Shown: in pieces, positions 1 to 64,000 of the stretch
How the letters are laid out: each line of letters opens with the position of its first letter
Position numbering within the stretch: the first letter of the stretch is position 1
Assembly (NCBI GenBank): GCA_029204225.1
Contig: CM055098.1
Span: 53,695,824-53,759,823 of the forward strand
Direction: 5' to 3'
Length of the DNA: 64,000 nucleotides
DNA from: Diphasiastrum complanatum
Taxonomy: Eukaryota > Streptophyta > Lycopodiopsida > Lycopodiales > Lycopodiaceae
The notes under the pieces: model-generated
What the model was told of the DNA's origin: nothing
The model's input: only the letters and a program-made list of their open reading frames with translations
Databases searched by the model: none
Program-made: the position numbers and the translations under genes

Positions 1-239
1 CACCAATCACCCCACCCACCCGACACCATAGTTACCATTGTTCCTTCACATCAGTCACCATCTGCATAATCACTATGTTCATGTTTTTTCATCAGTGATA
101 TCCATTTGTTAAATCCACCTGTTACTGTGACTTTCTATTTTTGTTGTTTATATTTTTTCATCCACACTGATCAATTTTTTATTTACTTCTTTTTTCTTGC
201 CGAGTTTGTCAGATTAACTTCATTTCAGATGTTTCCTGA

Positions 240-1000
240 TGAGTCAGTTCAACAATACACATGACAATTGTGCTATATGGTGAAAGATAATGATCTACTG
301 AGCCTAGAGACCATAATGAAGAACTACTATATCGGACTATTCGACAAGATCAAGTCTGGTATGAAGAAGTTTGCATTCTACAGTTCACTGCCATAGATCT
401 ATCAAGATGCAGTCATTGCAATTCAAGTTCAGGATGTCCTCAAGCTCAAGCTCGCAAGGCAAAGTTTCTTGAAAAGGATGAATGTACATACTGCTTGAGG
501 ACCATTTAAGTACAAGATGTCCAATCAAGTATCCACGCTTATTACAAAGACAAAATGTAGAGCAACAAGTTCAACAGCAAGATCCGGTGGTTCAAAGATC
601 ACAAATAAAATCAAGCCGACAAGGATTTCACCAAGTGGATGGATGTCAAAGTGATCCATCTGAATCACAACTTTCTCCAATGAAAGGTGGCCAAGTGAAA
701 GTCCTGGTCATATCATCTTGCATGTCACCAAGCTCACAAGAAGACCATAGTAGACTACCGGTTTACTTTGTGAAGATCCTAAGGGACGTCCATTACCTAT
801 GTATGCTTATCAACTCCGAGGAGATGGTATACTACACACGGTACGATGCTTTGGATGTGGAGGAAGACATCGCCGAGCCGAATGCCCACATTAAGGTGAT
901 TCGTCAACATTCGAACCTATGTGTGGACAATCTGGAGTTAACTATCCATGCTTGGATTGTGTCACAAATAGCCAATAGGCATTTGGCATATGTAGATCAA
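240..1000 (+). pseudogene. Degenerate LTR-retrotransposon gag remnant
   Basis: The stretch reads in pieces, with stops and frame changes, as a retrotransposon gag. The firmest part is a zinc-knuckle-like motif at 847-885 (CFGCGGRHRRAEC, C-X2-C-X3-H-X4-C, one residue shorter than the usual CCHC spacing). Upstream in the same frame is a lysine-rich stretch (residues around MKKFAFYSSLP) typical of gag C-terminal regions. A longer open frame at 482-1171 runs across the same DNA but resembles nothing I know and is probably a shadow. No RT or integrase follows. Class assignment (copia or gypsy) is not possible from this. Confidence 0.4.
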
Positions 1001-1289
1001 CATGCACCTGTGTTGTCTAGTCCACACACGGACTTCATGTGCTATAAGCGAAAAATCTTAGTGCCACCTGAGTATGAAACAAGTGAGGAAGTCAATTTAA
1101 CAAAAGTTCCAAGTACGCAGATGCACCCATGGGCAAACCGACAAGAACATCACAGAAGACAGAGCTGGTAGAATATATCAAGCCAATGGTAACTGAGAAA
1201 GTCAAGAAATTGGCAACCGATGAAGTCCAAAGGATTTTACCAAGTCTCTTGGCAAAATCATTGCACAGATTTCTTGTTGATGAATTACA

Positions 1290-1637
1290 AAGGGAGCCTG
1301 TGTCGATAGAGCAACGTACAGGCAACTCATCACAAGGTCTTAGGTGTTTCAAATCAGAGCATGCACATAAGCAATCACACAGGAGAAGAGAAGAGAGAGA
1401 ACACCATGGCTTGTATTTATAGAAAGCACAATACAATGAGAGTGAGTACATGAGAGAGAGATAGAGAGGAATTTGTGTCCCATCACATCTAACCAGTTCA
1501 AAATAACCAGTTTCACATTGTAAGGACTCACAAAATAGCTTGAGGTACATTAGGCCTATTTTCCTAAATAGTAGCATTTGGCACGTAGGCCCTTTACTAG
1601 TGAATAACCAAAGATGGATATTACTGATATTCTAACA
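1290..1637 (-). repeat. Copia-type 3' LTR (partial)
   Basis: On the minus strand an LTR-like start TGTTAGAATATC lies at 1,637, directly after a purine run AAGAGAGGG (1,638-1,646), the expected polypurine tract plus TG boundary of a 3' LTR. A TATA box (TATAAATA) is at 1,414-1,421 on the minus strand, followed by a CT-rich leader. The copia gag on the same strand lies upstream at 1,890-2,704, so gag and LTR probably belong to one element whose pol was lost. The far end of the LTR is not defined. Confidence 0.55.
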
Positions 1638-1646
1638 CCCTCTCTT
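1638..1646 (-). other. Polypurine tract of copia element
   Basis: AAGAGAGGG on the minus strand abuts the TGTTAG start of the LTR at 1,637. This is the second-strand priming site expected just 5' of a 3' LTR. Confidence 0.5.
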
Positions 1647-1889
1647 AATGACAACTTGGTTGAGCATTAATATTATCATGTCTATTGTTAATGCACAAAA
1701 TCTCTACATTACTATTACATGATTTTATCCCTCATCATCTTGTGTATATCAAGATCATTTCATTTCTCATGATTACATACAACGACTACAATCATTTGTC
1801 CTACCATGTAAAATCTATCTTGCTATCATATACATCCAAGATGCTTCCAAGTGTACATTAGAGACATGTTATTTCAGTAAGCAATTAGA

Positions 1890-2704
1890 AAGGTATGTCT
1901 TTCTCAAATTGAGCAAACAAATCAGTTTCCTGACTTGATGAAGATTGCCCTTTCACACTATCATCATAGGCCTTTTTCCAGTATTTATTAACAACATGAC
2001 CAAATTTGTGACAATAAGTACATTTTTCCTTGTTCTTAGCTTTAGCTCGATCATCTATATTTGTTGATTTACTTTTGAATTGGTGCTTACTCTTATCCTT
2101 AGTAAATAAAGCAGCTTCAACAAGAACAATATCTTTAGATTTACCTCTTCTTAGCTCCTCTTGGATGAGTGATGCCGACACACTTGTTACACTTAATCCA
2201 GATACTAGACTTGAAACAATGGAAGTGTAATAGTCATTATGAAGGAGGTAAGCTACCAAGAATAGTCATTATCACTTCATCAACATTCGTCTCAATTCCA
2301 ATAGCAGCTAACTGATCAAGAAGAGCTTGTACTGAAGAAAGATGATCTGCACTGAGTAAATTACCTTCATTCATCTTTAATTGCATCAATTTCCTCTTCA
2401 CGTACAGTTTGTTAGCCCATAATAAATCAACTAATGCTCCCACATGGCTTTAGAAGTTGTAAATTTACTAATTTGAAGAAGTAAACTATCTGATAAGCTC
2501 AACTGAATTAGTGCTCTAGCTTTATTATCTTTTTTCATCCAAACTTTAGCAGCATCACCTTCACTGGGTTCAATTTCGCCAATAACAATTGACCATAGAT
2601 CCTTTTCCACAAGAATAGCCTGCATTTTTCAATTTCCATATCAGAAAATTCTCTCCATTCAATTTTTTGAAAGACATTGTATCTCTTAGCATATGATCAG
2701 CCAT
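1890..2704 (-). pseudogene. Ty1/copia gag (UBN2-type) pseudogene
   Basis: Reading from an ATG at 2,704 the protein begins MADHMLRDTMSFKKLNGENF and continues with IWKLKMQAILVEKDLW, D..A...I.LSLSD and a TTSKAMWE block: the standard order of copia gag (UBN2 family). Near the C-terminus is CTYCHKFGHVVNKYW, a zinc knuckle in which the final Cys has become Tyr. Frame is lost at about 2,650, 2,435 and 2,250 (overlapping pieces in different frames), so it is dead. No pol follows; the strand and position fit the LTR at 1,290-1,637. Confidence 0.8.
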
Positions 2705-3751
2705 TTTAACTTAGCTAAATAATCAGTATTTACGCGTAACCGAGGGAGAGGGCATAAGACGTCACCTCGACTAGAAAACACTAGTTATTTAGATAGTAAA
2801 ATCTATCTCTGAAAATTGTCGAGAAAAATTGAAATGCCAATAGAGACTATTACGACAATTGTGCACAACTATAAATACATGTAATTCATCAATGTTTTAA
2901 GTTGGTTAAAAGAAGTTGATATTGTAGCAGATTATTCAGTGAGTTAGGATCACGATCCATTATAGATTGGAATATATAGAGATGCAGTAGTGACTACCTT
3001 TATAGAATTTAAGTCTAAATTAGATTTTTTTCTAATAAAAGCAGTGTACATTGCCTAGTTCCAATTATATTTTGTTTCTTTATGATCTATATTCCGAGCA
3101 AATGTATGATCTTCTCGAAGTCTAATTTAGCTTTAAAATTTGCAATTTCATAATATTATTTCATAGCAATTTTAGATTAGGTAGATGTGTTGTTTGAGAG
3201 ATTGTGCATTTATAATTTTCCAGTAGAGTTGCCACAAAAAATGTACTTAAGCTAGTTTTTGAGATTTATTAATGCAATATCTTGTTAGAGTTATGCAACT
3301 GCTTGTGAGCTTCCAAATTGCCAATCCTTTTATTTGAATGAGGCCAACAATGGAGGTAGACTCCCCTTGTATCTTAACAATTAGCTCAGATGATTTGAAG
3401 ACTTGCCCACCATTGTTGGCTTTTTCAAAAATTATAAAGCCCTCTTTCCACATGAAGTTTTGCTAGGGCAACTTGGGCAAACAAGGGCCATGACTATTTG
3501 GGCAAGGTATTATGGTTTGGGCCGGGCAATCTAAGAATTTCTAGAACTTTGATTGGGCTTTATGCATGGTAAAGACATGTTCTAGGGACTCTACCTTGTA
3601 CATTCAATCATGTCACGTTTTCTAAATTAACCTTTGAAAAGCACCCAAGTGGCAAGTATCCAATGGGTAGAGCAAAACTTAAAGTTGTCATTGGGCATAA
3701 AGTACCCATTGCCATTAAGCCCCAACTCTAGCCCCCTACATGTGGCCAACT

Positions 3752-3777
3752 TGTGTGTGTGTGTGTGTGTGTGTGTT
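3752..3777. repeat. (GT)n microsatellite
   Basis: About 13 GT units in AT-rich non-coding DNA. A second, shorter GT run follows a GA-rich stretch at 4,238-4,256. The surrounding 2,750-4,810 holds no gene I recognise; 3,980-4,190 is locally GC-rich with no clear coding signal. Confidence 0.9.
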
Positions 3778-4813
3778 TTGTGTGTGAAGTGGGGTCCCTC
3801 TTATCTAAGGAGCATGAGCATGGTTTGCCCCCGGGGCATCCTCAACCAAATGTTAAAAGAATAAAAAATAAAAAAATGGCTGCTTGAGCCGCACGTGTCC
3901 GGGCAGCCAAAAGATTATCGCATATGCATTTTGATGGGATTTTTGCAAAGACATATCTAGTCACGCATATCTCTATGCGTCTGTGAGTGCCCGGCGCAAC
4001 CAGGGTCCACGCGCTGGACCCGCCCTGCCCGGCACCCAGCCCATCCTTGAGTTTTTTGAGCCTGGTTACTAGATGTGCACTGAGAACTCTAGCACTTCCT
4101 GAGTGTGCAAAAAAGCGCATCTGGGCTATGCTGCCACAGCTAGGGACTGGCTCACCAAAGCCAGTTTCCAACACCAATTCCTAGATGCACAGCCAGGATT
4201 GGCTTCATTCATGTGGCGAGAGAAAGAGAGAGACAGAGTGTGTGTGTGTGTGTGTTTGTTTTAGAACCATGTGAAAGATTTGAAGAGTTCTTCTTGGATA
4301 GAAAGATTAAAGAGTTCAAAATAGGCATTTCACAAAATGTTAAATATTATCAACAAAACACCACACAAAAAAAAAAAGTTGAAAATAGGCATTTCCCCTA
4401 ATTTAGCCTTTTAGAAGTCATATCTAAACACTGGGTTTCCTCAAGTACTTAGCAATCCTCACAGAAAAACACCAAAGAGCTGAAAATGGCCATTAACAAA
4501 TGTCATGTCTCAAAAGCATTATTGAACATTTTAGAACTCAATCTGACAGAGTGTATTTCCTCAAGTAGTGAGAGTAGAATTTGTTACAAGATAATAACGT
4601 GAAACAGTTGCTTCCTTCTGGCAAAGGAGAAGATTGAATTTGAAAGCTATCATACATTTGCTGCTGAGCAGCATGCTATTGATTGATATTGTTAAAGGTT
4701 GTCTGGAATATCATGACATTTCAAAGAAATGCTGTCATTTTGTTTACGTGGAACCTTTGCAGCTGGTATACAAACTGTTATTATAGCCTTGATGCTTACA
4801 AGGCAGGGGCAAT

Positions 4814-7800
4814 TTAAACGCCTGCTGACCCAATTGAGATGGATTTAGGCAAGCCTGAGATAGTAAAACAATCTTTTGAAAGAGCACTTTTTTCAGATAC
4901 CAATTTCATCACCATGCCTGGTAACACTTTGCTGTTTTGAAATAAGTTAGAAATGCTTGGTTTCAAAACTTCCTCTGCCCAATTTTCAAGGCCTAGTTTG
5001 TCACACAATCCCTCCCAAACAGCGGCAACCAAATGTTCAATCACTGTAATATCAATCTCCATGGAAGCCCTTGAAACTCTCACTACAGATGTAGTTCTGT
5101 TCAGCAGATCAAGGACATTGTTGGCGATTTCGTCAAAATTAAAAGACTGAAAGGTTACAACGCTGTCAAATAGATTACCGAAGTCTTTCATCAGACAATG
5201 CTGTGCACGATCTTGTACAGCATCTGAAAGATTCTGGTTAGAAGCCAGAAAGGAAGAAGCAGATACTTCCTCATCATTCACAGGAAGATTCAGATCGAGT
5301 TCTAATAGTCGTCCTGCAGGATTTTCTTTTGTCCTTTTTTTCTCTTGATCGCATGTTGCTTCAATCCCCGTATTGGCTTTTCGTTTAGAACAGGCTACAA
5401 GTGGAGCTGATTGATTTACACCTCCTTGCGAATTTTGCTCCAAATTTGCATAATCCACAACTGATATGTGGTTGCTATTCAAGATAAACAAACCTTTGCC
5501 GGATTCTTTTTCAAACGATACCCTCATTCCACAACCTAAAGATGTTAGTAGCCTCTCTTCAGAGAATCTAATGTTCATACTGCACGGATGCTTAGGACAA
5601 TTTTCTGCACCTACACTTGCGGTCATGGCAACAATTACATTTGAGAAATTAACTTCCCTTCCATTTGACTCTTGTAACCTGCCTTTCTCCATAGCTCTAT
5701 TCAAAGCATTTCTTGTCACGTTGTCTGCCTTATCAATGTCTTCCAACAACACAACAGAAAGAGGGTTTAACCTCACGGCTTCTGCAATTCTATCTAAAAT
5801 CGTCTTGCCTCTATTTGATACTCGGATCTCGTCCGGATTGTTTTCCTGGGAATCTCCCCAAAAAGGGAAATTTGCATCTTCTTGCTTAAAACTTATCCTA
5901 AAAAGTTTCCTTTGAGATCCGAAGACAGATTCAGCAAGAGCTTTGGCCATATTTCTTTTGCCTATACAATCTGAGCCAAGGAACAATAACCACGTATCTT
6001 TCTTTACATTGATTCCCCTTCTCTTCCCGGTGCCTGATCTGCATTGCAATACGGCTGTGGCAATTGCTTTGATAGCTTCCTTCTGCCAAGGAACTTTAGC
6101 ATCCAACTTTGTTTGCAGATCCTTTACTGCATCTCCTTCGACTTGCTTCATTTCCCGGAAAGGAAAAGAGTTATGCTTAAACTTGTCAGCTATATCATTT
6201 GATGGACGGATGTCTGTAGGCAAGGATACAGGTATAGATCTAAGGCGATCTTTCCAAGGAAACATGGGCATCTCTGCCGTTCGCGTAGCGATCTTGTTAT
6301 TTCTAATTGTTAGTGGTTTATAGAAAGCATTACGTCCTCCAAGCAGAATGGTGCTAGCACTATCAGCACTACCTTTAGCTTGTTCCACCGATCTGCCCAG
6401 AGCTAAATCTGTCTGAACGGTCAACTCGGACTCCTGCTGATCAAGCTTTTCCGCTGAATAGCTGTAACTCAAATCTTCCTTTTGAGAGATGCTTCGTTCA
6501 GAATCTCGCAGACAAACTGCTGAGGTTGCAAGAGATCCAGCACGGCCCATCTCACTTATGTTCAGTTCACCTGCACTGCCAATAAGAACTTCGGATGTGG
6601 GCTGGGGTTGCAAAGAGAGCCATGTCGGCTTTGTGGCTATGGAAAGCTTATGGCATCCTCTTCCCAATTCCGAACTAGCTCCAGACACATCTAGAGAAGT
6701 ACATCTCGGGCTCTCCGGATGCAATCTCTCATCGAAAAATTTCCCGCCAGGATTTTTGCTTGATGAAGAAGCCGATTCATGAAGTAGGATTGGAGTTGCT
6801 TGCATAGAATTGTGGAACTCCTTATGCTGGGTATGGCATATACTGTTCCACTTACCCCTCAAGTTCCTCAACTTCTGTGCCAATGAAGACGACTGTCTAT
6901 CCAACTGTTTTTGAATATAACACTTCGTTCGTTAGTTTCATGAGGAGGCACAAGAATAAAAAGTTTGATGGCTCTAGAAAGAACAATGCAAAATTTTCTG
7001 GGATTGTTGCTGCAAAATGGCGAGTTGTTGAGTTTCAAGGGGAGACATATGATCAGTATGGCAGAATCTATTTCCGAAAGCAATCTAAAAAAAGTCTAGA
7101 CTCTAAAATAAGATCCCAAGAGTCACCTTATCGGACATTGCCTCCTTTGGATGGTGAATATCAAACTTCGACTGCAGCCAAGTTGATAGAATTGCAGGCT
7201 CAGCATACAAAGGCTTTTCGCCGAATATATCCACTGGTGAAGAGGAGGAATGGACAGATTCCGGGTTGGATGTTAGCTCTTGTTCTTGCAACAAAGTGCA
7301 CTCGTTTTCAAAATTGGATATGCACTCAGGGCAGCACCTCAAATCATCTGGACAGTCGTCCAACAATCTAAGTAAATTGATGGGCGATTTTGCTTGGGAC
7401 CAACCACCACGCAAGGAAACTTCAGATGCTTCAGCCTTATCAGCTGGATGCTCGAATCTGCAGCAGTCGAACAACACAAGCTTAGAATTTATTTTCCTTA
7501 AAATCTGTCACTCCATTTTGCTACTTCGCTTGATTTTTCTGAAATTTTTGTTTCTAGTTACGTATAATGTTTCCTGGAATCTACCATTGATCGCACACAG
7601 TTTACAGTTTATCACTGACAAAATCGAAAAAATGGCATTATCGCCTTGTATCATACACGTGCAGCACGTGCATGACGCTACCTTCAGATTGATGAGGAGC
7701 AACAACGGATAGTGACTATAAAACTTTCACGAAGGCATGCGGCTAGCTACTGTTTCACTCTTTCATATATGAAGCAAATAACCTTTATCAGCAGTTATTA

Positions 7801-9453
7801 CGATGCCTAACTTGATGGACGATAAACAACCTGAACTCAAAATTCACAAGAAGTAATTTGTGGTTGCAGGCGAAATTTTCGATATCAGATCAAACAGGAA
7901 CGGAGAGAAATGATCACTAGGAATTAGCTGTCCGTCAGAGAAAATACCGAAAGAGTTACAATGGAAGGTACAAGCTGCAACGGAGAATGGAGTATTTGCA
8001 AATCAAGAAATCAGCTCTGGATGTTATCTCTAGGACGAAAGGTTAAATGTCTTTTGATTATAATTTTACCAACGCTCGAATAGGTGAATGTGGGTGGCAG
8101 GTGCAGAAGAAGTTGACTTCAGAAATTGAGAAACAGGACGAAATCCAACCTTGGAAGCATTCTTACGTTGGATCCAAGAGAGATCCGCACAGGCTGAAAT
8201 CCCCACTCAATTTCCAGTGAAGGATTCCGTCCTTGACAACGCAAATAGGTCTGGCTTGTTGCCGTGCCCATGAACCACAAGCGTCCACGGCCTCCGTAGT
8301 GCAATAGAAGCCGTTCCAGTTCGTCAGCTGCCTGCTGTGCCAAACTGTTGGCAACTCCCATAGCCATCCGATCCACAAGCCACTGCACGTCACCTAGAAA
8401 CACGATGACTCCTGAGGATAGGTTCTGGTCCACCACCCTTCTAAGATGCAGGAACTCCTGTTCCATTTCCTCCTTGCTTTGATAACTGGTAGAGAGCTGC
8501 GGAGAGACAAGCTTGACTCCCTTGAGTTTGGCATCAATATCACCTCTCTCCAAGTGCTCAAGCAGCTCTTTAACAACTGCATTGGTGGCCATCTCTGGTT
8601 CACCGACTATGAGAGGATTTCTCTTATGCTGTCTCGTGAGAACCTCAACAACGTCCCTCACCGCTTGTTCTCTGGAACCTCCAAGCTCAACCTCTGAAGC
8701 TCTTCCAAGCAAGTTTGATGCTATGGAGCTTCTATGCTGCTCACTTTGAAATACAGGTAGAAGAAAAGTAGTACAATCTCTAGCCTGGCTTATCCCTATA
8801 CTTGATAATCCTCCTATATCCGAATTGTGAAAAGCACCTGCATGTTTTGCCAAGCTGCCAACACCTCCTAGCTTCAAACCAATTGGCTCCGCGTAGCTGA
8901 ATTTCAGATGTGACAAATCTACATTTGCTGAGGAATGCATGGAGGACGATCCTATTGCTTCCTCGAGACTATTCTTCACGTAAGTACTGGAAAAACCAGC
9001 CTCACGCATCACTCTACTTACACTTGGATCATCAAGGATCGATATGATCAGCTGCTCCATTTCCACCTTCACTGCTAAAAGAGGCACCTGCTGCTGTTCC
9101 GGACACCCCCTTCGCTGATGTGCCTGCGCCCGTTTTAGCGCGGCAACGAGAGCGTTTGAGAAAGAAGGCTGAGGAGCAGCCACATGTGACGCTTGCACCG
9201 TGGGCAGGCGCTCCAGAGCTACATTGAAGCAGAGCTCCAGAGCTCGGCACTGCAGTGGATGCGGCATATGGCGGTGAGATTGAAGGCATGCCTGCCGTAG
9301 CATACTTCCACTGATCGTCAAAAGAGATGAGGCAACATGCAGTGGGGTAATCTGAGCATGGCCACGCCTCTGAGCATCCGAAACAGCATGCTTCAGCACA
9401 CTTGCTGCCTCTGCTGTCAACGTCTGCTGAGCAATCGCCACTGAAGCTCGCAT
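4814..9453 (-). CDS. SMXL/SMAX1-like protein (Clp-type repressor of karrikin/strigolactone signalling)
   Basis: Three exons on the minus strand: 9,453-8,150, 7,457-7,127 and 6,904-4,814, joining in frame to 1,241 residues without a stop. Splice sites seen: donor AAG|GTTGGA and acceptor TGCAG|ATTC for intron 1 (692 bp, phase 2, giving MLPR|FEHP); donor AAG|GTGACT and acceptor ACAG|TTGG for intron 2 (222 bp, phase 0). I chose MRASVAIAQQTLT as start rather than the ATG 12 bases upstream because the family starts MRA. Residues 1-170 are the double Clp-N domain (AAPLHVA-like PLHVASSLL, CPEQQQ, LDDPSVSRVMREAGF). Around 855-862 is a degenerate P-loop (GSDCIGKR), 910-913 the RGKT motif required for hormone-triggered degradation in D53/SMXL proteins, 930-936 a Walker-B-like LLEDID, and 1080-1086 the EAR repression motif ELDLNLP that recruits TOPLESS. 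Family knowledge: nuclear target of D14/KAI2-MAX2. Three exons match the Arabidopsis SMAX1 layout; 1,241 aa is longer than most (about 990-1,130). Subclade not resolved. Confidence 0.95.
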
Positions 9454-10000
9454 CGCGCCCAACAAAGCTTATAATCTTTATCCAAACCTTCCAACCTTTT
9501 CTTCCCTCAAACGTTTCTGTCAGCTTTAACACCCCTATCAACTATTTCCCACATCGATGCAAAGAAAAACCATCTCATACTCTCAACCGATCTTCTCACC
9601 TCTTAGATTTCGATTCATGTCACCATGAAACCAAATTCTGAGCTCTTAGATTTCAATTTATGTCACCATATTCATGAATTAACCTCGAGATAACAGAAAG
9701 CATCTGTAGCTTTCTATTCACAATTGAAAGAGCTGATGCCAGAGACATGGATCAGTTACAGTACTGATCAAGTTATTATTAAGTTGTTGTATGTTACTTT
9801 TACACACCGATCAGGAGTCAGGATGCTCTGCCTGTGCATATGATCTAGTATGAGCCATAGCCATTAAAGCGTTGAAGAAAGTAAGCGAGGTCGTAGATTC
9901 AAAGTCTCTCCTTACTAATTTAATGAAACTGCTTGATGGGTTGTAAATGGCCATGGGGAAGTGACAAAATTTAGTTACTGTATCGTCTACTTTTGAGCTT
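9454..10000 (-). promoter_or_regulatory. 5' flank of the SMXL gene
   Basis: This is the region directly upstream of the SMXL start codon. It must contain the 5' UTR and core promoter, but I see no convincing TATA box or repeated operator. Pyrimidine-rich tracts on the plus strand (about 9,480-9,620) are the only texture. Confidence 0.35.
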
Positions 10001-10400
10001 TACGGAATTTTGGCACGTCCTGTGTCGAGCGACCGCTGAGTTTCCTCGAGACGTGCCTAAGTCCCCGTCCGGGGGACCCACAAGGAGACGGGGACGGGGA
10101 CCCAAAGTCCTTTCTATTTTCTATAAAGTTTCTGCAGCAGGTGGCAAGGCTGAGCACAACACACCCGGTTTTCCAGTCACCGTTAGTAGGTGAGAGCTGC
10201 TGGCATCCCAATCCCCCCTGCCCCTGCCTGGCCCTTCCACATTTCACTCCAATGGGAAATAACACTTTATGCACATGGGCCACCTCCTTTCCAGTGTTGG
10301 GTGACCGAGTTCCTCGCGCGCTGCTACGGCTTTATGGCCATGAGGGGGGCCCCCCAGAGCTCAGAGAGCACGACTCGACGCCGCCCTTATCGAGCGTAAG
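10001..10400. other. GC-rich unrecognised block
   Basis: The segment is clearly GC-richer than its surroundings, with G-runs around 10,060-10,110 and C-runs around 10,200-10,240. Several short open frames overlap on both strands, which is what high GC alone produces. No protein family is recognisable and no second copy is seen in this window. It could be a repeat end or a CpG-like segment upstream of SMXL. Confidence 0.3.
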
Positions 10401-11029
10401 TATCGCAATTCATTTTCAATTTTCTATTTGAAATGTGTGTCGACTTTTTGTTGGTTTGAGCAAGAGAGCACCACCTTTTCCAAATTTTTTAAACATGTCA
10501 CTATTTAATTTGTTAAAGTTGTCGAGCATGTTATGCCACCAAGTCATGAGCTTGGTGGGCGTAAAGCCCTTTACTCTCCCATGGCCTTTAACTATAAAGC
10601 TTTGAGTAGGAGGGATTTCTACCACCAAAAGCCTACAAATTTGAACTAAGAAAGTTGCTCGAGATTCTGTGATGATGTAGTGTTTTAAAGTTGGCACCAG
10701 TGCCAGCCCGCAACCTCGCTCCCAATGCCAAAATCACCAACATTGTTCTCAGTGCCACTAGCATAAACCATTCTAGCAGTTCTAGAGAGCTCCATTTAGT
10801 GCCACCACCTAGCATTACCTAGGCAAGAATAAAGGAAGCCTTGTGAACAATAGATTTTAAAGAGAGAAAAACCTTACCAAAATTAGACGTTACAACTTGT
10901 TTTAAGAGGATGCAAATAATGGCATCAAATCTATAGGGCAATGTAGATGTGACTAGTGATGAGCTCCAATCAAGACTCCCCTTCTTTAAATGTTGCTGTT
11001 TTGGCATTAGTCATGTGCCCATGGCCTTG

Positions 11030-11150
11030 AAGGCTAGGGCAGGGTCGGTCCCACACTTGAAATGTATCTTCTTAATAAAGTGAAATTTTCTCAAAAAAAA
11101 TGATTACTTCTTGGGTTTTAAGTGTTTTATAGAAATGCCAATTGAAAGGT
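11030..11150 (+). repeat. Dispersed repeat shared with 60,053-60,169
   Basis: The block GGTCGGTC.CACACTTGAA followed by AATAAAGTG, a TTTCTCAAA stretch, a TTCTTGGGTTT-like stretch and a GCCA.TTG end appears at both sites in the same order and orientation, with small indels. It looks like the 3' end (with an AATAAA signal) of an unrecognised transposable element. At 60 kb it sits at the edge of an insertion inside a gypsy element. Confidence 0.65.
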
Positions 11151-12309
11151 CACTAGATATTTTATCCAATCACGGGAGTGAAGGTTATCTTTGTTGACAC
11201 TTTCAGTATAATTTTAAGACAATTTGATTCTTAGAATTAATATATATCTTCAAGACCCTATGATCTAGGCCTAGCTGTCAATACATGTGTTTCTACTTGT
11301 GGCTCTAAGTGTACCTTGCATGAATGTGAGTTTTTGAAGCACTAGGAAAATGCTCTAGTAATGACCTATTGATTGAGTTAGATGGAAATGACTTATTTAT
11401 AGCTACCCAATTTGTCAATGGTGCTATGTTGGTTTCCGACGATCGCCACATAGTTGAGTTGGTTAAATCTATATGACAATCATCATGCAAATTTATGTAG
11501 CCATGTTGGATGCTTGTATGTTGGGTAGCTTGGAAGGGAGAATGTCAAACATGGGAAGCCATGTTGGTGTCCTCAACTCCCTTTGAGGTGCCTTTGTTAC
11601 ATCTAGTATCATAGCCAACTAGTATGTAGATGATGCTAGCCTTTCATCGGGACCCTTGGATAAGAGATATGGACATAAAAAGTTCCAAGTGTGTTGCGCT
11701 ACTGGAAAATTGTAAGCATGCGTAGACTCAATACCAAATAACAATTAGACCTCCGCAAGGTGTCTTCCTGGAGGCCATTGCAACAATTTGTTGCCTAAAA
11801 GGGTGTAAGCACAAATGGCACTCATTTTGGTGAGGGGTTATAAGATCACATGTATAGAGGCTCAAGAGACAATATGCTACTTACTCACGTGTAAGCAAAG
11901 TCAAACCTTAACAATGCATATTGGCTATTAATATTCCAACTATCTGTAATAAGGAGTTATAAGTCAGTGTGTTGCCAATGATCCCCAAAGATCAAACCTA
12001 CAATAGCAATTTAAAGGAGACAGTGGAGCCAAACCACTTCTTGCAGAAGATAAAGCCTATGGTAATCTATGCATGATGACGTGCAATCCCCATGCAGTCT
12101 TCTCTCACTCTATAACCAAGGTAGAGTCTCTTCACATGCATGCAATTATCACATACCATGTGCAGCTTCACATGTCACTATAGGAGTGTTTGGATCCTCA
12201 AAAGGTTATTAATATTTACAAAATTGACCTTGAATGGAATTTTCAGGCAAAATTCATAATCTTGACAGTAGGGGGCTTAATATCCATGTCAACTATTATT
12301 CCAAATCCT

Positions 12310-12880
12310 CATAACCCAATATGGGCATAACATTCTTCTCCCCTTGAACTGCTTATGTCCTTAGAAATGAAAATTAGAAAATCTTTTCTTTTCCAAGAGT
12401 CATTATCCTCAGTCCAACTTCCCCATCTGATCAAACACTTAAAAGTACTACGATTTCTCAATTGTTTATATCTTTTCGGGACTACTTTTCTAGCTTCCAA
12501 ATGTACACTAAACGATAGAACTTGTACTTGCCAATGGGCTAGATCCTTTTCAAATCCCAGTGTATCACCTTCATATAAACTCAATTTCAATCAATGTACA
12601 TAAAATGCGGTGAGTCATGGATTTGCCTTGAAGATCAAGTTCATAACCCAAAGATACAACTTTTCTTATAATCCAAAATGGTCCATACTATCTAGTAGAC
12701 AATTTATAATGCTTGCAAGTACCCAATACCCTAGAATCTTTTAAAATTCTAAGATAAATCCAATCATCAATTTTAAAATCAATCGGAGTTTAGAATAATG
12801 TCTTGCCCAATTTTGAGCATTGTGAATACTCTCATGAGCTACTTGCAACATTTCTTGTATTTCATATAGTTGACAAAGCT
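12310..12880 (-). pseudogene. Ty3/gypsy chromovirus remnant: integrase C-terminus plus chromodomain
   Basis: Minus-strand translation gives DFKIDDWIYLRILKDS, CKHYKLSTR, YGPFWIIRKV and GYELDLQGK, the C-terminal integrase (GPY-type) region, with stops between. Downstream, at about 12,380-12,480, is KRYKQLRNRSTFKCLIRW followed by SWTEDNDSW, a chromodomain of the type used for heterochromatin-targeted integration. The same order and very similar sequence occur at 37,270-38,330, so both belong to one chromovirus family. LTRs and the rest of pol are missing here. Confidence 0.75.
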
Positions 12881-12899
12881 CTTTTCACTCATGGAAAGG

Positions 12900-15780
12900 G
12901 GGCAAAGGCAAAGCAAAAAGCCCATTTTAGAAAAAGGATGAGCTGAAAGTGATGACCAACCATTAGTTTCATCACCCACTATCGGAAAGGAGGACATATC
13001 CAAGTTGTCATATTACTTTAATGGTAAAATAATGACACTTTGCATTTGAATGACACGAGAAAAAAGGAATGTCATAAACAAGATAATCTTTCAAATGAAG
13101 GTGAGGAGAGTAATCATGAAAATTCTCTCAAATGGAGACAGAGAGATGGCAAAGCATTTGCCTTAATCACTCTGAATATTAAAGACTCTCAAATCAGCCA
13201 TATTTGAGTTGCTCAGAGCACTAAGGATGCATGGGACATTTCTTATCTAGTTTTTGCTCTCTCCATATGTATAGTTCCAATAGCAAATGTCGCAAATCCA
13301 AGCATCCATTTCATATTCTAGCACTCTCAACCATATTTGTAGAAGAGATACAAGGGGATCATTATTCCCTTGACCTACAAACAAGCTCAAGAAACTCATG
13401 GGTTTGGTAATTTACTAAAAAGTTCATCTATATCTCAAATAGATGTGTGGAATTGAAATAATGTAAGTGATAGGTTGCAAGTTGGTCTATATTTCATGTA
13501 GATGTGTGGAATTGAATTAGTGTCAATGCTAGGTGGAAAGTTGAAAGATGAAGCTTGCCACTTCCACCACCTAGGGCTAGGATGAAAGACTTGTTGGCGA
13601 GAAATAAAAAAATTTGGTCATTATGTTGGCAATATCATCATTGCTTAATGTCTCATCACTTTTGATTGACCTCAAGAAACCATATTGCCTTTAGATCCCC
13701 ACCACCTATAATAACCTGTATTTACTAGTTTTGTCTTTGATATATTTGATAATGGCCTTTACATTATTTATGCTACAATATTTGGTCATACAAAATTACT
13801 AATGTGACTATATAGTTGTTAAGATAGGTGACAATATCTTACAATTTGAAACAACATAGACATTTGATCTATATCTTACTTCTTGAATGTTTGTTAGACT
13901 CATGTATTGACAAGGATGACTCAACTTCAATAGGATATAGTGTGAAATTTATTTATAAAGCACGCAATGCAGTCCATGCTAGAAAATTTATTGTTGATTG
14001 ATGTCATGAATGTGTTCTTTTGAATGAGGGTGGTTTTCTGAAGTTGTATCTCTCCAAGTCATAACAATATTAGTTGTCTATTGAGCTCATTAAACAAGAA
14101 AATGGCATATCCTTGTATTTTTTTTATGTATAACATTGGATTTCAAATGTATGGGCCTGATTATGTACATCCATATATAGACACCATGTTTTGGAAGATG
14201 ATGTGCCTAGGTTTCCTTTTTCCATAGCATCTAGGACTCAAATGTGGGTCTTCATGGACATAATAGTCACTCTTTTCCACTTTGGCTATTGTGGGGGAGT
14301 ATATATTCATCTAGTGAGGAATTTTACGGTATCTACTAAGTATAATTGATGAAACACGTGTAGTGAGCATATGCAATTGAAAGATTGAAGTAAGATCTTT
14401 GTCTTTGTCTAGCTTCATGCAAGTTTAATTGTTTGATTTAAGACTTATATTTCATTATTTACTAGAGGCTCCTCCCATGAGTACTATTTGATCTACTTTA
14501 CTTTTGGTCATATATCATTGTCTTTAACTTAATTAACATTATGTACAGTTTGGTTATAATAAAAAGAAATACAAGAAAATTCCCTCTAGTTTTCTTCTAA
14601 ACTAAAATAGCAATTATTAAGTCACTAGTTACTCTAGATACTAGAAAACATTGCTAGGGTACTTTAAGTGATTGGGATCATTAGTGTATAACAATTGACA
14701 TCTCTAAATTTTCAATAAAAGTCAAAACATCAAATTGTCAATTGACTCAATGAATTAAGAAGTAATTGCATAAGCATGTAGAAAATTTCAAAAACTTTGA
14801 CAATTTTGATATTGGTGATAACATCTAAGTATAGTTTTTGGCTAGATACTAAAAAGCAAAAATCATTGTAATTAAGAAATAATAGTTACAACAATAACAA
14901 GAAAATCTTTTGCATTTGCCACATACTTTGGAAAGTTAATGTTCTAGATTGAAACATTACATAAACTCTATATTTTAGTAGAATTTCATAAAACTATGCT
15001 ATCTCATAGTGAACATGTTTGAGGTAATACCTTTGTGCATGATGACCCACCGCTTTTTTTTGCACAAAAGTTCCAAGCATACATAACATTGACAAGTACA
15101 AAAAATCAACTTTTCAAGTTTGAAAAAGTTAATAAGATGATGTTGCATATATAATTTTAATTGTTATTTTTTACACTTAATCTTAATTGAGAGTATCTAG
15201 TACATAATGATTGATTGAAGAGTATAGCACATGTTGTGCACTCAATGAGAGACATGATATTTATTAGCTATGAAATATTTTCTAATGCAATTGCTTGCAT
15301 TTTGTTGCATTACAACTACTAAGTGGATGCAACTAATGGAAGAAAAAAAAAATTTACATCAGATTTTAATGCAGTTTGAAAGGGGTGTCTTTCATCAGAC
15401 AATGAGCATAATCTTATTAGAGTAGATCATCAAAAAAACATATTGAAATAATCAAATGACAACAAAAAAGCCATTAGTTCTATAGTTTTCCAAACTACAA
15501 AGAAGAAAGTGAGCAAGGGAACCACTGAATCCAAGTACTACACTTTTTTCTTGATACATTCACTCAATATACTTTCTAATCTATATTCTAGACTCTTAGG
15601 ATACAATGAAATATAGTGGAGGATGAAAGGAAGGATGATTGTCAAAAGCCAACAAGAGAAATCATTTTCATCAGCAAAGGAAACTATATACCATAAATAG
15701 AGACATTGGCAGAGCGTTGGTAGCATCCATAAAAAAGTACTCACTTTTTTTTTCAATTCATTTATCCATAGAGTCATTGT
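12900..15780. other. AT-rich DNA, nothing recognised
   Basis: No open frame longer than about 80 codons with family resemblance, no LTR boundary and no RNA gene is apparent across this 2.9-kb stretch. Its composition is like that of decayed transposon DNA. Confidence 0.5.
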
Positions 15781-16017
<237 letters not shown>

Positions 16018-16061
16018 TTTGTGGACAAGGACTCCCCTTGAGGTATCATTAATTTTTTCTT

Positions 16062-17551
16062 GTGATTGGAATTGGAAGTGCTTATTCTACTTTTTTTAGA
16101 ATAGTTAAAGAAGCCTTTTCTCAATTGTTGGTGAAGAAAACTTATCTTCCTCATCCATATCGGGTAAGACTAGCAAGAAATTATTATAATGACGGAATGT
16201 TCAAAGTAGTTGGCCAACTACTTCATATAACTCAATTATACAAATCAGAATATGGTGAGCTCAATTACAACGATTGCAATAATATTTTCCTTGATATTGA
16301 AAATGTTCTAAAATACATTATTCGATTCTATAAACTAGACGAACAACAAGTAAATGTAAAGATCATTATAGTAATAAAATTGGATGAATCTGAAATTATC
16401 AAAGGTCAAAAGTTGGATCAAGTGAGTGTCACTTTGATGAAAAAATTAGATACAGATGATCGAACGTTTAGTGTTCAATCAAAAAATCACATATGGTGGT
16501 TGGCGGCATTCCAAGTTTTCTTTTCAATTTTTTATTTTAAGTATCATTATTAACATTGAATAAATTGCCATTTTTTGTTACCATGTCATGCATTACTTGA
16601 CTTTCATGGATATTTTCATGATCAAATTATGGCGAGATTATAAAGAGACATTTGGAGGGTGAGAAATTTACAGTCGAAAACCATGGAAGTTTTCAAATTC
16701 AATGGCACCTTGCAAGGGATTTGAAAACATTGAAATGTATGTATAATGTCTCTCATGGGGAAACGCCAAAACATCCATGTTTTTATTGCATGAAGGATTG
16801 CTACAATATAAATTTGGGACGACCAGAACACGAGAAGCAGAAGATCCAAATTTGAAAAGTGTGTTGTCAATTCCATTAAAAAATGTTAAAGGAAATGTCA
16901 TCATTGAAAGAAGTGAACTCTTCGGAAAAAAAGAAAATTTTTCTAATAAGCCATCAATTGGAGGTGCTAAAGCAAGAATATTCTTATCCAATCACACATT
17001 CAAAGAATCTAGTGTCAGATACGGAATTTGAAAAGAAATTGTTCAAGCCACATGAACACTGGAAGTCAAATGTGGAACAACTTACACATATTCATATGAA
17101 GATATGAGGACTTTGCAAAATCATTGCACAACATTTGTGAAATTTGTACGAGATTGGTGGGGAGAAGATCACGTTCACATTACATGGTACTAATCTATTT
17201 CATTATATGGTACTTATCTCATTCATGATTATGTTTTTTTCTACTGATGTTATTTATTTCAACTCTTGTTTGCAGCACATGTTTCTTCATCATGCAACTT
17301 ATTTTGCAAAGGAATATGGGAGCTTGAGTATCTGGTCATCACAAGGCATGGAAAAATCACATTGGCAAGCAAGAGAAGCATTTCAAAGAGCTACAAATAA
17401 TGGTGGACACAATTCAAAAAACAAATATTTAGCTCAACTTTTTCAGTGGGTTTATAGAAGAGCACAATTTAGATATCAAGCTAAAAATTCGCCAAATGTT
17501 ATGATTTTTTGTAAGGCATTCAAATTCATAACAAAAGAGAGATCCTTGTAA
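16062..17551 (+). pseudogene. Copy A gene 1: transposase-like pseudogene
   Basis: Broken into at least three frame pieces. Piece 1 (16,062-16,530) has IVKEAFSQLL, DIENVLKYIIRFYKL and IKLDESEIIKGQKL, matching copy C residue by residue in conserved blocks. Piece 2 (about 16,640-17,105) has QWHLARDLKTLKCMYNVSHG and KHPCFYC. Piece 3 (about 17,280-17,551) has GSLSIWSSQGMEKSHWQARE. The conserved Asp-bearing LDES and RDLK blocks and the late Glu-bearing block look like a DDE-type transposase, and the HPC[FL]YC pair could bind zinc. The last block recalls the catalytic-Glu segment of RAG1/Transib-like enzymes, but I cannot assign a superfamily. Divergence from copy C is high, so this is a different subfamily. 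The 3' end overlaps copy A gene 2 on the other strand. Confidence 0.65.
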
Positions 17552-19127
17552 TATATCAATAATCTATCACAGAACATTGTTTGATTTTCATCATCATCCT
17601 CTTCAAGATTCAAACGGATGGTATTGTCATGAAGGAATAATTTTCTTTCATATGGATCCAAAAATTCTAAATTTTTCCTTTTGGTCATATCTACGTAACC
17701 CGAATAAAGGGCCATTGGAGATGATCTTTTTGTAGTATCATTGGGAGTATAACCCAATATTTCAATGGACAAATCTCTTTTCACAAAAACTATTTTATAT
17801 GTTCCTCTGGAGTAAGTATGGCCTCCTAAACTAGCAGATAATGACTTGATGGCCATAATGACAGTGGCATCATATGGATTAAAAGATCAATGATATATAC
17901 AAATCTTATTTTCTTGAAATTTTTCAGATAATGAGAAAGAGACATATCCTTTCTCCCATGTGATACACTTCGAAGGCCTCCATGTCTCATACAAAAGGCA
18001 CCTAGTTCAAGAGCATCATGTAAAAGAGTCAAGAAAATAAATTTAGCATGATAGATAACAAAATAACCTCAAACTTCAACATTTGTTTGAAAAAAAAAAA
18101 AACAACACAATATCAATACCAATATACTATCTACTTACCAGATCATTATCATCGTATTCAACGATGTCTTTTCTGCTAATGTCATGTCCTCCAATGGCCT
18201 CTACACTACTTGAGGGGATATATTGAATCTTGGAGGATATTGTTTTTGAAATTCCCAAAATTCCTCCTCAGTAGGCAAAGTTTTTTCATAGGCTTTCGAT
18301 TTTTCAATTATGGCCTTTAATGCCTCCTTGCCAGATTTTCAATTGTCATCTTTATCATAATCTATCTCACTTTCAAGATCATTATAAGTGTAATCAATAA
18401 TGTTAGAAAATGCTGATAAATGTTGTGCAAACATTGAGAGAATTTCATCCTCTCATATATTCAAAACATCTTCTATATCGTTAAAAGAATTATAACTATC
18501 ATTATTTATAAAGTATACGAGAACATCGAGTAGAATTAATGGATTAATGGGAGTTGCAGTTGGAAGCGAGCCAGAGAGGATTATAGAATGAGGGAGAGTT
18601 TGCTCATAATCTGAAGCCATGGATGCTTCGGCTTCAATTCCTATATCAGTATCTACTTCATCTACATCATCTGGAGAAGATGTGGATGCTTCAATTATGG
18701 GAACAACAGAAGATTCAACAGACTCGTCATCTAGAGTTTCTATAGATATATAAAAGACAAATGCCATGCCTTTGATCAGAAGGCGACATTTTCTCTTGTG
18801 GATATCGCAATATATATTTCTCTTAAAATGTTCATGCAAGTTAGTGTACTTTCTATCACGTTTGTGCTTAGAGGATGGTTGAGAATATACAAGGTCATGA
18901 AAATGAACGAAACAAAAACTATCTATATCTCTAACAACCGTAGTAATAATTTGAGAAATATTATCAATAAGAGAAATTAAATTATAATGATTCTCATAAA
19001 CTAGCTTATCGATATCAAAAGGTGCAAAAACAATAGTGGAAAAATACTCCAATTTCTCAGATGGAATGTCACTGCCATTCAAAAAATCTAGAAGTTTGTC
19101 GTATGAGAACCTTGAAGAACTAGCCAT
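17476..19127 (-). pseudogene. Copy A gene 2: MASSS protein, unknown function
   Basis: Starts MASSSRFSYDKLLDFL at 19,127. Conserved with copy C gene 2 in order: N-terminal region with EYF/DYFHS; a CDIHKRKCRLL block (C-rich, at about 18,770-18,810) against CPYCNKKCRLV in copy C; an acidic, Ser-rich middle; EEEFWEFQ; SLSHYLKNF; VIMAIKSLSASLGGH; IVFVKRDL; and a C-terminal LFLHDNTI block followed by Glu/Asp residues. Stops and likely introns interrupt it (18,440, 18,340, 18,020 regions). I recognise no domain. Conservation between two diverged copies suggests it was under selection in the element. It converges with gene 1 and diverges from gene 3. Confidence 0.6.
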
Positions 19128-19887
19128 ATTGTACCTAATATCGGTTCAACGTGCGTGAATGATTCTGGTCGGGGCCCCACCCTTGAACAAGGCACGTGTT
19201 GATTCAATATTCAATTCTAAAGCTTCAACAAGGGCGTGCGCTAAACCGATATTACAGTTCTGCAAATCTACTATCGGTTCAGTGCACCCCATAGATGAAT
19301 GATCAGTTCAGATACTGATGACACATGTCAATTCGATATCGTAGTGGAAAAAGGATCTTGAAATCATGACAATATTAATTTTCCTGATATTTATGGCCTA
19401 TCTCAATCAGTCTCAGCCATACAAGACATGAATTGCAATCTGGGGCCTTAAATGTCATCTAATCATTGTACATGTACCTGGAATGTAATTATTGGTCCAT
19501 AATTAGTCTTTTCAATTAATCATGAGTGCTGACCCACAAACATTTATTAATGATTTGATTTTCAAGATTACAAAAGATTTCGAATTTGATGATCATCGTA
19601 TTCCATACCTCGATATCTACAATGTCCACGAGGGCAATCATTATGGATTATCGCCCTATATAAACACAAACATGATTGTAAAATTTTTTACTTTCAGCAT
19701 TTGACCAGCATGACATCAGTTCAGCGCACCCAACCCGATTGTGATATTTTTGTTCTACACTCCCACGCGTCCATTCGCTATCATCTATTTTTTGACTTTT
19801 CTGTCTGATATCGGTTCGGTGCGCCTGAACTACATTCGTAACTGGGGACCTTTCTACACGCATGTTGATTTGATATTGGGTCTGTGA
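19128..19887. promoter_or_regulatory. Copy A divergent gene 2/gene 3 promoter region
   Basis: This gap separates the minus-strand MASSS gene from the plus-strand H3-like gene. It holds repeated variants of ATATCGGTTCA.[CG]TGC: about 19,137-19,156, 19,242-19,251 (inverted), 19,270-19,287 and 19,804-19,825, plus a weaker one near 19,868. The corresponding region of copy C has its own repeated motif, so repeated sites here appear to be a feature of the family rather than chance. Function is inferred only from position. Confidence 0.45.
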
Positions 19888-20424
19888 ATGGCCTTCATGA
19901 AGCAAACAACACAGATTGATCCTGGAAGTGTCCCAATGCAAGGAGGTTGCCAGGGAAATCTACCACTACTTTCTAGTCCAAGGGGCAGACCACATGATCT
20001 GCCATGGCTGAAGGATATCCGGAGGCTTCAGAAGACAAATAATCTTTTGATTCTGAAAGCTCACATCCAGATATCAATCAGACAGGTAACAAGAAGCCTC
20101 TCTCATAATGTGAGATGGAAAATCATGATAGTTGAAGCTCTGCACATAACTTATGAGGATTTCCAGGTGAAATTCTTTTTAGATTCTATTGTTGCAGCAG
20201 TTCATGCCAAGAGAGTGACTATTATGTCGAAGTATTTCACCATTGTGTTCAGGCTACGGAACACATATGGCAAATTTGTTGAGTACTTCAGACCAGTTCC
20301 ATCCTCTCCTTCAAAACCAGCTGTAGAAATTCAAAATTCTATTCATTTTTTAATGATAATTCATTTAGGAATTATCTATATCACTTCTTGCACCCCCTAC
20401 ACTTGCATTTGTAACTTCTCCTAA
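19888..20424 (+). pseudogene. Copy A gene 3: diverged histone H3/CENH3-like domain
   Basis: Opens MAFMKQTTQIDPGS, resembling the H3 tail start (M-A-x-x-K-Q-T). From about residue 40: PWLKDIRRLQKT, NNLLILKAH, VRWKIMIVEALHITYEDF and AVHAKRVTIMSKYF. These follow the H3 order alphaN, alpha1, loop 1 ending RW (as in CENH3), alpha2, and the loop-2 signature AKRVTIM. The fold is more degenerate than in copies B and C (for example IMSKYF for IMPKDF). After about residue 125 the protein departs from the other copies and ends early, so the linker and protease part are not visible. Probably a decayed member. Confidence 0.7.
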
Positions 20425-20662
20425 ATATGTACAGTATGAACAATTGAAAAATACACATCTTAAATCTCTAGGTCCTACATAGAGTTTTAAGATGACGAAG
20501 ACCAATATAGGTCTTCCTCTTAATAAATTAGATACATGTAAATTAGAAAATAAGGATAACATATTAGGCGACAATGTAGGAGCGGGGCCATTCAATATTG
20601 GATGGAGTTTTTTCAGACCCCAATTTTTATAGAAATTTCATTGTTTCCAATACACTTCATGG

Positions 20663-21229
20663 TTGCATTTGCTTTTTCTGATTTTAAAACCCTGCACGTT
20701 GGTATACTTAAATACGTTTCATGAAGTACATCAGTTGCTACGGTGCTGGGACTTGATGCGCCTGACCAGATGTAGAGAGCTAAGCGAAGATCATTTTCAT
20801 CTTGTCAACATGCTGAATAGCTTGTTGCCATCCCATCACAAGCTTTGTAGTTGATTGTGGAGGTGCATCACTAACACGGCTGTCCTCACTTCATACTTCT
20901 GTTTTAGCTTCTCAAACGCTTCATGGCCACTTTCGCAATCTTCAATCTGCATGAGGATTTTTTCATATATGGAGGATACGATGATCGCCATTGCGTGCTC
21001 ATCCTTCCTTATCCATTGCGCGCTCATCCTTCCTCATCCATTCTTCTCTATTTGAGTCTTCCTCTGGAGGCTTTCGTTTTGTGAGATTGGTCACTAGCCA
21101 TATCCCTTTACCTTTTAGAAGCGTTTTGATTTTAAACTTCCATACACAATAATTTGCACCAACAAGGTCTAAATAACTAACATACCCGAGACATGCCCTC
21201 AAGTATAGCATAACAAAACCAAAATCCAT
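20663..21229 (-). pseudogene. Ty1/copia gag remnant
   Basis: Minus-strand pieces read LVGANYCVWKFKIKTLLKGKGIW, then in another frame DEHAMAIIVSSI, HEAFEKLKQKYE and LHNQLQSL, followed by MATSYSA-like sequence. This is the order of a copia gag (L.G.NY..W...M...L; A...I..S; W..L...Y; L...L..L), with frameshifts. A near-exact 24-base duplication (GCGCTCATCCTTCC at about 20,996 and 21,019) shifts the frame. No zinc knuckle or pol remains; the element was cut or overrun by copy B at 21,324. Confidence 0.65.
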
Positions 21230-21323
21230 TATACAGGCTAATTTTCTACCAATATGGCTACTCGGCTAACCCAAGTAGCCGGCTACGGGATCAATGCTCG
21301 ACTGATATGATGATACATTAGAG

Positions 21324-21350
21324 GAGTTCTCAATATCAAAAAGACCCTTT
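21324..21350 (+). repeat. Left TIR of copy B
   Basis: Begins GAGTTCTCAATATC and ends GACCCTTT. It is the exact reverse complement of 26,801-26,827. The same sequence starts copy C at 28,342. The eight bases before it (CATTAGAG) are also the same in copies B and C. Confidence 0.92.
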
Positions 21351-21840
21351 AAGGAATGCCATGTAGGATATACAAAAATATCAAAATAAATAAAACAATA
21401 TCGTTTATTTGCTTGCCCACACCACTCCCAAGGCCTCCCCAACTCCCAATGATCTAACCACAGTGTCTATAGTCACAGTTAAGAACTGTTAACAGTTTGC
21501 AGTATAACTTGACTAAATTCAAAAATATTCCCTCCATTGGTTACGAAAAGGGCAATATTTTCACTCGATCTAGAATATGACCGCCATCCCCAAATTTGAA
21601 TCAGGAAAAATGCAAAATGTTTACATATGCATTCCTTCCACGAGAATGGAAATATGAGCGGCAACTATCTATTGAAATGAAAAAATGAGCGGCATTTCCA
21701 AATTTGAATCAAGCATACAAGCATGGAGATTGGATTGATTGTACATAGTATATAATATAATCAAAGATGAGTATTTTGTTTTGCTTCATAGAATCTGGTC
21801 ATAGTACTTTGATGCAACTGATTACTCTATTATTTTTTTG

Positions 21841-23040
21841 ATGATGACATTATATCATCTACATGTGGATATCCCTATTGATTTGGCACCTTTGTAGAGA
21901 AGAGGAGGCAAAGGAGTTCAAATATCCGCTGAAGATTGTTCTTGTTACAGGGCAGAAGGAAAGAAAAACGTGGATTTGTGGACAGATGGAACATTATATC
22001 CACAAGATCCAAGCACTTTGACACATCCCACATTCTCTTCAATAACTCATTTAGTTACATGGATATGCAATGGGCATAGTGGATTACTAGGATATTGTGA
22101 AAGATTCCAAAACCATGGAAAACAACTTTATATGAATAAAGTTCACTTTTTAGAAGGTGAGTTAATTCGGATATCCTCTTATTGTCAGAATAGAGATTGT
22201 CATCTCCAAAAGACGTTAGAAGAAAATGAACAACTTAAAAAAAATAATGAATTATTACAGAAGATAGCAATTGATATAAAATCAGAAATAGAGCAAATGC
22301 AATCAGTCTTACAGTCTATTCGTATTGAAAACTTACAATTATTAAAGGATGTAGATTTGGTAAAGAAGAAGGCTGAAAGTAAGAAGCGAAAGCGACAAAG
22401 TTGCAAGGATATTCAAACGCTTTCAAAAGGAGTTTATCGAAATAGAAGGATCTGTGCATTCAAGTAAGCATATTCTAAATTTTGTAAGTTTTTCAATGAC
22501 ATTTGGATTTAATTTTAGCTATGGTGATATTTAGTTAACTATCTGTTTCTTTTGCAGATCTGCATTAGTAGCTCCTCGGAATATTAAAGACAATGCTTCA
22601 CTAGGAATGTCATTGGGCACAATATTGACTTGCAAATCCACTAAGCGTATCATGATGAACAATAGGATTTCAAATGTAAAGTGTAAAATAGCAGAGTCTT
22701 TGATGGTGGACCTTTAAAATATTTTAGATAAGACTATAGTTCAGGGTGCTTGTGATTTTGCAGGTATTAGTAGGGAAGCATATGCAACAATACTTAAACT
22801 AATTAGAGAAGCTTTTAAGCAAGTTCAAATTAGAAAAGTCCCAATTCCTAGGACATATCACTTGAAGAAAGAGAGGGATACATTAAACATAGGTATGCAT
22901 AAGATCACTGGAACTCCATTTCATATTGAGGAGTTGTATGAAACTGATGGAAGATCGATATTCTATAATTCATCAAACAATTTATTTGTTGATCTAAATT
23001 ACTTGCTGAGATCCATCGTCACATTCTATGATATAACCTA
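21841..23040 (+). pseudogene. Copy B gene 1: 5' exons of transposase-like gene
   Basis: Starts MMTLYHLHVDIPIDLAPL, then a TAG at 21,895. It continues in frame with TLTHPTFSSITHLVTWICNG and a coiled-coil segment at about 22,140-22,350 rich in Leu/Glu/Lys heptads (LQKTLEENEQLKKNNELLQK), then a basic cluster KKKAESKKRKR that could be a nuclear localisation signal. Exon 1 ends CAFK at about 22,465 (donor AA|GTAAGC); exon 2 resumes at about 22,559 after TTTTGCAG with SALVAPRNI. A TAA at 22,717 breaks exon 2. The frame then runs KLIREAFKQVQIRK and IGMHKITGT up to YDITYE, where the internal deletion joins it to the 5' part of gene 3. Copy B keeps 82 codons of coiled coil that copy C has lost. Confidence 0.65.
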
Positions 23041-23073
23041 TGAAAGGTGTCCGGTATCACATAGTTCACGCCC

Positions 23074-24801
23074 ATGGATAGGAGAAAGCAGACAAGGAGA
23101 GACTTCTTCTCTCCTAGCTCATCCTCATCCTAGACCTAGAACGCGCAACCGCAGCAGGTGGCTCTCTGAGATACGCAAGTATCAGAGGTCAACAGCTCTG
23201 TTGATCCCAAGAGCTTCATTCTACCGTGCTATCCTGAACATAACAAGAAATGATCTCGGACAACACGTTAGATTCACACCGAGTGCTCTTCAGTGTCTTC
23301 AAGAGGCTGCTGAAGATTATATTAGCCTTTTTTTTGAGGATTCTTTTTTGCTTGCCATCCATACCAAGAGGGTTACCATAATGCCCAAGGATTTTCAGCT
23401 TCTGATGAGAATGAGGGATAGGTACTGTAGGTTACATGTATCTCAGCCTGCTGCTCCTAGACCAACTCTTGTAGATAGGACTCATCTTCCTACGAAGCGT
23501 CCTAGGAAGCAGACAGCCCCCAAGCGTGCTCCTAAGAAAGTGAAGCCTAACCCTTCAGATTCTGTGAAGCCTATCCCAGAATCCATTGTAGATAATGTTG
23601 TTGTTGATAATGCTGTAAATATAGCTACCTCTGTTTTGGATACTCCTATAATTGCTATGGATACTACACATCCACCTCCTCCTCCTCCTCCTCCTCCCAA
23701 TTTCTATACATATATAAATTCGGATGATTATCTTAAATTTGAGAAAGACATATCGGATGCTATAGATACAATTGGTACTCCTTTTTCTTTTAGAATAGAT
23801 GAACTTGATTTTAGTATTAATTTTAGAGTTCTAGATTGCCTGGATCTCAAAGACAGACGGGATTCTATCAGTGATCCTGTGATAGAGTCCGGACTGACAC
23901 TCTTGCAATTTGACATTGCAAGAGATTCATCAAACAAGTTGTTGGTGCTGAGTAACTTTCTGCTCTAGGCCTTCAAGGAGAATAATGACACATGGTCACA
24001 GTGTCTGACAAGTGAATTCACACCAACAACAAAGCATCTGGTCATTCTTTATCATACCAAGTAAGATATATTAAGTGCTTTTTTCTGTTTTATGCATTAC
24101 ATTTTCAATTTAAATAGTTCTCAGAATTGCCGCTAAAGTACTTTCAATCTAATTTTGCAGTGGCCACTGGAGTTTAAACCTGATCTCTATTAAGAAAATT
24201 GTAAATAATATTATTAAATGTTCTTGTGTCAAGATGAATTTGGCAAGAAATATGCATAAGGATGTAGATATATACATTCCATATCTAAGTAAATATATTC
24301 CTACAGATGTTCCCCATTCCGTGGACTGGCAGATCGTTAGCTTGGAGGTAAATTCTGTCTTTCTTAATAGCATTTTGAAATCAGTATTCTAATGAAATAT
24401 TTTCAATCTAATTCATTCTGTTTCATAATTGATTTCTTGTGTGCTGAATTATTTTGCAGTCACCCCAGCAAAATGATTCATTCAACTGTGGGTGGTACAC
24501 ATTGTACAATGCCAAGTTGTTTTTTCAGTGGTTCATCCTTCAACAAGATGTTGATATTTCTAAGGTAATAAATTTTGTTTATTCTTATTTTGAAATCATG
24601 ATTAGTTTTCTATCCCGGTGATGTTATTGGCCATTACTAATACATGAATGTTCTATTTTGCAGTTTACACTTCCTGAGTACACATCAAGCTAGGTGTACA
24701 GATTTAGACAAGAAATTATCCTGAGTATACTGGCTAGGGCAAGGCTTCAGCCTCCCATTATTGATGATGGTGCAAAGGATGATGTAGTTGTACTAAATTA
24801 A
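23074..24801 (+). pseudogene. Copy B gene 3: CENH3-like histone fold joined to Ulp1/C48-like protease
   Basis: The original start is MDRRKQTRRDFFS at 23,074, now out of frame with the fold because of a 25-bp deletion and a 1-bp difference from copy C. The fold (about 23,160-23,430) reads WLSEIRKYQRSTALL, IPRASFYRAILNIT, VRFTPSALQCLQEAAEDY and AIHTKRVTIMPKDFQL: alphaN to alpha3 of H3, with CENH3-type residues (LLIPxASF, LQEAAEDY, KDF) and loop 1 one residue longer than canonical H3. A basic linker KRPRKQTAPKRAPKK, a run of nine prolines and a novel acidic region follow. Exon ends 24,060 (GTAAGA); exons 24,161-24,347, 24,460-24,564 and 24,664-24,801 encode NGHWSLNLISI, then SPQQNDSFNCGWYTLY. 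His and Cys are 70 residues apart with a Gln before Cys, as in Ulp1/SENP C48 peptidases. The expected Asp about 17 residues after His is not evident. Stops at 23,966 and 24,691 kill this copy. Confidence 0.82.
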
Positions 24802-25124
24802 GATAGAAAAAATATAGATAGCATAGAACAAAAATACATGTATAGACTTCATAGAAAAATATACATTGATATATCATATGTTGCTCCAGTTTATGAATTT
24901 GGGAGCACAAAATACATGTATAGATGCCCAACTTGGGCTTTCATTTATTGAATGAAAGGGTGTATACACAGATTTTTACTAAAGTTTATTTGAAACTATT
25001 GTTCTCCCACAATGGTGATTGTTGTAGGTAGATCTTTGTAGCACATTATCAGCTCCTGTCTTTTTCGCATCTGTGACATGGCAAATATTAGTGAATGTGC
25101 AATTGTAAATGATGACATTTTCTA

Positions 25125-26369
25125 TTATTTTGTTCTATTTTGAAATGGCAATAAACATAAAGTACTTACGAGTCTTCCGTTGATGATAAATCTGAAATAT
25201 GTTGGTAGATTGGTTTGTAATAGCATGAGTTCTGTTTTGATAAAATCAAGCTTCCAGTGCTCTTCCACCTCAACCATAGTCAAATATTCCTCATTGTAGA
25301 TAATGCTTATCTCCATTCGGTTTGTGTGATCATTTAGTTCAAAGTCTTGATCCAGTGGTAGCCATGTACCTTCAATTTTCTTGTATCTCTGGTAGCTAAA
25401 TGTGAGACTGAGCATTTGCTTTTCGATATGATAACGAAAGATCATTGAGGACTTTTTAATCCTGCATTCTATGTCATTATTTGTTTTACTATCCCAGCCT
25501 TGATCCATGAGATCTGACAAAGTCTCATCTGATAAATCCTTGCAAACAAATAAAGTTGGTGTCCTACGAACACTAGCACTCGAGAAAAAATCAACAAATG
25601 TATGCAAATGAGATAAACCAACTTAGGTGAACAATTTTCGAGCCTGTGCTTATCTTCATAGCATTTTTAATATCAATGAGTAGCTTGCATCTCAAGGATT
25701 CAGAAACAATGCTGTCAGGAGTAGGCCACTCATCACTTTGAAAACTAGGCAATGGAATTGCTTCGAGCTTGCCAAAACCTCCATTTGTTTGTGGCGTATA
25801 TAAAGATTCATAAAAATAGATACCACAATCTACAAGTTCCTTTGGACTTCTTCCTCTGTATTGTAGCTTTCCAACATCAGAGTGAATCACATCTAATATT
25901 CCTGCAAGTGATTGTGCGGGCTCCCATTCACTTATGCATGATGGATATGAATCTGAAAGAAAAAAACAATGTTGAAGCATTTAAATCATAATCTGAAGAG
26001 CATCAATAAAGGAAATCACCTATGATTGTTGTAGAGTGCATATGTTTTGATATACTTACAATTACATTTTTTATGATCATGATAATTGATATCATGTACT
26101 TTGATTTCTGAATGCATATATACATGTTGCACTAAGAATTCTGATATCCATTGATCTCTCGGGGTAGTCTTAAACTCCAAAATTTTTGCTTTCCAATAAG
26201 ATTTGTAAGTCATTTTTGCTCTTTTCTTTTGTCAAAAATTGCCCTTTGATGATGGATGCAGCAATACCCATGAGTTCTTCGTATATTTTGTTGGCTTCCA
26301 GTTATCAGCTTCATCTTTCTCATTGTAAAGAATCACAGAATCGATTGTAGATCTGGGTCTCCTCGCCAT
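25125..26369 (-). pseudogene. Copy B gene 4: unknown protein with weakly BAH-like N-terminus
   Basis: Reading from an ATG at 26,369: MARRPRSTIDSVILYNEKDE, NSWVLLHPSS, a TGA at about 26,240, then YWKAKILEFKTTPRDQW and VQHVYMHSEIKVHDIN. The pattern W-V-L...YW-x-A-x-I-L-E...W...VY-x-x-S-E-I is reminiscent of a BAH chromatin-reading domain, but the match is by eye and weak. After an intron-like gap the second part (25,980-25,600) has EWEPAQSLAGILDVIHSDVG and RSPKELVDCGIYFYE; the third (25,600-25,125) has DIECRIKKSSMIFRYHIEKQ and IEGTWLPLDQDFEL. It sits just inside the right TIR and converges with gene 3. Copies A and C do not retain this end. No function can be assigned. Confidence 0.5.
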
Positions 26370-26800
26370 TGCTATTTTCAAAGCTTGGGCGCCAAAAATC
26401 TCTCTGATATGTTACTTAATTTTAATTTTTCATATCACATTTAATCTAATGTGAATGCCAACATAGTCACAGTTACTGCGTATACCATATTTTATGTAAC
26501 TGTACATACTATATTTCTATAACTGTAACTAGTATAGTTAGAAAATTTCATTATACTAACCAGCATAGTAAAGTAAATTTAACTTGAGATATTGACGTCG
26601 GACAGATTAGCACGTGTCGGGCAGGAAGAAGAAACCAATGGGATACGTCCATGCTGCCTGGACACAAATTTCAAAGTTTTCTATACTGCATTTTTATTTT
26701 TTACTTAATTTGAACTACGTTACGTAGATTTCAAATCTATTCATTTTGATTGGGCCTGGTGACGGTCGAAACTAAAGAAAAAAAATAAAAGTATCTTTAC

Positions 26801-27473
<673 letters not shown>

Positions 27474-27492
<19 letters not shown>

Positions 27493-28258
27493 CGACCCAC
27501 ATCCTGAAGTAGTGCCGATCCCTCGGCACTCTGCCGATTCAGTAAAAGGAGCACTTGGCTCGCCACTAGTTGATCAGATATGTTGTCACATCTTCCATGA
27601 AGTTTGTGAAAATTGTCAACATTTCCTAGCTAGTTTGAGACCTTAATTGGCAATTTTTGTACATAGTTTTGGTATTGGAGTTTTACACGTGTGAACCAGG
27701 CCTAAAGTTTTTTATTTACTGTATTTTTTCAGTATGGAAAAGTGTCAAACTTTAGACCCTTCATGAGACCATTTTGATGTATTTTGGTCATATATGTCAT
27801 TTTTAGCTATTTTTCCTGTATAAGGAATATTTAGGGTCAAGTACCTTTTAGAGAGAGGAGAGAGAGTCATCTTCCTCATCCATAAATAGTAGAAAATGTG
27901 TGGAGAAACAGGCTAGAGAAACTTATTGTATTGTTGAGAGAGATCAATAAATCATTGTCACAGTTTCTTCCTCCATTGTAAGCATTGTTTTGTGTATTGT
28001 CTTCAAGCTCTTGTGTATGATCTTAGGTGCTATCCAAAAGTGCTAGGGTGCTATTCCACGACCTGTTTGCTATTATTTTTTGTTTCCATTAGTATCTTTC
28101 ATAAGTTTCTTTTGTCTCTTGAATGCTTTGTCAAGTTCATGTGTATCAAAGGTAGCATTAGGATGCTTTGCCATTTCTAGCTTTTGTAGCTTGTTGTGCA
28201 AAGATCTTAGCCAAAACATTTGGGATCTTAGATCCATTCAAGATCCACTTTTTCCACA
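27474..28258 (+). repeat. LTR-like sequence ending at a primer-binding site
   Basis: The right end TTTTTCCACA at 28,258 abuts TGATATCAGAGC (28,259-28,270), one mismatch from the iMet tRNA primer site TGGTATCAGAGC, then a TGGCTAG leader. The left end is uncertain: TGTTGGGAATATCCCC at 27,474 would be a typical start but overlaps the end of LTR X. An ACACGTGTGAA motif at about 27,695 recurs in other LTRs here. Copy C begins 83 bases downstream at 28,342, so the internal region is lost. Confidence 0.5.
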
Positions 28259-28270
28259 TGATATCAGAGC
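28259..28270 (+). other. Primer-binding site (iMet type, one mismatch)
   Basis: TGATATCAGAGC directly after an LTR end CA. Retrotransposon plus-strand leaders typically start TGGTATCAGAGC, complementary to initiator tRNA-Met. Confidence 0.6.
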
Positions 28271-28341
28271 TGGCTAGTCGCTATTTTTAGTAAGGTTTTC
28301 ATTTATGGCGATGCTTGGATGTGTGTTCAAGTTCATTAGAG

Positions 28342-28368
28342 GAGTTCTCAATATCAAAAAGACCCTTT
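28342..28368 (+). repeat. Left TIR of copy C
   Basis: Identical to the 27-bp TIR of copy B (starts GAGTTCTCAATATC). Sequence stays nearly the same as copy B inward, and the preceding CATTAGAG is also shared. Confidence 0.9.
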
Positions 28369-28856
28369 AAGGAATGCCATGTAGGATATAGAAAAATATC
28401 AAAATAAAAAAAATAATATTGTTTATTTGCTTGTCCCCACCACTCCCAAGGCCTCCCCAACTCCCAATGATCTAACCATAGTGTTTATAGTCACAGTTAA
28501 GAACTGTAAACAGTTCGCAATATAACTTGACTAAATTCAAAAATATTCTCTCCATTGGTTACGAAAAGGGCAATATTTTCACTGGATCTAGAATATGACC
28601 GTCATCCCCAAATCCGAATCAGGAAAAATTGCAAAATGTTTACATATGCATTCCTTCCACGAGAATGGAAATATGAGTGCCAACTACCTATTGGAATGAA
28701 AAAATGAGCGGCATTTCCAAATTTGAATCAAGCATACAAGAATGGAGATTGGATTGATCGTACATAGTATATAATATAATCAAAGATGAGTATTTTGTTT
28801 TGCTTCATATAATCTAGTCATAGTACTTTGATGAAACTGATTACTCTATTGTTTTT

Positions 28857-31252
28857 TTGATGATGGCATTGTATCATCTACATGTGGATATCCCTATTGA
28901 TTTGGCACCTTTGCAGAGAAGAGGAGGCAAAGGAATTCAAATATCTGTTGAGGATCGTTCTCGTTTCAGGGCAGAAGGAAAAAAAAACTTGGATTTGTGG
29001 ATAGATGGAATATTATATTTACAAGATCCAAACACTTTGACACATCCCACATTCTCTTCAATAACTCATTTAGTTACATGGATATGCAATGGGCATATTG
29101 AAAACTTACAATTATTGAAAGATGTGGATTTGGCAAAGAAAAAGGCTACAGGTAAGAAGCAAAAGCGACAAAGTTGCAAGGATATTCAAACGCTTTCAAA
29201 AGGAGGTTATCGAAATAGAAGAATCTGTGCATTCAAGTAAGCATATTCTAATTTTTGTATGTTTTTTAATGACATTTGGATTTAATTTAAGCTATGGTGA
29301 TATTATGTTAACTATCTGTTTTTTTTGCAGATCTGCATTAGTAGCTCCTCGGAATATTAAAGACAATGTTTCACTAGGAATGTCATTGGGCACAATATTG
29401 ACTTGCAAATCCACTGAGTGTATCATGATGAACAATAGGATTTCAAATGTAAAGTTTAAAATAGCAGAGTCTTTGATGGTGGACATTCAAATTTTTTTAG
29501 ATAAGACTATAGTTCAGGGTGCTTGTGATTTTGCAGGTATTAGTAGGGAAGCATATGCAACAATATTTAAACTAATTAGAGAAGCTTTTAAACAAGTTCA
29601 AATTAGAAAACTCCCAATCCCTAGGACATATCACTTGAAGAAAGAGAGAGATACATTAAACATAGGTATGCATAAGATCACTGGAACTCTATTTCATATT
29701 GAGGAGGTGTATGAAACTGATGGAAGATCGATATCTATAATTCATCAAACAACTTATTTGTTGATCTAAATTACTTGCTGAGATACATCGTCACATTCTA
29801 TGATATAACCTATGAAAAGGTGAATGAAAAAATAATCATATTACTTAAGTTAGATGAGTCAGAAATAGTGAAAGGGCAGAAGATGGAGAGAGTTAGTATA
29901 ACTCTCATGAATGGCGCTCTATCACAAACGGAGAACCAAGAAGATTTCAGATTCAGTGTCCAGTTAGAAAATGATATATGGTGGTAGGTAGCATTTCAGA
30001 TAACTAGCCTCATTATTACATTACATTCATTGAATAGTATTAAATCATTGTAAACTAAGTCTGATTAATTCTTTGGACAGGTTCTGAAGGAGGATCATGA
30101 TATATTATCATGGATATTCTCAAAGACACCTTATCCTAGGATCATCAAGAACCATATGGATGGAGGACTTCTCAATGTTCCAGGAGTTGGAGACTTCAAT
30201 GTTGAATGGCACTTGGTAGGTGATTTGAAAACATTGAAATGTATGTATAATGTCTCTCACGGTGCTACATCAAAACACCCTTGTTTGTACTGCATGAAAA
30301 TGGCAAAAGATATAACTAGGAGTACAGGAATCAGTAGAGAATATGCAGATCCAAATTGGAAGCCTGTGCTGTCTATCCCCTTGAAAAATGTGCATGTTTG
30401 CACTCTTCATGCAAAAGTTAGATTAATAGAAAAGCTCATTATATTCATATAGTTTTTGCTTGGAATACTAAGCTAGCATCATTAGCAAAGGAAGCTATCT
30501 CTCGATTAGAAGATGTTTTATCAAAAGCAGGACTCCATAAGGGACATGTCAAAATTCAAAAAGATGAAAAGCTTTCAGGAAAGAATGGGAACATGCCAAC
30601 TAAGCCAAGCATAGGAGGAGCAAAAGCACGTCGTTTCCTATCAAATCATATTGGTAAGGCTTCTAATATTCAACACTCAGTCTGGACAGATATTATTGTT
30701 GTCACTCAGGACTTCAAAAAAGACAGTAAAACTAGAGTACTAAAAGTTGATATATGGAAGAAGCTTGATAGTATGATTGCTATTTTAAAAAAAGAAAAAT
30801 ACTCTGATATTGATAAGAAAGCTGTCCAAAGGACTTGTGTCAAGTTTGTTAATGCAATATCAAAAGCATGGGGAGAAGATCACATCACTCATTACATGGT
30901 TAGTATAAAATTTTCAAGATGCTTTCAATTTTTCATATATATTTAGATCCAAACATAAGACTAACATTATGATTTTGACATATGCAGCACATACTAAGAG
31001 ATCATACAACATTTTTTGCAAACACATATGTAAGCTTGAGTATATGGTCATCACAAGGGATGGAGAAGTCACATTGGCAAGCATGAGCAACATTTCATCG
31101 AAATACACAACATGGAGGAACCAATGAAAAATGAAACTACATTTGTCAATTGTTTCAATGCTTCTACCGTAGTGTTCAGATTAACAAAGTCTACACAATA
31201 CAACAAGTTTAGAAAAGCATGCAAGTTCATACAGGAAGAGAAAACTAGATGA
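28857..31252 (+). pseudogene. Copy C gene 1: transposase-like, several exons
   Basis: Starts MMALYHLHVDIPIDLAPL; exon 1 ends CAFK at about 29,239, exon 2 resumes at about 29,332. Compared with copy B, 246 bp (82 codons, coiled coil) are missing in frame between CNGH and IENLQ. Later blocks: EIVKGQKMERVSITLM, ENDIWW, EWHLVGDLKTLKCMYNVSHG, HPCLYC (30,276-30,293), a basic KPSIGGAKARRFLSNHIG, KFVNAISKAWGEDHITHYM, and after an intron SLSIWSSQGMEKSHWQA near 31,035-31,085, ending about 31,252. Frame is broken near 29,740 and 30,420 and by stops at 29,986, 31,085 and others. Candidate catalytic acids are in LDES, GDLK and GMEK. Probably a DDE-fold cut-and-paste transposase; its superfamily is not one I can name. 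Confidence 0.65.
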
Positions 31253-31386
31253 TTGCTGAGTAGAAGATCATCATTGTCATCAAATCATGACATGTTCAAA
31301 ATTGCTTTGCAAATTCATTGAACAAGAGAGGAGAAATACTCAATGTAAATGTATTGATTGTATTATAACAAAATACAAAGTGTCAA

Positions 31387-32903
31387 CTATTCATCATCAG
31401 ATCGTGTATCAGATTCTATGGTAGTATTGTCATGAAGAAATTCTCTGCTAACGTATGCATCTAATAGATGTGCATTATTCTTATTTCCACTAAGCTCAAT
31501 ATGAGTGGAATACAATGAATAATGAGAGTTCCTTAAAGGAACATTCCCATTAGTAAAACCTAAATGTTCAAAACATAAAATCTTTTGACAAAAATGATCT
31601 TATTTGTCTTAACAAATTTATGTCCTCCTAGGTAAAATGATAAAGCTTTAACTGCCATTATCAGATTCTCCCCAACTAGGCTCAACTTGGAATGAGCAAT
31701 ACAGATCTCATTCTTCAGGAAATGCCTAAGATAGTGGCCAAGTCCACTATTCCTCTGGAACGAGGATGCGTGTTGTCTGAAACGACCTCGTCTCGCAGCA
31801 AAGTCATCAAATATGAGAGCATCCTGCAATAGGAAATATGTTAGCAAAAACACGTTTAGTGATTAAAAACATTGTAATGCAAGGAAGTTTAAACACTTAC
31901 ACATTTTTCATCATCAGCAGCAACCAGATCAAGATGATCAATATAATGACCACGTACTGAAGTGGAATCATCAGCGAAATGCATTAATGATGGATGAGGG
32001 AAGTCCATCTGGGATTGAAATGTCGTGAATTCTTCATTGGATGGTCTGCCTCGTCCATCCTTAGCAATATTTGATAAAGCCTTAGTCAGACATTCTTCAC
32101 CGATCATAAGTCCCTCCTCATCATCAAAATCAATACCAGCAACAAGGTCATCTGTTTCAAAATCTACAAAGTCGGAGAATTCAAAAATTGTGTCAGATAA
32201 TAAACATAGAACCTCATCTTCACAATAGTCAAAAAATTTACATAAATCAGCAGTAGTAAATTATACATTGTCATTAATATAATATACAGACAAATTGAAA
32301 AAGACATTTAGACTCCTCTATCGGGATGTATTCATCAGCAGATGTATTTTGGCCGATAAAAGAATCGCGGAGAACATCAGTATTTACATCAATAAAGTCA
32401 CTTTCCTTATCAGGAGTGTCAATAAGGAAGTGATTGATATCCTTAATAGCTGACTGAACAGAGGATAATGCAAAAGGATGGTCAGCAATAGATACTTCCT
32501 CATCATCTGGAATCTGAACTAAAAGGAAAAGTACAAAATCATTCTGATATTCTACCAATCGACATTTCTTGTTGCAATAAGGACACATTGAACTGCTTTT
32601 GAAAAGATCAAACAATTTGGTGAACATTCTATGTAGTCTATGTCTGAAAGCTGGAAAGAAATGAACAAGATTAGTATAATGCATGTACTGGAGTGAACCT
32701 ATGGAGAAAACAGGGTTACTAAGTATATCTCTGAATTTAACATAATGTTCATAAAATACATTAGAATTTGGTTGTGCATTCCTGAAAACATGTAGATATG
32801 GCCTGAATAGGCTGTGAAAGTAGTCTAGATTTTCAGTAATCCCAAATTCACTAAGAAATGAACTCAAGCCTGAATCTCGTGAGGATCCTGAGGAAGAGGC
32901 CAT
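31387..32903 (-). pseudogene. Copy C gene 2: MASSS protein, unknown function
   Basis: Starts MASSSGSSRDSGLSSFLSEF at 32,903. Blocks in order: DYFHSLFRPYLHVFR; FFPAFRHRLHRMFTKLFDLF; CPYCNKKCRLVEYQNDFVLF (possible Cys pair zinc site); an acidic region; FTTADLCKFFDYCEDE; EECLTKALSNIAKDGRGRPS; then, after an intron near 31,890-31,830, ALIFDDFAARRGRF, GHYLRHFLKN, VKALSFYLGGHKF, IIFVKRF, and after a frameshift a C-terminal REFLHDNTTIESD ending at 31,387. The same blocks occur in copy A. No domain recognised. It converges with gene 1 (135-bp gap) and diverges from gene 3. Confidence 0.6.
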
Positions 32904-33710
32904 GGAAATAATGTAGATATCACACTTGTGCACGAGGGAGAACTGAAACAAAACTAACTATCAAGATTGCGCACAAGAGAGATATATACGGCAGGTAGAT
33001 ACCGAATATCGCACTTGTGCGCAACTAGGTAGCGTTGGAAGCAAATAGACAACAATGTGCGCGCACAAGACCGATATGCCGCGAATTTTGAGAACAGAAA
33101 AAGTAAAAAATTAATCGAGTTTTGTGCCCTTTATACTAAATTTTTGCACGTGTGGTAAACGGTCAAAGGACATGTGTCTACTTTCAGTTGGACTACAGGA
33201 ACTGGCACGTGTGAGGTGACACCTGGACACGTGTGAAATGATAACTGTACACATGTCTCATGTTCATTCGTGTGTTCGACAACACGTGTCGCTCGCGCAT
33301 TCGTTCGTACAAATCTCACACGTGTAAAGTGATAGAGTGACATGTGTCGCTCTTGCATTGGACCATACAACTCCCACACGTGTGACAGGACGTTCTTTTG
33401 CACGTGCGAACCGCGATATAAAATCACAAATTTCGATGAATTTTTTTCACTTTTTTTTCGCTCCGCATATCGCACTTGTGCACATTCTTCACAATCGATA
33501 TTTTTCTTAATGCCTTCCATGCGTACAGGTCCGATACATCTGCCTACGTGTCTCCTTGTATCGCACTTGTGCACCTTTCTTCAATACTAATCTATCTCTC
33601 TTGTAATAACCTCGCACAGGTCCGATATACCGTACATTTTGTCCATACATATCGGTCTTCTGTTCATCCTAGCCGTCATGCACAACTTCACTATCCCATA
33701 GTACACGTCC
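32904..33710. promoter_or_regulatory. Copy C divergent gene 2/gene 3 promoter with two motif families
   Basis: Motif 1, ATATCGCACTTGTGC, occurs at 33,006-33,020, 33,467-33,481 and 33,558-33,572, with inverted forms (GCGCACAAG..CGATAT) at 32,969-32,985 and 33,059-33,076. Motif 2, a CACGTG-core (G-box/ABRE-like) ACACGTGT, occurs at about 33,147, 33,203, 33,227, 33,283, 33,318, 33,376 and 33,401. A TATA-like GATATAAAATC is at about 33,414 on the plus strand, 290 bp before the gene 3 ATG. The density is far above that of flanking DNA. Confidence 0.55.
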
Positions 33711-34715
33711 ATGGATAGGAAAAAGCAGACAAGGAGGGACTTCTTCTCTGCTAGCTCGTCCTCAGCTCCTGTGGTTGCCATTACACCTCCTGCAGACCTA
33801 GAACGTGCAACCGCAGTAGGTGGCTCTCTGAGATACATTAAGTATCAAAGATCCACCACTCTGTTGATTCCAAGAGCTCCATTCTACCGTGCTGTAAGAA
33901 ACATAACTAGAAATGATTTCGAACAGTTGGTTAGATTCACACCCAGTGCTTTTCAGTGCCTTCAGGAGGCTGTTGAAGATTACATAAGCCCGTTTTTCGA
34001 AGATTCATTTTTGCTGGCAATCCATTCCAAGAGAGTCACCATAATGCCCAAGGATTTTCAGCTCCCGATGAGAATGAGAGAGAGGTTTTGCAAATTGCAC
34101 GTATCTTAGCCTGCTGCTCCCAAACCAACTCCTCTAGATAGGATTGATCTTCCTACCAAGAGACCTCGGAAGCAGGCAGCACCAAAGAGAGCTCCAAAGA
34201 AAGTAAGGAGGGTAGACACCACAGAAACCCTAAACCCTAACTCGGAATCAATTGTAGATAACACTGCTCTTGATATTGTTGTACATATAGCTACATCTGC
34301 TTTGGATACCCCTTCAATCCCTGTAGATACTACACATCCACCACCTCCTCCTCCTCCCTCAAATCTTTATACATATATAGATTCCGATGACTATCTTAAA
34401 TTTGAGAAGGAAATATCCGATGCTATAGATACAATTGGTACTCCTTTTTGTTTTAGACTAGATAAACTTGATTTTAGTATAAATTATAGAGTTCTTGATT
34501 GTTTGGATCTCAAAGACAGACGGGCTTCTATTAGTGATCCTGTGATAGAGCCCGAGCTTACACTCTTGCAATATGACATTGCAAGAGATTCATCTAACGA
34601 GTTGTTGGTGCTGAGTAATTTTTTGCTTCGGGCCTTCAAGGAGAATAATGACACATTGTCACAGTGTCTGACTAGTGGATTCACACCAGCAACAAAATAT
34701 CTGCTCATCCCTTAT
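33711..34715 (+). pseudogene. Copy C gene 3: CENH3-like histone with tail, basic linker and extension
   Basis: Best preserved H3-like frame: MDRKKQTRRDFFSASSSS tail (compare M-A-R-T-K-Q-T-A-R of H3), then KYQRSTTLLIPRAPFYRA, VRFTPSAFQCLQEAVEDY, FFEDSFLLAIHSKRV, TIMPKDFQLPMRMRERF. One TAG at 34,107 (CAG in copy B) interrupts; the same frame then continues through KRPRKQAAPKRAPKKVRR, seven prolines, YIDSDDYLKFEKEISDAIDT, DFSINYRVLDCLDLKDRR, up to TKYLLIPYHT at 34,715. One base more than copy B in the alphaN region makes it read SLRYIKYQ rather than LSEIRKYQ. The protease exons seen in copy B are lost at the right truncation. CENH3 likeness rests on LLIPxAxF, LQEAxEDY and KDF. Confidence 0.85.
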
Positions 34716-34720
34716 CATAC

Positions 34721-35048
34721 ATCATTAAGCAACACCAATCTTGGTTTTGGAGTCAATTCTTGTCAAATTTATCATTTGTCTTGACTATTCTTGATAGTTT
34801 TGAGTTCCTATCATATTGTAATTTGATTTCAGGCTACAGTCCATACTCTGACAAAATTTCACATGTGTGAAACCAGCAAGTACAATTCCCTTTCATTTAT
34901 GATTGTTCTTGTTAGATTTTCTCATCGAAATTTGATCTAGATTGATCTAAATCTTGTGTAGATTGATAGATCAATTGTATCTAACATCCAATCACTCTTG
35001 TGGATCATTTTAGGATCCATTCTTGGTCCAATTTTGTAGATTCCCACA
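34721..35048 (+). repeat. Copia-type LTR end
   Basis: Sequence foreign to copy C begins at about 34,720 and ends TTCCCACA at 35,048, abutting an exact iMet primer site. It includes a CACATGTGTGAAACC motif at about 34,862. The exact left boundary is not visible. Insertion or recombination of this element removed the right half of copy C. Confidence 0.55.
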
Positions 35049-35060
35049 TGGTATCAGAGC
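35049..35060 (+). other. Primer-binding site (iMet type)
   Basis: TGGTATCAGAGC follows an LTR end CA exactly, complementary to initiator tRNA-Met. Confidence 0.8.
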
Positions 35061-35304
35061 CAAGTACAAGAAGATTTATTGAGATTTGATGGAGTTGATC
35101 CAAAACTAAGCCCAAATTAGCAAGTCTTAGTTAATTTTGATGTGGCTAGTTGGATAGGATAGATATACTCAAAATTTATGGACAAAAACTTGTTGTGGGC
35201 TGTAGAGGTACCAGTTTTGGAGCCTTACGTTTCAGTTTGATGCTAAATCTCCCAAATTAGCAAGTTTGTGAAAACTAGCTAATTTTAGGTAGAGAGTTTG
35301 AATT

Positions 35305-35422
35305 TTAGAGATTGATTGGATGCTTCTACTTGGTTGGGTGGTTTCTCCACAGTGTGTTATCCTTTTGTGTTTAGGATTTGTAGGCAGGATCTAAGGAGCT
35401 TCCCTTATAGTGGTATCAGAGC
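35305..35422 (+). repeat. Second LTR end plus iMet primer site
   Basis: TTAGAGATTGATTGGATGC through CTTCCCTTATA (35,305-35,409) is repeated at 45,758-45,863. Here it is followed by TGGTATCAGAGC at 35,411-35,422, so it is the U5 end of an LTR. Downstream to 36,600 is leader-like DNA without coding signal. Confidence 0.65.
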
Positions 35423-36609
35423 AAGGCTTACAAGCTTGGAGAGGTGGTGCTTTTCATTGGAGCTTGGTGGCATTCAACTAGTATTCTCATCCAAGGAGAG
35501 GAGCAAGGTTGCAAGTTGGTGGATCTTTCCAAATTCAATTTGCATGTTCCATATCTCTCTCAAATTCATTGTGGTTTATGGAGAATTGTGCTAGGAAATA
35601 AATTTTGGTGTCTTTTTTGGAGTTTTGCATGTGTAGCTCAAAACTAGTGAAGGATCTGAAATTTCCAGCAAGTTAATTCACTTTGAAGTAGTTGAAATTC
35701 AGGTTGCATGTTGGATCTTCCCATGTATTTGGATTCTAGGCTCTTTTGTAGCCAAATTTGGCTTGTTTTCCATTATTTTGGCACAAAATTGAGGGTAGAA
35801 TTCAAAATCCAGCAAGATCAAATCAATTGGTTGCTTATAACTCTGTATTTTGGATTGCATGTGGTTTTGGAAAATGTTCTTGCCATTGATCTCCAATTGT
35901 GCATGGTGAAAAAACCAAGGAAGGGCTAAAATTCATGATTTTTTCTTGTTTTTTTCATGGAATTGGATGGTAGGAGGTTGTTGAACATCAATTGAAGCTG
36001 GAAAAAAATGAATTATAGTCTTTTGAAGCTGTCCTAGAAGTTAGAGCCAAGAATTCTAGCAGTTGGGTTTGTAGGAAGTCAAAAAGTGTCAAAAATTGAC
36101 CAATTTTGGTGAATTTTGGGGATGGATTTTTCTAAATCCATAAGGGGATCATTCTGGATTTTTTCCATCATGATTTATTTTTCTTTTTACCTTCCCAGCA
36201 AGCTATCAAACATGTAAATTGATGGGTAGAGGCTTATATTTCAATTCCATCAAGTTTGTACAATTTTGACTTCTAGAAACCAAGAATTCATGGTTTCCAG
36301 CCCATACTGCTTCATAGGATCTGTATGAAGGCTTCATGAAACTCTTAGAGACCATTTGAGATTGTTTGGATCATCACTTTTAGGCTTGGTTGAGTGTTTG
36401 CATGTTTTTTGACATATAGGTCTTGAAAAAGTGCACCCTCCTACAACTTGATTGGCTGTTCTGAACTCGCACATGTGAGTCCTAGGTGGCAGGCTGACAT
36501 GGCAAGTGTCTTTTTCATTGGGTCTCCCTCTGTACTGAGCTTTATAGCACCCAAATTGGTGTCCTGTAGCCAAAGATATGAGCATATGAAGTTTTGCAAA
36601 GGCTGGTCG

Positions 36610-38330
36610 TTTGTTGCATCCGTTAGATATCCCAGATAAGAAATGGGAAAGCATATCTATGATTTTGTAGTTGGACCTACAAAGACCCAACAATAAAATG
36701 ATTCTATTTGGGTTGTAATGGATCGGTTAACTAAGTTAGCTGCATTCATACCAGTCAAGTCAACTATAAAGGCTTCTGATTTAGCCTAGATCTTTGTTGA
36801 AAGATTATTTCGGTTGTATGGTCTGCCAAGTGACATTGTTAGTGATAGAGATCCTAAGTTCACAGGTCATGTTTGGTTAGCAGTATTCCATAAATCGAAA
36901 ACTTTTGCGAGTTTAAGTTCTTCTGATCATCCTGAATCAGATGGCCAGACAGAAAGGACTAATCAAACTATGGAAGATATTTTGAGGATGTATGGTTCTC
37001 ACATGAAATCTCATTGGGAAGATTATCTCCCACTGGTTGAGTTTGTATATAATAGTAGAAAACAATCTGCTACAGGTTACAGTCCTTTTATGCTTATGTA
37101 CGGTTTTCAACCTAGATCTCCAGTAAATGTTGAGACGAAGTCTATTAAGATCCAGAAGGTTGCTGATTTTTTGCATGATATGCAAGAAATGTTGCAAGTG
37201 GCTAAGGATAGTATCCGAAGTGCTCAGGATAGTGCTGAACACTATACCGATCTTAAGAGATCTCCAAGAGATTTTAAAGTTGATGACTGGGTATATCTTA
37301 GGAATCCAAAAGATTTTAAGACATTACGTACATGAAAGCATTATAAGCTGTCTACCCGTTATTGAGGACCTTTCAGGATTGTATGTAGAATTGGTTCTTT
37401 GGCGTACGAACTCGATCTTCAAGGAAAATTGAATGCATACCTAGTGTTTCATGTAAGTCGTTTGAAACTAAGTTTACATGATGGTGATACAGTGTAAAAA
37501 TTACAGCAAATAAGGATCCTAAAACACTTGAAATGATGAGGGAAACAATAGATTATGATTTCATAAGATTAGCACAAGTTGAACCATCAAAATCCATCAA
37601 AAATCTATGCTTGAACCTCACTAAATGGCCCAAATCCTTGAAGAAGGCTTCACACGTGTGAAAGTACGGCCTCCCACAGTCTGAGTACTGTACACCAGAC
37701 CTACATTCAATCCTATAATAATTAGTAATCACAAGTACTCAAACAATTATGAACATAGAGAGCAATTGCACCATTATGAGAGAAAAAACATGAAATTGCT
37801 TGATTAATTTTGGTGAGATATCATCACCTATATATACATGATCCATCACGGTTTTGGGCAGGTATGAGTAGCCCTAAACCTATCCCTAATGCTAATTTTG
37901 GTGGATCTTTCATCCCTACCAAGTTAGGGTTGGAATCTTGGAGATCCCTCAACAATGCAAAAATTACCAAAAATAGCTCCTATTTTTTCTCCCTTGTATC
38001 TAAGCATAATTTGGACTCATTCCAAAGGTTCTAACACTTAGGTCTACTTGAGAACATCCTTATGAATGGAATCCTATGCTATTTGGCACGTGTGACAAGC
38101 CACATCATGACCATCTAACTATTTACAAGTCATATGACCAAAACTAGTCAAGCTAGAATTGTGAATTTTTAACATACAGTTGGATCGGATGAGGATTTAT
38201 CCCATTTGGAAGATTTGTCGCTTAGTGTACCTTTGAAATTTGAGAAAGTGCTCAGAACCAGAGATAAACAATTGAGAAATCGTTTTATCTCTGAGTGCTT
38301 AATTCGGTGGAAGGGTCAGACGATGATGAT
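36610..38330 (+). pseudogene. Ty3/gypsy chromovirus integrase plus chromodomain, interrupted by a solo LTR
   Basis: Reads HPLDIPDKKWESISM, IWVVMDRLTKLAAFIPV, YGLPSDIVSDRDPKF, SSDHPESDGQTERTNQTMED (catalytic DDE region: D in MDR, D in SDRD, E in TERTN), PLVEFVYNS, GYSPFMLMYG, VDDWVYLR, GPFRIVCRIGS and LDLQGKLNAY. Stops at several places. After the inserted solo LTR (37,493-38,174) the frame resumes with VPLKFEKVLRTRDKQLRNRF and ECLIRWKG, a truncated chromodomain. Same family as 12,310-12,880 and 56,390-56,640. RT and gag are absent; DNA before 36,610 is unrelated leader sequence, so this is a chimaera or deletion product. Confidence 0.85.
37493..38174 (+). repeat. Solo LTR with 5-bp target duplication
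   Basis: A 682-bp insert starts TGTAAAAATTAC and ends GAATTTTTAACA, with TG/CA ends, and is flanked by TACAG on both sides (37,488-37,492 and 38,175-38,179). Removing it and one TACAG rejoins the gypsy integrase C-terminus to its chromodomain. TATATATAC at about 37,828 may be its TATA box. It contains CACACGTGTGAAAG, a motif seen in other LTRs here. No internal region is present, so it formed by LTR-LTR recombination after insertion into the gypsy element. Confidence 0.9.
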
Positions 38331-38608
38331 TCGAATGAGAAAGTTGATAACATTGTTGACAGATCCCCACCTCTAGAGGATCTGTTGGTACCTTTTTTTT
38401 CTTTATTTCTTGCTTACGGCTTAACGGCTAGTATTCTGCCTGTCAGCAAAGGCTGTGGGCACTTCTTGAGATTATCGTTCTTATTTAAAGGCCCAAATTA
38501 GGGAGAAGGGACGGATTGGTCATTTTAGTGTAGATTTGTCCTGCCTTTCAGAGGATAACTCAAGGATGAACTCTCTTGAACGCACTTACATTCATACAAA
38601 GATGCAAG

Positions 38609-39530
38609 CCAAGAACGTTCATTCACAGATCAGCATACAGCCCAAATGAACGTTCAATGGATTCTACAGCTACCTACTCTAGAACGAACTGAATCAGAGC
38701 CTGCATTATACTAACACTGAGCTACACTTGCATAAATTGACAAAACAAGAACCAAAAACTAATCTACAGCATTTTAGAAGTCCAAGAATCAAGAAACCAA
38801 CCAGTCTATTGATTCTTGACATCCCAAGAACATCAAGAACTGGAATGTTAGAGAATATGCAAGATTTACACCACAGATCCAGCCTATTTAGTTTACTTGA
38901 ATGTTGGTTCCTACATTATTCCACAAAAAAGAAAAGAAACTAATCCACTCTAGGAAAGCAGCAAATCTAATCCACTCTACAGTCCACAACCACACACAAA
39001 AGGAGGGAAGAGCAAGATTATAAATGCATCACTCAAGAAACAAGTATGATCAAGGAGCTCAATGGATGCACCAAACTCGTGAAGGCTCTTCTCATTTCAG
39101 CATGGAGTTGATACAATTCACAAAAAGCTCCTCTACTCAAAGAAGGAGTCTCTTAAATAAGCAAGAGAGCTTCTTAGGTGGCATCCTAGTGGAATTTCCA
39201 CATTTCACAAATTACGAGTGGAATAATGCTCTCCACTAGAGGTCACCATCAAAAGGTGGCTCACTCTACTTTCTTTAAGAGGGTTCTACTTGCATTTAAT
39301 AAATTTGCCTAGAAATACTAGTTCCTACATGGTCATTCCATCTTCCGGGATTCACCACGAGGCTTACACAGTTCTTGCTTGCCATTCCTAACTAGCATTT
39401 CTCGGCTCTCATACTCGGCTCTCAGTCTTCGTTGGTTTTGTCTTCTCAGAGACCTCCTCGGTTTAAGGTGAGAGGTGCTCTTGAGTTGGTCTGTCCAAGT
39501 ATTTTGGGGATTCGTCAGAATCAGCCAACA
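38609..39530 (-). repeat. 3' LTR of the gag-only element
   Basis: Shares CCAAGAAC.TTCATTCA and then the whole stretch from AATCCACTCTAGGAAAGCA to CAGAATCAGCCAACA with 44,656-45,292. It holds a roughly 295-bp segment after 38,634 that the other LTR lacks most of. The left boundary is uncertain; it may extend left of 38,609. Confidence 0.75.
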
Positions 39531-41889
39531 TCATCTCACCCCTAATGTGTTGCAGGACCCACTGCAACTCATATTGGATGATGTCGCTTCGCTTTGCATT
39601 GGCATCTTCGGTCGTCACTTGGAAAAGCGTAGATCCTCGTTCGCTTATATAAAACCAAGTGCTTATTGTCGCCAGTCTTTATCACAAAAATTGTTTTCAT
39701 GAATTGCCACAGTTTAACCAGAATGTCTTATTGCTGCAATTGGTTGACATTCTCAAAATTGGAGAGCTCTCAACAGCTTCACAACTTGCATGCTCAAGTG
39801 CTTTTCATGTGTCTCTTTGTTTTGTCACTTGTATCTGCCATTAACGGTTTCATCTTTGGTTTCTTGGTAGATTCTATCTTCTGGGAGGTCTGTATCCTCC
39901 ATTTGCTTTTGTGTGTTTTCGCAGTTCTTCTCTCAGTTGAAGTTTCAGTCTCAAGGAAAACCTTCAATCTACAGGTCACACAAACTTTGATTATCAGTCT
40001 CAAGGGGATGGTTTCATCAAAAATTGGTGGTAGGAACAGTTTTGGATGGACAGTTTGGTAACGGTAAGGAGACATGATGAAGACTTGGTGGTAGGGTGAA
40101 GGAACTGAGTTCTACAGTTGCAGCCTTGGACCTTTGCAATGTCGAGATTTGACCACCACTTGCTGGGTGAGGAGCTTGCTTTATTTGCAGGTTCACGGTT
40201 GTCTTCATCTTATTTTTTCTGCAGCTCTTCCTTTTGATCCGTTACTTTTGGATCTCTTTGGGCTTCATAAGAGGGGATTCAACTATCATTACTCTAGAGA
40301 TTTCTTTTGATCAAGATTGATCTGACTCATCTGTTGCTTAAGTTTTGTCCTTTCCTCCTCAGCTTCCTGGATCTTTCTCTTTATTTCTTCTAGCTGTTTT
40401 GCTTGCTTTTGTAGGTCTTTTTCGGCTGAACAACCAATATAGGTGGTAGTTGGTCTCTGCAAGACACTTGCAATGATCTATCAGCTGCTTCGGTAAGACT
40501 ATCAAAAACTGGAAATTTATCAGAAGAATAGTAAACTGATGATAAACAAACAGATGGAAGGAAGGGTGGTAGTGACAACGGTAGATGGTGTGGGCGATAG
40601 GCATGAGAATGGATGCAGATGTATGACGAGAGGTTGGTTGAAGAAGGAGACTGATTTCCCCATGCTTGTGTTTCTCTTTTCTGAAGGATCTTCGTCATGA
40701 CTAGAATACTTCTTCTAATTCATTCTCTTCGGATTATCCATTTGTCTTCTTAGCCTTGTTGTTGTCGACTTTGGGTTTGTGACCTTGGCTGTCGATCTTG
40801 CTAGTGTTGTTGTTGGCAGCGTAACTGCTCCAGTGGATCCAAGCAGATCCACTCTCTCTCCCTCCCAAAATCTGTTGGTGGGGATGTTGTTGCTGGTAAC
40901 TGTTCATGCTCAAGATTGGAGCGGCGTGTGAAACACGTAGTTGAAACTCGTTGAACATGCGACTGGACTAAAGATTGAACAAATTTTAACTAGATTTGTT
41001 TCGATCTTGCTGTAGTTGACTCAAAAAATAATATGGCAATGAGATACAGGAATCAACTCTAATTTGATATGTACTTCTCATATTTCTCAAAAATTTTAAA
41101 TTGCTGTACAATGGAATCTGAAGATAGATAGATGAATGAAAATGTGTTCTAGAGATGCTCTACAGAAGACTCTCGTGCAATAGCTATTCCTCATGCAAAA
41201 ATCAATCACACAAAGTAGGTGAAGAGAAACAAGGAAATAAACAAACATGACAAAGAGTGAGAACTGTATAGCACTTGTCGAACAAAATTTGCATTCATCA
41301 ACATTGATAATTTACCTTGACAGTTGCAATATGCCATTGTTTTGTAGAGTGATGAAACTTACTCTGACATGCCCTTGTCAAAACAAGGCAGGGTAGGTGA
41401 CACGAACATCTACTATCATTGATAGCAGATGTTGTAAGATATAGCTTGAGATGCAGGTGTGGTTGAGGTACTATGTCCTGAGAACCTCGTTGAACAAGAG
41501 ATTCAGAACCGAATCTCTATATGAATTTCCAAATCGTAGATTTATTATGGATTGGCACATTGGAAATCTGATCAGCATGTGTAAAGACAAATAAATTTGA
41601 GGTTGTAGAAGGGGAGAAAGACTGTCAATTCCCTGTGGAGGTTGCTCTTGGTTGGACATTGGAGCAGATGACGGAATATCGGTTTCACTTTCTTTTGACA
41701 AGGACTCATTTCATATTAGTGTCTGTTTGCAGGATGGAGCTGGTGTAGTAGTTGGTAATGCAAAAATTTGCAAGTGAGCAGCAGGTTGAGCTTTTGGGTG
41801 CTATGGTGCTCGTGTTGTGTTGTCGTGAGGATCCTATTGTGATTCATAACTGACGTGACGAGCATGTAGGACCTTAGTTGGTTGTTTTG

Positions 41890-43186
41890 GACAGTCTTTG
41901 AAACTATGTTTTCTGATACAATCTGGACACTCAGCATGGTACTGGGTCTTAACTGGACAATCAACCATGAAGTGGTCGGTTTCACCACAGATGAAACATC
42001 TAGTGTGCAGTGGCCCGTGTATAATGGCGTAGCCATCTTGTATGGCTAGTGGGTCTGGACTTTCCGGGTGGGTAGTTATGATAAGTCAAGGAATGTCTAG
42101 ACTGTGATGGTTGTTCTTCATATTGTTGAACTGTATGTGCTTGGATAGGCCGATAACAAGGACAAGCATCAACATGATGCGTAGCCTGGCAGTGTGGGCA
42201 CCATATTGTTTTTCGTCTATAAGGTACATGTGTAGGGTTTGACTGACCAGACATACTGCTTTGGATAGACTTGAAGGTAGCTTGAAACTCATTGGTGAGT
42301 TTCTCCATCTGTAGTTGGTGTTGCTTATTAAACAACTCCAACTGGGATTTCCAAAGCTGATCTCGGGTATCCTTGATCGGCTTCAACTCATGGAGAGGAG
42401 CACGTGGTGCTTGTCTTTCCCTAGATTCGTCAACATCTAATCATTCGTCTTCTTCCTTGATGGCATCGGACGTAGCTAACTTTAGGCTTGTATATTCGTC
42501 ATTTGATTTAAGCTCGCGTCTAATCCATCTTGGAAGTCCGACTAAAAAGCAGATGATGAGCATCTGTCGGAGGACTGTTCTTGTACTTGACTTTTGAGGC
42601 GTTTGAAATGCTTGATATAGTCTCATACACATTCATCTTTTGTCATTTTGATGTTACTCAATTTGACAAAAGGAATCTCTATCAAACGAAAGGGCTTAAA
42701 ATGCTTGACAAAGGACTCTTTCAAAATTGACCAGTCTATCTTTTCGTCACGATCAAGGTTAAAAAACCAATCACGTGCTTTAGCGATCATGGTCATTGAA
42801 AACAGTTGGACCATAGCATCGGGAGATGTTTCGCCATACACATCACCTGCATTCTCAAAGATTTGCAAAAATCTTTGAGGGTCCGAAGTACCGTCAAACT
42901 TTGGTAGATCGAGCTTGGGTGTACGTCTCTCAAGATGAGCTTTGTGGGTAGCAAAAACTCTATTAGGGTTGGTTCTGACCTGTGAGGGCTCAACACCAAG
43001 AAAATGGGCTCGTGCTAGTGAAGACTCGACTCTCTCAGGTTTTTGTCCCTTGAATGGGTTTGTGGATGGCTCTTGGATTTCGGCCCGCATTCGGTAGAAC
43101 CTATGGCGTCTGATTTGTTCAGCTACAAGGGACCTGACCTCGTATGGATAATCGTCTGCAATTTCAGGGTCTTTTTGTTGGTCCAT
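41890..43186 (-). pseudogene. Ty3/gypsy-type gag with tandem zinc knuckles
   Basis: Starts MDQQKDPEIADDYPYEVRSL at 43,186. LDLPKFDGTSDPQRFLQIFE, DAMVQLFSMTMIAKARDWF, WSILKESFVKHF and FVKLSNIKMTKDECV are the retrotransposon gag core. A frameshift at about 42,625 leads to LVGLPRWIRRELKSNDEY; another stop near 42,440. After a Gln-rich coiled segment come WCPHCQATHHVDACPCY (variant knuckle) and, at 41,891-41,998, CFICGETDHFMVDC and CPDCIRKHSFKDC. Only the first of these two has perfect C-X2-C-X4-H-X4-C spacing. Nothing pol-like follows to 39,531. Confidence 0.8.
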
Positions 43187-43299
43187 TGAGTACTAGTGTG
43201 TCTTGTTATTGTTTTAGATTTTCCGAGTTTTTTGGTGTTTTTGGAAAAAAAAAAATTTTTTGGTTTTTGCGTTCCCTACGGTTTGCAGTTTGTGGTGCG

Positions 43300-43850
43300 G
43301 TGCGGGTAATTGCGATCTAATGCGGTTGATGGATGGTGGCAGTTAGTTGCGTTTGGTTACGTTCAGCTGCTATTGATTGCGGTTGCGGTGGCTATGGTAG
43401 ATTGCAGTCTAATGCGATTGAGGACGGAGGGATGCGGACTGGTGCAGTCAGTGGCGGTGTCAACGGTCGATTACGGTTGTAGCGGGCGAGTGCAGTTGCA
43501 GCGGTGGTTGTGGTTGTGGCGGGCGATTGCAGTTGTGACAGTCGATTGCGATGTCAACAGTCGATGGCGGTTGCTATGATGGATGTGGGGAATGCGATGG
43601 TTGCAAAGTAATGCGGTGGTAGGGCAAGGTGATCGTTCCTGGGAGGATACAGTTGAATGCGGTGTCCATGTGTTGCGGTAAAGGTGGCCGATGGTAGTCG
43701 TAGTGCGGATGAATGTGGTCTATATGTGGCTGCGACAGGCGAATGTGGTTGGGTGGAGAGTTGTTGTAATAGTATGCAATGGAGGTGGAGGGTTGGGTTT
43801 CTGTGATGCAATGCAGCTAGTTGCGGTGTAATGTGTGTAAGGCAGAGTGC
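43300..43850. repeat. G/T-rich quasi-repetitive leader segment
   Basis: Dense irregular copies of GATTGCGGTTG-like and GTTGTGGCGG-like words upstream of the gag start on the minus strand. The open frames in it reflect composition only. Together with the next feature it makes up the long leader of the gag-only element. Confidence 0.55.
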
Positions 43851-44084
43851 ATCAGATGCAAATGGGGATAGACAGAGTCAGATGTAAACGAAGGTAGAGG
43901 GAGACAGATGTAAAGAAAATGGAGAAGCGATGTTGTGTGTGGTATCTGATGGCTAGTGTGCTCATTGTTTGGCATGGATGTGGTCCGGCTAAGATGGTGA
44001 TAGGTTGCAGCGGAAGGGTTTGTGGGCCGTCGTAAGGTGGTGAGAGGGTGGTTAGTTGTGGTGGACCTGATTGCTTCGGTTGAG

Positions 44085-44655
44085 ATCTGATCAAATTCCT
44101 TCGGTCGAGATCTGATAGGGACTCGTCGGTCAAGATCTGTTCGAAAACCGTCAGTCGAGATCTAACACAGGAGGCGTCAGTTGAGAGCTGACTGATGGCG
44201 TCGATCGATATCTAACTGATGGCGTTGGTCGAAATCTAATTGATGGTGTCGGTCGAGATTTGACTGATAGCATTGGTCGAGATCTGACACAGGAGGTGTC
44301 GGTCAAGATCTGATTGATGGCATCAGTCGAGATCTAACTGATGGCATTGGTCGAGATGAAATCTGACTGATGGCTTCGGTTGAGATCTAACGCAGGGCCG
44401 TCGGTTGAGATCTGATTGATGTCGTCAGTTGAGATTTTACTGAGGGCCGTTAGTCAAGATTTCACAGGGCACCGTCGGTTGAGATTTGATTGAGGGCCAT
44501 CGGTTGAGATTTCACAAGGCACCGTCGGTTGAGATTTGATTGAGGGCCGTCGGTCGAGATTTCACAGGGCACCGTCCATTGAGATTTGATTGAGAACCGT
44601 CGGTCAAGATTTGAGAGAGGGCACCATCGGTCGAGATTTGAGAGAGGGCACCATC
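44085..44655. repeat. Tandem array of ~28-bp units
   Basis: About twenty imperfect head-to-tail units of the type GTCGGT[CT]GAGAT[CT]TGA with a variable GATGG or GAGGGCC-type spacer. Variants form two groups: the left half mostly TGATGGCGTCGGTCGAGATCT, the right half with GGGCACCGTCGGTTGAGAT. The array lies between the 5' LTR and gag of the gag-only element. Confidence 0.9.
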
Positions 44656-45292
44656 GGCCAAGAACATTCATTCATAGATCAACATAAGACAAGAAAAGAA
44701 ATTAATCCACTCTAGGAAAGCACCAAATTTAATCCACTCTACAGTCCACAACCACACACAAAAGGAGGGAAGGGCAAGATCATAAATGCATCACTCAAGA
44801 AACAAGCATGATCAAGGAGCTCAATGGATGCACCAAACTCATGAAGGCTCTTCTCATTTCAGCATGGAGTTGATACAATTCACAAAAAGCTCTTCTACTC
44901 AAAGAGGGAGTCTCTTAAATAAGCAAGAGAGCTTCTTAGGTGGCATCCTAGTGGAATTTCCACATTTCACAAATTACAAGTGGAATAATGCTCTCCACTA
45001 GAGGTCACCATCAAAAGGTGGCTCACTCTACTTTCTTTAAGAGGGGTCTACTTGTATTTAATACATTTGCCTAGAAATACTAGTTCCTACATGGTCATTC
45101 CATCTTCTGGGGTTCACCACGAGGCTTACACAGTTCTTGCTTGCCATTCCTAACTAGCATTTCTTGGCTCTCATACTCGGCTCTCAGTCTTCGTTGGTCT
45201 CGTCTTCTCAGAGACCTCCTTGGTCTAAGGTGAGAGGTGCTCTTGAGTTGCTCTGTCCAAGTATGTTGGGGATTCGTCAGAATCAGCCAACA
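44656..45292 (-). repeat. 5' LTR of the gag-only element
   Basis: Direct repeat of 38,609-39,530, shorter because of a deletion near 44,685. Minus-strand start TGTTGGCTGATTC at 45,292. The expected primer site next to its inner end (about 44,656) cannot be recognised; the tandem array begins there. Confidence 0.75.
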
Positions 45293-45295
45293 AGC

Positions 45296-45866
45296 ATAAA
45301 GAAGAATTTCTCGAATTCTAGTTTGTAAGGATAGAAATAGTGTTATGTCCATGGCCAGTACATAGGATACAATATACTCCTAGTCTTGGATACACGGTAT
45401 TCCAGTGAAACAAGCCGTTAGTTATGCCACGTCATACTGGACGTGACCCGAAAGTAACTAGTATTCTTGTGAGGCCCAGAACACACTAAATGGAGTTTAG
45501 ACAAGGTATGAGATAGTGTATGCATGTGTAGAGTTATCAATAGCAATTCTATGAATAGTTGGTCCATGCATAGGACTCTATTATAGGTGAATCTATGTAT
45601 AGGGAACATAGGACTATGCATGGCTATGTGCCCAGGATACTTTTGGCTCTATATAAGAGGTCCAAACTCGTCCTACTCCTCATCATGGTTCTTGATTCAT
45701 TGCCAAGCTCTCACTCTACTTTCATGCTTCTTGTTCCTTGGCTTGGGGGTGAGGCTTCTAGAGATTGATTGGATGCTTCTACTTGGGTTGGGTGGTTTCT
45801 CCATAGTGTGTTATCCGTTTGTGTTTAGGATTTGTAAGCAGGATTTAAGGAGCTTCCCTTATATCA
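45296..45866 (+). repeat. LTR-like promoter segment with TATA box
   Basis: TGTTATGTCCATGG at about 45,342 could be an LTR start. CTATATAAG at 45,648-45,656 is a good TATA box, and 45,758-45,863 repeats the U5 end at 35,305-35,409. No primer site follows at 45,864 (it reads TCAAGAGTGAG), so the internal boundary was altered. It could drive the fragments at 46.4-48.1 kb. Confidence 0.55.
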
Positions 45867-46394
45867 AGAGTGAGATTCTTTGGGGATTCCAAAAGGGGTA
45901 ACTGGATTTTAATTTTATGTGTTTGAATCAAATGTACATGTCAAGTTTGAGTGATCTAGTGTAGATCCTATGTTTTGTGAAAATTGGTGGTATAGTATGT
46001 TGTCAAATCAAATCAAATTCATTTTAAATCTCAAGAGTGAGATTATTTGGGTCAAGAGTGAGTCCAAAAAAAGTGATTAAGTTTGATTTTCATGTGTTTG
46101 AAACAAAACCCATCTTTTGTTCAAGAATCTCAAGTGTTGAGAGAACTAGTCAAGTGAAAAGGAAAATCTAGGTATCAAATCTTTTTATATCCATTTCAAC
46201 TCTCAAAAGAAAGAGTCATTGGAATTTTTTGAGTCCAATAGGAGTGTTTGGATCTGATTTCTTTTGTGATTTGATTCAAAAATGTTGTGCTATTGTCTTA
46301 GTGATAAAAGCAAAGTTTCCAAGTGACTAATCATTAGTGTGAAGATTGATTCTTAGATTTGTGAGCTAGATCTTTTGTAGATCCTTCTAAATTA

Positions 46395-47133
46395 ATGAAT
46401 ATGTTCAAATCTAGTCTCTTGAGAGTCACAAATTATATTTGTAGAATCATATCACAAGGTTTTTGTCTTATCATGGCATCAATAGGTGGCATCCTATTGA
46501 AGGAAAGTAAGGATCCTAAGTGCAACCTTTGTGGCAAGGGAGGATATTTTTCCTCAAGATGCTACAAAAAGAAGACCAATCCATCCAAGGACAACCAAAT
46601 CAAGGGGGCCGAGGTGAAGGATGGAGCTTGCTTCAAGTTCGAAATGCAAATACAAGAAGGACAAATCCAAGGAAAGGTGTTTCCTTTGTGGAAAATTGAA
46701 TGAGGCTTGGAGTCTCACAAGGACTTGCAAGATTTGCCTTCAAAAGTCCATCACAACACAAGTCGGACCTTTTAAATTTTTTTATTTGGAAGTGCATTGT
46801 TTGGTTCAAGATGCAAAGGTAGATGTCACTTACATGAAAGTAACTTGGATTTATTTCATGTCCTTGGAAAGTAGTTTGCTTGGAACTTTGGATAAGTTCA
46901 AAGTTATTGTTATTATCCAAGAGAAATTGATCAAGAATAAGGAGGAGCAATCACAAAATGAAAATAGTTTCATTTATGCTCTCATGTCAACTTATGAAGA
47001 TCTATTTTTCTTTGAAGAGATTTTTGTATCTCAAAGGTGGATTAAGGCAATACTAGTTGAGTGTGATGCCTTGAAAGATAGCAAAACATGTTTTCCTTGT
47101 AAACTTACATTAGATATGAAATCAAGAAAATGA
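46395..47133 (+). pseudogene. Retroelement gag-like fragment with imperfect zinc knuckles
   Basis: Frame 1 has DPKCNLCGKGGYFSSRCYKK, a C-X2-C-X4-[H to Y]-X4-C knuckle with Tyr in place of His. A second frame overlapping it has ERCFLCGKL and TCKICLQK, another Cys-rich block. The frame then runs QVGPFKFFYLEVHCLVQ, QEKLIKNKEEQSQNENSF and RWIKAILVECDALKDS to a stop at 47,133. Outside the Cys-rich part it resembles nothing I know. Lysine-rich, AT-rich coding with no RT. It may form one protein with the next feature. Confidence 0.4.
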
Positions 47134-47175
47134 AAATGTCTTCATAACGTAAATTCTTTTGGTTTCAATAAGATC

Positions 47176-48052
47176 ATGAATGATGTGTTCATTCATAAAG
47201 ATGAAAATTGTAAGTTTTCAATCTTAAAGACAAGTTGTAAACTTCTTATGAGAATAAGCGAAGCATCTAAAGCGGACACTTATATTCATAAGCAAATAGT
47301 TAGCCTTATTGAGATGGAAATACCTTTTGATTTCAATATTAGAAAAATCATGCCAAGTTGTGGTTATTTTTGGACTTATGTTTCTAGCATAAGTAATCTT
47401 GATAATCATAGGAAGTGCTATTATATGGTCATGGTTGTTTTGATCATTATGAGACATGGAGGTCTCGGATTTCCATCAAGAAGGAGCACCATGAAGAGGA
47501 TCTTAAGGAGTCATCTCAAGGTTCAAGTATGCCAATGATTGAGGATGAGAGTCCTTCTCAAGGTTCAAGTGTGCCAAGGATTGAGGAGGAGAGACCTTCT
47601 CAAGTTGTGATTCCAAGAAGAATCTCAAGAAACATGGTTGAGCCCAAGTGGCTCACATTTCAAGGGAAAGAGGAGCATATCTCAGGTGGTATACATCTCA
47701 TACTTACTTCTCTCAAAATTGGAGTAAAGCCATACTAGTTGAGTATGAAGTCTCTCTTGAGAACATAGATGATGTTCTTAAAAGTTTGAAATTGATTTTA
47801 AATCAATTAGAAAGAAAATGGTTATTTCATCAAATGTATGCTCTTGATTCATGCAAGAGCAAAAGTGATTTGTTCACTCATAGTTTAAAAATTTGTCTTT
47901 TTTCAAGTATTGAGGCGAATTGTAAACTCTTTATGAGAGTAAGTGAATCATCTTCTAAAGACACTTATCTCCATAATGAAGTATTTAGCCTCATAAGATC
48001 TGAGATTAGCATGGTGAACAAGCATGAAGATATGATGAAAACACTTTTTTAG
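47176..48052 (+). pseudogene. Unknown retroelement-associated protein with two internal repeats
   Basis: Two successive stretches resemble each other: FIHKDENCKFSILKTSCKLL with MRISEASKADTYIHKQIVSL (47,190-47,310), and FTHSLKICLFSSIEANCKLF with MRVSESSSKDTYLHNEVFSL (47,870-48,000). Each is preceded at a distance by a W.KAILVE block (about 47,040 and 47,725). Between them is a Ser/Glu-rich spacer with repeated SQGSS.P.IE units. Frame changes at about 47,110-47,170 and 47,640-47,740. I do not recognise the repeat; the surrounding LTR pieces suggest a retroelement ORF. Confidence 0.4.
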
Positions 48053-48439
48053 TATAGCATGCATAGTCTTGCCAATTTGGATGAGTCTCTAGATCGTGGT
48101 AACATGATGTTGGCTATTTGTGATCCTAGTAAGTCAATAATAAATCTTTATTTCCTCATGGAGGAGCATGCACATGAAGAAGGAACAAGCCTCAAGGTCA
48201 AGCATCTACATGAAATTTGAAAGGAATCAATTTTGGAGGTGCTAGGATGGTGCAAAGCTCTCAAGTTCATCAAAGATGTCAACATCAAAGAAGCATTATC
48301 ATGGATATGCTGATCTCGGATCAACATAAAGCTCATTGGCTGATCTTCACACCTTTTGATCCAGTAAAGACCAATTCAGCCCATGGAGTCAATTTCAAGA
48401 ACATCATGTTTTTTATCAAGCTAGATTTACCAAGGTAGA

Positions 48440-51400
48440 ATTTTTGAGGAGTGTGAAAAATGCAAAAATTATGCTTGGTCAAGGCCAAATCTATGTATAT
48501 AGGATGATTACACATGTGTGGAGCCTGTTCCCACGTGTGAAATAAATTTACTTTTCATGTAGTACAATCATATAGCTTGTACATATAGTTTAAATCAAGT
48601 TCTATTGGCTAAAAAGGCCAAAAACATGTTTTTTAGTCATATGCCACATGTGGAATAAGCCGAGGAAGTCAAATTTGCACTTCTAGAAGAGTTTTTCCTA
48701 GTTCTCTACATTGAAGAAAAATGGACCAAAAGTGCTCAAAATAGAAGGTTTTGTCCAAGTGTCAATATTGCATGATGAATCATCACATGACAAAGCACCC
48801 TCACACATGTCTGCAGGATCGAGTAGGCTTGAGCCTTGCTTCATGATCTATTAAGAGCAACTTTATACTTACATATACAAAGAGATTGAGTTCTACTTAT
48901 AGCAAGACTAGAAGGCAATTGAATAATCTCTTTGAACTCAATTTTTCCTAAAACTTTTGGATTTGGATTTTGTTTTCTTATGCACTTATGTAAAAAATTT
49001 ACTTAGTAATTCCTTCCAAAGAAAAAAAAATGTTCTGTGATGTTTGTAAACATTTGTATGATAGTTCATACATTTATGATTTTTATTTATTTTTTGCTTT
49101 TCATTTCACAATTTGCCTAATCAATGCCAGACAACTTGCAAATTCCAAGTTAGCAAGTGATTCAATGATGAAATCAATCAAAATAATTGATGTATATTTA
49201 CATGTGATGATTGTGGGAAGTTGTTTGATAAGTTTTTGAGACCATAAAGGATGCTCTTGGTTGCATTCTTGCAATCTTTTTCTTTTTATGCAATCCATGA
49301 AAGATCTAAAAGCAAATGATGAATTGTCAAAGTGACATGTGCTCATTATGTTGGCACAATGGTATGAATATTGAGTTTTTTTCAAAGGTCCATAAACAAG
49401 TTGTAAAAGGTTAATAATGGGTATTATAGCTCATGAAAGTCCAAGGCTGTAGCCAAAAAAGATTAAAAGACACAAATAAAATCATTCTTATCCTCCTCTA
49501 CACTTAGAAACGAATCTCGAGTGACCTTCCCACTAGGTTCAATGTCACAATTATGGCAATGTTACTCCATAATTATATGGTCATTTTACACATGGACAAG
49601 TCATAAAATTTTTGCCCTTTCTAGGTATATTCATAGATGACATCATATACAATGTTGGGTGGTTATATAGGTGCACAACTTGTTTCAAAACCAACATGGA
49701 CAATATGAGTCTTTGTGATACTAGAACAACTACTTGGTATTGGCCTTGGGAGTACTTGGGTCATATAGTTTTGGCCCAAGCAATACTAGGCCAAAAACTC
49801 GAGTTGGAGAGGGTCATGGCTCATGCACAAGTTATGCACCTTGCGCATACCTAAACTTGTGATTAAGGCAAAGGTCCGTGATTATTGAGAGAAAATTTTC
49901 TACATTCCTCTTAAAATGAAAGAAACAAATTTGCAACACAATTCTCCTTGTATGACATCTATGCTCATAGGCTTGTGAATTGGAGGCTCAATTCTTAAGT
50001 CCCTTGTTTTTTTCCCCATCGCTATAGGGTTGTGATCATTCATACCCAAGTTCATTATTGGACGATATCATCCTTGCAATGCCAAATCTAGTTCCTAAAA
50101 GTGTAAAACTCATATGCTTGTAATGTTATTTGCTGCATATCAAAAACGTAATACTATTTACTACCATGGATTTTTTTGGTTTTGAAAAATAAGAAATCTT
50201 CCAACGATGGTATTAAAACCAATCATATCCTACCTACCTAGAGTCTAGTTAGATTAACACAAACTAGACTCAAGTAAGTAGTTAGATTAAGCACAAACTA
50301 GACCCATGTAAGTAGGTATGTAGTTAGGTGGATAAGTAATGTCCAAATATATCACTAAGGATGATGGGTTTAAAATTCACATAATTTGCGACTTTTTTAG
50401 TGTGCTCAAATTATGAAGATTTTGAGTATGTGTGTTTAAAGATTCCCCCTCTACAATGCCCAATTTTGAGAAATAAATATGATGTTGCCCAACCATTTAG
50501 TACAAAAGTAGCTATTGGGCAAAATTGTGAGCACCCCTATATAGGAAGGGAGTAGAAAAAAAATGAAACACCCCATTCATTATCGGATTATCCATACAAC
50601 TTAGAAGCATCTCATAGATAAATGAGGTGGTAAAATTTGACTCGTGATTCGATGAAGTTATAATATCTGTGTAATGAGTCAATCAGCTCTTGAGAGTTGG
50701 GCCTTGGCATCCATATCTGACAAATAATTGTGGTTAAACCCAACAAATTGAGTACAATCTACCTTTGAAGAAGGACGACTTGTATTTAGCAACGAAAGTT
50801 GTTTGAGGAATCTCTTTGGATAATAACTTATAAGTACATGATTTGACAAGGGGGATGCATTCAATGAATCAAAAGGTTAAAGTCCATGTGCCATGAGAGG
50901 TCAGGAGTCAGGACTCTGTATCCACACAAAGCGGTCCATTTTAAAGGTACTCGTCGGAATAATGGATGTAGAATTTCCAGTTTGAGGAAAATCTATAAAT
51001 CATGGAAGAATCGCCATATTTACTTTATGATGCTACTTTTAGAGGTCATCATCAGTACCTCGTACCCCACAAAAGTTTTTAATAGGTAAGCTGCTGCCTG
51101 CTGCTGTGTGATTGCTAGGCCTAGTGGGATGTGTAGTGTGTAATCCGAGAAATTGAGAAATGATTCGGGAAAGCCGGCAATATGTGTAAATGGAACTGGG
51201 ATAGTTTTTTTTTTTGTTAATACCGGCTTTCCCGAGAAAGTTTGTGTGTGGATTTTGCAAGAATGTGTTCTAATTTCTAGACACTCAAACTAAATACTCC
51301 AAAATGTGAGAGCCATTCGTGGCTTGGTGGTGATGGGACTTCCGAATTGACAGCAACCATCTTTTTGGAAGAAACTTCGTGGGTTTTGTTGCAACTTTGC

Positions 51401-53700
51401 ACGGGTCTTTAATGATGGAAGATCGCCAAAAGATTGCAGCCTTTTTTGAAATTTTCTACAAGTTCAATTCACCTTTTTGGTAGCTATTCCTTTACATCAC
51501 AAAAGTGTGTCCATAAACAACATCGCTTTCCGATTCAACCTTTTTGCTTTAATCACATGAAAGATCTGTCAAGTTCCAACCAAGTTCAAATTTCATGACT
51601 TTATGGGAAAAAAGGAAGTTGAAAAGCACCTCCACACCATATAATTACAAAAAAGGACTCTGTTTTCTAATCCGAAAGTAATTGTTTATTTAAGTCTTTC
51701 AACCCACATGCCAAATGTTATTGTAAAAAGGATCAAGGCTTTTGAAATTTGCCTTGACTCTTGAAGCTTGAGCTCTCTCCTAAAGTTACAACTTACAACT
51801 AAAGGTTTACCCATGATTAACATAAACCTAGGAGATAGTGTCATTTGCAAGTTGCCACAGCTGGGCCCAGGCATCAGCAGGCTGCTCATCAGATTCTCAG
51901 AACTATTTTAAAGCAAAGCAGAGTACTCTGACCATCTTATTCAAGCTAAGGATATTAGATAGCTTGTCCCCTAACTTTTTCAATTGATGAGTACAAGTAC
52001 CTACTGCTAGCATCCTAGATTCCCTAGCCCTTTCTCGCCTTTTCTCCCACCAAAAGGCTGCCCAAAATTATAAAGAAACATAAAAAGGCAAACTCGTCCT
52101 TTCTGTGGGTCTCAAGAGCCAGGGCGGCGCCTTTGGCAGGCCGGTGCACCAATCAGGGGCCCCACTTTGATGGCCAATTAAAAGGTGCAAAGCAGTGGTT
52201 TGCGGTAGGGGGTCCCCCAGGACGAATCAAATTTTAGGTGGGACCTTTTTCAGACCAATCTACCGACCAATCTCTCAAACAAATTCAAAAGGAAGCCTAA
52301 ACTACTCTTTTGCATAGCTTTTTCAGGCCTGAGGCTATATCATACAATAATTCACAAAAAAAAACACACTTTCTCCAAGCTCCTTTTGGATTTAGCTTCA
52401 ATTTCCCCCAACAACTAAATGCTGGAGTTCACTTGGATCCATATGGATTCTTAGCATCCTTTTGGCCTAAAATTTGCTTTTGACTAGCGGTTTCAACTCA
52501 ATATTACCTAGACTCCATTGGACATTTGGATTTGCTTTTGGCTCTTATTGTTGACTAGCTCAACTCACTACTAACCATAGTTTGGTGAACCGACTCCCGA
52601 GTTTCTTTTCAATGCTCTTTGAAATATTTTCAAGCCAAACTTGTAAACAAGCTAGATGAAAGTCTTAAACCATAAGAACAAAACCTAATAATTGTAAAAT
52701 CTATATGTCCAATTATATAGTTATATATTTTTTATCAAAAAATCACCTACAAATTGTACAATGAATATGTAAAATGCCAATTTTCACAATTGCCATACAA
52801 AACTTTATCATTTTTTGGTGAGCACAAGAGTTTTTTTTCATAATAGCATATTTTCAAGAATGACTTAAGTGGCATTCAAGGTCCCCCCATAATTCAAGAA
52901 TGTAGGCTGGTGCATGATGGAGAGATCTTTCTTCTACCTAAGAAGTCCCCACCACTTTTGGATGAGCATTGAGACCACAACGTCTACTCACAAGCAATCT
53001 TGGTTGAAAATACCCTTTTTTCTTTTTTCCTAAAACCTATACTTCAACCTCTTGACTTGCTCCACACTAGACTCCAATAGACCTTTCAAGTTTGGAGTTT
53101 TGTACACCTTTTTGGTTTGGCATTAACAATTTGTGATGTAATGTCTGTATGATGATGCATATCCTAGGGTTCTTTTTTCCCCCACAAAAGCTACTTTGAC
53201 AATAAAATCTGTACAAAGTACTATAAGACCATAAATCCTCATCAACATTCTTAGAAAAAATGCGTTCACACACACTAGCTATGTAGTCTTCCATCACTTG
53301 GGCCTATATATTGTGGAGTCTCCATGCAACCACTTTGATGTTTCCTTTTCGTTTCCTGATTCTCTTGCTTTTTACCTCTTCCATATATTCTAGAGTAATA
53401 AGGATTTGGACATATTCCATAATCGTGAGACCTCACCATTTGTTCTCAACATTATATAGGGCAAGTGATGGGTTTAAACTTGAAGTAGAAGTGTAATAAA
53501 TGGTTTTGTTGACAACCAAAGAATAACACAAAAGCAAGTCTTTCTCAGTCTTGTTGATACTATAAATTCTATTGACATTGCCTTTGTAATTACATTTAAG
53601 GGCAAGAGATTGTTGAAGGATTCTCAAAGAATTTTTTTTTTGCTTGCCACCTTAGTTATTTCGGCATTTTCTATTTTCCTTGTCTAAACACTAGGTTGAT
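48440..53700. other. AT-rich non-coding DNA, nothing recognised
   Basis: No coding resemblance, LTR pair or RNA gene is visible over 5.2 kb. ACACATGTGTGG and CACGTGTGAAA motifs at about 48,510-48,540 match those in nearby LTRs, so its left end is probably LTR-derived. A locally GC-rich patch lies at 52,110-52,250. Confidence 0.5.
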
Positions 53701-53702
53701 TA

Positions 53703-53931
53703 TTGGAGTCGCAATCAATATTGAGTCAGGTTATTTTGAGTCATGATTATGCACTTTCAACCAATGTGAGTACTTCAAATGCCCAATTATGGCATCAAAG
53801 ATTACGACATTTAAATATGAGATCTATCTTGTACATGCATCACAATAGTATGGTTAAGGATCTAAGCATTAATGTTGCCTCCACTGTGTAGGGTTAAGGA
53901 TCTAAGCATTAATGTTGCCTCCTCTGTGTAG
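53703..53931 (+). pseudogene. Ty1/copia GAG-pre-integrase fragment
   Basis: Reads TSNAQLWHQRLRHLNMRSIL then YMHHNSMVKDLSINVAS. WH.RL.HLN is the hallmark of the copia GAG_pre-integrase zinc-binding region. The last 40 bp are present twice in tandem (53,852-53,891 and 53,892-53,931). LTR X begins directly after, cutting the copia element. Confidence 0.8.
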
Positions 53932-54506
53932 GGGGTATTCCCAACACAACGTGAGCAAAGGGATAAATTTAATAATAAATGTGTTGCGAGGGCATGGCTT
54001 CCTACGTGTATAAGTCCATGGCCCAATGAGCACGTGAGCTAATCATAAATTGAAATAATAGACTTGGGCCCTTTATAATTAAAATAAAGCTTGAGGCCCA
54101 AAGTCATTTTAAAACTTAGAGTTTACTTTTAAGAGTTGGGTCCACTTTTGTACTCACATGAATCTTGTGAATTCTAATGTACTTTTTATGGACCCTTGGA
54201 TCAAGTTGGGTCCAAGATGAATGGATAGGATCATTGTGAATATTAGCCAATAGGATTTTGGGGCAAGGGCCTTCCCCATTCATAAAAAGGCCATTTGTAC
54301 TCTATTTGCATGCTTAATGAGAAGGAGGAAACTCTACTATTTTTGGAAGAGAAACATCCTCATTTGCTATTCAATGCTTGCTATTGCTCTTGTTGTTTTC
54401 ATTTGCTTTCAAGTTCATGCTTTGTTGGTTTCATTAGTTTATGTTTCTCCCTTAGCAAGTACAATGAGCAAGTGAGCTACCCTCCCTCCTCACACACACA
54501 CACACA

Positions 54507-54548
<42 letters not shown>

Positions 54549-54799
54549 TCTGAGTCTACCTTCTATGCTCCTTCTATTCATTTTACTCTCTTTCTCTCCC
54601 TCTCTTTCACTACAAATTATGTGGAATGCTAATTTAGTGGAGTAAGTTAGTGGGGGTAGTGTTGAAGGTGGTAGTGTTAGTGAAAGAAGTAGAGAACTAT
54701 TTAAAAGTAGTATCTTTACATAGTTAGGTACCTATCCAGTGTTCTAACCCTTGTTGATAGGCGGGAGGGCTACTACTACGCAAGATCTTCGACCCTGCA
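53925..54799 (+). repeat. LTR family X, plus-strand copy (Ty3/gypsy type)
   Basis: Begins near TGTGTAGGGGGTATTCCC and ends ACCCTGCA at 54,799. It is inverted relative to 26,928-27,492 and colinear with it for about 550 bp. CATAAAAAGG at about 54,283 may be its TATA region; a CA/CT microsatellite lies inside at 54,491-54,546. The downstream primer site identifies it as a 5' LTR. Confidence 0.7.
54491..54546. repeat. (CA)n(CT)n microsatellite inside LTR X
   Basis: About 9 CA units followed by about 19 CT units. The inverted LTR X copy has a 100-bp AG tract at the same place, so this is a hypervariable site of the LTR. Confidence 0.9.
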
Positions 54800-54800
54800 G

Positions 54801-54818
54801 TGGCGCCATTGCCGAGGA
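54801..54818 (+). other. Primer-binding site, gypsy (Athila/Tat-like) type
   Basis: TGGCGCCATTGCCGAGGA lies one base after the LTR end. Plant Athila/Tat elements commonly carry TGGCGCCGTTGCCGGGGA here; two differences. Confidence 0.7.
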
Positions 54819-55146
54819 TAGGTTCTCACTAACTAGTATAGCTACATTTTAGTTATTTCTTGCTTTTTAGAGTAGTTTTAGGTGAATTTTGGGGTAGGAA
54901 GAATTAGTTTTCTGTATTTTCTTGTGTTTGGACTATTCTCAGCTAGCGGAGGAGGTGTGAGAGGATAGAGGAGGCCTTGAACAGTCTCTAAAGGCTTGAC
55001 ATCCAAACCAAAATTTGAGAAAATCCAAAAAACACACCAATCTGCATTTTGGAGGGAAAAAAAGCCAAATTTTCCATCAAATTTTGTTTTCTCCAGAAGC
55101 AGTGAGAGATAGCCCTCGCATGACTGTCAGCAGCTCTAGGGTATTG

Positions 55147-55362
55147 TAGGAAAAATAGTAATTATTCTTCCACAGAGAACACAATGGAAATAAGTCAAAC
55201 TAATATCAGTGTCTTCAATCGGGTCTGTTTCTTATCTATGTACTAATAGGATAGTTTTGTCTTGATTGAGTATAGCGAGCGGAATTAATATGCGAAATTA
55301 AGAGACAGCTTAGGACAATTTTAGACAAACAAAAACTATTGATCAAAAACAAATTTTTATAT
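55147..55362 (-). repeat. Duplicate of copia LTR U5 end, distal copy
   Basis: TAGGAAAAATAGTAATTATT through AAAAACAAATTTTTATA matches 55,547-55,765 in the same orientation at an offset of 400 bp. The two flank a tandem array of primer-site motifs. Confidence 0.85.
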
Positions 55363-55373
55363 CGACTCTATAT

Positions 55374-55543
55374 GATCTGATACCACTGTATCAACTCTAA
55401 TTCGCTTTGATACCACTATATCAGCACAATATGCTCTGATACCATTGTATTAGCTCTGATTTTATATGCTCTGATACCGTTGTATCAACACAATATGCTC
55501 TGATACCACTATATCAGCTTTAATCCTGTACGCTCTGATACCA
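55374..55543 (-). repeat. Tandem array of six iMet primer-binding-site motifs
   Basis: On the minus strand TGGTATCAGAGC or a one- or two-base variant occurs six times: 55,374-55,385, 55,404-55,415, 55,433-55,444, 55,468-55,479, 55,497-55,508 and 55,532-55,543. Each is followed by a short ATATTGTG.TGATA or similar spacer; unit length is 29-30 or 35 bp. Retroelements normally have one such site. Two LTR-end copies flank the array. Confidence 0.88.
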
Positions 55544-55546
55544 CTA

Positions 55547-56340
55547 TAGGAAAAATAGTAATTATTCTTCCACAGAGAATACGATGAAAGTTTGAATAAA
55601 TCAAACTAATATCAATGTCTTCAATAGGGTCTGTTCCTAATCTATGTACCAATAGAATAGTTTTGTCTTGATTGAATATAGCGTGTGGAATTAATATGTG
55701 GAATTAAGAGACAACTTAAGACAATTTTAGACAAATAGAAACTATTGGTCAAAAATGAATTTTTATAACTCTGAATTTGAATCACCAATATACATCTCTT
55801 GCTATCTTAACTCATTGTTGTGTCTCTGATTGAATGAGTCTAAGAGTCTCTTCAGCATGAGAGTGTGTTTACAACAAGTAGTGCACATGTATTTATATTT
55901 TTTACAAGTAGAGTTGAGGAAGTCCTCCAAATCCAAGGTAGAGCCTCCAAAAGCAACCTGCAAGCTTCAAGATGCTCCCCAACTCCAAGCTAGGATGCCT
56001 CCACCTGCAAGTAAGGATCTGCAAGCCTCCAAGGATCTCTCCTCCACCTGTGTCCCTACTCTTTAAACACAAAGATAGATAACAAGCTGGCCTCAAGTAT
56101 TCACCACCCAACCATAGCTAGATCCAAGCTCCAAGCAAGACCTATCTAGCACCCCCTTGCTAATCATAAACAAATCACAAGCATACCACAACACTCCATA
56201 GCATTCTCAAGATCCAAACCCTACTTATGTCCCATATCGTAAGCAAGATCCAAACCTCAAGCATACTACCACAAGAAAGCACTCTACACACTAGTAGCAA
56301 CACTAGAGCATAAGCAAAGAAAACAAGAGAGATCTCTCCT
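55547..56340 (-). repeat. Copia-type LTR, minus strand
   Basis: The U5 end (55,547-55,765) adjoins the primer-site array. Upstream on the minus strand, AAAAATATAAATACATGTG (about 55,884-55,902) is a likely TATA region, and 55,920-56,340 is a C/A-rich U3 with recurring AAGATCCAAACC-like words. The start of the LTR is not defined. Confidence 0.55.
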
Positions 56341-56389
56341 CCCCCTCCCCCCCAATGGGCACCCTACTACCCTCATATGGATGGCCCAT

Positions 56390-56640
56390 GGACCCCTCCA
56401 ATGCTTATGGATGCGCAGGACATCCGGGTATACAAAGAACGCTTGACTTAGTTCAAAGGCAATTTTGGTGTCCTAAGATTAAAAGTCAGGTAGAGGCCTA
56501 TGTACTTAAATGTACTAAGTGCCAGTTAAATAAAGTAGAGAGGCTAAAAGCTAGTGGCCTGTTACATCCTTTAGATATTCCTACTGGAAAGTGGGAAAGT
56601 ATATTTATGGATTTTGTGGTCGGGCTACATTCGGATATTC
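56390..56640 (+). pseudogene. Ty3/gypsy integrase N-terminus
   Basis: GHPGIQRTLDLVQRQFWCPK, VEAYVLKCTKCQLNKVER and HPLDIPTGKWESIFMDFVVG: the H2C2 zinc-binding domain and the first strand of the integrase core. The HPLDIP..KWESI block matches 36,610-36,660, so it is the same chromovirus family. At about 56,640 it changes in frame into a copia integrase. Confidence 0.85.
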
Positions 56641-57287
56641 ATGGAATTACTACAATTAGCAATAGTGAAGCTAAGATGTATGTAACTTTCATTGATGATT
56701 TTTGTAGATTTTGTTGATCTATCTATTAAAGAGAAAAGATGAAGTGTATGATGTCTTGTTAAGTTCAAGAATGCAAGGGAGAGCCAATTTTCCACAAAGA
56801 TCAAGTGCTTAAAGAGTGACAATGTTGGAGAATACATATTTACCAAGTTTAAGGCTTTTTGTGATGAGCATGGGATCAAGAGGGAGTATACAACACCAAG
56901 CAAAATAGAGTGGCCGAGAGGAAGAATAGGACTTTATGTGAAAGTGCCAAAGCCATGAGGTTAAGTGCTAATCTTTATAAGCCATTTTGGGATCAAGCTT
57001 TGTTGTGTGCTAATTTCTTGTGCTATAGGTGGCCGAGTGCTGTTTTGGATGGAAGGACACCTTTTGAGATGCTTAAAACTTTTGGATGCACATGCTATGT
57101 CAATATAACTCTTGATGATAGGACCAAGGAGGATCCATCTTCAAGGAAAGATATATTCATTGGATATAGTGAGGTGAGTAAAGCCTACAAGATTTACATT
57201 CCTACTACTAATAAGGTTTTATTGGTAGAGATGTCATTTTTGATGAGGGGAATACTCCAAAGGTTTCTTCAAGTGATGATGTTGTAG
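56640..57287 (+). pseudogene. Ty1/copia integrase core
   Basis: SEAKMYVTFIDDFCRF, then after frame changes KFKAFCDEHGIKREYT, VAERKNRTLCESAKAMR, KPFWDQALLCANFLCYR, TPFEMLKTFGCTCYV and FIGYSEVSKAYKIY. This is copia integrase from the first catalytic Asp (FIDD) through the catalytic-Glu segment (ERKNRT) into the C-terminal part. Broken at 56,717 and about 56,880. It begins fused to a gypsy integrase N-terminus. Confidence 0.85.
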
Positions 57288-57543
57288 ATGGATCTAACAT
57301 TGAAATGACTTCCTTCTATCTTGCAAATTATGGCGAATCTCCGCAAAATATTCTGCAAGGTTTCGCTCCTAATCCACATATAGACTGAATAATTCCGGAT
57401 AAGCCATATTGATATTTATTAGCAAACCTGCATCATTGAATACGTCTAAATATGCAACCGCTTGTGGTTTGTATAGCTGAAACTGCGACTTTCGCTTCCA
57501 AAAATGTCGCTTATTATCTTCGTTTCACAAAAATTGAAGTTCT

Positions 57544-58548
57544 TTGATACGGATATATTCGCAAGCATACATAGCCGAAGAGCCTATGTATAACTCTACC
57601 GATCCGAAAGGTACAACCTGGAATTTACCCTGGATTATGCCCCAACAGAGACATCCTTTCTGCTTGATAGTGAATTGGCCCATAACCAGAGAAAGTCATC
57701 CTTCTCCCATGCTCGCTTCCAGTCGTCGAAGGCGATCCCTACTGCGCCTGGTAGCATCATGTAATCCACACACCATGACTGTCCTCAACCGCAAAAGCGG
57801 ATTGGTTATGTACCATTATGTTCGAATTGCAGAGAGCCTGGCCACAAGTATCCTGATTGCCCTCAGCCGCAGAAGCCGCAACCCAAATATCAGTATGTAG
57901 CAACACCAGCTGCTGCAGACACAAAAGTGAAAGCTGCGACTGATGCTGTTGTGCAAAGAATTGATGTTATTGAGGGAAAACTGGCAAAGACAGAAGATCA
58001 GTCCTGGCCAAGTGACGTGGAGAAATTATTCAAAGTCACAACGAGAAGCAAAAGCTCCTCGAAACCTGATCAGAAATCTTCAACAAAATGCTAAAAATCC
58101 TCGAAGAATAAATCCTCTAGCAAAACAACGAACAAATCTACGACTAAGGAAGATCTCAAAGATGACCGTGACTATGACCGCAATGCTGCGAAGTTATTTG
58201 CAAAAGATATCTCAGCAGAAACAAAGGAAATCATCAACGCTGAACTTTCGACAGCTGCTGCAGAAAAGGTGGTCACTTTCGAGGATGAGGACGAAGAAAT
58301 CGCGAAGACGAAATTGTCTAGTGTTGTTATCGATAAACCAACCTTGAAATCAAAGACGAAAGAATATGACATCGTGACTGATATTGGATCGCTTCATCCG
58401 AACATTACTTTTGAACAGCTGTTGGCAGATAACACTTATTACAGAAAGCAACTAAAAGGTCTTTCTGTTCTCAAAAAGAAGAAAAAAATTTCTCTGCCAG
58501 ATGCTGGTGTTTTGTCTATCGATTTAGGTGATCAAAAAATTGCCAATT
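57544..58548 (+). pseudogene. Ty3/gypsy gag C-terminus with CCHC knuckle
   Basis: Frame pieces read DYAPTETSFLLDSELAHNQR, then at 57,819-57,860 the perfect knuckle CSNCREPGHKYPDC, flanked on both sides by CPQPQK repeats. Further on, VVQRIDVIEGKLAKTEDQ, RSKSSSKPDQKSSTK, AAEKVVTFEDEDEE and SLHPNITFEQLLAD lead to the protease. A stop at about 58,092 and frame changes show decay. This begins the element that runs to 62,361. Confidence 0.75.
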
Positions 58549-58554
58549 GACTCT

Positions 58555-59388
58555 GGTTTTTGTGTAAATATAATAACAAAAGACACATCTCATGCTCAAG
58601 GGCTGATTGACATTCAACCGATATAGCGAAACATCAAGTTAGCTGATTTGACACGACAAAAACTTGTTGGAGAACTGAAAGATGTCACTGTCTACATTCA
58701 AGCCAAGCCATTCACAATGAATTTTATTGTTATCAAACCAATCGATTTGTCATCTTATTCTGTGCTGATTGGACGACCTTGGCTTTATCAATCAAACGCA
58801 AGTGTACATTGGAAATCCAGAGAGCTGAGATTTCAGACTGGTGAGACCAATAACCGAGGTAAGCTAGCAGAACAAGTCATAACCTGGAGTTGTGACAATT
58901 ATGAAGGTGAAACTCCTTTGTTCGACACCAATTTTACATCAGAAGAATCTTTGTATGCCTTGAATATTTTTCCCAATGGATCTGATATTGAAGTGCAGTA
59001 CTTTGAATGTTATGAGAATGCTGATGACGAAGAATTCTTCGATGCCTGCGACGCTGAAGCGGATGTTTCGTATGAAGAGATTAACGTTGCAGAAACGAAT
59101 TCGAAAGAGTCTAACGATTCGAGTGACAAATCTGAACACGAATTTGGTAACAAGAACCAGGTTGACGACAAGAAAACATCTGTGGAGTCAACCATGCGTG
59201 AAATACATGGCCATACCAAGGCCAATATGACAGAAGACATCATTTTACCAGATTCTACTCAACTGATTGAACTTGCACCTGGCAGATTTGTGCATGTTTC
59301 GAAGTCACTTGGAGAATCAGAGTTAGTGGAATTCACTGAACTATTGAAGGAGTATCAGGACATTTTTGCCTGGTCGCTCGACGTTTGA
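58555..59388 (+). pseudogene. Ty3/gypsy aspartic protease and linker to RT
   Basis: IDSGFCVNIITKDT at about 58,547-58,590 holds the catalytic D-S-G. A TAG at about 58,624 follows. Then KLADLTRQKLVGELKDV, FIVIKPIDLSSYSVLIGRPW (the I/LGRPW flap-distal motif of plant gypsy proteases), an acidic linker, and VEFTELLKEYQDIFAWS, the usual start of RT. The frame stops at 59,386, where a foreign block begins. Confidence 0.8.
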
Positions 59389-59394
59389 AGGGTA

Positions 59395-60169
59395 TATGTT
59401 GTAAAGCTACCTTTCCAAGCTTTACTTTCGGCACCACTGGCGCCAGCATTGTCCCCGACGCCAGCAGCGCCCCTGCTGCTCCCGGCGCCAATGGCGCCGG
59501 CGCCGCTCCCGGTGCCACTGTGACTAGAATCCAGCTGGCGCCAAGTTCTCATGGCTGAAAATCTTTGATCGATTCTAGCGAAGTCCAGAGAGCTCAGATC
59601 GATGTGCAATCACCTCACACGATCTAGGCATGATTAAAGGAAGCCTGGGGATCCATAAAATCTAGAGAGAGAAAATGACTTTCTAGAGAGAGAAAATCTT
59701 AGAGAGAGAAAAACGTGCTTCACCAGCCTGGGTAGAGTGCTTGGTATGAGGGGGGGTGCAGAGCTCAGATCGATGTGCAATCACCTTACACGATCTAGGC
59801 ATGATTAAAGGAAGCTTGGGGATCAATAGAATTTAGAGAGAGAAAATGACTTTCCAGAGAGAAAATTCTAGAGAGAGAAAAATGTGCTTTACCAGCCTGG
59901 GTAGAGTGCTTGGTTTGAGGGGGGTGCCAAATCCCACCAATACTATAAGGGAGTGCGGGTTGCGACTCAGGGCGAGCTCCAACCAAGTCTCAGCCTCCCT
60001 TGCTGGAATGTTGTCCTGGCACTCTCCTTGGCATGCCAGCTCCCCAGAGACTAAGGTCGGTCACACACTTGAAATGTAACCTTCTCAGATTTATCAATAA
60101 AGTGGGATTTTTCTCAAACTGACTCTGATTACCTTCTGGGTTTCAGTGTTCGGTAAAAGCGCCAGTTGT
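59395..60169. repeat. Foreign insertion replacing the N-terminal half of RT
   Basis: Between DIFAWS and NAPATFQR a typical RT has about 200 residues; here there are 775 unrelated bases. The block holds a GGCGCC-rich patch (59,430-59,525), a 171-bp tandem duplication and the dispersed repeat shared with 11,030-11,150 at its right end. The RT frame resumes exactly after GCCAGTTGT at 60,170. Confidence 0.7.
59590..59931 (+). repeat. 171-bp tandem duplication
   Basis: GAGCTCAGATCGATGTGCAA begins at 59,590 and again at 59,761; the two units are nearly identical, each containing three TAGAGAGAGAAAA-type words and ACCAGCCTGGGTAGAGTGCT. Confidence 0.9.
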
Positions 60170-61147
60170 AACGCTCCAGCGACTTTTCAGCGAATTATGA
60201 TGTTAATCTTTGCTGCCTTCCTGAGAACTTTTCTTGCAATATTTATTGATGATTTCTGTGTATACAGTGATATAAAGACACACCTGCAGAAACTGAAATT
60301 AACATTGCAATGGTGTTGAGATACTTGTTTATCTCTTCATCCAGAGAAATGTTTTTTTGGTATGAAAGAAGGAATATTGCTCGGACACAGAATATCTAAT
60401 AGAGAAATAGAAGTCGACAAAGATAAAGTCGAGCTTATAAAAAATCTTCAGATACCAACCAATTTACGTGAACTAAGAGCTTTCTTAGGACATGTTGGCT
60501 ATTACAGGAGATTTATTCAAAATCATGCTTCTATTGTTGCCTCTCTTACACATCTACTAAAGAAACAAGTAGAATACTTGTGGACGAATGAACAGCAGAA
60601 AGCATTCGAAGATCTTAAGCAAAGGTTGATTAATGCTCCTATTCTGAGACCACCCAACTAGGCTATTTTATTTCACAGCTATGTGGATGTTTCTACATTT
60701 GCTATTGGCATCTTTCTAAGCCAGAAGGACGACCAGAAGAAGGATTATCCCATCTACTATGCGAGTCGACAACTCAGTGCATCAGAGAAGAATTTTTCGG
60801 CTACAGAAAGGGAAGCACTTGGCACGATTTTCACTGTTAAAAAATTTTGACATTATTTGTTGGGATATGCATTTATTTTTCATGTGGATCATTATGTTCT
60901 TAAGTATCTTGTAAATAAACCAGATCTATCAGGACGAATTGCTCGATGGATTCTACTTCTGCAAGAATTTACTTATCAAGTAGAGCTTCGTCAAGGAAAA
61001 TATCATACGAATGCTGATTATCTATCGCGACTCAACACCGGAAAAATTGAAGACCCTATCAGTGATGATTTTCTAACCGAACATTTATTCGAAATTTCAT
61101 CTACAAATTTGTTATATTCTGATATTATTATTTATTTAAAGGATTAG
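60170..61147 (+). pseudogene. Ty3/gypsy RT (C-terminal half) and RNase H
   Basis: NAPATFQRIMMLIFAAFLRT, FIDDFCVYS (catalytic DD), HPEKCFFGMKEGILLGHRIS, RELRAFLGHVGYYRRFI and NEQQKAFEDLKQRL form the palm/thumb/connection. After a TAG at 60,660: YVDVSTFAIGIFLSQ, YYASRQLSASEKNFSATERE, LGYAFIFHVDHYVLKYLVNK, RIARWILLLQEFTYQVEL and GKYHTNADYLSRL, the RNase H. Stops at 60,660 and 60,849 disable it. Confidence 0.88.
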
Positions 61148-62361
61148 ATATATTTGGATGGTTACGATTTGGAACAAAAGACAGTTTTTCAATATAAGGT
61201 AGCACCTTATACAATTATTAGTAGCACCTTATACAATTATTAACAATGTTCTGTACAAGCTTGGTGCTGACTATCAACTACGAAGATGTCTCGAAACTGA
61301 AGACATTAAAAAGGTTGTTGAAGCCTTACACTCAAAAGATGCTGGTGGACATTTTGCTTTGAAGAATACTATTAATAAGATATTGACTGCCAAGTATTGG
61401 TGGCCAACAATGTTCAAGGATGTATCAAATTTTATTCGTTCATGTGATCCATGCCAGAGATTTGGTAAGCCTACAAAAGCAATGAATTGGCCATTGACAC
61501 CAATCTTGCCTCTAGCACCATTCTAGAAGTGGGGGATTGACTTTGTCGGTCCAATCAAACCTGTTACCCGACATACGAAATGTTGTTATATTCTAGTTGC
61601 CATAGATTATGCTACCAAGAACGTTGAAGCAGAGGCGACGAACGAAACGATGCGAAAACTGTCGCGACGTTCTTATTCAAAAGTATAATCACAAGATATG
61701 GTTGTCCACTTGAATTAGTAAGTGACCGAGGAACAAATTTTCTAAATGATACGATATGGTTGCTGACAACCTATTTTCTGATCAAACAAAGAAAAACTAC
61801 ACCGTATAATCCAAAAGCAAACGGGTTGACAGAAAGAGCTAATGGAATCTTATGTAAGATCCTGACTAAAATTACTAAATAGCACATGCAACAAATTGGG
61901 ATCAGAAACTACCATCAGTTCTCTGGGCTTATCGCAACACAGAGAAAATCACGTCAAAACAGACACCATATTTCCTTACATATGGTATGCATCCTATCTT
62001 GCCAATTGAATTCGAGGTGAAAACCTTTCGTATTCAAGCTCAATGAACAAATGCAAAATTAATAAATGAAAGGTTGACTAATATTGAAGAACTAGTTGAA
62101 GCTCAAGAGACTTCACAAAAACTAACGGAGGAAATCCAGAAACAAAAAAAGAAGAAATATGACAATCATATAAAAAAATGTGATCTTAAAGCTGATGATT
62201 ATGCGCTAATATATGACAGTCGCCATCAAAATTTCCCTGGAAAACTCCATATGCGATGGCTTGGACCATATAAAGTCATAGAGGTGTTTGACAATAGTTT
62301 TGTGCAACTTCAATCACTTGAAGGTGAACTATTACCGACATGTAATAACGGTGCAGACTAA
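61148..62361 (+). pseudogene. Ty3/gypsy integrase with GPY domain
   Basis: GGHFALKNTINKILTAKYWW and CDPCQRFGKP are the zinc-binding part; [19 protein letters not shown] and NPKANGLTERANG carry the catalytic D, D and E. The last piece (62,074-62,361) has ADDYALIYDSRH and MRWLGPYKVIEVFDNSFVQL, a GPY/F module without chromodomain. Several stops and frame changes. The missing chromodomain separates it from the chromovirus at 36.6 kb and fits the Tat-like downstream ORF. Confidence 0.82.
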
Positions 62362-62394
62362 AGAAATATTACCTTTGACCAGAATTTTTTTTAT

Positions 62395-62680
62395 TCTGAT
62401 TATTTTCTAGTATTTTTCTGAAAATAATCGCGAATTTTCTTTTATTTTTTTTCTTTCTAGAAATTTTTCAGAAATTTTCGAGAAATTTTCTTGACTTCTC
62501 TCAATCTTTCAATATCATTTTAAAAGTATTTTCGAGAATTTTTTGAGAGACTTTTTAACATTATCTCCAGTTTCTTGAGAAATTTTTGTGAGTTTCTGTA
62601 CATTGTTTTTAAGATCCTTCGAGAAAGTTTTGCGAAACTTTCTAGAATCTTTCTAGCATATTTTTGAGAATCTCTCTACC
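62395..62680. repeat. TTCnnGAA-rich low-complexity segment
   Basis: Repeated TTC.GAGAA and TTCTAGAA words (for example 62,455-62,462, 62,477-62,484, 62,531-62,538, 62,618-62,625 and 62,640-62,647) in a T-rich background between the integrase and the next ORF. They resemble half heat-shock elements, but the spacing is irregular. Confidence 0.45.
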
Positions 62681-63067
62681 TACTTTTTGTATCCCTCCAT
62701 TAAAGATGATGGCCACGTGATCATCATTATTCACACGTGTGTATGCTCACAGATATTGTTTTTTTTTTCTTAATTTATTTTTTTTCTTTTTACAAACGAT
62801 CTTCCTTCATTAAAGATCGATCTGGCAAATTATAGTTTCAAACACTGAGCCATGCACGTCCTCCATAAATGGAAGTGACAGATGTCAAGTCACATGTCAC
62901 ATGATCATCCCTTTCACACCGCTACTGCTTATCAGAGTTATTTACTACTTTTTCTCTTTACACTTTCTACCTGCGAAGTTTACGCTTTTCTGCGTTCATT
63001 CTTTGCGATCAAAGGATCTTTTTGCGAACTATTGCGATCTACGAAGCTATCGTTCAACATTCAAACA

Positions 63068-64000
63068 ATGGCTTCCGCATCAGGTTCGAGCTCTAATATT
63101 ATTTGGAAAGCACGTGCAGGAATCTGTCTGGCATCCATCCAGTCCTTTTTGGATCGATGCAGGTTGGGTGATTTGAAAGTGGACCCCTTTATCATCCTCT
63201 CTGAAGTCAGTACTGGTGAACTCCATCCATTCAATTTCGGAGGTGGACTTCAAAGTTCACGTACGAGGCCAATTCTTCACTATCACTGAAGACCTGTTCT
63301 GCACAGCTCTCGGATTACCTCTGGATGGGAAGCTGCTTTCAACTAACAAAGATTCGGTGGATGAAGCTGCCCATTTTTTAAGCAACTGTTTCGTACCCAC
63401 GAAGGGGTACAAAATCTCTATGATCCGAGATACAACATTCAAGCTGTTTTGTAAATATGCAAACCAAGCAATCTTTTTTATGGATGCAGATGCTACCATT
63501 TCAGTTCAAAATTTTGGGTATATATTAGATGCTCTTGCTGGTACTCCAGTGTGCTTCGGCGTTATCACAGACAAAGCCTTTTTGCGTTGGAGCCCATGTA
63601 TCTCGACTCTGTGCTCATTTTGACATATTGAGCGATCAAGAGAAAACCATGCTGACAAGAAAATTGTTGGTTCCCAAGCCAATAGATCTTTCCAGCATCC
63701 TTTCTATACCTATTCTGGTTCCAGTCGATGCTGCACCAACAATCGAAGTAGCAACCACCACTGGTATGGAAACTGAGGCTGTGGCAATGGACATTGATGG
63801 AGCTACTGCTGCTGTGGATTCTTCAAAGCCAGCATTTGCTTCCACATCTCAGAAGCAGCCAAGCGCATCCACCTCTGAGGGTGACACAATCCAGTTAGAT
63901 ACATCAGACAAGGGATGCGTAGCTGCTGAAGGCAACACTGGGGCACATGTGGCAGATGACGAAGAACCAGACGACCAGCCCCAGTGGTTTCGATCCATGA
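63068..64000 (+). pseudogene. Athila/Tat-type extra ORF downstream of pol (runs off the window)
   Basis: Starts MASASGSSSNIIWKARAGIC at 63,068, shifts frame near 63,220 to DFKVHVRGQFFTITEDLFCT and ALGLPLDG, and shifts again near 63,615 to AHFDILSDQEKTML. The V.VRG..F.[IV]T...[FI]...LGLP pattern is that of the 'putative plant transposon protein' domain found in extra ORFs of Athila/Tat (Ogre-like) gypsy elements. From 63,700 on the protein is Ala/Thr/Ser-rich and acidic (VADDEEPDDQPQWF at the end). Position after integrase fits the 3' extra ORF of such elements. Confidence 0.65.

Follow-up and report, generated by a model that had tools for sequence, protein, structure and literature searches.

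A histone H3-family gene belonging to several families of a four-gene DNA transposon lineage

RAG1L and Transib transposons are found in animals and fungi and generate 5-bp target-site duplications, according to the consulted part of PMC7204232. The plant element considered here resembles Transib and RAGL/ProtoRAG in its transposase fold, its LDE and DLK alignment columns, its C(2)C and H(4)H motifs and its inverted repeats starting with CA. It differs from them in its CATTAG ends, in showing no 5-bp duplication in 12 insertions, and in its plant host, its four genes and its histone, and no kelch domain was detected in the scanned pieces of its P2 and P4 genes. The C(2)C and H(3-4)H motifs between the second D and the E, which mark the CMC(T) group in the sections seen of PMC12730594, also occur in this transposase, a likeness to EnSpm/CACTA and the wider group; EnSpm/CACTA is in turn set apart by the CATTAG ends, by a 3-bp duplication in just 2 of 12 insertions, and by the lack of a Pfam transposase family in the ten relatives scanned.

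Two further systems are comparable in cargo rather than in transposase. Among Vandal/non-TIR MULEs, KIU (Kaonashi) is a Ulp1-bearing transposon gene tied to silencing escape (PMC13317346, in the part consulted); the gene described below likewise carries a Ulp1 domain, but its partner domain is histone H3 instead of VANC, and the accompanying transposase has a RAG1 fold instead of being MULE-type. In Dothideomycetes, hundreds of copies of an H3 coding sequence have arisen through hAT elements; the portion seen of PMC6710886 describes it as a housekeeping H3 inactivated by RIP. Here, too, a DNA transposon multiplies an H3 coding sequence, but the sequence is a divergent variant, present in several families, under selection and joined to Ulp1 in one of them. 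Searches of the open-licence literature in PubMed Central revealed neither a plant transposon nor a RAG1-fold transposon that owns a histone, and the fungal hAT case came closest.

The histone gene and its element in the window

The window, that is, the whole stretch of 64,000 nucleotides analysed, contains three copies of the histone gene, designated C (from 33711), B (from 23074) and A (from 19888), every one of them broken or diverged. The features are listed below, with the basis of assignment in brackets where one applies.

16053..17551, + strand: copy A, remnants of a diverged transposase gene (75-77% identical in DNA to two copy C pieces)
17476..19145, - strand: copy A, P2 gene pieces (ORFs; order as in copy C)
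19888..20424, + strand: copy A, diverged histone gene, tail MAFMKQT (PF00125, E 4.5e-11)
21316..26827, + strand: copy B, internally deleted element
21316-21350: copy B, left end
23074..24060, + strand: copy B, histone-Ulp1 exon 1 (PF00125, E 5e-23; borders read from sequence)
24161..24347, + strand: copy B, exon 2, protease portion of Ulp1 type, containing GHWSL (frame reading)
24460..24564, + strand: copy B, exon 3, Ulp1-type part with PQQNDSFNCGW
24664..24801, + strand: copy B, exon 4, in which the gene ends, with one in-frame stop
25125..26375, - strand: copy B, fourth gene P4 (ORFs; pieces in other copies)
26801-26827: copy B, right repeat, with an AG repeat in place of the outer 8 bases
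28334..28368, + strand: copy C, left terminal inverted repeat CATTAGAGGAGTTCTC...
28824..31200, + strand: copy C, RAG1-fold transposase gene, several exons, decayed (reading, homologues, family fold)
31560..32957, - strand: copy C, P2, the second gene, in head-to-head orientation to the histone gene (ORFs; pieces in other copies)
33711..34106, + strand: copy C, opening part of the gene, with the histone H3 fold (PF00125, H3 chains)
34110..34720, + strand: copy C, linker towards the Ulp1-type part, same frame past the stop (ORF list, alignment with copy B)

The ORF of copy C (33711-34106, + strand; stop TAG at 34107-34109) encodes a protein reading MDRKKQT...KYQRSTTLLIPRAPF...LQEAVEDY...AIHSKRVTIMPKDF. 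The preliminary description had recognized in it an H3-fold protein inside a DNA transposon, and profile searches bear this out: the domain falls in the core histone family (PF00125, E 1.2e-24, 87.3 bits, curated cut-off 26.4) and matches histone H3 chains in the PDB (E 1e-21); a family I copy and a family II copy each score 98 bits against PF00125 (see below). A structure model of the histone is of low confidence (pLDDT 54), and its top-ranked Foldseek matches are still H3 chains.

The TAG at 34107 falls within a longer frame; copy B has a glutamine at the same site and its frame continues, so the stop ending the copy C ORF is a change inside a longer gene. In copy B, whose histone gene portion spans 23074-23968 (exon 1 has a frameshift in the tail, the histone fold from 23159 and one in-frame stop), the frame passes the fold and enters an Ulp1-type peptidase via three more GT-AG exons read from the sequence, and the joined exons, scored with X in place of stops, match PF02902 (E 1.1e-6, 29.1 bits, cut-off 20.7). 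Copy C aligns to copy B at 82% over 33692-34720, and the similarity stops at about 34720; the protease exons are therefore missing from copy C. The copy C ORF corresponds to the N-terminal portion of a gene owned by a four-gene DNA transposon lineage.

The inverted repeat bounding copy B is perfect over 27 bp (21324-21350 and 26801-26827), and in complete copies the ends extend eight bases further out (CATTAGAGGAGTTCTC...GAGAACTCCTCTAATG). Two complete copies elsewhere in the genome, L030 and L039 (8.7 and 9.3 kb), carry the transposase (+), P2 (-), the histone-Ulp1 gene (+) and P4 (-), and the first three genes of copies A and C follow the same order. The decayed copy C transposase retains LDE, GDLK, C(2)C, H(4)H and QGME motifs.

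Downstream, copy C is interrupted at about 34720, and between 34720 and 45863 lie an integrase-like frame read as Ty3-type (36790-37335) and two repeat pairs (35332/45786, 95%; 38929/44691, 97%), a combination consistent with a retroelement inserted in copy C. The window also holds a tandem repeat with a 25-base unit (GTCGGTTGAGATTT...) at 44423-44637, an inverted pair of 366 nt (27128-27493 and 53926-54291; 92% complementary, 26 kb apart), and a TGGTATCAGAGC motif adjoining a retroelement, in keeping with a plant host.

Element families, ends and transposase across the genome

The genome searched comprises 1.745 Gb in 5,176 contigs, of which C1 to C23 look chromosome-sized (42 to 102 Mb where seen). 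With at most two mismatches, the family I end, taken as the copy C left repeat, occurs 1,029 + 1,072 times (reversed control 0), and the family II end 886 + 865 times (control 0), these figures being counts of ends, not of complete elements. Some end pairs lie just 1.1 to 2.6 kb apart, and short non-coding copies thus exist. A PF00125 scan of the genome gave at least 153 matches, 13 of them canonical H3 at about 164 bits, a lower bound given that 150 of 6,325 candidates were scored. Many copies carry stops, the internal ones being mostly TAG.

Twenty loci (L021-L040) were selected for open histone frames, a sample that is biased towards intact copies and histone-bearing by design; all loci were located via the histone, and element copies without it would escape. 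Six loci (L027, L029, L030, L037, L038 and L039) belong to family I, as do window copies B and C. In five of the six, the histone is accompanied by pieces of the transposase, P2 and P4 (L029 shows the histone and Ulp1 only), and Ulp1 pieces are likewise present in five of six. Family I encodes one protein in which an H3 variant runs on into an Ulp1-type protease. The 13 family II loci (L021-L026, L028 and L031-L036) have the same genes in a different arrangement, with ends reading CATTAGGG, a histone 45-52% identical to that of family I, and pieces of their own transposase (8/13), P2 (10/13) and P4 (12/13). A third type (family III) is represented by L040, next to which lie pieces of transposase and P2 with about 35-41% identity (67% in one short piece); it has a linker resembling that of family I by eye, and no Ulp1 match. 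A fourth (family IV) is represented by L018, a 3.3-kb locus with the family II arrangement and a P2 41-50% identical to that of family II. None of the loci examined from families II, III and IV yielded a Ulp1 match. The histone is a conserved gene of several element families, and the earlier description of it as a captured centromeric histone holds insofar as an H3-family gene does reside in the element, whereas "captured" understates its position. More CATTAGAG ends with different inner sequence were seen at L040:2698 and L035:2059 (histone on the + strand), pointing to further families of the same lineage.

The transposase family has a RAG1/Transib fold and homologues in public contigs; its association with the histone was found in one genome only. 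In an alignment of 22 rows, of which only a few cover the part with the last E, the LDE and DLK columns and the C(2)C and H(4)H motifs are present, and the motifs between the second D and the last E appear as PC[IL]YC and HICTLH columns, as in CMC(T)-type transposases. No Pfam transposase family scored above cut-off in ten relatives, and the P2 and P4 pieces scanned against Pfam gave nothing above cut-off. Transib and RAG-like elements end in a CACWRTG-type heptamer, and EnSpm/CACTA elements have CACTA ends with a 3-bp duplication. No CACWRTG-type heptamer is present at the ends of this element, which read CATTAGAG and CATTAGGG, and these begin with CATTAG, not CACTA. Among 12 insertions (ten by script, L030 and L039 by eye), none has a 5-bp target-site duplication and two have a 3-bp one; the ten scripted insertions come from the families I and II set L041-L060, where no consistent duplication adjoins the perfect ends (3-bp matches in 2/10).

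Relationship to H3 and CENH3

The preliminary description had assigned the fold to the CENH3 type, with all CENH3-side states present. At the 12 diagnostic sites, defined as those separating 39 angiosperm CENH3 from 23 H3 rows, copies B and C carry three CENH3 states (P63, A65 and D98, common to plant CENH3 and absent from H3), five H3 states and four that are neither; copy A has four of each, and family II three H3, three CENH3 and six neither. Copies B and C thus share three residues with plant CENH3 and are not CENH3-like at 9/12 sites, and, unlike plant CENH3, they lack I68, W84, M108, L119, K121, E125, L130 and G131. The alphaN motif, described as LLIPxASF, retains LLIP throughout these two copies but reads LLIPRAPF in copy C, and LLIPRASF in copy B only. 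The one-residue extension of loop 1 relative to H3 is correct for copies B and C and confined to family I, the loop being of H3 length in families II, III and IV and in copy A; KDF, similarly, is present in some element families only.

The phylogeny envisaged earlier as the arbiter between CENH3 and canonical H3 gave a three-way split. In a tree of 73 rows and 98 columns (angiosperm CENH3, with no fern or lycophyte CENH3; joins on long branches, as flagged by treekit; six rows dropped, copy A included, after an earlier tree had dropped seven, copy A included), eight element histones from families I-IV formed one group (98/86), the 23 H3 another (99/93) and the 39 angiosperm CENH3 a third (93/83). 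The three groups meet at one point; element plus H3 is not rejected (AU p 0.19), and element plus CENH3 appears only through the same split. A first tree, with an AU p of 0.025 against element plus CENH3, was set aside for its very long copy A branch and a mislabelled row (P0202, labelled CENH3, is canonical H3). We conclude that the element histones probably constitute a separate, transposon-owned branch of the H3 family sharing a few states with plant CENH3.

No element histone was recognized among the 120 matches listed from a first protein search or the 120 from the search that supplied the CENH3 sequences, part of these sequences being inspected; the best match of the first search, Quercus P0001, proved to be a double canonical H3 and no relative of the fusion. 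Eleven entries (P0006, P0010, P0012, P0016, P0020, P0025, P0034, P0058, P0078, P0098 and P0112) are long H3 proteins of 370-430 aa, starting with MARTKQTARKNTGGK or close to it, in which a long linker leads to a C-terminal, near-canonical H3 fold; many variants occur in public contigs, with a family II-like layout but canonical H3 states.

A viral source, with the gene derived from a virus histone or the element itself a viral remnant, would fit the fact that many H3 proteins in public contigs are long fusions, but is scarcely credible: 24 transposase pattern matches in viral contigs yielded none confirmed by tblastn, the element ends are transposon inverted repeats, and the element histones group apart from nine long H3 proteins in the tree.

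Capture of a CENH3 that would direct insertion into, or interfere with, centromeric chromatin appears distinctly unlikely. Besides the three shared residues, a tree that permits element plus CENH3 and a MARTK start also found in plant CENH3 proteins, it draws on the strong clustering of family I ends. It is opposed by the majority of the diagnostic sites in copies B and C, by the restriction of the longer loop 1 to family I, and by the canonical H3 tail MARTKQTAR, which prevails in family II and is exact in family IV. The host pattern KD[FW]ELARR had zero matches in the genome; a protein query met a single exon at C3:74791650-74791751 (L061) with an H3-like alphaN, LLLRPLPF, and an unusual tail, and no further histone exon was found near it in the 3.4 kb and 6.5 kb read. 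This candidate host CENH3 (one exon, putative) has neither P63 nor A65, a further point against capture.

As for the clustering, among the 100 family I ends listed, all exact and all on C1, 28 fall within C1 64.97-66.68 Mb; the densest 1 Mb has 22 ends, and none of 2,000 uniform simulations gave more than 8. Two 9-kb samples of this cluster, L065 and L066, 280 kb apart, have five common blocks of 93-96% identity (5.9 kb in total) lying beside element sequence, and neither contains a satellite array (Tandem Repeats Finder: 0 rows and one row of 47 bases). On these two samples, the cluster looks like amplified segments, so that its ends would not be independent insertions, and the proposed steering of insertion to centromeres finds no support. 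Clustering of family II on C1 (36 ends) was not significant (p 0.16). A second stretch, C1 95.5-98.6 Mb, holds 20 of the 100 listed family I ends.

Selection on the fold, the N-terminal tail and a possible role

The fold was compared codon by codon in copies selected for open frames, eight of family I and 14 of family II (copy A, L018, L040 and L016 were excluded), by counting against the majority codon rather than with a full codon model. Changes common to at least two copies should mostly predate insertion, although L024/L026 and L023/L033 are near-identical even outside the histone and a few of their shared changes may postdate it. For shared changes, the nonsynonymous/synonymous site ratio is 0.12 in family I (10.5 to 24.5 changes, p 3e-10) and 0.21 in family II (7 to 10, p 0.0016), against singleton ratios of 0.35 (p 0.0002) and 0.70 (p 0.33), respectively (shared versus single, p 0.017 and p 0.07). 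Purifying selection therefore acts on the element histone fold. A functionless passenger, namely a host H3 transduplicated into the element as in the fungal hAT elements, has a precedent (PMC6710886, as far as consulted) and would agree with the stops in many copies, but it is very improbable for a gene that is diverged from host H3, present in at least four families and under purifying selection on shared changes.

In family II, the protein starts with the canonical H3 tail MARTKQTAR, followed by a long Q-/P-rich linker and then the fold. The ARTKQTAR tail is exact in 7/15 family II copies, the remaining eight having one to three changes, and also in family IV (L018), even though the fold of the latter is only 46% identical to that of family II; the window tails read MDRKKQTRRD, MDRRKQTRRD and MAFMKQTTQI. 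Lysine 4 is kept in all 15 family II copies and in L029, L030, L037, L038, L039, window copies A, B and C, and L018, that is, in 24 of 25 copies, the exception being L040 (family III), whereas lysine 9 occurs in none of the 25; L027, with no start in frame, was left out of these counts.

Taken together, the kept K4, the absence of lysine 9 and the maintenance by selection in a presumably silenced repetitive element are best explained, in our tentative reading, by the element carrying its own anti-silencing histone, an H3 variant without lysine 9; we regard this as quite possible, at a little under an even chance. Such a variant would pair with H4 and enter nucleosomes on element DNA, where it could not bear the H3K9 methylation that silences plant transposons, and its K4 tail would still be compatible with the active-chromatin machinery. 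The Ulp1-type part may remove SUMO or similar marks from silencing factors, a logic comparable to that of the VANC/KIU proteins of Vandal transposons; since families II, III and IV have no detected Ulp1, the protease would not be essential to the proposed role. It is conceivable, with greater reservation, that the variant replaces host H3 on element chromatin, thereby conferring resistance to H3K9me2-CHG silencing, and has been kept by selection through the family splits. Against an anti-silencing role stand the loss of K4 in family III and the fact that the absence of K9 fits a CENH3-like role as well: the plant CENH3 proteins P0128, P0171 and P0236 also have a residue other than lysine at position 9, which leaves both readings compatible with this feature.

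The histone might instead be a structural part of the transposition machine, wrapping or bending DNA with H4 or tethering the transposase to nucleosomes. Its position beside the transposase, P2 and P4 in five of six family I loci, the selection on the fold and the retention in families I and II of H113, R116 and D123, which we take to form the H3-H3 bundle, agree with this proposal. We nevertheless consider it rather unlikely, as it leaves the kept, exposed K4 tail unexplained and no histone is described for RAG1L and Transib systems in the consulted part of PMC7204232.

Anti-silencing factors on transposons are already known; were the anti-silencing reading correct, a selected, element-owned histone variant would be a new route to chromatin and would allow a direct test of whether removing H3K9 from transposon nucleosomes suffices to free a transposon. 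The RAG1 fold in a multi-gene plant transposon, for its part, bears on the origin of RAG-like transposons. The decay of the copies also carries a signature: over the 27 bases of the family II tail, 10 of 12 single-base changes are C-to-T or G-to-A, and this pattern, together with the TAG stops, fits what would be expected of methylated DNA.
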